A DNA stretch of 64,000 nucleotides from Trileptium ribeirensis (taxonomy: Eukaryota > Nematoda > Enoplea > Enoplida > Thoracostomopsidae), in the NCBI GenBank assembly GCA_030248225.1, contig JASANE010019175.1:1-64000 (forward strand), read 5' to 3'. A program made the translations under genes and the position numbers. Shown here in pieces: positions 1 to 64,000 of this stretch. Each line of letters starts with the position of its first letter. Position 1 is the stretch's first letter. The notes under the pieces were generated by a model. It had not been told where the DNA came from, made no database searches, and saw nothing but the letters and a program-made list of their open reading frames with translations.

Positions 1-1
1 G

Positions 2-217
2 TTATTAACTACGTGGCAAATAGGGAATTGTCATCGAAATCATAAAGCCAGAAAAACGTACCGCAAACGGCCTGGCAAAGGAAGCAGAAAGCGGCGGGCC
101 ATTAAAAAGAAAATTCTGCGAATGAGTTATCAGATGGTCAAGGAGGCGTCAAAGCCGAACGATGACGAAGATAATCAATCTTCAACTAGCGGAAATGGAA
201 ATTGGACTAAATACTGA
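2..217 (+). CDS. 3' end of an unrecognised lysine/arginine-rich protein (partial)
   Basis: An open frame enters from the left edge and runs 71 codons to a TGA at 215-217. The product has a strongly basic middle (HKARKTYRKRPGKGSRKRR) and then an acidic, serine/asparagine-rich tail ending GNGNWTKY. The stretch is richer in G+C than the sequence downstream, which supports coding. No domain is recognised. The basic block could be a nuclear-localisation or nucleic-acid-binding region. A splice acceptor could lie at the ATAG near base 23, making this a last exon, but that is not proven. It could equally be the tail of a transposon ORF, since the next features are repeats. The start lies outside the window. 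Confidence 0.4.
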   Translation, partial: LLTTWQIGNCHRNHKARKTYRKRPGKGSRKRRAIKKKILRMSYQMVKEASKPNDDEDNQSSTSGNGNWTKY

Positions 218-241
218 GTAGGTGGGGAGGACCCCACTTAC
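218..241 (+). other. Hairpin directly after the stop codon
   Basis: GTAGGTGGGG (218-227), loop AGGA, CCCCACTTAC (232-241) form a 10-bp stem with one G-T pair. It starts on the base after the TGA of the preceding frame. Its position suggests an RNA 3'-end or transposon-end structure, but function is inferred only. Confidence 0.5.
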
Positions 242-717
242 TGGCCGGAGGATTATGTAGCGCTAGATCTTGGGCGTCATGATTGTTTTGACTGCGGCGT
301 GTAAATCGAAAACAAATTTTACAGAGCATTTAGCAAAATATAGATTTTCATATATATAAAAGAGAATTGTTCTTTTGAAAAAGCAGACTGGGCACTGCCT
401 AGGTTGGAGCTGAGCTATGTGTCATATATAACTGTGTGAGTTTTGAAATGTTTTGTCATTAAACAATTGTGCAGCCGATGAAGTTGTGGTGCGCTAGCTT
501 ACTTAGTTTATTTTTAAAAAAGAATATAAAGGTGAGTAGTGGTAGAGGGGGCACAAAAAGAAGGAGGGAACCTTTCAAGCCCAAAAGTGAACCTCCCAAA
601 AAAAAAAAGTGAGGGAAAAAATAACCAATTCTAAGTAAAAATCAGGACTGCCCCCTACCTCTGGGCGCCCCAAAGGGCCAAGAGAAAAAAAACAACAGCA
701 CAAAGATAAAATCCCCA
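242..717. other. Non-coding, A-rich spacer
   Basis: No supported gene. It holds purine-rich runs (GAGGGGGCACAAAAAGAAGG near 545 and several A8-A9 runs at 595-700) and possible ATTAAA polyadenylation hexamers near 460. The last 100 bases grade into the satellite. Confidence 0.5.
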
Positions 718-2360
718 ATATATGATATACCAGCGCGAAACCCGTGTTCATATCTAATGAAATGATAAATGTTAGAGTGCATATATAGATAGGAAATCAG
801 GATAGAAAAAATGATGCGTATCAGCAGTCAGGCTTATATATGATATACCAGCGCGAAACCCGTGTTCATATCTAATGAAATGGTAAATGTTAGAGTGCAT
901 ATATAGATAGGAAATCAGGATAGAAAAAATCGTGCGTATCAGCTGTCAGGCCTATATATGATTTACCAGCGCGAAACCCATGTTCATATCTAATGAAATG
1001 ATTAATGTTAGAGTGCATATATAGATAGGAAATCAGGATAGAAAAAATCGTGCGATCAGTTGTCACGCTTATATATGATATACCAGCGCGAAACCCGTGT
1101 TCATATCTAATGAAATGACAAATGTTAGAGCGCATATATAGATAGGAAATCAGGATAGAAAAAATGATGCGTATCAGCAGTCAGGATTATATATGATATA
1201 CTAGCGCAAAACCCGTGTTCATATCTAATGAAATGATAAATGTTAGAGTGCATATATAGATAGGAAATCAAGATAGAAAAAATCATGCGTATCAGCTGTC
1301 AGGCCTATATATGATATACCAGCGCGAAACCCATGTTCATATCTAATGAAATGATAAATGTTAGAGTGCATATATAGATAGGAAATCAGGATAGAAAAAA
1401 TAATACGTATCAGCTGTCAGGCCTATATATGATATACCAACGCGAAACCCATGTTCATATCTAATGAACTGATAGATGTTAGAGTGCATATATAGATAGG
1501 AAATCAGGATAGAAAAAATCGTGCGATCAGTTGTCAGGCTTATATATGATATACCAGCGCGAAACTCGTGTTCATGTCTAATGAAATGACAAATGATAGA
1601 GCGCATATATAGATAGGAAATCAGGATAGAAAAAATCGCGCGATCAGCTGTCAGGCTTATATATGATATACCAGGGCGAAACTCGTGTTCATATCTAATG
1701 AAATGGTAAATGTTAGAGCGCATATATAGATAGGAAATCAGGATAGAAAAAATCGTGCGATCAGTTGTCAGGCTTATATATGATATACCAGCGCGAAACC
1801 CGTGTTCATATCTAATGAAATGGTAAATGTTAGAGTGCATATATAGTTACGAAATCAGGATAGAAAAAATCGTGCGATCAGCTGCCAGGCTTATATATGA
1901 TATACCAGCGCGAAACCGTGTTCATATCTAATGAAATAGTAAACGTTAGAGTGCATATATAGATAGGAAATCAGGATAGAAAAAATCGTGCGTATCAGCT
2001 GTCAGGCTTATATATGATATACCAGCGCGAAACCCGTGTTCATATCTAATGAAATGGTAAATGTTAGAGTGCATATATAGTTAGGAAATCAGAATAGAAA
2101 AAATCGTGCGATCAGCTGTCAGGCTTATATATGATATACCAGCGCGAACCCCGTGTTCATATCTCATGAAATGGTAAATGTTAGAGTGCATATATAGATA
2201 GGAAATGAGGATAGAAAAAATCGTGCGTATCAGCTGTCAGGCTTATATATGATATACCAGCGCGAAACCCGTTTTCATATCTAATGAACTGGTAAATGTT
2301 AGAGTGCATATATATAGGAAATCAGGATAGAAACAATCGTACGTATCAGCTGTCAGGCAA
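718..2360. repeat. 14-copy tandem satellite, 117/118-bp unit
   Basis: The anchor GATATACCAGCGCGAAACC recurs at 724, 842, 960, 1077, 1195, 1313, 1431, 1548, 1665, 1782, 1899, 2016, 2133 and 2251. Spacing is 117 or 118 bp. Most of the difference is one indel: CGTATCAG versus CGATCAG. Copies differ by scattered substitutions (CCCGTG/CCCATG, ATGGTAAATG/ATGATAAATG). Open frames on the minus strand are a by-product of the repeat and are not genes. The array ends abruptly at CAGCTGTCAGGCAATATGCG. Confidence 0.95.
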
Positions 2361-3925
2361 TATGCGATCGAAAGAAGTTTTTTGCACAATTATGCGACAT
2401 TTGAGAAAACTTCGCTAGCTCTATCTCAATCACACATTTTTGTTTCAAACAAAACAACATAACAAAAAGGGCTAACTAACGTAGACTGCAAAATATTAGA
2501 CCGCCTAAGAACAATAACTAAACTACACTTAATTTATTCATTGACGCTTCTCATAATAACCGAAATATCGTTTCGATTAAAAATATTTTCCATGACTGTT
2601 CCCATCAAATACCGAAGCTTCCAGGGACGTCTTGGGTTATTTAGGTTCAGGATGATGGGAGAAAAATAATAAGACCCGACCTAAACGTTTTCCAACCACT
2701 ACAATTAAATACACAAATTATTTATGTATGCATGTGCCTTAAGTAAGTTTTGTTTTAAAACCCGGCTTGCTAAACTGTGTTTGAAATTTTCTAAGGCAAT
2801 CGAACAATGTAGAAATTATTTAAACTATTTATACATTTTATAGTAGCACAACATCAAATTAGATAGATACAATACGTCGGATCGAAGCTAACACCATTTC
2901 AATTGTTTCATTGTCGCCGACAACCATAAACTAAATATTAACATGATAACCGGCTTAATGTTTGTGGTTATTACTCGTGCTTAAAATTTAATAAATGCTT
3001 CCATCAACACAATTGCGGCCTTTAGTAGGATTAAATTTACAATGTAGGTCCTATACGACAGGGTGGGTTGGAGAAAAGCCGAAGGTAAAACTGGGATAAA
3101 ATCGAACATATCGTGGCATATTATGTGCTAAACATTGCTCTGGCAGACAAATTTACATCGCCAGGCTATACCTAAAGTCGAAGAAATAAAAATATCCCGT
3201 TTAGAATCCAACATCTTAAGCTGTTTCAGGGCGTCCCAAGAGGGTAGAGCACACGTCGGGGAAGGGGGCGGTCCCTACAGCTTTTTACTACTAATTAAAT
3301 CATGGGGTTCTAGCAAAATAAATCCGGACGTTTGGTTTCCATTCGGTTTTCTTCCCGCGCTCTCTACTTTTAAATGTCTTGCGACGACGCTAGGCCGTTG
3401 CTAACAACATTGATGTTTTACGTCAAAATAAACTCATTTTGGTTTTTATGCTTAGTACATGGCTCGGACCTTAGCTGGGAAATTGGGAATACTGATGCAT
3501 GTGTGACATTGCGGGGGAATTTGTGAATTGAAATATATGAAATTCCAAGGGAATTTGGGAATTTTGATTTTATGAAATTCCGCGGGAATTTGGGAAACGG
3601 CAAACTGGAAATGTGGGAAACGGAACACCTTTGAAAGAGGAGACTGAAATGTGTGCGTCGATTTGCACAATACACACATTTTGCCGCTGGAAACGCAATC
3701 CCCAAAAGGCAAGCACGGGCCACGTTATGTATTAAATCATATTAAAACGTTGTAATCATATGGATTAACAAAATTTTTGGAGGGAACTGCACTAAACTTT
3801 TCCAGATCAATGAAATTGCCCAAATTTTTATTAGGAGCGAAATAAGAAACGTATCCATAACTAACTTCAGTCTGACTCGGTTTTCTCAAACTTTCCGATA
3901 GTCATATTTAAAAGCTATTGCTCTA
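2361..3925. other. Non-coding AT-rich stretch with short degenerate GGGAATTT repeats
   Basis: No supported gene. Between 3,500 and 3,610 the words GAAATTCC and GGGAATTT(G) alternate, giving several small inverted repeats. ORFs at 3,135-3,404 and on the minus strand at 3,418-3,723 show no domain and no coding signature. Confidence 0.5.
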
Positions 3926-4145
3926 AATGTTTCTAGTATCCAGACTGTCCCAACTAGAACAATCGGGACAGTTCGGTTTCCACTGTCCCGACTGTCCCAA
4001 TTGGGACAGTTGCGTTTCCACTGTCCCGACTGTCCCAATTGGGACATTTGGGTTTCCACTGTCCCGACTGTCCCAACTGGGACAATCGGGACAGTTGAGC
4101 ATCCACTGTCCCGACTGTTTCAGCTAGGACAATCGGGACAGTTGT
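3926..4145. repeat. Palindromic tandem repeat (CTGTCCCAATTGGGACAG type)
   Basis: A ~38-bp unit, GTTTCCACTGTCCCGACTGT followed by CCCAATTGGGACAGTT, repeats with copies starting at 3,976, 4,014, 4,052 and a longer one near 4,099. Each unit holds a near-perfect palindrome (CTGTCCCAATTGGGACAG), so single strands would form a row of hairpins. A related word (GACTGTCCCTGGGATAGTC) appears at 4,222-4,240. Confidence 0.9.
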
Positions 4146-4261
4146 GATAATCGGGCAATTTAGAACTAATGATTTAGCTAGACACACAGCAATGTTATAG
4201 ACACACATATATACATAAATTGACTGTCCCTGGGATAGTCGGGAAGCCCCTGAACTTGACA

Positions 4262-4665
4262 TGGGCCAGACATTCTATACAAAATGGTCCATGCATTCTA
4301 TACAAAACGGTTCGTACATTCTACACAAAATAATTCATACATTTTATACAAAACGGTTCCAACATTCTGCACAAAGTAATTCATACATTTTATACAAAAC
4401 GGTTCAAACATTTTTATACAAAATAATTCATACACCCTATACAGAACGGTTCAAACATTTTTATACAAAATAGTTCATACATTTTATACAAAGCGGTTCA
4501 AACATTTTATACAAAATAGTTCATATATTTTATACAAAGCGGTTCAAACATTTTATACAAAATAGTTCATATATTTTATACAAAGCGGTTCAAACATTTT
4601 ATACAAAATAGTTCATATATTTTATACAAAGCGGTTCAAACATTTTATACGAAATAGTTCATCAA
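4262..4665. repeat. 23-bp / 46-bp tandem repeat (TTTTATACAAAACGGTTC type)
   Basis: About 17 monomers of ~23 bp (CATACATTTTATACAAAACG plus GTT). In the second half they alternate as a higher-order 46-bp dimer: one monomer ends in AGCGGTTCAAA and the next in ATAGTTCATAT. The last three dimers are almost identical, showing recent expansion. The ORF across the array is an artefact. Confidence 0.9.
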
Positions 4666-4741
4666 TGTCAGTGACAGTTGGTTGTATAGACGATCATGTG
4701 TTAACGCGTCCCGATACGGTTTTGAGTATAAAATGCTCGTG

Positions 4742-4762
4742 ACAGGGCCGAAGCGGCCCTGT
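4742..4762. other. Perfect 9-bp stem-loop
   Basis: ACAGGGCCG (4,742-4,750), loop AAG, CGGCCCTGT (4,754-4,762). It is G+C-rich in an AT-rich setting. TATAAAA lies ~12 bp upstream, and a second small hairpin (GTTAC...GTAAC) follows. Function unknown. Confidence 0.55.
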
Positions 4763-5254
4763 TACAGTTTTACATGTAACTGTGTAGTGGATGAATGCAA
4801 ATTTGTGTATAAGGACGAAAAAATCACTTAAATTTCTGCAAAATTAATCGTGGAAAGTTCTGCTGACAGCACTGCTATATACTATCCGGAAAAATCTGTG
4901 GCCGATAGTTTCACCGGCTCACCGGGCGGCCAGCGCCCAACATTACTCCATAGCACTCCACAACGAACAGTGTATAACAGTTTAGAACGGAGGCCTTCGA
5001 TGCAAGGCTCAGGGAAGCCTTATATGAAATGTGAATCGTGGGCTAAGGCTTAGGGCACCGATAATGGTATACTCTGGAGTTTTGTTAGGTCATTGTACAA
5101 GCGTTCCCTACACAAGCACCGCTATCTTATGGTTCCGTAAGGCAGGTCTCTATGCGCCACCATACACTGAGTCTTCTACAGAGCAAGGATGTGCAAACCG
5201 ATTTCGAGGAAATATCAGATATAGCCCGTCACCTTTAGAGGCACGTTATGTTAG

Positions 5255-5385
5255 AAAAAAGAACAGCTTAGAGCGGGGGCGGTAGCTCCCGACTTAGGCT
5301 AAGTATATAGATCGTATAGAAACCTTAGCTAAGGCTAAAACTTAGTACACCGGGAAGGGAATTTCCGCCCTTAAGGTTACATTAG
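5255..5385 (-). repeat. Dispersed ~150-bp repeat, copy 1
   Basis: On the minus strand it reads AAGGGCGGAAAT ... GCCTAAGTCGGG ... CCCCCGCTCTAAGCTGTTCTTTTTT. The same layout occurs on the plus strand near 22,115-22,265 and 25,068-25,180. The oligo-T end and small size suggest a SINE or MITE, but no tRNA-like boxes or target duplications were found. Confidence 0.6.
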
Positions 5386-8300
5386 CGTCATGTTGTCAAT
5401 TTTAAAGGTCGTATGTCAAATGGTCACAAAATGAACAGCTAAATGCGGATGATTAATCCCTTAGCCCAGTAAAAGGCACTAAAATTAAGCATACGTTTAG
5501 TTAATTTCGGGATTATCATCGTCAGCATAGTATATTAATAATTATAGCGATCTTTAATCCTACAACGAATCTGGCGGCTATAAACTGCACGAAGATACGC
5601 AAACGCGCACTCAATACTTAGAATCTGACTTTCGCCACATTTAAAAAATTGGTGATGTTGACAACTCAACGTAGCATCTAGTTCATTTTAGCAAATATTA
5701 AATCTTGTGCCGACAATTTACGTTTAACTACAATGCTTAGACGTTTGTGTCATTTTAGCCCACACGTCACAGCTCGCATCAAAAACATTACGGTTAAAGT
5801 TTAATATGGAAATATATAGTATTCTCGATGTACAATAATAAAGCAACCATTTGGCGACATGACTGTGGTGACTTTTAGCAAAAAATATTTTCGGTAACAT
5901 TCAATATTCATAATCCATTGAGCGCATGCAGCGAGACATGTCCATAGAGTGTAGACACTAAATATATATCTTCGCCGGGAGTAATAGCTGTATATAAATT
6001 GAAATAAAAAACAAAATATAGAGTAATAAAAAAACTAAAAATAGATATAATCTAGATGTGATGTTGGGACGAAGTTTAGAGAAATGAGTGCATCTTGAAC
6101 CTAGACACCATACTTCGGAATCACGCATATAGATGCGGGCTTGGCGTACCGATACGTTGGTGACGTGGAAGATCACAGATGTCCATAAAAAAGGTAGAAG
6201 GCCCGTTCTATTGGCCCCGCAAAATCCATATCTTCCCCGACCGTGCCTCAGGTGCGCGCAGTTTTAGCATATGATCAAAATAATGCGCGATAATGGGGAA
6301 CTGGGGAACAAAATTATGAGGAAAAATTGCGAAGCCAGGGAAAATTTAGTTGTAATGTCCATGACCTACACCTGCAGGAATCATCTACCCCTAAACTGAC
6401 AGACCTTGGGCAAATAGAGTCAAGGATATACCTATACTAGTATTATTATTTGTAAAAGTATGATTCCTTCTAAATGAATGCTAATGCTTCACTATACTCA
6501 TAAACATCAGATCACCACTTATATAGTATACATACTAAACGCACTAATTACTGCAAGAGCTATAAACAGTTCGGATTCCAGTGCTGTGAACTAAATTGGT
6601 TTTGATGGGATTAAACCTTGTAACAAAATTATACAATATAAATATATATCCACAAACCTGAGCACTAAGTTGGCACCAACAGTAGATCATTTAAATTATT
6701 CCAAGTTGGTTTGGCTTGAAACACCATGAATTAAAGGAACGTTTTCAATTTATTCTCCTTATAACAAAGGGCAAATCTGACAAATACGATATATAAGACA
6801 AAAATTTGATGCTCATTTTTAAGCCCAGGTAAAGCTTTTAGTCTAGGCTTAAAGAGATGACTTACTAACAATCATAACATTGCTAATGTATGACCAAGTC
6901 ATATATATACCAACAGTCGGCCCAACAGGATTATCCATCGGCTTATTACATCAAAAGAGGTGAGCTTGACTAAAGTTGCTATTTATTGAGAGCGAGCTGG
7001 CTTAAAGCTATATACGTTGTACCTGAATGCAACACCGACACTCTCGTTAAAGCGACTCAATGCATTATACTTCATTACGTCACCCTGCGGTCGCAGAACG
7101 CTTCCATGGTGACAAGACGTTAACTCATGGCATTATATTTCTACATAATCTTAGACAAATAAACACTGCGATGAACAAGCTGAAACATAAAAGGGAAACG
7201 CTGTTTCTACAGATCTCTATTATGGGTACATTAAAGCATAAAGCTAAACTACGGCATAAGCTTAGGTCCTCATGTAATATATAAAACTGAACCTCTGACA
7301 CACCCACATTTATAGCACTAAACGCTTTCTTTTTGCAAGATTAAGTTAGCAAAATTAGACTGACTTCAGAAAAAAACCCACGATCAATATATTAAATAAA
7401 GCCTATTAGCTAAATAGCTACATATAAACCCAGAATTTAATCGATGATATAAACAATGTACACGAACACAGTTTGACACATAGATTGGCCACAAATTTAG
7501 CAGTATAACAGATCATTGAATAATTAACAAATATATATAATACAATTCATTGATAGCCACAATGACTACATGTCTTCGTCGAAGATCGACCATTGTATAA
7601 TTTGCTAGAAAGAAATGTATTATAAATCTCGGTAAAAATCTATCGTTTTAAAAAACAATAGCGCTATGTGACAGCAGAAACGAGTATAGCTTTAGTGGTT
7701 TTGGAGATATTTAAGCCAATGGTAAGAACGTACATTATATACCATTCGTACAGTATATATGAGTGTTTCGTAATGCCATTAGAACTAAACTGATCGATAT
7801 ATAGCTTATCAAATTAGTAACTTTCCGCTATAATGAACATTAAAAAATTCTGCACAGATATAACATCATTATCCAACAGAAACATACCACCCAGTACAAC
7901 TGCATCAGCATACTGTCTCTGTTGCTTTTGATCATGCATGGCTGTTTACGTGTACTACAAGCAAAAGTGTCAAGCTCAACAGGGTCTTCTTTCCCCGCCG
8001 ACATCGCGGTGCCTGTTCCCACCGCTGTGGTTTGGCGAGATAGTAGATAGGTACAGTAGGAATCTCGTTAGTACTGCTTCTGTTGCTTTTATCATCTATG
8101 GCTCTTTACGTGTACAGATAGTATCGTACAAAAATGTCAAAACCAGTATTGTCCTTGTAATTAATCACAAACACACTTTCGTGATGAAACTAATTACTTT
8201 TAATCATTTAGATTTGCGAGGCCGGGAACAGACAAAATTGTAATTTTTTTCAACTAATTTTGATATAAAAACATTTTATTGTGGTAAAAAAAGTAGTATA

Positions 8301-9052
8301 TATTTCAACATCTAACAGAAATTTTCCTTAGAACGGATAGGCTCAGGCTGGACTTTGCACTTTGCGAAAGACGGTTCCCTAAAAGCGACAGTGTTTGGCA
8401 ACATGTATTTGACTGCTGCATCGCAAAAGATAAAATTATGCGAATGACTATGTTCATGTAGTTGCTTAGACGCCGACAAAAGTAGAAATTTTTAGCTGCT
8501 AAACGACGAACGTGAACAGCTTTACAACGTTCGAACTGCCACATCGAAATTTGCTATTTCGTTTCGAACACCAATTTATTTACATAAAAAGGACTGTGTG
8601 TGTACATAAAAGTTTGTTACGCATCAGAGTAAACAATAACCAGATTGCTTTTAGTATATACATGCTATGTCTCTGTAACACTTCAGAATTGTGTTTTTCT
8701 AACCCTTTTCCATCTCAAATTTTTCAAATGAAAACATTTCATAAAATTATTTTTCACGACTGACTAGCAAACAGTCCAATACACTGTTATTTTAGAGATA
8801 CGGACACAAGTGGCTGCAATGTTTGTACAGTTTACAAGTTTCTTAAAATTGTCCGTCCAGTAATAATATTGGAATCCATACTTATAATGGAAGTATCAGT
8901 TCATTTCTCAATCCAATAAAAGCTACTATATAGTTATCGCCGCCAATTTAGGAAAAGTATTACATGGTTTACGCCCTCAGTTAGACCCAACTCATACACT
9001 TTGTATTTTTGTTATACATAATGTACGTCAACGTCAGTCAATGGAGTGCCAC
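5386..9052. other. Gene-free AT-rich stretch
   Basis: Short ORFs (5,958-6,176 minus; 7,060-7,284 plus; 7,938-8,243 plus; 8,305-8,544 minus; 8,512-8,763 plus) show no domain, splice context or coding bias. Nothing else could be supported. Confidence 0.5.
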
Positions 9053-9055
9053 TAA

Positions 9056-9465
9056 TGCGCGACTAAAATTACCTGTGACTAATAACTATCCTAGTATTTT
9101 GTAAAACCCAATGTCGAACCCACATCCATTATTAGCGAACAAGTAAGAAAGAGGATTCTATTCACTGCTAGCCCGAATGTAGTGATTCGCATTCGGCCAA
9201 TAACAGTTCTACGACAATATTTTTCAGTTACGATTCGTCTCTGTTCGCGAACAAATTCAATGTAAATGCGACGGCATAAACGAAAGGGTCCTATATTTTG
9301 TCATTATGTTCGCGAACATAACCCTCGGTAATTCAAAAGCAATAAAATTTCGTTCACAAACAGAACACAGCAAATTTTGCTTGAGTTGATAGAGTTCAGT
9401 TACACAATTTTTTCCAAATAACTAAACAGGATAGTCAGCGGGCGCAGCTAAAGTTTACGCACACA
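9056..9465. mobile_element. MITE of the TGCGYGAGTAAAC family, copy 1 (TAA target duplication)
   Basis: The left end TGCGCGACTAAAATTACC matches the inverted right end (reverse complement TGTGTGCGTAAACTTTAGC). Both sides are flanked by TAA (9,053-9,055 and 9,466-9,468). The body is shared with the insertion at 18,586-19,018, including GTAGTGATTCGCATTCGGCC and several TTCGCGAACA words. A 3-bp duplication suits a PIF/Harbinger-like or similar DNA transposon; this class is an inference. Confidence 0.75.
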
Positions 9466-9682
9466 TAATGCGATCACTGGTCACCGTTCGATTTTTGGAT
9501 ATTTTGTTTTATTTAGCAGCATAATCACAGACTATATTATGTTCTGAAAAGTTACAATTATTATATGAAACTCGACTTAGCTTAAAATTTGTGGCGAGTC
9601 TTCTTCAAAGACGAGCATGATGATTAATTTTATGAAGCGTTTTATAAGACTATCACTATAAATCGACATTATAATATGTATA

Positions 9683-9685
<3 letters not shown>

Positions 9686-9738
<53 letters not shown>
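9686..9738. repeat. (TA)n microsatellite
   Basis: About 26 uninterrupted TA dinucleotides, flanked by less pure AT sequence. Confidence 0.97.
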
Positions 9739-9740
<2 letters not shown>

Positions 9741-12700
9741 GCCTCCTCAAATATGTATCAAATCACGAAATATAATAAAACAAGCCACTTTTGAAAACGT
9801 CGTTTAACTGGATCAGAACGATGAAATTTGAACAAAAATTTTACTGCGTGAACAGCTTTGTTTCATTTTAATGTCCGTAACTGCAGCTTTATACAATGAT
9901 ACAAAAATTAATATATAAACTAATATATAAATTATATATTATTAAATTATAAATTATATATAACTAATATAAATTAATATATAATATATTAGCATAGGCA
10001 ATAAGTTTGAGCAATACCAGCATAGATACAATAAAATAAAAGTAATACAATCACTTTTGATCTTGGAAACATTAAACTATGACTAAGATTTGCCATGTAT
10101 TTAGTACAATTTGCCACAATACGTAAATTGCGCCAACCACATACCTGAGAGCAAACAAACAATGTTCGCAAAAGACATAGGTTAAGCCTTTAACGACAAT
10201 TTTTATTTCCAGTCCCCTTTCCCACACAGAAGCCACAGAGCTATAATAAAGCTTGATTCAATTTCAAGATGTTCACCTTGTATCTGTCTAAAGATACACA
10301 AATTGGGTGGTTTTGAAAAGTTGAAATATTATAAACAAATTATGATCGTCAATACACATTTTGAGCAAAAAGGTAGAGTGGAGAGTGTTTTGGTAATTCA
10401 AGGCCGTCAACTTATAAACAAGTTAGAAAAACGCCCTTAACCTTAAGTTGAAAAAAGAACCACCAAACTTTAAAGAACTATTTTTAGTTTAATCGAAAAA
10501 AATAAACGTTAAAACATGTTTGTTTGTTCAAATTTTTATAGATTTGTTATAAACTAAAAATCCTTTTTCATTTATAACAGAGCCCTTTGTCACATCATTC
10601 ACTAAGATATTAGAAATAAGTAGGACACCGAACCCATTTGCAAAGTTGTTACTTCACTCAGTATTATGGTCGCCATTATTATTTAAGAATGCAACCGCAA
10701 AACCCGAATGCTGCAGGGCAACTGTTCTCGCTGATACATTAATTTTAGGAGACTTTCAGTTATTCATGATTGTCACAAATCAGTCAAATCATTTATTTTT
10801 CTGGCACCGAAATAAACTGTAACCCAATTTCATTTTGCAAACGCTATCACATTAGTACGATAAGTATAATTATTTCTGTTCGAGAAAAGGAATACAAAAA
10901 TTATCTCAAAATTTTCACATCTTTACATAACCAATGCTATCCAATCAAGAACCCGTCGTTCGAGAAGTCTGAAAATGTTATCGACACAGTACTGTTAGCA
11001 AAGAAGTGCAGCGAATTTAACAAAGCGTGCGATATAAACTACAACTGAGCAGAACATTTAAGGCACAGTAAGCGGTAAAGAAATAATATAACTGAGCATA
11101 GCAAATAATATTTCTGAAATATACAAGTTAATATAATTATTATTAGTAAACGTGAGCTTACCGATTTGTTTTCACTGCAGCTGCATAAACAACATACAGT
11201 ACTGGGCGCAATTACTCGCTGATCGCTCGTTGTTCGTTAGCAACTTGCTCATAGGGAAAATTTTACTTTGAAATTATATACCTTGAATGTTGTTAACCCT
11301 CTCATAGAGCGGTAGTCAATTGCGACAAGCACTGTTGTAGTAGCACAGTTACAGGCAGAAATAACAAATTTTTGGTGAAGAAGTCGCGAACAGTTGGCGA
11401 TTTATTCACGAATAACAGTGAACTGCTGTTAATTCGCGAGAGATTTGCTTAAATTTCTGTCCGCAACTGTATGTTAAAAAGCATAGTTGCGAATATCTAG
11501 TATCTCGTAACCGAGGGTGAAACGGAGAGCACGTTGTTTCATCAAGTGCCCATTTTATGTAATCACTTGTAATACGCTTTATGTTTGATGTATATACTGC
11601 ACTAATGCATCTGTAACCCCTAATCCATTGAAAACCCTAAAACATCGTGGACCCTAAACCCATTCAAAGTAACTGAAAACTCATGAAGGAAGTATTCGTG
11701 GTACTCTCTATATAATCAAACCATCGTATCGGAAAACCTATACACAGAACATTCTTCATAACTTGTACGTAATACATAAACAAGATACTGAATTGAAGAA
11801 ACTGAAGACAGACTATGTTCTGGAAATCGGGTTTATTGAACCTAAAAACATTGAAAGATCTAAAAAGGCATCAACCATTCATGGTGAACTCTAGGTAATC
11901 GAACCATTCAGCGTGCCGAAAAATCTATATACACCATTCTTGATGCCCTGGATGCAATACATAACCATACAAATGAAACTTCACTGGAGTTACAACCACA
12001 ATTAATGCTCAAAAATCGAACTAATTTTCGTTCGTTTTCGATCGTATTCTTCGAAACGAAAATCGGTCGTTTGGCGATTAATTTAACGACGTTCGATCGT
12101 GTTAACAAAAAAAAATGAATAAATTAAATTTAATTTTTTATGCATTTAATTTAACGAAGATCGGTCGAATGCGATATTGTTCTATTTCGTTTGCGTTCGA
12201 TTTTATGTGCACTTAGTAACTGTATTTTTTTACGAAATTGGGATCGTCCACCGTAGTTTATTGCAACCATAATATAGTCAAGTTGGACTCAACATAGCAA
12301 AACACATCGTGTTCAACGTTCTTGATACCCTAATAGGCACTCGTTGAAGTAAAGTAAAAGTATGCAATAACATCCGGAAATTTGAAAAATCAATATTTTT
12401 GGCAAAGGGTCGATGAAATGTATTTAAGCGCACAGCGGCTCAGGGAGTTTCGCCCAAAAAGGTGTGGTGAACAATGTTGTAGATCTCGATGAGCCGGTTC
12501 TCTGTAGTAATTACAATTTTTCGATACGAAGTCTGAGTGGCGAGATATGGGCTGGTAAAAACTAGTACCCGTATGGCCAGGTTTGGCAAAGATCCCTTAA
12601 AAACCTGTTTTATGTCATCTTGACACCGAATCTGGGATCGGAGCAGCTTGCATTCAGTGCCATCGTTTTTGGTATCGAATAAAAAATTTATCGAAATGCA

Positions 12701-13453
12701 TGCACCCGAAGACGAGTGATGCGTGACACATGCAGAAAAGTACAAATTTTCATTATCTTTCCCCATAGTTTCTTCAGTGGAAATTCCACTCACTCCGCTT
12801 CATCAGCACCATGCAACAACAATGATCAATGGTTTCCTGATTTTTTGAAAACGTATGTAACCGTTTATCGGCAAAAAGAGTGGCACTGGTTCAATTTTTC
12901 AAAATAGCGCCAAATTTTCAACAAAAGTATAATAATTACTTTGATATAGGAAATATTCTGTTCCCAAAGCTATTAGTTGCCAGATATTTCTTTTTACTAA
13001 TGCAGTTTTGAAACAGTTATTGAAATATAAAGCCAAATATCGAATCTAGATTTTGTATTAGTATTGAAATAAGACTATCTATTACACGCAAAACTATATA
13101 TCACAAGCTGACAAGAAAATGGGCGGTAGATAAACCCTGATCGGAAACTGCTGATTGAAACACATTTTGCGTTTAACATGATGGTATGGACATTTTGTCC
13201 GACATGTGACATTTCAGATCCAACATAAATATATAAACATCAATACCGTATAATAATTACATAGCTAATCGTTCCATCTCCATCTCAGCCCTGCAAAATA
13301 TAACGAAAATTGAAATCTTCTAACAGTTACAGCGTCATTATAACACTCATCTTCAAGCAACAAACTTCGATAAAAAATAAAACTTACACCATCTAACAGA
13401 AAAGTTAGCTATTACAATAATTATTGTGAAAAATGAGGATATCCGAAATAGTT
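9739..13453. other. Gene-free stretch with dispersed repeat at ~11.6-12.8 kb
   Basis: No supported gene. Words around 11,640-11,900 (e.g. TGGAAATCGGGTTTATTGAA at 11,821) and 12,440-12,700 recur near 22,500-24,500. Around 12,000-12,220 the sequence is built of TCGAT/TTCGTTTCG-like words. The minus ORF at 12,440-12,793 resembles one at 23,533-23,778 because both lie in the same repeat. Confidence 0.5.
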
Positions 13454-13583
13454 CTATTGTATTTTCTTGTCTTTTTCAATTGTTGTAGTAGCTGACGAAG
13501 ATACGGACGATTTCCGCGGAATAACAATTGGTACGAGAAAATATAGCACGCCGGCTGATATATGAACAATAAAATACAAATCC
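13454..13583 (-). CDS. MBOAT last exon with KKxx signal
   Basis: Acceptor CACTAATTTCAG|G. The product DLYFIVHISAGVLYFLVPI, a Ser/Thr-rich tail and a terminal KDKKIQ stop (TAG 13,456-13,454) match the last helix of the family. Lysines at -3 and -4 give the ER-retrieval pattern. Confidence 0.9.
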
Positions 13584-16500
13584 CTGAAATTAGTGAAATT
13601 AATAGTTACTGTGACGGCACGAAAATATTTGAAAACTACTGACCAAAGATTTTATTTCCACTACAATAATTCACCTCACCATTAGTTGAAAATTTACTAA
13701 AAACATGAACCTGGAACCTTCGGCTTTCAGCCTCGGGGGGCAGGATCTCGCCGCGACCACGAAATGGGTACGCCCTCGTTTTTAAATATAAAGTATCGGA
13801 ATTCAGCGTTTTTCAGTACAAAACGCGAAAACAATTATTAATAAATAACAAAACCTGTCTATTAACAGCTATGTTAAACTTATTCACGTGATATTTATGT
13901 GATTTTTACCTTCGGAATAAAATTTAAAAAATATTCTGAGTTTTTGCGACAATCTGGTAGGGGTCGGATCGTTCCAGAAGTGCAAAATTTTGCAAGAGAG
14001 AAAAACCGTGAAATATACGCAATAATAAGATATAATATCAAGGAAATATAAAAATGTCATCTCAAACGTCAATATAGTGAATTATCTGTTAGAAGACCGC
14101 ATATACTATGCAAAAAATTACTGTGGTGTTTTTAAACACAACTTAGAATGTCAAAGAAATTTCGGAGTTCTTCCGCTCAGGCCGTGGAGGCACAGTTTTT
14201 AACAGTATTCTTGTTTCTAATGTTCACACGTGGTTAATCAAGACGTGCGACAGTCAGTTAACTGGCTTAACCAAACACACAAACAAACAAATTTAACAAG
14301 TAAATTAAGGTAAAAAAAATTGCTGTGCTCACTGCATAAACAAGCTTAAAACGAAATATTATTAGATTCACGAGAAGTTAGAGTCACGAATTCGATAATA
14401 AATTGAAAATTCATCAAAATTCGATCAAAATAATTGAAAATATCAAAGACGACAGTAACAAACACACAAACCAGAAGAAGACCACGATGACGTGGTAGTA
14501 ATAGTGACCTAATTATTTAAAAAGGACCGTGCACTTACGCCACGGCATCAAAAAATTATTAATTGTATTTAAGAAAAATTATTAAAAAATAGGAAAAACA
14601 AATTCTTACGCCGCCTATTTTAAAGACAACCAATTATTATTGGCGAAGTTTGACTGGTTTTGGCTTCGAGAGAGACAAGAGATATACCTTAAATTAATCT
14701 GCTGAGATTCCCAATATATTATATTGTCTCGACATGTGTCGAATGGTATTGTTTTTACAAGTTAGACCGTTGAGAAGACGTTGCACGGCGAAGAAAGCAT
14801 TAAAAAGAAACATTCACTAAACAATATTTTCAAACGCGATGTATTTGGGGTACCATCGGCAACCGCTAAAAACCGATGTCTGAGGCAAGTCAATGTCACA
14901 TCATTATCCGCCCAGGAATGAGGGTCCAGAAACCGTCTCAAAATTATTACAGCTATGTATGTATACATCACGGTATCAGTGACCGCTTACAAATCCATTG
15001 AAACTGCGGTTCGTGGCTTCTCTCCGCCAAGCTACAATATAGTACAAAAAGAAAGCAAAATTTGTTCCGTTTCAGATCCAAATTTGCACCAGTTCATTAT
15101 GACAAGTATTTTTTTTCATTGACTCAAAACATGGGATTTATATTTGCAACGCTGCGAAGTTAATTTTAAAAATACAACTAATTATAAAGTTACCATTTTT
15201 CATGGCAGTGGAAACCCTATTGAAATCCGCATAGTGTTTCTATTTTCCAAAGCAGTTCGATTCCAGTAGAATCACTGCTATAAAGATTCCAATAGAATTT
15301 CCGCCACAAACGGAAGAAAGTTAACTTCGAATACAGAATCTAAATGACTCATTTTTAAATTGAGATGCATAATTTGAATTAAAATTTAGTCACATTAATT
15401 GCATTTTATTTCATTGCAATTTCGACAAAATGTCTCTAATATAAACCGATTTTCAGATATCATCTGTTTTAATCTATTATCTGCGAACACATTATCATAG
15501 TTCCGCACACTGCAACAGTTGTTGTGCAGTGTTATTCGTAGCTAAAAATAGGCTAGGACATTAAGTCATAACGATGACGAATGAACGTATCCAAGTGTGA
15601 TCGAAATGTAATGAAACGTTTTGCACATTTCAGATGTAGATTCGGGCAGTATAGAAGTTTGTACATACATATTTTCAGTTTTGGAAATATTGCTTTAGCA
15701 GCACAGACATTCGGTTGTTATATAGAACAAAGACTCACTTAAAAACTCGAAGAGTCGGTTCTACGTGTAAAAGCGCGAAAGCAATAGCGCAAGTTGTTAG
15801 CGCAATGCGAGATACAACAAATGTGAGAACATCGTAAGCAGCCTTCGTTGCTGGTGTCTGAACAGCGTATGGTCGAAAATAACGCCGACCCTGAAGAAAA
15901 TACTAAGTTATATTTGTGCCAAATGTAAGCTATATTTGTTTACAAATTGGCACCAAGACTTCAAATCATACAGCTTACAAGCATAATTTCTTCTCACAGC
16001 CTAGACACAGCTGACACAGGAAAGACTGCACTAAACGAGTGACATTTCTGTAGAAAATCCAATTCCAATAATCTCTAACCGTCCAGTACTAAAACCTATC
16101 GATGAAGGAAAATTTAAATGATTGGGTATGAAATTTACGATCATTTAAAAGCGCTGAAATTACCAGTCTCGTTGAAACTTGCATCTTAAAAACAATTTTG
16201 CTTAAGTATTTTACAGAAATTCGCCAATATAAGTTACGTGCAAAATTTATTCATCAATATAATTCAACTCTTGACGGACTGAACAAACCTTCGATCGATC
16301 AAATCATTGATTATTTCAAACGCAGCACTTACATGGCCTATCGCCGACTTAATAAGACGTTCACCTGTTAAGTGAACCAGGCTCTACCGATATAGCTCTC
16401 TAGCCATAGCTAGTATCAACGTACCACTCGAGCAGCCATTGTAAAGAATGCGGCTGAGAAAAACGCAATATAATATCCGGGAAAGAATCCATGCCACCAA

Positions 16501-19500
16501 GCAGACAACGCAAACGTAGCTAGGGTTCGAAATTGCTGGCCGACCCGATTATATGCGCAGTAACGTAGCCAAATTGCTGTGTTAATATTCCACGCCTCGA
16601 AAGAAGAACGCATGCTGGTCCCGGTCTGAAATACAAAAAAACGATTGAAGATTGTCGAGAACATGGCGCATAATTCAGAAACAACATAATCACAACGACC
16701 AAGAGAAGATGTTATAGTTTTGCATGACGTGCTTGTAGAAAAAAACAAACGCAATAAACAACAAGTGAGCCGCAGAGCGGACAATATTGTCATGCTTGTT
16801 GTGCTATGCTCCGTCGAAATAATATTCTTCAGTTATTCTTGAAAAAAGATAAAATTATTGTGCCTACTTCAACGGCAACAATATCAACATTTGAGACCAA
16901 ATTCCAACGTGCTGCTCCAGATTTCACGTCGTATCCGTTAAAACCGAATCCGGCTGAGTTTGAAACGGCATCGGCTGAAACGACCGGTATTACAGCTGTT
17001 ATATAATGAAAACTCAGTACTGGATTACAGGATCGCATAATATGCAATATCATAACCAAAATATTATTAGAAGGATAAATTAACGTTCCCTTGGAACAGT
17101 CACCTACAACATAATTCGCCAGGAATTGTTCGCTGTATATTGGGCGATATTTTTTATTACTCAAATTTTTTCAAATTCTAAGAATATTCATATCATGTGT
17201 TCGACATGTTTGTTCTAATGTCGTGCGAGAAAAGATTTTAAAAGATACATAACGATATTTAACCAAGCGTGTGTTTGATAGTCGCCAAAACAGAAGTTGG
17301 CATATTATATTCTTCTTTTAACATATGGCAAGTTCAATAAATGCACTGTGATAACTGTGTTTGATGACTGTGGTTTTGATTTTGTTGGTACGAAAGAAAA
17401 CAGAAACATTTCAGAATGCTCTGAGTCTCCAACATAAAGCAATTCCGGCCATTTCATATAGCTGAGGATTGTCTAATATTAGTAATGCGCGCGGTGAAAA
17501 AACGCAGAGAATACGATTAGTTTTCTTTCATTGCGTATTTCGAGGCACCGAAACGGGATATACGGTGGCTCGAGGGTGTTTATCTTTTTCCACGCCCCTT
17601 ACTCGCAAGAATAATACATACTAATTGATTCATCGGTAATGGTCACTGCCGATTTCACAAGTAGTACTACGAACTAATTCGGAACCCACCTGTACTCTCG
17701 CCCTGGAATATCTCACTTGACACAAACGGGGCCGCAGTTTTAAATTATTACATAGCCTATGACGTTATGCTAATCTATCGCTCTTAATTCCTTATTCGCC
17801 ACTTCTTATTCCGATTTACATACAAGGAAAAATACTATATACTATTAATTAAACTAGTAACGGTTAATGTACTTATTTGTGTCGTAACTCGCTAGTGCTT
17901 AACTGTTCCCTGTCGTTCAAAACGATGCTCAATTATAATCCAGCCACAGGTCTACGCATTCTTTGCGCTCCAATATTAACACAATAATCGACAAGTTCGC
18001 AACACGGAAACCCTAGTATAGGCGTTTCTTGTATCCACAGTTAACTTAACTACCGAAGCGCCGAGTATAAGCTCCTTCTTTCTTAAACATGCTAGGAACC
18101 GTAAATCAAAATCATAATCAGAATACCGTGTGCGAGTAAACTTAAGGTGACTCTACCAACCACATTATTTTGTAATTTGCATAAAAATTTTGTTACCGAA
18201 CGGTTATTGATCAAGTGAAATTTGTCGCAAGACTGTTCCAGAACACTCTACACTTCTGCTAAAATATAGACATTTTGTGTTCGCGAAAACTGAAGTAAAA
18301 TACCAAAATTTTTGAACATGAAAATTGGTCGAATTTGAAGCGAATTTTGTTCGCGAACAGCAAAAGCTATAAACTAAAGGTTCGTTTTGTTTATAATGTT
18401 GCTATTATTCGCGAACACTAAATAATCCATATACAAATATGATATGCATTAGGGAACCGAATTTCTGTAAAATGAAAACCTCTAAAATTATGTTCGAGCA
18501 CAATGTATAATTTCCGGCATTTGGATCTGATTTTGACAATTTTCGGTTAGTGAAAAACCAAATGAAATTCAGCATTATTCCGTAATGCGCGACTAAACTT
18601 AACCTGCACCCACAAACTATAATATTTTGTAAAACCCGATGTCGAATCCACACCCATTGTTAACGAACAAGTAAGAAAGGGGATTCGATTCATTGCTAGC
18701 CCAGAAGTAGTGATTCGCAATCGGCCAATAACAGTTCTACGACAATTATTAGTTTTCACTTAATATTCGTCTCTGTTCGCGAACAACTTCAATGTAAATG
18801 CGACGGCATAAACGAAATGGACCTATATTTTGTCATTATGTTCGCGAACATAAACCTCTGTAAATTCAAAAAGCGATAAAATTTCGTTAGCAAACAATTT
18901 TAATGTTCGTGAAAAAGAACACAGCAAATTTTTGTTTGAGTTGATAGAGTTCAGTAACACAATTTTTTCGAAATAACAAAATTGGATAGTCAGCGGGCGC
19001 AAACAGTTTACTCACGCATAACATGGTTTGCGATTCAATATCGTCTATTCAAGTGGAGACACTTAACTTTACTCACACGTTAATGCTGCGGCTTACTTCG
19101 TATCCAGCTTCTCTGGACACCTAGAGACCATAGTTGTACGGAGGTGGGGGTTACCCTCCCGCCGCGCTCCGAAGGAATGAGGGGAAATTTTAGCGAAAAC
19201 TAACAACAATAGGGTGAAAATTTGCAAAAATTGGGTTAAAAATGGTAAAAGTATGGGGAATTAGGAAAAAATTTATCGCAAAAACCGGAGGGGAAATTTT
19301 GAATTAAAAATTTTTGAAATTGACCCATCTCCCCCAAGGACTTCCCCGAGACCACCTACCCCACATAAGCCGACGGACATTCGACAACCCATTCTAGAGA
19401 GACACGCTATCCTTCTACGTACAACTAAATGGAAACAACAAAATTTGGGAATAGTTGTTGTTGCCAGTATTCAGAACTTTAGCGCCATGGAACACCTCAC

Positions 19501-22500
19501 ATGGTGACGACATACATTGTTGTAAACAATTTGCGCTCAAAACAATTAAACTAAGCAATTCAACGGTTAAACTAGTAGCTTGTCGTATAGGAAAGTTGTG
19601 GGTGTTGAATATGTAAGCTAGTGAGAGGTACACAGCTATATTGAGTAATTATTACAAAATGAGCCGAATATCAGCTACATTCGCAACCAAAAATAAGTGC
19701 AATCGATCGTAATTTCGTTTAATCGCAATCGATAGAAATTTCGTTTAATCGAAAATAACCCAAACTTTACAAATTTGACATAAATTTAATTGCGCTAAAA
19801 CCGAAATCGATCGAAGTTTCATTTAATCGAAATTGATTATTTTGCACTTATTGCTGGCCGCGACTGTATCTTGTTTGACTAGTTACGGAGATATGCCCGC
19901 TTAACGCGCATTTGGGAACGAAAAATGTGGAACTACGTAAAGGATAAATTTTTCTACAAAATGAGACCAATAATACCTATATATTTATCTACAGGAGCTA
20001 TTTCAAATGATTCCAAATTGACACTGGACACCAAACGTTTAAGAGAAATGTCTGTCTTGATATGGCCATAACATGTTATAAGGTTGAAACAATCTTCTCG
20101 TATACAGGGTAGACATGCTGGAGTTAAAGCCAACCTAACGTTACACAAACTAAATATTCATAGTAGACTACTGAAATTAATTAGTTTATGCTATGATATT
20201 AGCTAATGACCTAGGCACCCTGAGTATCGCACCATTGTAGCAAGCCATTGGATTTTAAAATATCTCGCAGAAATACGATTGGGGTGTATTTGTTTATCTG
20301 CTACAACTACAAAAACACAGAAACACAGTGCTATAAATCGATAGACCTACCGATTGTCCATGCGAAATAGTACTGCGTTCTTAAAAGTGTCAGGGAAATT
20401 AGCAGATAAATGCCTTCACCCAAGAAAGACCACTTGCCTTCTAAAAATAAAAAATATATAGTAAATTAGCTACATTAAAATCACAACTGTTAAACATATT
20501 AAACAGCTGGCAGTGAGAACACAGCATAGAATGGTAACACTGATAACAAACATGTTAGTGTTCTGCCTGCATCACGTGGTTCGGATCCATATCTAAAACG
20601 CTAAATCCAAAATGCAGAATCGGACGTACATCGAACCAGACGCTACTGTACACGATATTTCCCTTATCTTCTCCAAATTGTGGGCGGAGCTGGAGCAATT
20701 CGTTACTGATCACCTAATACTTTCCCCATATAGAACAGAAATAAGTACTTACTACGACCATTTATGGGGCTATCGCGCTCTCACTTCAGCAGTAGTACCG
20801 GTATAACCAAATGCTAACCTATGCACAGTTAGAAGACTCACGTGTTCGTCGTATTTCCTCCATGTTCGTAGCTCACATACGAAAAACCTGGCCGAATTAC
20901 GCTTTATTTATATAATAAAATAATTCAATACTATACAGCATTCTCAATGGATTATAAATCGTTCATCGATTTTCCTCTTCTAATAATATACGAAACCTTA
21001 TTTGCACAGCGTTGACAAAATTTTAAATTAAATTCTGCACGCCTGTCCTGATTACTAGAGTAAAATGCGAAGGTTTCTAATCAATATTCATGTCGTTCTG
21101 TACAACGCACAACGATTCCAGCGTATAACAACCGAAAACAAATTTGTAAAAACTTTAACATACAAATCATACAATCACGCGCTTACTAAGAACATCTTCG
21201 ACGGGGTATAAATTAGCGATATATCCGGCGGTGAACAGAAAGAACAAAGAAACGGCTATCTTCATAATAACAGGTTTCTGAAAAATATTAATGATATTAT
21301 GCATAGTTAGAAATGGACTTTATTGGTAATATGGAATATTATATTTAAACGTCATCGTAATCGTCTTAGTCTTTAGTGAAGAATATTATTATGGCTTAAC
21401 AAAAGGAATAGTGCGGGTTTCATCTTGGAATTTTTCGGTACCCAGTGGCAAAAAATGGGTGCCCCCGGTTCGTGATATTTGACAAAATTTTTGCCCCATA
21501 CCCCGGTCAAATAAAACCCAGTAAATGACATAAAAACGTGACAAATAAATAGGCCTCGTATATATACCAAGCAACAAAATTTGGAGTCAATGAAGCCTTG
21601 TATTGCTGGTCTGATAGGAGTTAAAGCATACCGCCTATTCTATGTATCACAAAAGTATAGTAGTTTATCGGAAGATGCAGAAATCAACGCATAATCAAAT
21701 CAGTGACGATTGATTAAATTCCTTCCGTAATCCTGGTTAGGCGACAATCGGCCATTAACTTTTTGACGGAACGGATCATTTAACCTATATAACCTATTAT
21801 ATATAGGTAAAACCTATGTATGGAACTATTATTGATGCCATGCACCAACGCGCAATACATAACTAAACAAGTGAAAGCAGACTATATTCTGCTAGGCTCT
21901 CCATTCGCTGAAAATATTGCCAGGGGCATGAAACAGGAGCGATCGATTTTGCCAAGAGAAAACAGCTAAAAATCGTGTCATAAACATGTCAAACTTCTTT
22001 TGATGCATTGAAAAAACTACTTTTAAGCAATTTTTTTTACAAAATTTGACAATTTTTTAACAAAATTTGACAAATTTTTGGCTTCAGGGAGTAATTTTTG
22101 TACACTTTGGCCCAAGTAACCCTGAAGGGCGGAAATAAAATGCAGGCCACGTCGTTCTCGATATACTAAGCCTAAGCTAAAGTCCTCATATGAGACATAC
22201 ACTTTAAGCCTATGCCTAAGTCGGGGCTGCCACGACTTGAGGCCCCCGCTCTAAGCTGTTTTTTCAAACGTTATAACAACCGCCACTCAGGGTTATATGG
22301 ACCCAAATTTTGATCAAATTTTATGCACTTTGGGGGTGTTTTACCAGATTGGAAGCGAAAAAATTTGCCAAGACGCGATGACCCGAGGGAAGCCCAAAAT
22401 TTTGCTAATGGGCATGAACCGGGAACATTCGGTTTTTGACAGGGAGCACTTAAAATGCCATGGGGCCCCACCCCAGCCCCCAATAGGCAGCCCAGTGCTG

Positions 22501-25500
22501 GAAATCGGGTTCATCAACACTAAACCCAAAAAAGACATCAAATGATATTCGTGAATGACTGTCATAACCACCGTATCCAGCATAAGTACAGTGTACCGAG
22601 AATGGTATAGATAAAGCATTCCAGATGTCCTGCGTGCAATATAACCAAAAAATAAAGGACTACACTTCTGGAAATAGGGTTCTTCGATCGTAAAGCCCTT
22701 GAAACGTCTGAAAAGGTGTGATCAAGTTGGACCTAGACAATAACATCACCGTATTCCACGTAATTGAATTCTGAGTGAGTGAGTTAAACGAGCTAACGGT
22801 GACACTTGTGACATTTTGGCAATGTCGGTTATTGGCGTTTTAGTTTGACACGCATATCTCAACTCAGACTGGGTGGAAAGATTCGCGCGATAGATCATTT
22901 GAGTATTTGAAATCTCTATTTGTGCTATTTATTATGCGCGAAAACCGATTACAACATCTTCTCCAGATATATGAGTGAAATTGGGCTCATTTTGTAAGCA
23001 AATAAGCCTTTATAAGACTGCATATTATAATGTTTTGCTAGGCGGTTCTCTTGGGACGTAGGATTTGGGCCAAAACGGGTTCTAAATGGACCCATCAGAC
23101 CCATGAAAATGGTGTCTTGCTATTGTCATTATTTATGCTGCAGGGCTGGATCTAAATGTGTTTCTCAATGGTCCCATAGTACCCAGAGTACACAAAAATG
23201 GTAATATCTCTGTGACTGCTCGAGCTCCTATACGGGTGTTTTGGTCTGATTTTACAGAGCAATCCATTCTCTTTGTAGCTATACATTGCAAGCAAAATAC
23301 TCGACTATACCTTCTCAACCATTCAAGCAACATGGCTGATATTCGGTAACCTATTTTGTAATTTAATGCTCAATATAGATGTGCACATTTCTCTAAATTA
23401 CATATTCAACATTCGGAATTCACCTTGGCGATAAGATAAGCTACTAGGTTGTAATTATTAACACACCCGTCTCATGTCACATACATGCGATATAATGCGA
23501 AATTAAAAAAAATTGGTATTTCTTGCAAAAGTTTATCGAACCATATTTGAGCCCAAAACACACCTGGTAGTGGTCCCAAAAAAGTATTGTTCAGCAAAGC
23601 TATACATCTCGATGAGTTGATTACGGACGGTGGTTTCTATTTTTGATTGACAGTTTGTCTTGCAAAATATGAACTCCGAATAACTAGTACCCACATCAAT
23701 AAATTTGGCAAAGAACCCCCAATTATATTTTTGGGTTACTGTGACCTGAAATATATGGTTTGAGCTCTTAGGGTTCACTTTTGCCGTCGAACTAAAAATC
23801 GTCGAAATTCATCCAAAAATGAGTTATTAGTGACACCAACAGACAAAAAAAGAAATTTTCTTATTCCTATCGCTGTTAGTGAAAACTCCGCTAACTCCGT
23901 TCCATGCGTTTCAACAACTGCAAATTATGTTCATCGACCCTAAACCAATTATTGAGAACTTCTGAAAAACATGGTATATTCGTTTTAGGCTCCGAAAAAA
24001 AGGCCAACGTATTTAGAGTACCGAAAAACCGATATACATACAGACCACTCTTCATGCACTGCACACAACACATACAAAAAAAGAAGACAGAAAACATCTT
24101 GTAAATCGGTTTGTCGATAGAAAATGCCTTGAAAGCCTGAAGAGGTATATTACAGCCAGGCTGGAATATATAATAAAGCCAACGCATTCAGCGCGCTTGA
24201 AAACCTAATATACACCCGTTTGAATGCACAAACACACAATAACATACCAAAATTATTTGCAAAATCAGTATTTTTGGCAAAGTATCGATGAATCAAACCG
24301 GCCCAAAGAGTGGGCCCAAAATTGATGTTAAGCAACGTTGTAGATCTCGATGCGTTGATTCCGAGTTATTGTCTCCATTTTTGACACCTCTTTCGTGAGA
24401 CATAGGCTAGGAAACACGTGTACCCCCACGGCCAGATTGGAAAATAACCCTTAAAACTGGCTTTGGCCATTTTGACGTGGAAACTAGCGTCGGAATTTCT
24501 CGCGTAAAACTAAGTACCATGATATCACCATTACTTTTGCTATCAAACAAAAAGAGTTACGAGTTGCACACACAGTCAAATTTCACGATAATTAGGTTAC
24601 GTTTCAAATCATTCGCTATATTCACAGCCATATTTCTAGAGTTGTATTAACGCGGAATCATTGAGATTTCTAACTATACGAATATAGGTCATCTTTTAAA
24701 TACATGCTGTGTATTAATAACCAACGATACATCTAACAACGTACCACAGCGCTTGGCACTTCGACCGAGCTGGCCTTTTCCACTTGCAGGTGACCGTGCT
24801 AAAATGTAATGCATAAAATATATTGTAAATATACTACAGTTAGCAAATACAACGAAATTGACATGCTGAGCGTCCAAATTAAAAAAGACAAAATAATAAA
24901 CAATAAACAAAAAATATTTTACCTGGTCTCTCATAAACTAGAAGCGGCCCAAGGATTTTCGAGATCCCAAGGTCATGCCATCAGGTAAATTTTGGCTTTA
25001 CCCTGCTCGTGACCGCCAGATATTTTGATATATGAAAACTAGTCGTCCAAACAAAACTTAATATTATAAGAGCGGAAATGAAATGCATGTCATGCCGTTC
25101 TCGAAGAACTTAGTCTAAGCCTACGTCAGTGGAGTTGCCGCCCTTCCCGAACCCCCGCTCTAAGCTCTTTTTAACGACATAGCATTGGCCATTAAATGTG
25201 ACATTGACCTAAATTCCTCAGTTAAATGAAGCGCAGATAGCTGAAATACAAATTTTCAGTAAATATGCGACAAAAACAACTGCAACATGGTGTAAACACA
25301 TTGAAAAGGTGATAAAATACACCAAAAACACAAGTTAACGTGAGGCACAGTTTTCCTACAGATAACATGGTTGGAAATTCTCCGACGTATTTCTGGTTGA
25401 CACAAGTTGTAAATCGTTCCTCTAGCTCAAACTACTTTGGTCCTGTGGAGAGACCAGTTAACAATAATTGGAATACAACGAATTGGTTTAAATTATTGTA

Positions 25501-28500
25501 CCTGTATTTTTGTTACTGACGGTATCTATTCATGTTCAGTTATACGGCATAGCTTAGTAGACAGATAAAAGTAAGTTATGGACAAGATTTGTGTGTAGGC
25601 AAGAAAGTGCCCTTACATGGTACCACACCAACTAAATACCTTAAAATAGACTTTGAAGCAATCTCAGCTTGAAAATACCGGAATTAATATGATTCAGCGT
25701 ATAATATGAGTATTGCAAAAACTTCAGCCTGAGATGATGAGGTTCAATTGTCTAACTACACAATGCTGTGCCTAATCGGTTACCACTTAAAAATCCGCTA
25801 AAGATCAAATTAATTCGTGCATGGATAATCTATATCTATATACAATGACAACTTAAATAAAGTGGAAATTCGTGTGGTCGAGCACTTATATATAAGTATC
25901 GCCTGAAACCCTGAGGTTAAGTTTATTAATCTCATATTTTTACTTAAGGGATTCAATAAATAACCTTCTAAAGTAAAGATGGCAGTTGCATCTGGTCGAG
26001 TTGTGGTGTCTGACCGTGGGGTTGGGGTAAACAATGCAGTAATTGCCACGGTTGAAAAGCATTAGTACTATTATAGTAGGAAAATTTTGTTTGAATAACG
26101 TTCCCTGGATAAGCTGAAATACAGCATCACTCATAGTTTTGTTAGTAGCTTTAGTGTCTTGTAATGCCAGTGACGCCATGCTATTCCGAGTATATTCTTG
26201 TGGTGTGCTATCCAAGCAAGGGAATTATTTAGACTATTAATTGAACAATACATAACACTAATGGTAAAAGTGTGCTTCAGGTTGATATAGATATTGAGGC
26301 CGAAATTTTTTGTCCAACAGTCTTGTGTTCAAATATCAGTTTATGTATGATATTTGAATCGACACAACGTGTGCTATGCGGGAACTTGCCAGATGTACCC
26401 ATAAAGATGGCTACAATAAATTAAACTACTATTTTGTGGAAACTGTCAGTTTGGGGTTTTCCTATTTATGCATGTCTCCCCCCCCCAAAAAAAAACTTCT
26501 TATCACGTAATACGATATAGCATGCAATACGATTGGGGTTAGTGACACCGCTGTTCAATAAATATGTAATCTGAACTAAAGTGTAGCGGTGTCAGATTGA
26601 CAAAAATCAACGCTGCATCATTAAAATTGACGAAGCAAGCGTCGAATATTACACTCTCCGCGGAAATGTCGCGTGGAAGTATGGTAGAGGTCTGGTGGCA
26701 TCGGTTAAACCAGGGTTTTTGCACCTTTTTTGTGCAATCTGCACTTTTGAAATGGGTGAGTTCACTTTTTATTTTAGGGCAAAAGTGCAATTTTCACTTT
26801 GTGATTCGGGCCAAAATTTGTGAAAAATGACCCAAACAGCGAAAAAAATTTTGACCTGTGAAACTTTGATACTTGATAATCGACACGACACCGCTACATT
26901 AAGTTTATACTTTTAATTTCAGAATCAGCCCTCATAATCTGCAATTGCAACAACTGTTCCCTGGGATGGAATTGGACTTCTTGCTCCTCTTGTCGGAAGC
27001 TGGCTATACAGAACCAAAGCCAATATTGAACTAACGGAAAGGGCGGACGAAATTTTTTAATATTTTTAGCAAATTTTTTGTAGTAACGTACACCCTATCC
27101 CCCACCCTACTCACCCTCCCAATTCATGGGACTTACTGCAAGCTTATAACAGCAAGTAGGTGTGGATAGGTCAAATCTGCACCTATTTGTTGTTATATGA
27201 CATTATTGCATTGCAGTTATTAATTAAAATATGAGTAAAAAATATGTGACCATTTCACACCGGCCGAGTCCGATATTCCTACCGTGAAAGTCGTCTTTCA
27301 TGATGTTTCCACGCTGTGACTCGAGGCCACATTGGGCACCAGTTGAATCCAAAATTTTGATGTAAGTGCACAATAGTATGTTTCAAATGATTAAAAATTT
27401 GAACTTTTGAGAAACGGGATTGCACATTTAATATGATACAAAAGTGCAATTTTCACTTTGGCTCCAGCGAAAAAAAGCCTGGATTAAACATGTATTGGTA
27501 ACGTTAAATTCCATCACATGTATAGAATCGAGGTACATCACATCTTGCCGGAGACGGTGGCATTGGTTTTGTCTATGTTAAAGCTGTTTTAACCTCCCAG
27601 GTGTTCGACATCTCGACATCTTCGTTGTGGCAGGCAGGAACGTTATAGGCGGCAAGCGGAACGCCAGGCCTTTGTGAGGAACGTCGTAAACATGGGTAAC
27701 CAAGGTCATACGATATTTACGTCCGAAGGTAATGGCGTGGGGTGCAGCAGCCTCTGCACCTCCTTAAACAAATGTGCGACGATTTAGCTGTTGTATCGAG
27801 ATTGCAACGGCGCCATATGACGCGTTTGGTTTGGATGCGGCTTCTCACTGACAATGAGCCTAATTCGGGGCCCCAACGGGTACCCGAGGGGGAGGGACGG
27901 CGAAGACGAGACAAGACGGAGTTTATAGGTAACGTCAGAAGCAGTGTGACATGTGTGGAAGGTGGTACGTTGCAACCAAAATGACGCGTCATCAGCGCCC
28001 TTGCAACTAAATCTAACAGTCAGGCTTACCCTATCCGGGTGAACGCCTAAAATGGCAATGTTAAAGCTGTGAAATAAGCCAGCTTCGTGCAATGGGAATC
28101 CGGCCCCTAATAAACATGCATCCAATCTCTATCTGAGATGCCTCTGGTCCAAGCAATCATATCGCTAAACAACGCTAAATTTAGCCCGTATCACTGGGAA
28201 CACTAACACCGAAATTAGTGATGTCCGCAAACCGGTCAAAACCGACTTCAGTCCGGCCTGGTGAACCAATCCATATCGTTGAAATTTTTCTGAGGAGAAA
28301 TGTATATTCAAAAACTTTCACAACTTAAAATTTGGTACCCAGACTTGCTGTGAAATTCTTTAACCTGCGTTATGATAACATTTTGTCTCTAAACATCTAA
28401 AAATAAGCCTCATTGAATTTGATATACAGTTGGACATGAATTTTTTATGTTTGTTAACTGAAAATAGATTTTTGACTTAGTCGGTCCAGACCATGTCGGG

Positions 28501-31500
28501 ACCGGGCCGACGAATTTTCGCGCAGGTTTCATCACTAACTGACATGCATAACTCCATCAAATCCCGACAAACATCCCATGAACCGTAGCTCTTCAAAATT
28601 ACTAACTGACGAGCGTAGCCAAACGCTTGACGCCGCTCTTCAACCCTGGATAAACGTTTCTGCAGATGAGCGACTAGACGGAAGAGATATCAGCAGAATT
28701 CGCAAGCGCAGCCACCTCAGGATCGGGAAAGGAGACCACGCCTACGAAATGTTGAGGTCCGTCCCCAAGGCAAAGGTCTATTTTATAAAGACCATAAATA
28801 TCGGAACCATTCAGTGCTAAATACAGCAATATAAGAATATACCGCATACTGCAGCATATGTAATCACTACCACATTCAGCCTTTGGTGAAAGTCTACACC
28901 GAAACAAAACTAGAAATGTTTTAGCATCATGTGACTGAGAACATTCACATGATAATATATACATCCAGCCGCTTGTCTCATAGTCGTATGATCAATGCAA
29001 CCTTAACCGTTTTATAAACCAGAAGCTAATAAATCAAAAATAACATATAAATGTCAGTTTATAGCGCACCAAGCAAAGCAGTGCAAAAACAAATGGCTCA
29101 ATTTTTTGTGAATCATAATTAAGTAGCTGATCATTTTATATAAAAGATTACTGATTCAACAAAAATTCCAATAACAAGATAAACGTCGATTATATGAAAC
29201 GTTATTATGCTCTTCGAAATGCAAAAGATACAGTATTATACTCTAAACCTATAAAATACGAGATTAAAATACAGTTTTCGTGTTCCTCGGACCGATTTAC
29301 ATGTCAGTGGAATTTTCACATTCCACGTTACAACCAATGCCACTGAAATAATGTGTAATTTTCAGTGAGCGCAATGTATTATTTTCAGCGACCGACACAG
29401 ACTCCAACTTCAGAGTTACTACAATACCCATAAATTTTAATGGGCTCATTGGTGAAATATTATCTAATTCATCAGAATGAATAACATATTTAACTCAATA
29501 ATTATTCTTATGAATGAAACGGAGCGAGCGTTAAAACCGCGTTTCGTCGGACAGCGTCGAACAGTGGAGAAATATTTTATTCTCAGCTACTGTTTGGCCT
29601 TTAGTGCACTAAATTCGAGATAAATACGCAATATTTTTATTCTGAGTGACTTAAACGAGCTAAAGCGAAGAATTCTCAGGTTGGGTCAAAACGGATTTAT
29701 CGATGCGCCCACACGACCCAAAAATACCCGAAATTAGCAATATCTCCTCAACCACTCAAGCTACATAGGTGTGTTGGTCTCATTCTGTAGAGCAATTCAT
29801 CCTCTACGTAGCTGCAACTAGTATGTTGCTGTTGGCATTATCTACACTGCAAGGTTGGGTCAAAAATGGTTATTCAATGGGGCTATAAGATCCAAAATAC
29901 TCGAAATTGGTAATATCTCTTCCACCGCTCGAGCCATTTAGCTGTTTTTGCTCTAACTTTATAAAGCCTAATTCACCCTATATATGCTTGAAAATTGCGA
30001 GCACAATAATATGTATATCTTCTCAAATACTCCAGCAACGTGGGTGTTATTCGGTGCCTCATTTTGTAATTTAACGCTCAATATGGCTATGCATTATCTC
30101 TCTATATTACATATTCAACACTCAGAATTCATCACCTTGGCGATAAGACAAGCTATTAGTTGTACCAATAATCTACAGATTTATATAAAAGAAGGAGTAC
30201 CCATTAACCTATTTTGCTGCATTACGCTAGAATGCTTAAATGACTGTGCGAAGGTTTGCTGCTGAAAAATGCTTATATTAATAATAATGAAATTCCGAGG
30301 TAAATGCGTTACGGCAACGGTTTTGCTTTGAAAATGCATATATTTGCTTAATATACTGGAGACACGTAATTGGTCGTTGTGGTGGAAACTCCTTTTCAAT
30401 TTAGCACAGTGTTTCATGATGTACGGTAGTCTGGGTAGTGTACGGTACTATAAGGGTACTGTGGAGCAGAAATGTGCTAATTAGCGCGAAAAAAAATTGC
30501 ATTCTGCATATCCGAACCTCAATGATAAAATCAGTAAAAATTATAACTATATTATAGCAAAATAAACATTTTGTAATGATAAAGAAATAATAGAGGTATA
30601 TCTAGAATGATTATATAACAGCACAAATGATATTCGATCAATGATGAATTCAACACTGTAGCTTATGGTTTTCACTGAATATTGAAAAATTCTGCTTGAA
30701 GTCTGGATCAATTGAATCTGTCAACCAATAAATGGTAATGTTTTCGACAAGCGAATATCAAAAATCATAACTTGCAGAATATCGTTTTATATCTTTCAAC
30801 GATATTTTTGTAGATAACACTTCACACCTACCATTTCACGTGCGCGTGACCCGCTCCAATAATCTCGACCTTCAACGAAGGCAACGTAGTCCGAATAGAA
30901 CGAAAACGGTCCACAGAGAACCGAATGAAAATTAATTACGTACGAAAAGAATGATAGCAGTGATGGGCGCACACTGAAATATATAACGATATCAAATTGG
31001 TTTTGCCCCGGTTGATTACAGTAAATATAAATTCATTATTTCCCATCAAAAATTTTCATGTATAATTTTTCAAAGTATAAAGTCATTGAGATAGCTGTTT
31101 CGAATACATGCCGCGAAAATAGTACAATGTGTTATCCTTATAGTGAAAGAATCGAAAAATTCACTATAACTGCAGTCACGGACAAAAAAGTGCATAAAAA
31201 CGAGCGCGAAACGCGAACGAACGTAAACATGGCCAAAATTTCTCGCATTTTAGTACGGATTTTCTTGCGTTCGTTTATAAACGAATGTTGGTGTAATAGC
31301 TCGTCTCATCGTCAAGGTGGTGAATTATAAGTGTTGAATATGCAATGTAGAAACGTAAACTGTTTGCGTTACTAGAAAGTTGAGATATACCCGCTTATTG
31401 TGTAATTAGGGTCTCATAAAGTTTATGTACATAGATGATGAATTGGTCTACAAAAATGAGGTCAATAATATCTATATAGGTTGAGTGGTTGCGGAGATAT

Positions 31501-34500
31501 TGCCGGCTTCCGTGTACTTTGGGCATCTAAGAGCCATTCAAAAACTCATTTTGACCAAACCACGCAGTGTAAATAATTACAATAGCAGCACACAATATAA
31601 TAGCTATATAGAGGATGAATTCTTCTATAAAATAAGACCAATAATACTTATATAGCTCGACTGCTTGCATACATAATGCTGTTTTCGTGTATTTAGAGGC
31701 TCATAGAACCATTTACAACTCATTTTGACCCACTATCACAATAATACTGATGCAGTGATCCAGTAAGCCCACGACATTGTACATCATTATTAATCACAAC
31801 GTAAGTGTCAAAATTTACTGTAGTAGCCGCTTGCTGCAAAACCTTGGTGGACTGGACGAAGATCGTTAAACAAACATCCATTTATGATAAATAATTGTAC
31901 ATCTTAAAAATTTATCAGAAATCATTGTGAACTATAATACAGATACACAAATTGATTAAAACGATGCGTTCAAATAGTAACAAAGTTTAATGTTATCATG
32001 AATATAAATTAAATTTAAAAAATTTCATTACTTACATAGTGTTTTGCCGGGTACTCAATTTCGTTTCATCTACATTGTTATTGTTTCGATCGCCACTTCC
32101 ACCGTAATCTGGTGATTCATCGCTGTTGGAAACAACCTTTAGCGTATCGTATGTATCGAACGAAAGCATAATCACCTTTTGAGTTAGAATCATCATCGGT
32201 CTGAAGTAATATTTACAAAGACTTGTGACTGTGGATTTACGAACATAAAGCTACAACATAATATCGTTGTAACTGTTAAACTTGGAAACTTGAGTATCTC
32301 ATCCCCTGGGAGTACACGAGTACCGCTTAAGGCCAACATAGGCACAAAAATTCAAGCCAAACCAGTAATAAAGGACGAAAAAACGAACATTTTGGATTTT
32401 CAGGAAATCGATACATTCTTGTGAAAACGCTGGAAAAATATCAATACTATTAAGAGTACCATATAAAAACATAGACGCTGTTAAACATTCAATTCTTGTT
32501 AGCTTACTACGTTATCGATGATAAATGCAACAACTCATCAGACCTCTTGACCTCGTCTCATCAAAAGTATTATGCAACGTTGCTCCTCGACCGGTGCAGC
32601 ACTGCAAAAGCGTTATACCACGAGCGCATAAATTAACGGTATGCTACTTCCCTTTGTGCAATAATGTTAACCCATGTTACATAATACGCGCGTTTTTTGC
32701 ATTACCCCCTTATTTATGCGGCAGCACCAACTTTGTGGTCGGTTTATCGGGCCACCCCTCAATTTTGAAGAAGGGTCGCTTATAAGGTCATAGTTTTCCG
32801 CCGACAGCCATCAAAACTGAGGATACCACAGACCTCTGAACAAAAGCAGACAGTCTAAGCTGCACTTCTCCACAAAGCAAGGATCAGTGTCTTTTGGACA
32901 ACAGAAACGAGGGGTAAACACAAAATCGCACGCGTCATTTAACTAGGGCTAACATTAGAGTACAGGAAAATGCAGTGCTCGGACCGGTTAGAGAAAATTT
33001 CAGAGGACATCTTCTCCGAAAATAGAGGACATCTAATAAGCCAAACTATGACCAATAATTCAACGCTACAACCCACCTTTTACTTTTTTGGCTTCTTTTC
33101 AATAAGATTGAGCTCCTCTTCATGTAATTTCGCAATCTTTTTCCGCAATTCTGTGAGCTTGGTGTTAGCCATCGAAATCTTAGCGTTAGCGGCGCCGACA
33201 ATCTCCTGGCGCATTTTCTTTTCAGCACAGGCCGTTTGCAGCTGAATCGAACCCTCACACAGCAGGGATTCAGCCGTCCGAGCCTCGGCTTCATGAGACC
33301 GTTTCAACGCACGTATTTGATCCAAGCGTGATATGCCACTGGTTGAGGCGATATTTCCTCGACCTCGGTTATTTGAGTGCGATTTGGTTTTGTTCTCGTT
33401 GGCTTTCCGCATATCATCCTTGGCTTTATCGTATTTGCTCTTAGCTGATCGGAAACAGTTCATCATGCCAGGTGTGACGACTAGTTTGCTCACCTGGTTC
33501 CCGCAGCTGCGACAAATGTAGTCTTTTACAATACGCTGAGAAATAATGGACAGTTAAGATAGCGACATGCGCTTTTTGGAGAGAATATCGGTGTTCACAG
33601 AAAACCCCCTCTCCAAACTAGCTTGTCCATGAGAGAAAAGCAGCGGCATTTTGACAACTCGCGCGAGGTTGGCGAGCAACGGCGACCCGTCCTCTGCCTG
33701 TAGCTTGAGGACTCGACCACCATGTCAAATGAATGTCCAACTGCTTCTTGACCTGAACTGTCGTTGTTTCATCGAACGCCAGGAAAAAGCCATAAGTAGA
33801 TGATTGCACCTCCGAAAGGACACAGCCTTTAAAATAAGGCGCAATGCCGTAGTTCACACTGTAAGATGCCTTGTTTTCGTGCATCTTAAAATCCCGAGCT
33901 ATTTTTGAAAATCCAGTTTCCGCACCGACTGATAGTTTGGCCTGGCCAGCATTAGCCTTCATACTACTAATGTGCTTAGCCGATGAGGCGTGTTGCTTTA
34001 CTGAAGAGTATCCTTGTGATTTCACAAGAAATGTTTTTCCGGTACAAAGTTTGCATTTCGCCGAATACAATGATGATGGATCAGCAGTTAGCCAAAGTGA
34101 ATTCGGAATGCCGCCAATGGAAGACTCTTCCCAAGCAGGACTATATGTGGAATCTCTTGGCATTGCAGCAATTACTGTTATGTTACCAGATATACTATTT
34201 ATCTGAAATGTAATAGGACACAAATCAGAGCAAATACAGATGGCACACAAACAACAGTATATTTGTGACAGCTTACAACAGTACATATACATATATAGTG
34301 TGTGACAACTGCATTTACAAACAATTAGTGTCATTCTACAATTCAGATATATAGTATATATGGAAACAACAGTTATTCATGTAGATGGAAAGTAGGATCC
34401 CTTCGGGTTGATCGATAGATTTTGAGACCTGAAATGCAATGTTTTGACGTTAATGAGTCTTAAGACTCGTGAAGCGAGGCTGGATGCTTGATAAATATGC

Positions 34501-37500
34501 CACATTTTGCAAAATTCTAGCTTTGCCACCAAATTCACAAAACATTATTTCCAAAATTCGTCCGTCCAAAAATAGAGGACAATAGAGGACAAAACATCGA
34601 AATAGAGGACAATAGAGGACGCTTCTGAAAATAGAGGACAAATAGAGGAATAGAGGACGAATCCCAGGTCTAAAAATGTTTACTGTTCCCTTATACACTC
34701 TTGATCTGACTTCTTTAAATAGGAAAGGGTCCGTCATCGACCACCCCAGCTCGTGCGCCTCAGGTAAATTTGAGGAGTTTATTAGCGTGATGTAATTAAT
34801 GTAATTCAGTCCAGTTGGACTCCTTTTTAATTCTCGATACAAGAGGAATTTTATCTCCGAAGCATTTCTTCAATAACTGGGGTTTTTATTCGCTGAAACT
34901 TTGTCATGTAGAATGAACCGCCAACCCCGCTCTTGGTTCGGAACGAGCAAAACGTTTTTCATTGATAGTAAAACTGTTACTTTTTTCCTTTTCTGAAATT
35001 TTTTGGTTCGGAGTGAAATTTGAGTACACAAAATATTGTGAAATTGGTTTTACCGGATGTAGGGAAAAATCTACAGAAGGCATTGACGGTGAAAGAGGAC
35101 ACTTTACCAGCGCAGATGAGCCAGCCGGAGTCCAGTAAGCCATACCCCGATATTAAAATCATAGAACATTATTACTCACAAACAGTTACATATAGATGCA
35201 ACCAGCGGAACCAAAGAAACGCGCTACGTGTAGCTAAAGCTGTGAAACATTTTTGTTTATCGATCCCCTTGTAGGACACATATCGACAATAAGACACAAA
35301 ATATCTATTACGGGCAACGTGTGACTTGTGTATTCCATTGTTTTTGTACAACGTAGCGTATTTAAACCTAATTTCGGTATAATTTACATATCCGGTTCTG
35401 GTAATTCATCGATATAATTACGATACAATACCGAAAAAAGCCGAGAAAAATTTCATGGCAGGTAGGATACAGTGTGTAGCATGTACGAATCACACATCCA
35501 ACAACTATCATGTCATATGTCACTATCATGGCAACATGAGCAATCTGGCTTCATCATGTTATAACACAAATGTTTATATGTGGGATGTTATTGAGCAGCT
35601 TTGCCTCAGAACCCGAGCATTTTAGTGGTCAAAGCTCGCTAATTGTAATCAAACTGCTGGCTTTCATTTAACCAGCTTCGTTAATTTGCCAAACGTTACA
35701 CAAAGTTAATATTAACATATGAAAGAGTCAAATCTATTGGGTGGAACTAAAAATAAACTTACGCCGTAACATCGATGACGTATGTTGTTGCATAGTAATA
35801 TCGATAAAAATGAATGAACGAAAGATACCCCATCGAAACAAGGCATACCACCCTAAAAATTAAGTATATATTACGATAAATAACATAAATGATATTGCCC
35901 AGTTGTATTGATAAATTTTAATGAACGAAGGAAGATATCCCATCAAGGCAAGGCATACCATGCTCGAAAATTTATCATATATTAACATTAACAATGCCAC
36001 GATTTTGAAGTAGCAACCGAGCAACAACTGAGGATACATACTGAACAATCCGGCATGTATCAGGTTATTAATGAAATTGGTTATAAATTTTAAACATAAA
36101 TACGATTTATACCACACATTTCTTATATAATTTCAATTATTTAGCAGTCAAATAATAGTTTGGGACACTGTATTACTGTAAATTGGTTATTCATCTTTTT
36201 ACTAAAACTAAACAAGCGTTATTTCATGCGTAAGTAGGCATTAAGTAAGTACACCTGGATTACGCTTTTGCCACGACTGTTTACATGATGACAACGACAA
36301 TGACGATTTTACCTTTGTGTATGTGCACGCCATCAACAATATGACAACGTAGGTTCTGTTCGCGGTCACTATTTATGATTTAGCATGGCAATTTAGTGAC
36401 CTCGTTCATATTCCTGTTTATTGATCTGATTTTTGTACACTGAGGCCACGTACACAGCTGTTAGCCTTATCATACAATCTTAAGAACACGAAAAAACGTG
36501 CAAATTCGGCAAACAAGTGTATACAAATTACGCTGGTGCACCACGGAGCTAATAATGGCTTTCACCAAATTGATCTGATAATTTCGATGACATAACCGCA
36601 AACACATAATTTTGCACCACTCAGTTGTTTCCGTTGACAAAAGAACAGACGTGGTGTACGCAATTAAAATATACGCAGACGCTGTAGTTGCTTGCACTAT
36701 AACTGTGGAGCTAGCGCGCGCACTATCACCTTCCCAAGTGCCACATTAGATGGTTAACTACATGGAACGTATCATAACCGTACTGAGCGGTATATAACTA
36801 ATTTCATCAAAATCTACAGCAACTAACAACTGCTTACGAAAATAAATTTTTGGCTTTAAACACCAGCTAAAAATTTATTATTTGGCTGTTACATTAATGA
36901 CTACTAAGTCATAAAAACTGAAATTAGAGATAATAATTTTTCGCTACCTGTACCAGACAGCAGAACTTACACATGAATATAACGTTTGGGACTGTACGTA
37001 AACATTACATAACAGATCGCGGCATCAGCGAGAAGGTGTTTTGTTGCCCTGAAGTAAACAATATTCTAACTATTATACTACGAACCACCTTCATGTAAGA
37101 ATCAAGCTCTATTTAATTATCTATCTTTTCAACGGAAGGTTTTCGGGCTCCCCACAGGTTCACCAAATACTTTGCTGATAGGCTAAAATTTAGCAAATTG
37201 CTGGTTGTTACACTGAAACAGTATGCTAATTTTCCAATTTGGCTAAAAAATCCAAAAGATTTTCTTTGCGACCTAGTATCTATTATCCAAATTGATTAAT
37301 GTAAGGGCTTCAAAAAGGAGCTGACAGCGAAATTTTCCCAATTTGGAGCAAATTAAGATATTTGGGGGAGCTAGAAGAGCCAAAACCGTCAAAAAACAAA
37401 CTTGACCTTCTTCGACCTAGTATCTGTCATACAAACACAAAATTCGCGAAGCCATAATTAATTTAAATGCTTCAAAAAGGATGTGACAGTGAAATTTTGT

Positions 37501-40500
37501 CGTTTTGGAGGTAAAATAGGACACTTTTGGTAGTTAAAAGAGTCCGAACGAGATAATTAAACTGTTTATAAACAAAGATGGCCTTCTCCGATCTAGTATC
37601 GGTCACCCAACACCAAGTTGTGCAACCAAAATTAAATTAAGCGCTTCAAATAGGAGCTGACAGCAATATTTGGTCATTTTAGGATTAAATTATGGCATTT
37701 TTGGGAGCAAGAAGGCCAAAATCATGGGCTATTAAAAAAATAAATATGCCCTTCTCCGACGTAATGTCTGTCAGCCAAACACCAATGTGCCAAGCCACAT
37801 TTACATTAAGGACTTCAAACAGCAGCTGACAGCGAAATTTTGCCATTTTGGGGGTAAATTAGTATATTTTTGGGAACTGGAAGAGTTAGAACCAGACAGT
37901 TATAGGCTGTGTAAAAACAAACTTGGCCTTCCCCTACATAGTATCGGTCACCCAACACCAATTTGCGTATCCAAAATTAATGTAAGCATTTCAAGCAGGA
38001 GCTGACAGCAAAATTTGGTTATTTTAGGGGCAAATTAGGGTATTTTGGGGAGCTAGAAAGGACAAAATCATAGAATATTAAAAATATGCCATCTCCGACC
38101 TAGTATCTGTCAGCTAAACACCAATTTGCCAAGTTAACTTTAATTTTACGGCTTCAAACAGGAGCTGACAGCTAAGTTTGGCCATTTTTGGTGGTAAATT
38201 AAGGTATTTTTGTGGATAGCTAGGCTGACCAAAAAATAAACTTGGCCTCCCCAACCAAGTATTTCCAAACACCAATTTGCTCAGCTAAAAAAATTTTAAG
38301 CGCTTCAAACTGTAGCTGCCAACGAAATTTGGTCATTTCAGGGGTAAATTAGGATATGTTTGGGAGTTGGAAGGCCAAAATTCATGGATAATTCAAAGAA
38401 TAAATATTTTCATCTCAGACCTAGCATCTGTCAGCCAAACACCAATTTACCAAGCCAAATTTAATTCAATGGCTTCAAGCAGGAGCTGACAGCGAAACTT
38501 GGCCATTTTGATGGCAAATTAGGGTATTTTTATGAGCTAAACGAGCCAAAATGATAATGCGCGAGTAAACTTAAGGTGACCCCGCAAACCATGCAATTTT
38601 GTATTTTTGCATAAAATTTGTTACGGAACGCTTTTTGGTCAATTTAAATTCGGCGTAAAACTATTCGCAAACACAGCGATCGCGATTGAAATCTGTCCAT
38701 TTTGTGTTCGCGAAAATTCAAGTAAAATTACAAAAATGTTCGAGAACGAAAATTTGTCGATTTGATCGAGACGTCATTTTTGCACTAAATTTGTTCGCGA
38801 ACACTAAATAATCCAAATTTAAATGATCATGCATTAGGGAACAGAATTTTTGCAAACTGAAGTCGCCGAAATTCTGTTCGAACACAAGGTCTTATTTCTG
38901 GCACTTGAATTTGATTTTGCAAATTTTTGGCTAGGGAAAACCCGAATGAAATTAAGCCTTTTTTCCGTAACAAGCGTTTGCGATTCGATATCGGTAATGA
39001 CGAAATATGATGGTTGGCGGGGTCACCTTAAGTTTACTCACGCAATAGTTAGGTTGGCCCAAAACTAAAACAATGGTCTCATTTTCAGATCAATCCACAC
39101 AGTTCGTAAATGCGCAAAAAATCGGTATATTTCCTAAACTATCCAAGCATCGTGGCTGATATCCGGCTCATCAGGTAAGCTGCTCCTCAATACAGTTGTT
39201 TACGTCACTCTAAATCACATTTTTAACACTCAGAAATCGCCACCTTGGCGATGAGACAAGCTTCCAGTTTATTTGCGCCGTGTACATGGTAGTGCGCAAT
39301 GTTTTAAATACGTTTCAACATAGATGAGCTTCGCCGGCATCAAGACAACAAAAACATGAAAATGTACTAATCAGACGAGGAGAGATACTGGTGCACTAGA
39401 AATGCAAACTACTAGAAATGTATGTGATGGTTTAGTCACTCGACACAAAAACTAAAATAATTAAGAGGCTGACTACATGCCACAACTTGTTAGAACCCCT
39501 CCCTACTTAAAAATATCTAATACAAGCAGACAACTTACGAGACCCTAATTTTTTTAAAAAATCAAAATGTTTTCCTTAAGCAGATCATGAAATCCCCTTA
39601 TTGCTGATCAAATGAAAGTTTCTCATCTAAATATATATCTAGTTTCGGATCACAATGAAAAACCAAATTTTAGCCATTTCATTCCGTATTAGGTATTAGT
39701 ATTAGTACTAGTTTCTAATACAACAGTGCTCACCCACTATTATTCATACGGAAAAACTTGATATGATTCATTTTTGTGGATATACATTTTTCGCTTTTGT
39801 AATTCAAGGTTAGTCAAGAGGTAAAAACTTACATGCTATTTAAATAAAAAATCTTGAAAGTAGTGACATTCAAGAAATCCATTTAAATCATCTGTTTTCT
39901 CTAGCCAATGCGTAAATGTATTGTAACTTCAAACCACGAATACGTCTACCAAACACAGACACGGTAAAATGATGTTTCAGATGAATCATATAACACGTAA
40001 CATTGTGCAAGACTTCAGGTAGCATTCGTATTAGCAGAGAACACGTACAGGCCGTAGCAAAATAAGCACAACACCAAACCAAGCGCAAAAGCGATGACAT
40101 GGCGAGTTCGCGCGGAAGCACGTTTAGGCGACGCAAATTTCGAATATGCAAATCCGAGCAATAAACTTGTGAACATCGACAGCACAAAGTTAACCTAAAA
40201 CGAAACCAACAAAAACTTAGAGCAATATGGTTTCGCGACATCAAATACAGTCTAACTGCTATAAACCTCCATAAATTGTGTTTACAATCAACAACTATAT
40301 AATTGATTTCACAGGGTTTGGAACTGGTCTGTATATTAAAACGGACAACATGTATGCAAACATAAATGTAAGGAAAACTGTAATTCAGCCGAAACTGTAA
40401 GGTTTAAACGGAACCTGAGGTTATCAGTTTGTTGTATTAAATTAAATGATGCATGACATGAAAGCCCCCTAGTTTGGAAATCTGCTGGAAATCACCGCAA

Positions 40501-43500
40501 CATTGCAAATAGTGTATAGTCACGATATTTTATTTCTACGACTAGCTAAAAGTTTCGACGTTTCCTTCATTTACGGAACATGACGAGTCTCTGGTTTTGC
40601 GACCGCCAGTACAACAAAAAATGAAATCCACTGTGTAAGTTACAAGCAAGGTCCAAAAAACCTTATCTTGGAACCCAAAAATGGACAATAAAACGTTTCT
40701 GGGCATCCTGAGCAGATGCTACACACCGCCGTAAATCAACAAGAGCTGTAAGTTTTGGGTTAAATACGCACATGTTAACTAGCAGGTTTGGTCCAATATA
40801 TATATCAGTTTTACGCCCCTACGTTGGAGCTACAAGAGGAAGTTTGAGGTGAATATGGTGAACATTGAAACCTTCCAAAAATATGGAGTCGCCGTTGTAA
40901 ATTTTTGGCCGTACCACTTTCAAAATCTATCTAACCTAGTCCCTAAATTTTCAAAAGGAAGTCAAATTTTTTTGTACAAACTATAACATAGTAACTACTG
41001 GTGGTACACACTTACATTGCAATTTTTTCCTACATCAAAAGACATTTTAAATCAGTACCAGAATAACTAAAAATGGACAAAAACGGAGAGACGTGGCCGA
41101 AAGGCATGATATCTCATAAACATATTGAGAGCAAAGCGCCATAAGATTTCTCTTCCAAAAGCCACTATGCTTGTGTTAAATATATACATATAAATACATA
41201 TAAGTATATTATATATTTATATATACCTGAATGTACCTGACCCCCCCCTAGATCCAGGGATCAGCCTGTCGCTCGGGATCAAACTCCGCCACAATGTAGG
41301 ATCTTCAGGCTTCCTAATCAGTTCCCTAAATGGATTCGACCGCCACAGTTCCACTGATGTGTCGACGCAAGCCAGATATAGATCTAACAGCACTGTCCGT
41401 TTCCACAACCTAAAAGACTTTCCGCGTGGCCGCTTCCGCTTGTTATGCAAATGAGCCAAAAAGCAGGCTTGATTGGGCATGGGTAGTATGTGGCTCAGCT
41501 ACTGAAGCCGACACCTTCACAAAACAAATGCCATGGACTCCATATGACCGGAACTCGTTCTTCAAACAGCGTTTGAGATGCGGACGAGCCTTGATATGCC
41601 CAAAATGTCTACCTCTGTCTATTCGACGCGAATTCTTTCCTGTTGCATGATCTGATCTAAGAGTCTGAAAATCAATTGACTTCAACAAGACCGCCGGTTT
41701 TGAAGACTTCTGGCGTGATCAGGTCAGCACCTGATTCTTTGTTGGTTTTAAGGCCTGCGATTGCTTGGAAGACCTCTTCTGTAGGCGTCTGTTCAACTTT
41801 GTTGGAACAGTAGAATCCAGCTAATTCCAGATTGTCGAAAAAACCCTTGGTGTAGGAGGCGGCCTGTTTAGTAGCGCTCGAAGTTTTGATGCCAACGTTC
41901 TGCGCGTTGTCCCACATCGCTGATTATATTGTCGCGTAAGTAAAGGAAAATACACTAGCGGCAACAGCTACTGTAAATCTCCGCAAATTTTGAACAGGAC
42001 CCTCTGATCACCTGCGCTGTTGGCACGGTTCACGGCTTCAGCTATAGCTAGCCATTTCTTCAAGATCGAACGTATGGTAGTCTAGTTCGGCGGCACCTTA
42101 CAGCGCTAAGTAGCTGTAGCTAGTGACATATTGGAAATCCATAAAATTTTTCAGCGTCGGCTTTGCGGAGCCGTCGTATATTGATGCTTGAGCGAGTCAA
42201 ATAGTTTCCCAGCTAGAGCGTATGTATATATGTCCTATTCACCGACAGGAGAGAGGCTTTGGAAACTGTTCCATAGTGACATATGGGAATCACTGCACAC
42301 GTCAACATATTCGTGGTCAGGTCTCCACGGTTGCTCTGCGCGCGCAACTACCAAAACGGGCCGAAAGTTTGGCTCATAAATGCAATATTAGTAGTGCGTG
42401 ATCGGAGTCCACCAGATTGCTCTACTATGAGCGGCAACATTTCACGGAAGAGTTCCACCTATGATCAATTAGCATGAGATTTAGCTCAGCCATTTCCTTT
42501 TGGGACTCCTCCACGTTGCAAGGTGGCTCTGGCGATGATGTTTAAAATTGGAGCCTGCTTGGAAGATCGAGACGTACTCAACAGCTGAGAGCAGTCGACA
42601 GCCGACATAGGTTCTGTGACCACAAGTGAACCGGGCTAAGCTCTTTTTTTCGCAATCTGACGTGGAGCAGAACTCTGCGTTGAAATCGTCAGCTAAGATC
42701 AGTAAGTCCAAATTTCAGAGCTCAAATAAACAGCATACTTCTTCTTAGAACTGATCTGTGTCCTCAGCAGCCACGTCAACCGTCTTAACATAAACACTCA
42801 CAATATTCAGATTGACCGGCGAAGAATAAAGTCGCGTCATACAAATTCAGTCGCTCAGAACCTTCCAGTTAAGGACGCAGTCGTGTTTGTTTCTGCGGAT
42901 GGCAATAAAAACTCCACTCTGCTCCTTCTTTACATTTTTTCGTTCGCCAAGACGTAAAGGGACTAGCACTGGAGGCAAGGTTTTATGACGATAGTTTTAC
43001 TCTCGCGCAATATAATCTCAGACAGACAGGCAATATCGACATTCTTATTCAGAAGCGACTGGACAAGCAGTTCTTTGTTGCTTAGTGGATATAACATTCC
43101 ACGAAGCTATTTTTAAAGCGTCTTTCATGGCACGGAGTTTTAGTGCAGTTAACATATTAGACACGGTATCCGCAGCGTTAGAAGCTACACGCGCGTCGTC
43201 TACCCAGGACGCACTAGCAGTATACGGAAGAATTTTTGTTGTGACCAGTTATGACTAAGAGCTATAGGTTACCGGGCTATAAATACATACCTGCTGGTCC
43301 CCAGGGCCAGCAGGGTTTTTCTGCATCCGTGGCGGCCGAATTTCGGAAGAGACGCCGGTTTAGGTGTAGCCACTGTGGAACCGCTGGAAACAAGACACAC
43401 GTTTCCATCGACTACCCGGCACTGGGCTCACTGGATTTCAGTCATATCTCCAGGTATTGGATGACTTTTTATCGTGGTTTGTCACCCATTATCAGCCATT

Positions 43501-44047
43501 AACGCAGATGACTTGCACTTTGTTCGTGGTTTGTCATCCACTTGCTCGGGTACTGGTTATAGTCTCAATGGAAGGCTCTCGCTAACCGCTTGACATCGGC
43601 GCCTTACCTGGTATTTTATAACAAATGAATCTGAGCAACTGTAAGCATATCAGGACCTCCCAATGATGCCTATGACACCTGTTTTAGCCGGCTTTCGTAT
43701 ACTTCCCCATGCTGAGTGGTCCTTAAAAGGAGTTCGCTGTGCGCAGACTCTGAGTCGACCACTCTGACTAGACGCTGAATGAAGTCCAAGTATACATAAA
43801 AGTATGAGTACATATAATTTATATGTATACATATATACATCTACACATATATCAAATAAACACGATCAACCGGATTCAAAAATATAACCAGAAAACTGGA
43901 ACTGAAAATTAGAAAGATTACATTACATCAAGAGTATTGAAAAATAAGCACAAAACCAATACAAACCTGGTCAACTTTGAGACCAAGTGGTTCGCAAATT
44001 GGTTCAAAAAGCCGTGAACCAGAATAGAATGTGTAATGTCCAGGCAT
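13454..44047 (-). CDS. MBOAT1/2-like membrane-bound O-acyltransferase, multi-exon gene
   Basis: This enzyme moves an acyl chain from acyl-CoA to a lysophospholipid (Lands cycle) in the ER membrane. The exons, in coding order, are: 44047-43967, 40194-40049, tentative ~36702-36566, 32200-32036, 30973-30832, 24798-24745, 21277-21187, 20440-20351, 16974-16868, 16625-16425, 14060-13972 and 13583-13454. Motifs in order are LGLKVDQ/VNFVLSMF, PMMILTQKV, NFHSVLCGPFSFYSDY, RTQYYFAWTI, AGFGFNGYD, WNINTAIWLR (conserved Asn), SAWWHGFFPGYY (catalytic His) and a KKIQ end (KKxx ER retrieval). Placed exons give ~430 residues; with the gaps the total is near the family's ~490-520. Codon phases agree at every junction between adjacent confirmed exons. 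Unresolved are ~20-50 residues between 40.0 and 32.2 kb and ~20 residues between 16.4 and 14.1 kb. MBOAT1 versus MBOAT2 cannot be decided. Confidence 0.88.
13972..14060 (-). CDS. MBOAT penultimate exon, donor site not canonical
   Basis: The acceptor-like TTTGAG|ATG starts TFLYFLDIISYY ... FLSCKILHFW, which aligns without gaps to the family helix before the last exon. Family length puts the end at 13,972 with two bases left over, the phase the last exon needs. However, the next bases are CG, not GT. A weak GT at 13,950 would keep the frame with seven extra residues. Confidence 0.55.
16425..16625 (-). CDS. MBOAT catalytic exon (Asn and His)
   Basis: Acceptor TTGTATTTCAG|ACC. This 67-codon exon carries WNINTAIWLR with the conserved Asn and SAWWHGFFPGYY with the catalytic His, then a helix ending MAARV. 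Donor GTG|GTACGT, phase 0. Confidence 0.96.
16868..16974 (-). CDS. MBOAT exon with AGFGFNGYD motif
   Basis: Acceptor GTCGTTTCAG|CC. The product includes DAVSNSAGFGFNGYD and ARWNLVSNVDIVAVE, the MBOAT1/2 N-x-A-G-x-G-F-x-G-Y-D block. Donor GAA|GTAGGC, phase 0. Confidence 0.93.
18130..19082. mobile_element. MITE split by a nested related MITE (outer copy)
   Basis: The left end (TGCGAGTAAACTTAAGGTGA at 18,131) and right end (reverse complement ACGTGTGAGTAAAGTTAAGT at ~19,080) are inverted. The body is collinear with the uninterrupted copy at 38,558-39,044, except for the inner insertion. It lies in the MBOAT intron between 20,351 and 16,974. Confidence 0.8.
18586..19018. mobile_element. Inner MITE with TAA duplication
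   Basis: It begins TGCGCGACTAAACTTAACC and ends in inverted GTTTACTCACGCA, flanked by TAA at 18,583-18,585 and 19,019-19,021. The copy at 38.5 kb shows the unoccupied target (CCGTAACAAGCG). The body matches the 9,056-9,465 element. Confidence 0.88.
19400..20160 (-). repeat. Dispersed non-coding repeat family R1 (intron copy)
   Basis: Words such as TGTTGAATATGTAAGCT and AAAATGAGCCGAATATCAGC (19,599-19,680) are the reverse complement of text at ~23,320-23,420, 30,040-30,130 and 39,140-39,230. A run of TTCGTTTAATCG words fills 19,680-19,850. No coding capacity seen. Confidence 0.5.
20351..20440 (-). CDS. MBOAT exon with QYYFAWT motif
   Basis: Acceptor TTATTTTTAG|AA completes the split codon. 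The product runs GKWSFLGEGIYLLISL ... RTQYYFAWTI, matching the conserved R-x-x-Y-Y-F-A-W-T. Donor G|GTAGGT leaves one base for the Ala of the next exon. Confidence 0.93.
21187..21277 (-). CDS. MBOAT exon, membrane helix
   Basis: Acceptor ATATTTTTCAG|AAA. The product KPVIMKIAVSLFFLFTAGY ... LYPVEDVL is a helix plus loop as in the family. Donor A|GTAAGC leaves one base. Confidence 0.85.
22115..22265 (+). repeat. Dispersed ~150-bp repeat, copy 2
   Basis: GGGCGGAAATAAAATGCAGG ... CCTAAGTCGGGGC ... CCCCCGCTCTAAGCTG followed by T6. Same layout as 5,255-5,385 (inverted) and 25,068-25,180. Confidence 0.6.
22500..24610. repeat. Cluster of degenerate dispersed repeats in an MBOAT intron
   Basis: The phrase CTGGAAAT(C/A)GGGTTC recurs at ~22,498 and ~22,672, and related text (TGTAAATCGGTTTGTCGATA) at 24,101. 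The last two are followed by a conserved CTTGAAA..CTGAA(A/G)AGG. The segment 22,980-23,480 matches 29,640-30,190 over several hundred bases. The minus ORFs at 23,533-23,778 and 24,150-24,335 sit in related repeats and show no domain. Confidence 0.5.
24745..24798 (-). CDS. MBOAT short linker exon
   Basis: Acceptor ACATTTTAG|CAC and donor GTG|GTACGT enclose 18 codons ending VEVPSAV, phase 0 on both sides. It fits the variable hydrophilic linker before the next helix. Support is mostly phase and position. Confidence 0.65.
25068..25180 (+). repeat. Dispersed ~150-bp repeat, copy 3
   Basis: AGAGCGGAAATGAAATGCATG ... TAAGCCTACGTCAG ... CCCCCGCTCTAAGCTC followed by T5, matching the two other copies. 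Confidence 0.6.
26711..27481. mobile_element. hAT-type MITE with 8-bp target duplication
   Basis: The left end CAGGGTTTTTGCACC and right end (reverse complement CAGGCTTTTTTTCGC) are inverted. The shared sub-terminal word AAAGTGCAATTTTCACTTT occurs at both ends. Flanks are GGTTAAAC (26,703-26,710) and GATTAAAC (27,482-27,489), 7 of 8 identical. No transposase is encoded; the 771-bp length and 8-bp duplication point to a non-autonomous hAT. Confidence 0.8.
27490..28205 (+). pseudogene. Remnant of a non-LTR-type ORF with degenerate 2A motif and zinc finger
   Basis: A G+C-richer island. At 27,850-27,873 the frame reads DNEPNSGP, one transition away from the 2A consensus D-x-E-x-N-P-G-P, followed by a basic stretch (GEGRRRR). 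At 27,945-28,004, in another frame, lies QCDMCGRWYVATKMTRHQRP plus C, a C2H2/C2HC-like finger resembling the fourth finger at 54.65-55.09 kb. The order 2A, basic linker, finger is the same there. A frameshift separates the parts, so it is a relic. The host element is inferred; no RT is present here. Confidence 0.5.
28216..28537. mobile_element. hAT-type MITE (TAGTGATG ends)
   Basis: The left end TAGTGATGTCCGCA and inverted right end TAGTGATGAAACCTGC are flanked by ACCGAAAT (28,208-28,215) and ACTGACAT (28,538-28,545), 6 of 8 identical. Inner arms hold CCGGTC/GGACCG words common in hAT MITEs. Length 322 bp. Confidence 0.7.
29640..30190 (+). repeat. Dispersed repeat family R1, copy
   Basis: The text TTTTGTAATTTAACGCTCAA ... 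CACCTTGGCGATAAGACAAG is shared with 23,340-23,450 and 39,140-39,270, and inverted near 31,300-31,330. The plus ORF at 29,984-30,265 lies inside and is not a gene. Confidence 0.6.
30832..30973 (-). CDS. MBOAT exon with CGP...Y.DY motif
   Basis: Acceptor ATATATTTCAG|T. The product includes RPSLLSFFSYVINF and CGPFSFYSDYVAFVEGRDYW, the hallmark G-P-x(4)-Y-x-D-Y-x(2)-F-(I/V)-E-G stretch. Donor ATG|GTAGGT, phase 0. Confidence 0.92.
31300..31760 (-). repeat. Dispersed repeat family R1, inverted copy and partial tandem
   Basis: It begins with the inverse of the CACCTTGGCGATGAGAC word. Two similar blocks follow (ATGAATTGGTCTACAAAAATG at 31,438 and ATGAATTCTTCTATAAAATA at 31,614), ~176 bp apart. No coding sequence. 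Confidence 0.5.
32036..32200 (-). CDS. MBOAT exon with PMMILTQKV motif
   Basis: Acceptor TTACTTCAG|A, then CCG ATG ATG: PMMILTQKVIMLSFDTYD, matching the family GPMM..TQK(V/I)..L stretch. The exon continues into a hydrophilic linker with NNNN and ends AT|GTAAGT. It needs two bases (GG of Gly) from an upstream exon not found. Confidence 0.88.
32990..34690 (-). pseudogene. Internally deleted hAT-like transposase copy
   Basis: The N-terminal part (frame ~34,230-33,710) has a zinc-finger block with CKLC ... H-x(5)-H (SSVKQHASSAKH) and then SSTYGFFLAFDETTTVQVKK followed by QLDIHLTWW, typical of hAT-like families (FDE...KKQLD). Directly after, in another frame, comes the hAT C-terminal dimerisation region (LLANLARVVKMPLLFSHGQA, then SLERGFSV), one TAA (~33,547), IVKDYICRSCGNQ and a basic coiled-coil tail to 33,080. 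The ~400-residue catalytic core between is missing, so the copy cannot be active. AATAGAGGAC words repeat near both ends (33,020; 34,567-34,660), consistent with sub-terminal binding sites. It lies in an MBOAT intron in the same orientation. Confidence 0.75.
34567..34660. repeat. Sub-terminal AATAGAGGAC repeat cluster
   Basis: At least six copies of AATAGAGGA(C) in under 100 bp, in one orientation. A further copy lies at ~33,020, beside the other end of the deleted hAT-like element. Repeats of this kind are typical transposase binding sites. Confidence 0.65.
36566..36702 (-). CDS. Tentative MBOAT exon 3 (frame conflict inside)
   Basis: Acceptor CTCCACAG|T is in the right phase for exon 2 and gives IVQATTASAYILIAYTTSV, a plausible helix. 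About 90 bases in, the family-like text (VQNYVFAVMSSKLSDQ) continues only in another frame. The cause may be an indel, an assembly error or a wrong exon model. Treat it as a candidate. Confidence 0.3.
37180..38545. repeat. Degenerate ~170-bp tandem array, about eight copies
   Basis: The anchor CTTCAAACAGGAGCTGACAG recurs at 37,308, 37,470, 37,644, 37,813, ~37,988, 38,152, 38,303 and 38,473 (spacing 151-176 bp). Each unit also has CTCCGACCTAGTATCTGTCA and CCAAACACCAATTTGCCAA. Copies are diverged, so the array is old. A MITE abuts its right edge. Confidence 0.9.
38558..39044. mobile_element. Intact MITE of the TGCGYGAGTAAAC family
   Basis: Near-perfect inverted ends of about 27 bp (left TGCGCGAGTAAACTTAAGGT, right reverse complement TGCGTGAGTAAACTTAAGGT, both continuing GACCCCGC). 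487 bp, with inner TTCGCGAACA words. TAA precedes the left end; the right flank is ATAG. It is collinear with the outer copy at 18.1-19.1 kb. Confidence 0.85.
39060..39300 (+). repeat. Dispersed repeat family R1, copy
   Basis: It contains GGCTGATATCCGGCTCATCA and CACCTTGGCGATGAGACAAG, homologous to 23,330-23,450 and 30,040-30,160. Confidence 0.6.
40049..40194 (-). CDS. MBOAT exon 2 (first membrane helices)
   Basis: Acceptor TTTCGTTTTAG|GTTAAC; the product runs VNFVLSMFTSLLLGF ... RTRHVIAFALGLVLCLFCYG. Two hydrophobic helices and the RHV..F.LG...LFCYG pattern fit the MBOAT1/2 N-terminus. Donor GTACGT; two bases left over. Confidence 0.85.
41680..43140 (-). pseudogene. RTE-like non-LTR retrotransposon relic (endonuclease and start of RT)
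   Basis: In 5' to 3' order on the minus strand: an endonuclease start (KIASWNVIST, ~43,115), LLNKNVDIACLSE in another frame, VNLNIVSVYV, the catalytic-type DLLILADDFNAEF (~42,700), GCRLLSAV and NFKHHRQSHLATWRSP (~42,500). Then, near 41,830-41,680, comes the RT entry block EVFQAIAGLKTNKESGADLI followed by TPEVFKTGG. Several frameshifts and stops separate the pieces and the RT palm is missing, so it is dead. It lies in MBOAT intron 1 in the sense direction. Assignment to RTE rather than a neighbouring clade rests on motif style only. Confidence 0.7.
43967..44047 (-). CDS. MBOAT exon 1 (start codon)
   Basis: ATG at 44,047-44,045 opens 27 codons ending PLGLKVDQ, then the donor CAG|GTTTGT. The phase is 0 and the next exon begins VNFVLSM, as in MBOAT1/2. 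Intron 1 holds an RTE-like relic. Confidence 0.75.
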
Positions 44048-44099
44048 TATGTATTTCGATTTGGTCTTAAATAGTTTAACATATATACGTGAGAGCAAA

Positions 44100-47000
44100 C
44101 TGAATTTCGATTCGGACTTCGAAACCGGCTAATTTTTGCTGGAATCGAAGTTTCAGCTTCACCAGTTTTGGATATCACTATGACGACATTGTAATGTTTT
44201 CATTTTCGAAATAAAATTAACTTGACATAATTGATATTCTGTGTGCTATTTGTATAAGACAAAAATATTTTGCCTTTGTATTCGCTCCGACAAACTCGGT
44301 TAAGCTTCATTTATTACTTTCCCGGTCACAAATTCTGGATCTCTAAACACCTTAAAGACAAGACTACTCAGTCAAATACTAACATATGTTTAACTGATAG
44401 TTTTTGACATGCTAGCTATAACCCAAATTAACTATATTGTTACTTAACATACGGTTCAACAGTCCTAGCTTAGTATAATGCGACAAAAATTTGTTTTATC
44501 AGTCAGGGTTTTATTGTACAAATACGGTGCACATACCCAAATTTCCATAAAAAGCACACATAATATATACTAAGCGCCTCGGTCGGCGAATTCCCAACTA
44601 CCGTGAAAACCCAACACGAATAACGGTTACTTGAAAAATACAACACAATAAATCTAGAACCTATGCTATGTAATAAACAGTATACTAACCGCTATAAGGT
44701 ATAACACAGAAAAGTTTGGTGGAAACTCATTTGGACCTCCGGCGGCATGCCTTCAGCTACAAGTATTAAAACGCAAAAATAAAGGACTGTATCTCTGCTA
44801 CCAAATAGTGTAAACGGGTTATCCTTCTTTTCTATAAAGCTAGCAGATTTGGTATGAAAATTAGACATTATCCCGTACTTAGTGTTAGTGCACTAAAGGC
44901 ACAAAATATTTGGGGAAAATGCACACACCCTGTTTAGGTTAATTCTTAGTTGTAACCTGGTGAATATAAAACTTGAAATGGAAGGTGAGTCAACCCACGA
45001 ATTCCCAGCAAGCGCGATTATTGTCACCGGTATGTTTGAATGCCAACATCCAAAATTGTATTATTTCAGAATCCTCCATAATCATGCTTGATTGAAGATG
45101 GTGGGCCCCACATGGAGTATCACTCTATTTCCTACAAAGGTCTACATCTGACGAAACTAATTTAAACGAATCATTCTCTTTGGCGGCATGCTCGAAAACC
45201 TTTGTAATTACAACAAATTATAACAATAGATTGCAGACCTAACATAACATCTTGCATGTCTCAAGGGGGAGGGGTCCTAGGTGATTCAGTGCCGTTCCGA
45301 AAGGTACATCGTTCATACTATGCAGTCAGATTAGTTACTACATTGCTGTAAAGATTCTTGAAGACCTTTGAAATCACAGATGCAACAAAATACAGCATTA
45401 GATTGAAACTAAGAAATCATGCATAATTCAAGCGGACGGCGGCTCATGCGAAATACAGCGCAATCGCAAAATGGTGCATGGTTCGCATCATATAATTCAA
45501 TTAAGCATCTCAACATTACCATCGCCTCGAATATCTTTATAGTGAAAATATACTGTGTCGTAATGATTATCTTAAAAATGTGATATACCAAGGTCTAAAA
45601 TGGTTCCCGTTGAGATTCTATTTTGATTCCTTATCTCTTAATCTATGAGTTTGGCAAAAAGGGTTCGTCAACAAAGCCGTAGATCGGGCGAACACAAAAG
45701 ATGTGCGACGTTTTAATGTAAAGCATGTGTTTTGAGATATAACTAAAATTATTTTTCCTCGATCATAAAAATGGTAAGGTTACCAGTTTTAAAGGGTGCC
45801 AACCATACCATATGGATGGCTTTCAAAGACGAAGCCATGGGCTATCAATCACTAGCATCTCGCAAGGAAGAGTGAAACGGAGCGACCGCGAATTCATTTT
45901 TAAGTTTAATAATATTGTTTAATCACCTGTAACAGGTTGTGTTTGACGTATATACCTATAGTTGCAACTTTTCAAAGTTAATACCCGGACCTTGCAAAAT
46001 AAAATAACCGAATCCGAATACGGACTATATAGATAAATCATAAATATACATACATATTATATATTAAAATTTTATACATATACATGTAATATATAACAAT
46101 ATGTCTGGTAATATATATGTGACACAAAATGGCTCGTAGTCCATAGCGACCATTTCACAGGTTACATTATCTATATTGGCGATTTGCCGCGGTGTGACCT
46201 GAAACATTTTAATTCGACACTTAACCAAAACGTGCTCTCTGTTGTATTGTTGAGATGGAAATGTTTGACGTTTCACGTATCTTCTACTAGTTCAACGTCT
46301 TACACCGGTTCTACTTTTCTGTGGTCTATTATACAGTAATTTAACATCAATTGCAAGTCATTTACCTTGAATCCTCGCTAATAATAATTGGGAACGTATT
46401 CTCGTCAACATGGTAAAATTATGTCACCTTTCACGTGTAAGTACAAACCAGCTAATTTTGTATGTGGTACATGTTAAAAGTTACGGCTACAGTTGTATAA
46501 CGTTTGCGTCTATTATCTGTCGATAGCATTATTTGAGCAGTGAGCGAGCATAAAATTTAGAAAATTAATTTTTTGCCAGGTGCTCGGCTATAATGGAGTA
46601 TCTTTAAAGTTAGTAGCGGGTTGTTTCGGCGACTATTACATTTTCCAACATAACCATCGCATATCTGAACACAATTATAATTTCACATTATAATAGTCAT
46701 CAGATGGTTCTTTTTGGCGAGCATGACTATCAGTGAACATAATATATCACTGGATATTAAATCCAGCGAGCTAAAATCAGAGGGTTTTGAATAAAAATCC
46801 GTCATTAAATCGGCATCTACACCTGTCAGTACAACTAAATTGAAAACATCAAAATTAGACAGTTTTTGTTGAAAAAATTTACCGTTTTAGCGCCATGAAG
46901 CGCATCACAACAACATACCGAACGTAGCCTTAAAACAATGAAACCAACGTTTGTTTAACTTCAATCGGTTAAACAATCCTGTAAGCGCATCATTCACCCC

Positions 47001-47325
47001 TACCAATAATATAACCCCTTTATGGTATCATACCATTTATTCTACCCTACATATATAAAATAAGGTTCAGGTTACTCCCTAATATATATTCATATAACAT
47101 ATATACATGATTTGTTAACATACCGCTACGCCGAACAATTCTTGCATGATTAAAATCAAAAAATATTGTGGTCCATTGTGCAGGAAAATTTGTCCTGTTT
47201 TGAAAGGGGCTGAACTCCACATATACAAGAGCTACAAGTAAGCAAAAATTCAAAAATATTTTTGATGTTGCCGGAACTCGAGCAAAATATTCTTTAACTC
47301 CCTGATACATATATAAAAATACACA
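44100..47325. other. Upstream of the MBOAT start: AT-rich, no gene supported
   Basis: This should hold the promoter and 5' UTR of the MBOAT gene, but no clear TATA/initiator pair was identified. Small ORFs (45,409-45,591 minus; 46,064-46,276 minus; 47,047-47,310 minus) have no recognisable domain. Confidence 0.4.
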
Positions 47326-47333
47326 TATATAAG

Positions 47334-47693
47334 CAAGGGCGTAGCCAGGGGGGTTGCGTGGGTCGCGACCCCCCCTTTTGGCTCAACCCCAAACAAAATT
47401 TTTTTGAACGATTCCTGTTGAAAATCATGTCGGAAATTGTCCTAAAACTATCCTCTCTCGCACTAGAAAACAATTACTTTCAACCGTATTTTTGACCAAA
47501 CTTCACATTTTTGTATTAAAATTCGCTATTTTGGCAACAGTTACATTTTTTACTTGTTTATGGCGTACTTAATATACCAATTCTGGACACCGCTTTCATA
47601 TTTCTGAGCGCGACCCCCCCGGACCTCCCCCTTTTAGGTACCCACTGTGGGCCGCGACCTCCCCCCCTTTCAAAATTCCTGGCTACGCCCTTG
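47334..47693. mobile_element. hAT MITE with perfect 8-bp target duplication
   Basis: Terminal inverted repeats CAAGGGCGTAGCCAGG (left) and CCTGGCTACGCCCTTG (right). Both flanks read TATATAAG (47,326-47,333 and 47,694-47,701). Both arms carry C-runs and GTCGCGACC / GCGACC words. 360 bp with no ORF. An 8-bp duplication and C-A-starting ends place it with hAT elements; the perfect duplication suggests a fairly recent insertion. Confidence 0.92.
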
Positions 47694-47701
47694 TATATAA
47701 G

Positions 47702-49519
47702 TACAAAAGGTAATACGTACAGTCCAGAGAATAACCGGAACCGTCCCTTTAAAACAGATCCGGAACCGAAACCTAGTTTTCAAAACTTATATATAGTAAA
47801 ACATATGAAGGAAGAAATGATGGTACGGTGGATTTGAAATGAATTAAAAATAACTTTTCCATTAAACTTGATGTATTGCGGTGGGCATTATTGCCTCTTT
47901 GGAATTTTGAAGAGACTGAGGAAGCTAATAATGATTATTTATCGATCAACATGTCGGTTATTGGACCCTCAGAACACAAAATGCCTTCAACTATACAGCC
48001 CTGCGTAAATTGCGTCAAGCTGAATGTGATTGTAACACATGGACAGTAAACTAAATACTTTCGCTCTGTCTCCAATTGCCTCCCTTTACTAGACATACGT
48101 TTGTTACGTGTTATTCCGTAGAAAACTAGAAATTATTGGTTTATATGGTTCTAAACAAGAATATAAGAAGGTATACTATACTTTTCTGATCAGTGGTCAA
48201 AGACATTGTTTAGGCTAGCGTTGGGCAACCAGTGTCCGTCAAATAGATGATGATGATAACTTTCTGGTAAGACCGCTATAAACAGGACAACCAGGCTCCC
48301 ATAGTTTCAATAAATACACTTCAATTCCAAGAGGTCAGCTTCTGGCTGCGTTGCAGATATGTTACTTTACTTCAATGGTGACTTATTTACAAACTTTACA
48401 GGCGCAGTGACTGGTACTTCACACAGTTTATGTTAGCCAAGCTTACAACTAAGTACATACTTCTAAACAATTCATACTCTTTTTATTCTAACATAAACCG
48501 CAGACTACTGAATTGGTAAAATAGCTGCCACGTGCATCGACTTGGCTTTGTTGTGTTAGCACATTCCTGCAGGGTCAGGATGAAAAATCCTTCTGAGATT
48601 GTATCCTACTTACGTTCACAAGGTAATTCGCTGAGTTAATCTTTTCTTTTATTTGGTGGTATTGGAACTTGATCATTGTGTATATATTACGCATGTTTGG
48701 ACTATAGAAGCAAAAATGTAGAAAATTTTAAACAAAATTTAAAAACCAGAATTCAGGTTCCCGTATCATTTCTGCCGTTTGCCGGAACTGCAACCGGAAT
48801 TCCGGTTACTCCCTTGTGGGTAAAAACCTCAGTTTAGTGTCTTACAGGTTTTTGAAAGAATGACTAAGAAGAAAGTATCAGTAATCACCTTATTACACCT
48901 AAATGCGCAACCACGTGTTGGAGGGTATGGTCTACAGTCTTGGTTTTCAGTACAAATCTTTGACACAAAAACTGAGTATAACGCCCACAAATAACCATAA
49001 AATACCCCTATACCATTTTTTGCACAATGCCCATAGGTTTGAATTACAGTTTAAGATTTTACCGTACAAACTCGTTGATTTTGCCGCTTATCTAGCAGTG
49101 GCTAGGTAAAGAAAATTACTATAACATTGGAGCATAAGAACCTCTTTATTGGTTTTCAGTACATGGGCCATATACAAATACACGTCTTCCACATTTAATA
49201 ATAGACATAAAGACATATAGAGGCTATATATGTAAATGTGTATAATAATGTGAGTTTAATATCTAATGTAAGTTGTATAATAATGTAATTATGCATATGT
49301 TTTTATATGTATATTATATAATTTTTATACTTAGTTGTTTGTTTATCTGCCAATAATGAAATAACAAAGCAATTAAAGCTGCTAATTAATGATACAAATA
49401 TGATTAATGCAACATTAGGATAAGAAAACGGTGTAATGAATTGGCTGGGATCAGGATGGGTAAAAAACCGCTAATACATATCCCTTAGATGATCAAGTAA
49501 ATTAATCTCCGTCAGACGT
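47702..49519. other. No gene supported
   Basis: AT-rich sequence. The plus ORF at 48,903-49,109 has no recognisable domain. Homology of the neighbouring transposase-like relic stops at its TAA (49,520). Confidence 0.4.
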
Positions 49520-51130
49520 TTAAAAATTATAAAGGCAAATTCCAATTTCGTTCGCGCCCCGTTTACCAGTCGTCTCGTCCCACAGGTAACAATGAGCTTC
49601 ATTTGGTCGAGCCTGTTCATAAATTGTCATGTTATAAACGGCCAGCTTGCGACGGTAGTACATTACGCTGACTTTGTTGCACGGTGTGTACAAAACGGAC
49701 TGAAGATCATACGTAATGCTCATGAAGCTGTCGTTGTTGTTAGCTTTTTCCTTGTCAAGCTTCTTCTCCATTTGGGCGTCGTTATGTCGCTTAAGGCGTG
49801 GGTTTTTGTGGTTAACTAAGTAATCTGTGCGTTCGTCTTCAAGCAATGTATCACCCTTTGCACACGTTACGCATTGATCCTTCAGAGGTTGAAAGAAACC
49901 AATGTTGTACTCTCGATCAAACAGCGCAATGTACACTTCCTTCGAAACGGCAACATTCGACGTATTGTTGAGCGCGTTCTGTTGTTAGAGCCATTCCATG
50001 TAGAGTTGATGAAGCTTTGTTTTGTTAAGGCCTGGTGCAAAATATTTTCTGTTCGAATCCTTTCGGACGTAATGCGCTTCGATTGTTAGCAGCGATGTGA
50101 TGTGCTGACGAACAAGTTCATTGTCTGTCTCTTAGGTTTTATTTTTTGGCACTCCTTTACCACGATTGTCTTTGCCCATAAAGTTCCCTTGATCGCCTTT
50201 ATATTTTCTGGCAGTACGGAGAGCACTGTCGTTCGTCATCCCAAGAGTGGTGAGCAAAAACTTCTGGCATACACGTTTGTCTTTTCCATCACTTCCAACA
50301 AGCCAATACCTATACGACGCAGTTCGTTTCTTGGTTTTTGGATTGGCAGTAACTCCTTCGGTCCGTCAGGTTCGGATTTGGTTCGCTGCAACAGGAAGTT
50401 CATCTGTTGATTGAAGTTCCCAAGGTCGTTATATTCCATGCAGATTTTAGCTCTGTCATCATGAGTGAATTCTTTACACTGATCACCCATTTTCTGGCAC
50501 GCACAGTTGCAAGGAAGCGGCAGTCATGCACCCTTTTGCCTACCCTTATACTCCGTACAGGCCTTTCCGCTTTGACGAAGTAGCTTTGCTTTGTTCTTAC
50601 GCCACTCGTTCGGATTTGGAATACGTCGTCTTTTTGGCATTGTTTCTGCATCGGCTTCTTCAGTCTGACTTTCGTAGACAGTGTCGTCATCTGAGTTTCC
50701 ACTATCGGAACTAGGAGAATATAGACTGTCCTCGTCATCCTCCAGATGAACGTCGGTGATGCCAAAGTTAACTGATGTTGGCTCTTTCACGGAACGAGTT
50801 TCTTCATTCTCGTTGTAGTCGCTACATTGTCGCTTCCATCGTAATCGGCCAATATGATCAGCTGCCGGCCAATATGATCAGCAGGTATTGTCGTGCGATG
50901 CTGGTGGAGTTTCTCCCACATGGCTGATTTCGATGGTGTCAGTTGCTGCCTCTTGTTGGAGGAAGTCACGGGATGGCACCATTTCAGCAGAACAATCAGC
51001 GGTTCCCGACTGGAGGGAGTCATCTGATGGTAATACCGCGAAATCCACTGCTGTGTGGCACATTGTTTCCAGTACTTCGTTGACAATCAACCGGATTGGA
51101 TCACAATCTGAAATACCTTTTTGTCATAGA
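49520..51130 (-). pseudogene. Decayed transposase-like gene (DUF7869-type family)
   Basis: It opens with an acidic region (51,090-50,800), then an Asp/Ser-rich block. Next is PKRRRIPNPNEWRKNKAKLL, the R-(N/I)-P-(N/D)-(E/Q)-W family signature, a Cys cluster (CNCACQKMGDQC), HITSLL..EAHYVRKDSNRKY, EYNIGFFQPLKDQCVTC, YDLQSVL and CYLWDETTGKRGANEIG. This order is found in a family of invertebrate transposase-like proteins. The usual C-terminal third is absent. In-frame TGA (50,526; 50,880), two TAA and a frameshift near 50,240 show decay. An 18-bp tandem duplication (GCCGGCCAATATGATCAG, ~50,840-50,882) creates or surrounds one stop. Family naming is from memory of motifs. Confidence 0.65.
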
Positions 51131-51466
51131 ACCCAGTACAAATAGAAACTATAATCAGTGAGGTTGAACACTTGCCAGAAATGTCATAATTGAAAATCAA
51201 TCAATGCATTTACATTATATCATATTTAAATCGTGAAAAAAGAAATAAAGCTGCCGCCAAATTATACATGGCAGGATAAACTTCTTTGCCACACAATACG
51301 TTACTGCACACATGAACAGTAACTAAATCAATCGAGCTTTTTTGGGAATATAAATCGGAAATGTTAAGGTTGTAGATTTTAAATTTACCCTTGCAGTGTA
51401 TAATTAAGCATTAGGATAATGGCGTTAGTACTGTTTGAAAAACAAATAATCATGATGCATAAATTC

Positions 51467-51850
51467 TTAAATTCGATAAACATGCTCAGATTCTGTTAAG
51501 CCTAAAGACACACTCCGTAATTCCACCGCTTCGAGAATCTCGTGAATATTTTCTTCCTGGCAGTATAGTCGTAAATGTTCGATAGCTCTGGAAAACGTGA
51601 CCATATTATTGTTGAGGAAGTCGGAGATTTGGCTAGACAGAAATGGCTGGACGTCCCGTTCATTGACAAAAGCGTACTGGTTAGTGGCTCGCCCGAAGTA
51701 AGTACCATACAAAGACAGCATCTTTTGGTGCAACATCGCTTTCAGCCACGATTGCAGGCCAAAATGTTACTTTAGACTTCGTTCTGTATAGGACCCAGAC
51801 AAAATCGTCCACCGAGAATACGGTCAATTGATATTCAATTTTATATATTA
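51467..51850 (-). pseudogene. PWWP-domain fragment with a 4-bp duplication frameshift
   Basis: The first frame reads FSVDDFVWV ... KVTFWPAIVAESD ... DAVFVWY; the second, shifted, continues YFGRATNQYAFVNERDVQPF and a helical tail to 51,467. Together they make a PWWP fold (W-P-A-x-V core, then YFG). The shift coincides with a doubled ACTT on the minus strand (near 51,690). It lies ~340 bp upstream of, and in line with, the transposase-like relic, so it may be that gene's N-terminus or a host exon. Confidence 0.6.
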
Positions 51851-51929
51851 TAACAACTAGAACAAACGAAAACAAATATACTTGAGAAGCATCGTAACCT
51901 TTAATTTTGACAGGCAAATTTATAATATT

Positions 51930-52590
51930 TCATATGATATATTGAGCAATGGGAAATCATACAGTATCAATGTTAATTCAATACTTATTTATTATGTCTC
52001 TGAGACCATGCGTAGCTATGCGATTTGTAATCCATGTATTCAAACTATATAATTTTATCACCAGGTGGAACTTAGCAGTGTGGTAATAGAACTTTTTATT
52101 GTCGCATTTTGTACTTAAAACGACAAAGTATTAAAGTTGTGGATGCTTTTCAAGTATATCTATTGTTTCGTTTGTTTAAGCTGCTTAAATATATAAATTT
52201 TCCGTCCAGTAGCGCAACAGCCTGAAATTTAAGTAAAATTGAAAAGCGAAACACTTCAAATGATGTTCATTATCTAGATTGTGTGTCTAAAGGTACAAAT
52301 ATTACGTATTCCAGGAATTTTCTGTGCTATTTGTGCGATATTATAACATATTCCCAAAGCTTAAACCACGTAAGTTCAACTAAAATCTATTTTATGTTTA
52401 AATATGTTTGGTAGAAAAACCCCGCAAATGCAATTAAGTGAATTTTCCCTTCGTTTGTCTGTGAATCAGTTGGCATACCAAAGTGGAAAAATCTCGCAAG
52501 TGCGGCTACGTATTATTTCCACCATATTAAAATATACGAGTGCACTGAATGTGCTTTAGAACATTCATTTTAGGCGATAATACGCTTCAG
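51930..52590. other. No gene supported
   Basis: AT-rich spacer between the PWWP fragment and the RT relic; no motif or repeat identified. Confidence 0.4.
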
Positions 52591-52599
52591 AGGCAGTTA

Positions 52600-53620
52600 G
52601 GTCTTTTTTCCATCAAACGCAGAATCGTTTTTTACACAGGGTACTAGGTCTAACTCAAAGCCACCAAAAATGTCAGTTACGTGTTTTTTCCATTAGACCC
52701 TCGCAGTGTTCTAGCAATCCATCACGAATAAATGCTTCAAAAAGTTTACCAAATGCAGGTAAAAGACTTATAGGACGATAGTTTTTACATTAGAGGGGTC
52801 ACATTTTTGTGGATAGGAATAATTTTAACTTTTTCCATTCAAGTGGAAAAATTTGTTCACACAAACATTTACGAAACAGGATTGAAAGTGGAACAGATAA
52901 TAATGATATAGATATTTTTTGATAAATAAGTGTAACATTCGTCAAAGCCACAAATCTTATTTGCCTTCAATGTAGCAATTTTGTCAACCATCATTTCTGA
53001 AGTAATGTTGAGATTATCAAAAATAGACCCACAATAATCACAATTTAACGAATCAAACAACAATTATCCCTAACAAACTGATTTAAAATAATAGAAAAAG
53101 CTTCAGCGTCGAAATACCATCAACCAAAACATTACCATTGCTAATTTTAAATATGGGATATTAGATTTAGAACCTAATTTCTGTCGAATATAATCCCGAA
53201 AGTTATTTATTGAACCATGTAAGGCTAGCCTATTTTCAAAATTTTCTAAATAATGGCTTTTGCTCAATTTAGCTTCTGCAGAAACTTGAGAAAGATTTTG
53301 ACGATTTTGGACTGAAGGATTAATTTTAACTCGTTAAAAAAGCGTTTTCTTTTTGGCATTTAACTTGTGAGTTTTACGCGACCAACAAGTTTTAATATGA
53401 CGTTTTGTAAATACAGGAACGAAACTATAAATACATTAATTAGTAACACGTGAAATAAAAGAACGTGAAACACCTGCGTCAAAGGAATACACTAAATCAT
53501 CCCACTTGTAAGAATTAAGGAGACGCGATATACCCTCAAAATTGGCTTTAGAAAAATCGCGACAAGCCGACGAAGAAACGATAGGTTCATCGATGAAGGG
53601 GTCAAAAAATAGGGTGGACT
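52600..53620 (-). pseudogene. CR1/Jockey-type non-LTR retrotransposon relic (linker and RT start)
   Basis: On the minus strand: ACRDFSKANFEGISRLLNSY and KWDDL (~53,575-53,497), VSRSFI, an SRKTHKLNAKKK basic run, NFRDYI..LGSK, ITSEMMVDKIATLKANK (~52,960), FRKCLCEQIFPLEWK, and NYRPISLLPAFGKLFEAFI (~52,785-52,728). This is the endonuclease-RT linker followed by RT motifs 0-2. Many frameshifts and stops; the catalytic RT core (YxDD) is absent. It ends near 52,600. Confidence 0.8.
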
Positions 53621-54325
53621 ATGAAATTTTTGTCTTAATTCTATTTTTCTCCTTTCTTCGTAGTCTTCTATGACTTGTTTTCTTTCCTCTCTCATTATGT
53701 CTCGTATGGTTCCATCTTTTCGTACATAATATTTTCGCGACCAATTTATTGTTTCATAGGCAAATAACTGTTTTTGTTCCAGGTTCATCCTCGCCACTAT
53801 TTCCATGTCAAATCCATATCTTGCAGCTTTTTGTTCAAATCTTTCTGAGACTGATCTATACTTTTTTGTTCATGGTTTTGTTAGTGGCCTAGGGCCTCAT
53901 GATGAATATGTCCATTATTTTCGTTCTCTCATTACTGATTGGTACGATATTGTCTCGTACTTCCTTTTTGGTTCATCCAATTTCTGCGAATGGTCTCGCG
54001 ATCGGCTTGATTCGTATTTTCTTTCTGACATCTCTCTCCAACGTTCAACTGATTTTGAATTTTTACGCCCATTTCCTGTGCATTCGCATGGAGATCTTGT
54101 TCGGTGGTGTTTTGCTTTCTTTTCATCTGACGATATATCCTCAATTTTGTTCGATTCTTTCTGGAGACCTTTTTGTCGTTCTACTATGCTCGCCTATGAT
54201 AATGATTTCTCGCTCCTCCACTGGGTTGATTCGGTCGATCTGGTAATATTATATAACGATTCTGGTTTTGTTGTTGGATTCCTCTTTGTTTTCTCTCTTG
54301 CATTTTGTCCCATATATCTTGAGAG

Positions 54326-54367
54326 ATATTGTTCCGTTTTGTGACCCAGCTTTCCACATTTATTGCA
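54326..54367 (-). pseudogene. CCHC zinc knuckle with the last Cys lost
   Basis: The frame reads CNKCGKLGHKTEQY, that is C-x2-C-x4-H-x4-Y. The final Cys of the gag knuckle is replaced by Tyr (a one-base change). It sits in a different frame from the longer ORF at 54,621-54,184, marking another frameshift. Confidence 0.75.
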
Positions 54368-54639
54368 TCTTGGCGTGTTTGATTCATTAACGTTTGCCGA
54401 ATTTGTGGTTGTTGCTTTGCCAGTGGTACTTCCGTTCTTTGTTGCCAGTTTGTTTGAGGTTGCGTTAATTGTTGTGGTACCTGCGTTGGATATATCGCTT
54501 GTGGTGTTGGTTGTTGTATTGCCATTTGTCCGTAGTATGGTTGTATTGGTTGTGGGTAATTATTCATATCCACCTGTGTTCTTCTTCTTCTTCTTTCACC
54601 GTTTGTCGCCCAAATGGGCATGGTGTAACCTGGTGAAGT

Positions 54640-55430
54640 GGTGTTGTCGAGTCATCGACGACCTCCACCACAAGTTTTTTGGTGTCGCGCCATATTGGTG
54701 GCGCTCTGCATTGTCTGACATAGTTCGCATAATTTCCGTTTTGGTTGATATTTTCTGGCTGTTGTTGTTGAGTTTGCGGCGGTTGTTGTTGACGTCGTTG
54801 CTGGTAATGTTGTGGTTGGTCGGAGGTCGCACTTTTCTTTGTGTCTCTTCAGACTCCCCTTGGCGAAGAGCTGCCCGCAGTGTCGGCACTCCTTTTGACC
54901 ATTTACTGTGCGGTCTCCGTCACAGCCCTTGAAGTGGTTTTTCAATGTTGCTTCTTGCTTGAAGGTGTCATTGCACCTGTCGCATGTGAATGTTGTTTGT
55001 TGTTGTTTGTCGGCATGCATTCGTTTCATGTGGATAGCTAGTCCTCCGGCTGATTTACATTCCTTACGGCAATTGGGTTTAGGACACACGAGATCGTTCC
55101 TTTGGGTAGCCCCACGGTTGTCGTTGTTGGTAGCTTGTTGTTGTGACTGTTGCTGCGGTAGCTGTTTGGACCAGGATTTGTCTCGATGTCGTTCATTAAT
55201 TGTTGTTTCACCAAAACTTCCTTGTGTCGGCGATCATAAATGACATCACCGTCATCCACATCCAGGTTTTTGACCTTCATTGTTTGTTGAGCGCCAAATA
55301 GGTCGGTTAATCCCGTCCGACGCTGTAAGGTGTTGTTTGGTAGCTGCAATTCTCGTTGCCGATCGTCACAGCACCGCCCAGGCCCCATAGAGCATTCTTG
55401 CCAAGGACTGTGTCCTTGCCCGCTCACCAC
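54640..55430 (-). pseudogene. ORF with N-terminal 2A motif and four C2H2-like fingers, embedded in gag
   Basis: A 2A ribosome-skipping motif (NDIETNPGP, 55,190-55,167) lies about 35 residues after a Met (MKVKNLDVDDG). A Gln/Asn-rich linker with a frameshift follows, then four fingers in 55,089-54,652: CPKPNCRKEC..GGLAIHMKRMH, CDRCNDTFKQ..LKNHFKGC, CRHCGQLFAKGSLKRHKEKC and CELCQTMQSATNMARHQKTC. N-terminal 2A and C2H2 fingers are known from ORF1 or RT polyproteins of some non-LTR retrotransposons. Here they sit between the capsid block and the CCHC knuckle of the gag-like gene. No clear target duplication was found, so nested insertion and genuine fusion both remain possible. Confidence 0.65.
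55167..55190 (-). other. 2A ribosome-skipping motif DIETNPGP
   Basis: Eight codons match the D-(V/I)-E-x-N-P-G-P consensus exactly, with a hydrophobic/polar helix-like lead (VLVKQQLMN). Skipping would occur between the last Gly and Pro. Confidence 0.85.
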
Positions 55431-55544
55431 CACGGAAGGCATGCTCATCGGATAGCCCTGTGTTGGTATCATTGATGTCGGCATCGTCCATGGTTGCATC
55501 ATTTGTTGTTGTGTTGGTTGCTGTAATCGTATCGGTTGATTACT

Positions 55545-56225
55545 CTAACGATGTGGGCGCCATTGTATTTGTGGTCTTTGCGCCCTCGGTCGCCACATTT
55601 GTTGTTCATTCTTTGGTCTTATTCTTGCAGTTTGATTTGGCCGATTTGATTGTATCTTTCGATACTTTGGTCGTTGTTGGATTGTGCCTTGTAGGCCTTC
55701 GGTCATTTGTTGATCTAACTTTTCTACTGCCTCTGCTTTCTCTGATAATGTTACGAAAGTTTCTACTTTTGCTGCACGTAAGCGGTTCCGCATTTTATTC
55801 TTTAACCCCGTTATTAGTGCAGATTTGAGAACTTCTTCGACAATTGATTCGGGCACACCTTTCGTGGTTAGTGTTCGTGCTGCGTAGACTCGTAACTCGT
55901 CTACGAAGTCTTTGACTGTTCTTGTTTGCCGTAAGCTGTGCAATTTATTCATATGGTTCGTCAATGTTTTTGGCACATCGAATCGTTCTTTAAACTTCAT
56001 GATCATTTCATTACAATTATTTAACTCTTTGGCTTTTTCAAGTGCCAGGACTTCAAAGTATTCTTCCGCCTTTCCTCGCATTTTTGCTCTGAATGCCCGA
56101 AGTTTTTCTTGTTCGTCATCAATACCATCCTGAAACAATGGTTTTTCGAATTCTTTCTTCTTTTCGAATTCGAAACTTCCCGAAACTTGTTTCGCCTTTA
56201 TATGGTTGTAAATTTCGCACTTCAT
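55545..56225 (-). pseudogene. Capsid-like (retrotransposon gag) block
   Basis: The residues after the frameshift at ~56,180 give FEKPLFQDGIDDEQEKLRAF ... KAEEYFEVLALEKAKEL ... FKERFDVPKTL ... LRQTRTVKDFVDELRVYA, the amphipathic pattern of retrotransposon gag proteins. A basic, Gln-rich tail leads to a TAG at 55,547-55,545, and the frame continues beyond it. Confidence 0.75.
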
Positions 56226-56399
56226 TCTCCATTTTGACCAAAATTGTTTGGCCAGTCGCTTGTTGTATTGCGTTTGATATTTGTCGCGATTCTTTAGATG
56301 CCAACTTGATCAACGCTTCGATCAATTGTTGATTCATTGTCACTATGTCATTATTTTGTTGACCTTGATTATTGATTTGGTTCATTGTCGCTTGTTGTG

Positions 56400-57732
56400 G
56401 TTGTTAGTACACATATGGTGTTGCCGTTGCTAGTCGTACTCCCGGGTTGATTATCGAATTGTTCGTAATGAATGGCATTTGTTTACTTTGTGGGGCTATT
56501 GCTGTTGTACCATACCGTTCATGTGCCCCGCTTACTATTCCTCGATATTAACTCCACGTATCCATTGTTTGAAATGGACCACGGTTCATTGTCATAAATG
56601 GAGTCTGTACTCGATTGTATATATTCGTCATTTGGGTCGTACCATCATTTGCTATTATTTGTGGAATGTATACTTGCATTTGGCTCGTATCATATGATCT
56701 TACGTTAAATTGTTCATAGCTTGTGCTAGGTCGATCGCCGTTTGTATTGGATCGGCTTTGATTTATGTCGACTCGTTCTTTATACACTCCAAATTGGCTG
56801 TATCGTTCTCTATTTGCATTGGCTTGGCGTTGATCAACGTTAAATCGATCTAAGTTTGCGCCAAATCGATTATTATTTACGTCGAAATGACTGAAGTTTA
56901 CAATGATTTGCCCATGATTTGCGTAGGTTCGTGCACCTAACTGATCGTTGTTTGAGTCAATTTGACCATTATTTTCGCTGGTTTGTGCTTCGATCGTGCC
57001 GCGTTCATTTTGGTTCATACCAATTTGGTAATAGTTCATACCACATTGATCTGTATTTACACCACTTTGCTTTCGATAAACGTTTGATCATCTCGGGATT
57101 GCCCCGAAATGGTTTAGATTTACGTCAATTTGGCTTGTTCCACGTCGGATTCCATTTGTGCCACTTTGGATTCGATTTACTCCATTTGTTTTATTATCCG
57201 CCATTGATTGTTGTTGTTGTTCTGATATTTTCTGGATTTCGATTGTGCTCCGTTCCATGTTGGCTATTCCTTGGTCACAGGTCATAGTTGTTGCTTGTAC
57301 TTGTTCCGAGTTATTGTTGCTCGGTGGTGTTGTATATATTTGGCCCAAACCAAATGGTCCGTGATATTGTACTCGTTGTATTACAATTTTTGGTCGATAG
57401 TCACTCCGGTTTTGTTGTTGCGATTGTTCATGATGAATATCATTATTTTGTCGGACTATTGTTATTTCGTCGTCATCGGTATTTTCAGATTCCGTTCTCG
57501 GTTGTGCCAACGGAATTTCTGGTTCGTTGAGATCCATGGTTTGGCATAGTTGCAATTCTTTCGTTAAAGTTGCATGGCTCGCTATGAATTGTATATATAA
57601 ATGTTTTTCCTTTTGTCGTTGTAACTTTTGTATAATAGTTTCCCGGATTTCATTTTCCGGATATTTTATATTTGGGAACAACTCTTCTATGCTCGCTTCT
57701 TCTTGGAACATATCGGTATACGTTTCTTGCAT
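56400..57732 (-). other. Asn/Gln-rich low-complexity leader of the gag-like gene
   Basis: One frame, broken by a TGA and TAA stops, encodes degenerate ~8-12-residue repeats such as HFDVNNNRFGANLDRFNVD. Asn, Gln, Arg and Gly dominate and there is no hydrophobic core, so the region is probably disordered. The same phrase style continues across the stop at 57,090, which shows one original frame. Confidence 0.6.
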
Positions 57733-57902
57733 AGCTTTCCTTTTTGTCTTGTTCCTTTCTTTTCTGTTCCGGTGTATTTGGGTCGAACTCTCGCATTATT
57801 TTTTTAAGTTCTTCTGTCGTGTTCGACATTTCTTGTTCTTTGCTATCGGTATTTTTTGGTTTGACTGTCAATTCTTTTTGCGCATTTGCTCCAGGCGGCG
57901 TA

Positions 57903-58684
57903 AATTGTAAACAGTATATACACTAAGATAATCACGAAAATAACTAACACTATTAACTCTACGACGAAATGTATCTATATCATCATAATTGTAGATCACT
58001 CTACGTGTGTCTTCGCTATTTTTGTCCACCACTACTACCGAGTCTTGATCATCGCATTTAGTAGCCATCAGAAAATTAACGAAATCGTCAGAATTAATCA
58101 ATCGGAAAAAATATATCGCACCCGCAAGTAGTAACTAAAGAATATCTATAATAAGATGAAATAAACTACACATATATGTGCATAAAATGCCAAAATAATC
58201 AAAGGCAAAATAAATGGACCTTAAGCATTTATTTTCTTAAAGGAATGTGTCACAGCATACGTCAACCCTGTAGCACTCCGGAGAATATCGGAGTGTGCGA
58301 CCACACCACGTCAAGTTCCTATAAGTAACCGGAAGGATCTGTCACCAGATCGTTAGGGCAGTCCGTTTTCGTGGTCGGATTCAAACCGTAAAATTAATCC
58401 GTAAGTCGCCTCCGTAGTCGAGTAAAAGAAACTACTTAGTATACCACCATAATGCATGATCAGTAATTTGAACTAGGTTGAAATAAACCGCAGTTAAAAA
58501 AGGGGGTTGTGTTCATTTAATAAGTTTATATTAACGCCAAACATGTAAATAGAACGCAAGGTGTGTTGACCAACCGGCCAAGTTATAGAAACAGTAAAGC
58601 ACGCACAATCGTGCGTGAACATCAAAAGATGTACGCACAAGTTCCGAAATTAAGCGTGTTAACTATGATCAGTATATAACTTAC
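57903..58684 (-). repeat. Left (3') pseudo-LTR
   Basis: Nearly identical to 63,187-64,000. It contains the inverted repeat CACTCCG ... CGGAGTG (58,274-58,295) and an ORF starting MATKCDDQDS. One G is missing at the place of the proposed splice donor, so this copy's ORF reads on. The true end may extend past 58,684, as the other copy leaves the window there. Confidence 0.85.
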
Positions 58685-58699
58685 AAATAAGTCTTCAAC

Positions 58700-59139
58700 A
58701 TCATCTCATAGTAACATCATGTTAACGAAGAAATAATTTGTGTGATTTATTTTAATTTTATTATCTTTACTTTTCAACACATAAACGCAATATAGAACAA
58801 AATATAAAGCGTCATCCTTTGGTGCTAAAAATGATTGTAACTGAAAAACAAAGTAGTGCAGAAAATAGACATAGCTACTTAACGTCTCTAATTGGGAAAA
58901 TATCACAAACCGGTTTATCCGTGCAACAAAGTATCGTATCCATTATTTAAGTAAAGATATCATTCCATAGAAAGTAAATAGTAGTTTGTAGAAAGCCCAA
59001 GATTACAAATATAACGGGTGAAACGACCAAAATTGATAAAAAGTTATAAGGCCTAAATGGCCAAAGCACCATAAACGACTGAACTAATGATATATCATCA
59101 CAACATATGCACTCGTTCCCGGCATAAAGTGATAATAAA
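58700..59139 (-). other. 3' region of the Penelope-like element before the 3' pseudo-LTR
   Basis: AT-rich sequence after the second ORF. It is where a selenocysteine insertion (SECIS) element should lie if UGA is recoded. No core could be assigned by eye. Minus ORFs here (58,706-58,906; 58,947-59,216) have no domain. Confidence 0.4.
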
Positions 59140-59801
59140 TCACTCGCTATTTTTGAAAGCACCAATAGCATCAGTATATTCCGATGGTATATCATACACA
59201 TTGTACGAAACACCATTAATAACTATCGCAGGTTCGATACCAGGCTTAACAATTCTAAACTTACGACCAAACTGCCTGTTGAGCTTATTAAGAAATCCCA
59301 ACTTCTGAGCCTTGGAAGACTCGTGGTGTTCATCTAAAAACACCGGAAGTCCTCCTTTCGTCTTTTGTTCAGCATTGTAACGTCTCAGAAGTCTAGCATT
59401 CCTCATAATACTAATTTTGAAACGGCAGTGCACGAAACTGACAATAATCTTCTTGACACCATTACCGGGTCCCTTGTCGGGACCCAAGAAATGACAATCC
59501 GAAATATCAGAATCCGTGACCGCCCGAATATTAGAATCTGCTATTATCGTACTGTTCAGAAAATTAATAACTTGATCAACAAGTGGCTGGTCGTGATTAA
59601 CTACAAGATTGCGAATAATAATATTACGTTTCCGACTATGTTCCGCCTCCGCACGAACTATATTTCTCAAAGCTCGTATCTCATTTTTCTGTTCATCCAA
59701 TTCCTGTTTGAACTGCTGGGTAAATGATCTAAATTCCGTTGTTGAAACCGTATCTCTGCTGCTGCGTTCAGACGAATGCGCGCAACATTTTCTTTTATCA
59801 A
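59140..59801 (-). CDS. Second ORF: coiled coil plus RNA-binding-like domain (ORF1p-like)
   Basis: A frame of about 220 codons begins at a strong splice acceptor (TTTATTTATTTATTTGCAG) and ends at a stop at 59,140. It encodes a Cys/Ser-rich start (DKRKCCAHSSERSS), a coiled coil (FTQQFKQELDEQKNEIRALR), then RKRNIIIRNLV ... KKIIVSFVHCRFKISIMRNA ... GLPVFLDEHH ... FRIVKPGIEPAIVINGVSY. The layout resembles the coiled coil, RRM-like and C-terminal domains of non-LTR ORF1 proteins. It has no own ATG near the start, overlaps the RT stop only through intronic-looking codons, and is intact. Its role is probably nucleic-acid chaperone or RNP protein of the element; it could instead belong to another nested element. 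Confidence 0.6.
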
Positions 59802-59876
59802 CTGCAAATAAATAAATAAATCGAAAAAACAAAATAAGTATTACTACCGACAGAATCCTAACGTATGTAAGTCGTG

Positions 59877-62730
59877 TTATCTTAGGCAAGCAATATTAGT
59901 ATTTATTATATGAAGCGTTCTATTGACTGTGGAAGAATCATTACAAATTTTATTAAGAGCGCGTTTCAAATGGTTATAAATAAATCGTCTGGAATAGCCT
60001 CTGTTTTTCAGTTTACGGACTAAATAACTTAAGTTATTGATAAAATATTCCGGTGCGCTGCAGGTTTTAAAGTAGCGATGGATTTGTCCGTGAATAATAC
60101 CTTTAAAAACCGATAAAGAAAGATTAGAAGTAAAAAATGGATAGTTGGTGATTGGAAAATCCAAAAGTTTTCTTTTGTCAAAAAGGTCAACATCGGCCTT
60201 TCCGTATTTAATAGTTATATTTAGGTCAAGAACATTAGCTTGCTTATTGTGGTCGTTGACTTTGCAAAGTTCTAGCGAATTTGGATAAATATTATGATAA
60301 ACCGACTCGAAGCTACCAAAGTCGTTAATAGTGGAAATGTCATCAATATAGCGGAAAATATATCTAAGTTTATTTCTGAGTGGAGCGCTTCACGTCATCA
60401 TATAATCCTGTTCAAAGGTATGTAAATATAGGTTAGCAATATACGGAGCGGAATCCGTGCCCATTGGAATACCAATAGTCTGTCTAAAGACCAAATCCCC
60501 GAAGGTAAAATATGTATTATGGACAAGCCAATCAAGGATGTTAATAATCCCATTCGCATCTAGTGTCAAATTCTTACTAGAGCTATTACACCAATAAGCA
60601 CCCGATTTACCAACTGCGATAAAATCCTTTTTAGAGCTATTAAAGGCACCCCTAATTAGACACGACAGTCTAAAAACTTTATCTTTATGCTCTAATTCTG
60701 TATACATTGTTGTAAAATCACAAATGTTAACTGTGTGCATACCGTTTTTATTATTAAAACACTTAATAACATCTAGAATTTTATCTGAATTATTAATTAT
60801 CCAACAATTATGAAACCTTTTAAATGTTTAGTTCATGTCCGAAAGCTTACGTACTAAATCTTAAATACATTAGTCTCAAAATACTACATAATACTCTAAA
60901 AGCTATCTTGGTATACGCAAATTTACTCGATATAATGTATCTGAATTTAACAGGGTTTTTATGAAATTTAGGAATCGCTTGTATAAAGGGTAAACAGTAG
61001 TAGTTAAGTTCATGGAAGTTACCAAAATTTGATTCTATAAAACATTTTTGCGTGTACAGAATTTTATCTTGCATAACTGGTATTAAGGTATAAGTATCGG
61101 AGTTGAAATTATTACAACCATCGAAGCCCAGTTCTTTGGCGATCACATTGATATAAAATGATTTTCACATAAAGCTAAAATTTTGCGAGGCCTTATCCGT
61201 AACATTAATAACATAATCATTTTTAATGTTCCTAATATACTTCAATTCAATCGAATTAAGGAACTCATCAGAGCCAAAATTTCTGAGTTTGAGGCCGTTA
61301 ATGCGTTCATGTAGACTTAAAATAGCATTTAATTTGCATTCCAAAAATATATTTTTTCCATATATATACCCGTATTTATCCATAATGTTCGAGATATAAT
61401 TATTCAAACTCCGATAAAAATTTAACTTACCCTCATCAAAGTTAATTTGGCGATGCATTCTATACGTTGGTCCCTTCTTCACAAGCATCTTAAGGTTAGG
61501 TAGATTAATAAAATTAAAATTACCAGTAATTACGTGATCATAATGCTTATTCAAGAAAGGAGATAAGTTACAGTGTCAGGATATAGGATTGTTGATAAAT
61601 TTTACTGTATCTAATTTTTCTATCGCTTTGCGATAGTTAAAAAGGAAACTGCCGAGGGTCCTACCATAACTGAACGCGACATAGGGGTTAGCAAGATGAT
61701 CAGTATTGAGGGGCATGTCATCATACTGCCAAAATCTTTTAATTCTATCTTGACGGAAAATATTACCCAAACGTACGACGAGATCAAAACCTAGGTTAGT
61801 AAATTCAATCTTCAAGAAGCATTTAGGCTTTGTTTGAATTTTATGTTTATCACCGAATCTAAAGTTCAATATATCCAAGACTATCTCTAATATTAAATTT
61901 TGTCAGTCTACTAAGATCAATATTGACATGGCGAATAAGATCAAATAAAGTGTAGGCAATGTGTTTATTAATACTAAAAGTGTATTTATAAACTGCTCTC
62001 CTTAATGTAGTAAGGCAGTCCGTATTAACTGAATCCAGAGAATCAAACAATAATTTTGGGTGATCTAATAATCTACCCGTGCGTCCTCTGCCACGTCCCC
62101 TTTTTCTAAGGGAAACGTTCCCAGTAAAGTTAGAACAAACGGCTGCCCCAAACTTCTCTTTAGCCATTCTATCGTTTAGACCATAAGGGAATTTCGTCTT
62201 AAGACATTTAATCCAAAAATCTTCCTTGTCAAGCCTGTGTTTTTTATCCTCCACCGTATTGGTGGTATCAATCACTTCAATAATTTTAATTTTTAAAGAA
62301 TATCAAGTTTTATTATTAAAATGTTCAGCAATAAGTTTACTTTTCATGTCCGAATTCTTTTTAATAGCCAGCATGTGCTCATAAATTCTAATTTTAAGTT
62401 TTCGTCCCGTTTCTACAATATACTGTATGCCTCATTGACGGCATACTAATAAATATACCACGTTAGCCGTGTCTCATGGGTGTAGTGTTTGTTTATTTAT
62501 ACAAAAAAATATCTATAATTACACGCGGAAACAAACATAGGGTCCGGGTCGAACATTTTACATACATTACAATTTTTATTTCAGAGCTTAGGTAAAAGGC
62601 AGTAGTCCAAACCGAAGATTTTATATAAACTGTTAGCCCTTAAACACAACCCGCAATGCGGGACCTGCCCATCCCACATGGTGGGGTCCCGTGAAGACAC
62701 GGTCGCATGATTTATATTATTGTGATTCAT
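59877..62730 (-). CDS. Naiad-like GIY-YIG endonuclease / reverse transcriptase with in-frame UGA codons
   Basis: An ATG at 62,730 follows an in-frame TAA. The N-terminus has a Cys-rich region (HCGLCLRANS, NCNVCKMFDP) and a GIY-YIG-like block (NVVYLLVC, IQYIVETGR, RIYEH; the second-motif Gly is Val). Then come LDKEDFWIKCLKTKFPYGLN, the linker PIS-UGA-HC (CxC position), VTDKASQNFSF, LPFIQAIPKFHKNP, RT motif IPMGTDSAPYIANLYL, catalytic RYIDDIST and a C-terminal thumb-like end at TAA 59,879-59,877. Seven in-frame UGA codons fall at 62,581, 62,474, 62,432, 62,303, 61,576, 61,165 and 60,390 (first base listed on the plus strand). Real damage: frameshifts in a T7 run (~62,507), near 61,865 and near 60,848, and a TAA at 60,828-60,830. 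It is a slightly decayed copy, probably of a selenocysteine-using element. Confidence 0.82.
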
Positions 62731-63186
62731 TATTGTTTTAAAAGTTTAATTTTCAGTAAAAATGATCACTAATGCTGGGATACAGAGTAAATTTCAGTGA
62801 AATGAATACCCAAGAACTGAAACATGGTTTATACGATTCAAACATCAGCTCATCCCCAACCCAGTGGGCTTTCCGGGAGGAGCATCACGGTACCGTAAAA
62901 GCCCGGAAAATAAATAAACAATGGACCCTTGAAATTTAGATAGTGTGTGGTGTAACAGTGACTCTATGATCGAAATAAATAAAATACAAGTGCAACAAGC
63001 TTAATTTTACCAAAATTAAATATTTAATTTTTTCCAACATAAGAAATGGAATTTTTCCATACATGAAAAGAAGACGTAAAATACGTCGGGGAACGGAACT
63101 ATGCTCGAGATTTTCTCTCGTACACATATGGACCGAACCTTAGTCAAAATTGAAGTTTTGTATAATTTTCATTTTCGACATAACAA

Positions 63187-64000
63187 TTGTAAACTTTATA
63201 TACACTAGGATAATCACTAAAATAACTAACCACTATTAACTCTACGACGAAATGTATCTATATCACCATAATTGTCGATCACTCTACGTGTGTCTTCGCT
63301 ATTTTTGTCTACCACTAATACTGTGTCTTGATCATCGCATTTAGTAGCCATCAGAAAATTAACGAAATCGTCAAAATTAATCAATCGGAAAAAAATATAT
63401 CGAACCCGCAAGTAGTAATAAAAGAATATTTATAATAAGATGAAATAAACTACATATATATATATGTGCATAAAATGCCAAAATAATCAAAGGCAAAATA
63501 AATGGACCTTAAGCATTTATTTTCTTAAAGGAATGTGTCACAGCATACGTCTACCCTGTAGCACTCCGGAGAATATCGGAGTGTGCGACCACACCACGTC
63601 AAGGCCGGTCTTCCTATAAGTAACCGGAAGGATCTGTCACCAGATCATTAGGGCAGTCCGTTTTCGTGGTCGGATTCAAACCGTAAAATTAATCCGTAAG
63701 TCGCCTCCGTAGTCGAGTAAAAGAACCTACTTAGTATACCACCATCATGCTAGATCTGTACATTTGAACTAGGTTGAAATAAACCGCAGTTAAAAATGGA
63801 GGGGGTTGTGTTAATTTAATAAGTTTATATTAACGCCAAACTTGTAAATAGAACGCAAGGGGTATTGGCCTGCCGGCCAACTTATAGAAACAGTAAAGCG
63901 CGCTCAACCGTGAGTGCAACAGTAAAGTGCGTGAACATCAAAAGATGTACGCACAAGTTTTGAAATTAAGCGTGTTAACCATCATCAGTATATAACTTAC
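63187..64000 (-). repeat. Right (5') pseudo-LTR, truncated by the window edge
   Basis: Direct repeat of the left copy, with the same hairpin (63,562-63,583). Differences include a short GGCCGG insertion near 63,605 and a local duplication of AACAGTAAAG(C/T)GCG near 63,890-63,920. It should carry the promoter of the element; no ribozyme core was recognised. Confidence 0.85.
63231..63351 (-). CDS. Proposed leader exon in the 5' pseudo-LTR
   Basis: ATG at 63,351 opens 40 codons (MATKCDDQDTVLVVDKNSED ... DTFRRRVNS), acidic then basic, preserved in both repeats. It ends G|GTTAGT, a good 5' splice site with one base left over. The strong acceptor at 59,802 needs exactly one base. Joining the two is an inference. 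Confidence 0.45.

Follow-up and report, generated by a model that had tools for sequence, protein, structure and literature searches.

Why would the reverse transcriptase (RT) frame of a retroelement be interrupted almost only by UGA codons? The question is raised by the window studied here, the first 64,000 nucleotides of contig JASANE010019175.1 of the nematode Trileptium ribeirensis. In this DNA the first-pass annotation had counted seven in-frame UGA codons, one UAA and no UAG, and had proposed a Naiad-like retroelement encoding a selenoprotein RT. All window features described below lie on the minus strand.

A decayed retroelement copy with seven in-frame UGA codons

The endonuclease-RT (EN-RT) frame, with a GIY-YIG-like N-terminus and an RT C-terminus, occupies 59877..62730, from the ATG at 62730 to the stop ending at 59877, and was traced with sister frames and the database homologues P0001-P0004. 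The counts of the three stop codons were borne out in the homologous frames, and all seven quoted sequence contexts were found. Counting down the minus strand, the first bases of the TGA codons are 62583, 62476, 62434, 62305, 61578, 61167, and 60392, and the TAA is at 60830. Site 1 (KL-U-NKNC, 62581..62583) has cysteine in the five other tabulated families and in P0001-P0004, and sites 2 (HP-U-DTAN, 62474..62476), 3 (RQ-U-GIQYI, 62432..62434), and 6 (FSFM-U-KSFY, 61165..61167) were followed through sister codons, the family codon table, and database homologues. Site 4 (NKT-U-YS, 62303..62305) is UGA in the window copy and in the sister copies L009, L011, and L012, and TGT in L010 and in the majority of the distant subfamily. 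Site 5 (PIS-U-HC, 61576..61578) corresponds to the first cysteine of a CxC linker. The seventh UGA (MMT-U-SAPL, 60390..60392) is private to the window copy; the 18 sister rows at this position contain 13 TGT, one TGC, two TAT, one ACT, one CTT, and no TGA.

The frame can be read through only with three shifts, placed by eye near 62505, 61890, and 60855, that were absent from the first-pass annotation, and its UAA stands where the sisters have tyrosine (DMN-stop-TFKRF versus DINYRFKRF). Because of the three frame breaks and the UAA, the window copy is a dead pseudogene, a decayed copy of the element. This state, like the private seventh UGA, would suit random mutation of a dead copy as an explanation of the stops, which we weigh against the sister copies below.

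The insertion is bounded by pseudo-LTRs. The left one (63185..64000) extends past the window to approximately 64100 of the contig and forms a direct repeat with the right one (57903..58784), the 3' end of the insertion being at approximately 57903. The two are 91.7% identical over 916 aligned positions, and inverted copies of the repeat are sited just outside the window. Such a complex repeat arrangement is what Penelope-like elements are expected to show. A Ty3-type capsid/gag ORF adjoins the insertion at 55548-56225, with Pfam matches to Ty3_capsid and Retrotrans_gag above cut-off.

Relationship to Naiad elements

Naiads are characterized by an N-terminal endonuclease, a CxC linker, a C-terminal RT, and pseudo-LTRs, and multi-selenocysteine (multi-Sec) Naiad Penelope-like elements of spiders and clams, with several in-frame UGAs, were reportedly described by Craig and colleagues in 2021. 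In the present element, a GIY-YIG endonuclease N-terminal to the RT was recognized via the homologues. The homology covers 89% (P0001) and 94% (P0003) of the query; P0003 has a GIY-YIG match at 118-177 with 21.1 bits (cut-off 22.6), and P0004 has a precomputed PF01541 assignment. Pfam searches of the L009 and L013 proteins themselves returned no domain, and the RT end was assigned from motifs recognized by eye. The CxC linker motif is invariant in all five aligned sequences (C384 and C386 of L009). Pseudo-LTRs and complex tandem or inverted insertions are both present, as in Naiad-type elements. A hammerhead ribozyme, which in its canonical form is absent from Naiad-type elements, was not found by Rfam in positions 57800-64000 of the window, nor in L009-L013, L015, L021, or L036-L038. 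The architecture thus fits a Penelope-like element probably of the Naiad type, a class assigned here from this architecture and the defining features of the clade.

Sister copies retain the UGA codons

Searching the genome (687 Mb, 20229 contigs) at the DNA level with 801 bases of the element gave 27 matches, and 20 stretches were fetched. Pieces of the near group (L009-L013) are 84-93% identical to the window and those of the distant group (L014-L028) 67-86%, mostly 70-80% in the ORF; approximately 24% of the bases differ between the two subfamilies. L009 has an 813-codon open frame with 762 homologous codons, six TGA, and no TAA or TAG. The same six TGA are carried by L011 across two frame pieces and by L012, which has one extra TGA at a small deletion beside site 5 and more where it is out of frame, and L013 keeps TGA at the one site that it covers. 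Five UGAs are common to both subfamilies, and that at 62305 is restricted to the near subfamily, TGT standing there in other copies.

The codons were also collected site by site as raw tblastn rows, among which are the window copy itself, loci represented more than once, and misalignments, and which are not all independent because L017 and L022 overlap on one contig. TGA was present in 13 of 14 rows at site 1 (the other being CGA), 8 of 13 at site 2 (with one TGT, one AGA, two ACA, and one gap), 8 of 11 at site 3 (one TGC, one TCA, one gap), 4 of 12 at site 4 (six TGT, one TAT, one ATT), 17 of 20 at site 5 (two ACC, one gap), and 20 of 24 at site 6 (two ATG, one GAA, one TGG).

The majority codons of the two subfamilies were compared wherever at least two near and at least three distant loci were available. 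Among the 759 codons compared, 399 were the same, 186 differed synonymously, and 174 were replaced. Eight of them are UGA sites, either TGA/TGA or TGA/TGT, and neither TAA nor TAG was a majority codon at any of the 759. The C-terminal stretch of 491 codons gave 269 same, 129 synonymous, and 93 replaced codons, with no TAA or TAG. Two further UGAs occur in the distant group, one in NCNV-U and one at the second cysteine of the CxC linker, and the near group has TGT at both. The dN/dS ratio was 0.137 for the near versus distant majority and 0.25-0.29 for L009 versus L010, L011, and L012; these ratios of 0.14-0.29 indicate purifying selection.

Random decay would be expected to spread stops equally over UGA, UAA, and UAG. 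Instead, the majority codons contain stops at UGA sites only, six of the window's seven UGAs are common to sister copies, exchange between the subfamily majorities occurs only with TGT, and the UGA-bearing relatives have otherwise open frames. Random decay was rejected, as it is contradicted by both the sister-copy codons and the majority-codon comparison, and we give it practically no weight as the origin of the stops.

UGA codons correspond to cysteines of related proteins

A protein search of the genome with the L009 frame gave at least 71 match rows, and 59 of the 746 candidates were scored. L036 and L038 have 958-codon open frames with four TGA each and L037 a 987-codon open frame with six, all of them devoid of TAA and TAG. 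L041, L042, and L043 represent, among the matches listed, families without UGA; the single TGA of L042 in the alignment sits upstream of its first ATG. The pseudo-LTRs of L036 are 99.3% identical, its frame is intact, and its SECIS element, discussed below, lies between the left pseudo-LTR and the ORF.

In the codon table of six families there are ten UGA columns within the coding region, of which eight show TGT or TGC in the aligned non-UGA families, apart from column 31 in the poorly aligned N-terminus, where two Cys-only families have CCA and CCC and the third has a gap. At L036 column 243 and L037 column 431, UGA occurs without a cysteine in any other tabulated family, and these two are apparently new Sec positions. 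The four database homologues are 26-31% identical and have cysteine at sites 1, 2, 3, 5, and 6 in all four cases and at site 4 in three, with one gap. All six shared UGAs consequently align with a cysteine of other families of the same genome and of database proteins.

Two side observations were made during this survey. The young L036 copy contains an ATT-rich microsatellite (L036:4073-4608) between the RT and the right pseudo-LTR. A degenerate nuclear copy of mitochondrial COX1 is present at G000:C17193:64554-65603, followed on the same strand by an ND4-like stretch (by eye); this single nuclear contig accounts for all COX1 matches obtained.

The enzyme is likely a selenoprotein, because the sister copies keep UGA where related reverse transcriptases have cysteine. 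The earlier estimate that at least four of the UGAs stand for Cys or Sec proved cautious with regard to the shared codons, which number six (site 4 in the near subfamily only), and does not extend to the private seventh. The host has a tRNA-Sec (81 bits, anticodon TCA by ARAGORN), which was the part of the Sec machinery searched for.

UGA is the leakiest stop codon, and ordinary readthrough or a suppressor tRNA could be imagined to read it here. Such decoding would not account for sites that match cysteine and exchange between UGA and TGY, for the covarying SECIS described below, or for the tRNA-Sec, and readthrough would yield almost no product because four to six leaky stops follow in succession. 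We consider this explanation very improbable, and ordinary readthrough was rejected on the sister codons, the majority codons, and the six-family codon table.

A predicted SECIS element precedes the coding region

The first-pass annotation had also asked for a SECIS element, to be sought in the 3' region and the pseudo-LTR. An element-encoded SECIS is indeed present in the window copy and in relatives including the intact L036, but it is located upstream of the ORF. In the window, it was matched by Rfam SECIS_1 (RF00031) at 62833-62896 with 32.5 bits and an E-value of 0.0015 (gathering cut-off 35), and it shows a UGAU/UGAU quartet, an AAA apical loop, and a mini-stem. The near-group elements have a G directly before the UGA, where most SECIS elements have an A.

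Of seven sister stretches given to Rfam, a SECIS was listed for L009, L011, and L012 (31.9-33 bits) and not for L010, L013, L015, or L021. Nine further stretches yielded L017 with 30.3 bits as well as L040 (39.7 bits) and L044 (38.4 bits), both above the cut-off. Among L036-L038, L036 and L038 scored 39.7 bits, and L037 was not listed. Scores in the window family were 30-33 bits, just below the cut-off of 35. Even at E-values up to 1 or 5 Rfam missed the element in L010, L014, L020, and L021; the SECIS cores of L010 and L014 are damaged.

A covariance model, R1, was built from nine copies, which constitute its own training set. Beyond these, it matched L011, the damaged L019 (25.7 bits), L036, L038, L040, L044, and L037. 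The L037 element scores weakly (27.6 bits with R1) and escaped both Rfam and the pattern scan; it has its own helix II sequence and keeps a UGAA/GGAU quartet and nine pairs. Weak opposite-strand matches over the same spot were obtained with R1 in L017/L022 (27.4 bits) and L021 (18.6 bits). No match was found by Rfam or R1 in the Cys-only L041-L043, each represented by one copy, or in L039, a relative of L037 that has no N-terminal part. L013 is cut by a contig end within the ORF and has no comparable leader; nor do L015, L016, L018, and L023-L028, because their match to the window starts within or beside the ORF.

Pairing was assessed in 11 sequences; L037 was supplied and failed the 0.0005 cut, and L011, L022, L038, and L040 were left out. 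Standard pairs filled 91.4% of the pair cells, and pairing dropped to 36-51% when the partner was shifted by 1-3 columns. Double-sided changes were seen in 6 of 17 pairs, a number reached by 2 of 500 shuffles, and the covariation score of 0.260 was reached by none of 500 shuffles (mean 0.147). The number of further pair types was not above that in shuffles (475 of 500 as high), and covariation among the first nine sequences was weak (37 of 500 as high). The alignment was fitted to the model and therefore favours the structure.

The distance from the end of the SECIS to the ATG is 102 nt in the window, 101 nt in L009, and 120 nt in L036, and the L037 element ends approximately 150 nt before the first in-frame ATG. 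In three Sec families the SECIS thus precedes the ORF; the sole SECIS seen behind an ORF lies between two tandem units on contig C6869. The candidate location in the 3' region or pseudo-LTR was rejected after searches with Rfam, with R1 (E-values up to 1, 5, or 10), and with a home-made quartet/stem scan of six copies, in five of which the leader SECIS was the top match, that of L037 being missed. Conserved in-frame UGAs at Cys-equivalent positions and an element-encoded SECIS, as expected of a Sec gene, were thus found, and a SECIS 3' of the coding region was not, outside that tandem.

Right ends of the copies and the position of the SECIS in the RNA

Penelope-like elements typically form partial tandems, and the copies on contig C6869 are arranged head to tail, so that the SECIS of the next unit is 3' of the ORF of the first. 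The family could accordingly encode a selenoprotein whose SECIS acts from the 3' side, if tandem read-through (or circular) messages placed the leader SECIS of the next unit after the ORF. This would agree with PMC8310308 and PMC9622424, in which eukaryotic SECIS elements are otherwise described as 3' UTR elements.

The right ends of the copies speak against such messages. They are resolved in four of the six near copies, at 57903 in the window copy and at the positions matching approximately 63155, 63147, and 63148 of the leader in L011, L012, and L013, respectively, and all four fall approximately 250 bases or more short of the SECIS at 62896. Of the other two, L009 is truncated within the ORF and has its extra pseudo-LTR upstream, and L010 extends past the end of the sequence that was fetched. 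In L036 the insertion closes with the right pseudo-LTR at 5171, and no SECIS was found in the following 330 bases. Target-primed copying begins at the 3' end of the RNA, and because the right ends precede the SECIS, the mobile RNA likely ended there and carried the SECIS ahead of the ORF. We regard a 3'-acting SECIS as rather unlikely.

The leader, the small ORF, and ORF2

A leader block at 63071..63150 with two predicted hairpins is conserved between the subfamilies (identity 0.76-0.93 versus 0.46-0.51 over 63070-62931) and was not matched by Rfam. Its start nearly coincides with the right ends of L011, L012, and L013 (63147-63155), as would that of a self-cleaving ribozyme placed at the beginning of the unit.

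At the end of the left pseudo-LTR there is a small ORF of 41 codons (MATKC...FRRRVNSG-stop, 63229..63351), a possible first exon that is conserved with L009-L013 and the L036 family; a second copy lies inside the right pseudo-LTR (57949..58068). The ORF, of approximately 40 codons (DTRRV..YDDIDTFRRR), was found in the near group, in L026, and in the L036 family (L036:519-632 and 4911-5024). In the near copies and L036 it ends with SG and a stop within G-GTTAG, the right copy of the window having one G fewer, and L037 shares only this ending (by eye). In the leader, the SECIS is preceded by a small ORF and closely followed by an out-of-frame ATG, both of which a scanning ribosome would have to pass.

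Downstream of the RT, an ORF2 (59140..59801) is homologous to that of L037 (L037:4312-4977; 33% identity, E-value 6e-31 for the near subfamily). In both families it has no ATG and starts right after a polypyrimidine-AG resembling a 3' splice site (polypyrimidine-CAG in the window). It appeared L1-ORF1-like by eye only, and Pfam and PDB sequence searches returned nothing significant. In L036 no second ORF of at least 180 codons was found, and the ORF2 segment is absent from the distant copies. Splicing of the small ORF into the RT frame was rejected by eye, as stops intervene. The reading phases are compatible with splicing of the small ORF to ORF2, in which case the ORF2 message would have the leader, SECIS, and RT as an intron.

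Proposed decoding and comparison with known systems

The earlier proposal of a selenoprotein RT is supported at the level of the family: UGA exchanges with Cys codons, selection is purifying, the SECIS covaries, and the host has a tRNA-Sec. An RT with several Sec residues is very likely the product of this family. The reading that we hold to be probable is that of a dead Naiad-type copy whose family encodes an EN-RT with six Sec residues, decoded via the predicted upstream SECIS acting from the 5' leader, a mode of action that we infer from sequence comparison. The unspliced element RNA would serve as the RT message, on whose leader SECIS the host SECIS-binding factors and eEFSec would load. 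Ribosomes starting at the downstream ATG would then read each UGA as Sec, and the production of full-length RT would require sufficient selenium. With the SECIS placed elsewhere, the 3' end may remain available for target-primed reverse transcription.

If the SECIS does act from the leader in this way, the 3' UTR rule for eukaryotic SECIS elements is not absolute, models of signalling from the SECIS to a distant UGA must admit loading before initiation, and the retrotransposition of these families would depend on selenium. The genome offers a natural test system: eight aligned sites show UGA/Cys exchange, one family is young and intact, and there are sister families with Cys only. Chances seem about even that these elements represent a class of animal retrotransposons with up to six or seven Sec residues inserted from a 5'-leader SECIS ahead of the whole coding region, with selenium dependence confined to the unspliced mobile RNA because splicing to ORF2 would remove the leader and RT as an intron.

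The elements resemble the Naiads of spiders and clams in the N-terminal endonuclease, the CxC linker, the C-terminal RT, the pseudo-LTRs, and the multiple in-frame UGAs. Possible differences from these Naiads are the 5'-leader SECIS and, in the near subfamily and L037, the downstream ORF2. The host genome also gave no match to the arthropod cuticle domain PF00379, which makes an arthropod, and hence a spider, host less likely without proving the point, as the controls of that search gave no signal either. A literature search found no paper on selenoprotein Naiad or Penelope-like elements; it did not cover Craig et al. 2021, and we make no claim of priority for the 5' SECIS. As far as could be seen, the upstream SECIS in three families and ORF2 are new, multi-Sec Naiads having already been reported.

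With eukaryotic selenoprotein genes carrying SECIS_1 (RF00031), the family shares the UGA(N)/(N)GA quartet, the AAA apical loop, helix II, and a host tRNA-Sec. The position of the SECIS is different: here it is upstream of the coding region, whereas in cellular selenoprotein genes it is in the 3' UTR, as stated for eukaryal SECIS elements in PMC9622424 and for all cellular counterparts of the fowlpox virus element in PMC8310308. A parallel is this SECIS of the fowlpox virus GPx, which according to PMC8310308 also lies outside the 3' UTR. Unlike the leader SECIS described here, it is part of the coding sequence and follows its UGA; PMC8310308 reports, with reference to Mix et al. 2007, that it is able to work even from a position 5' of the UGA.
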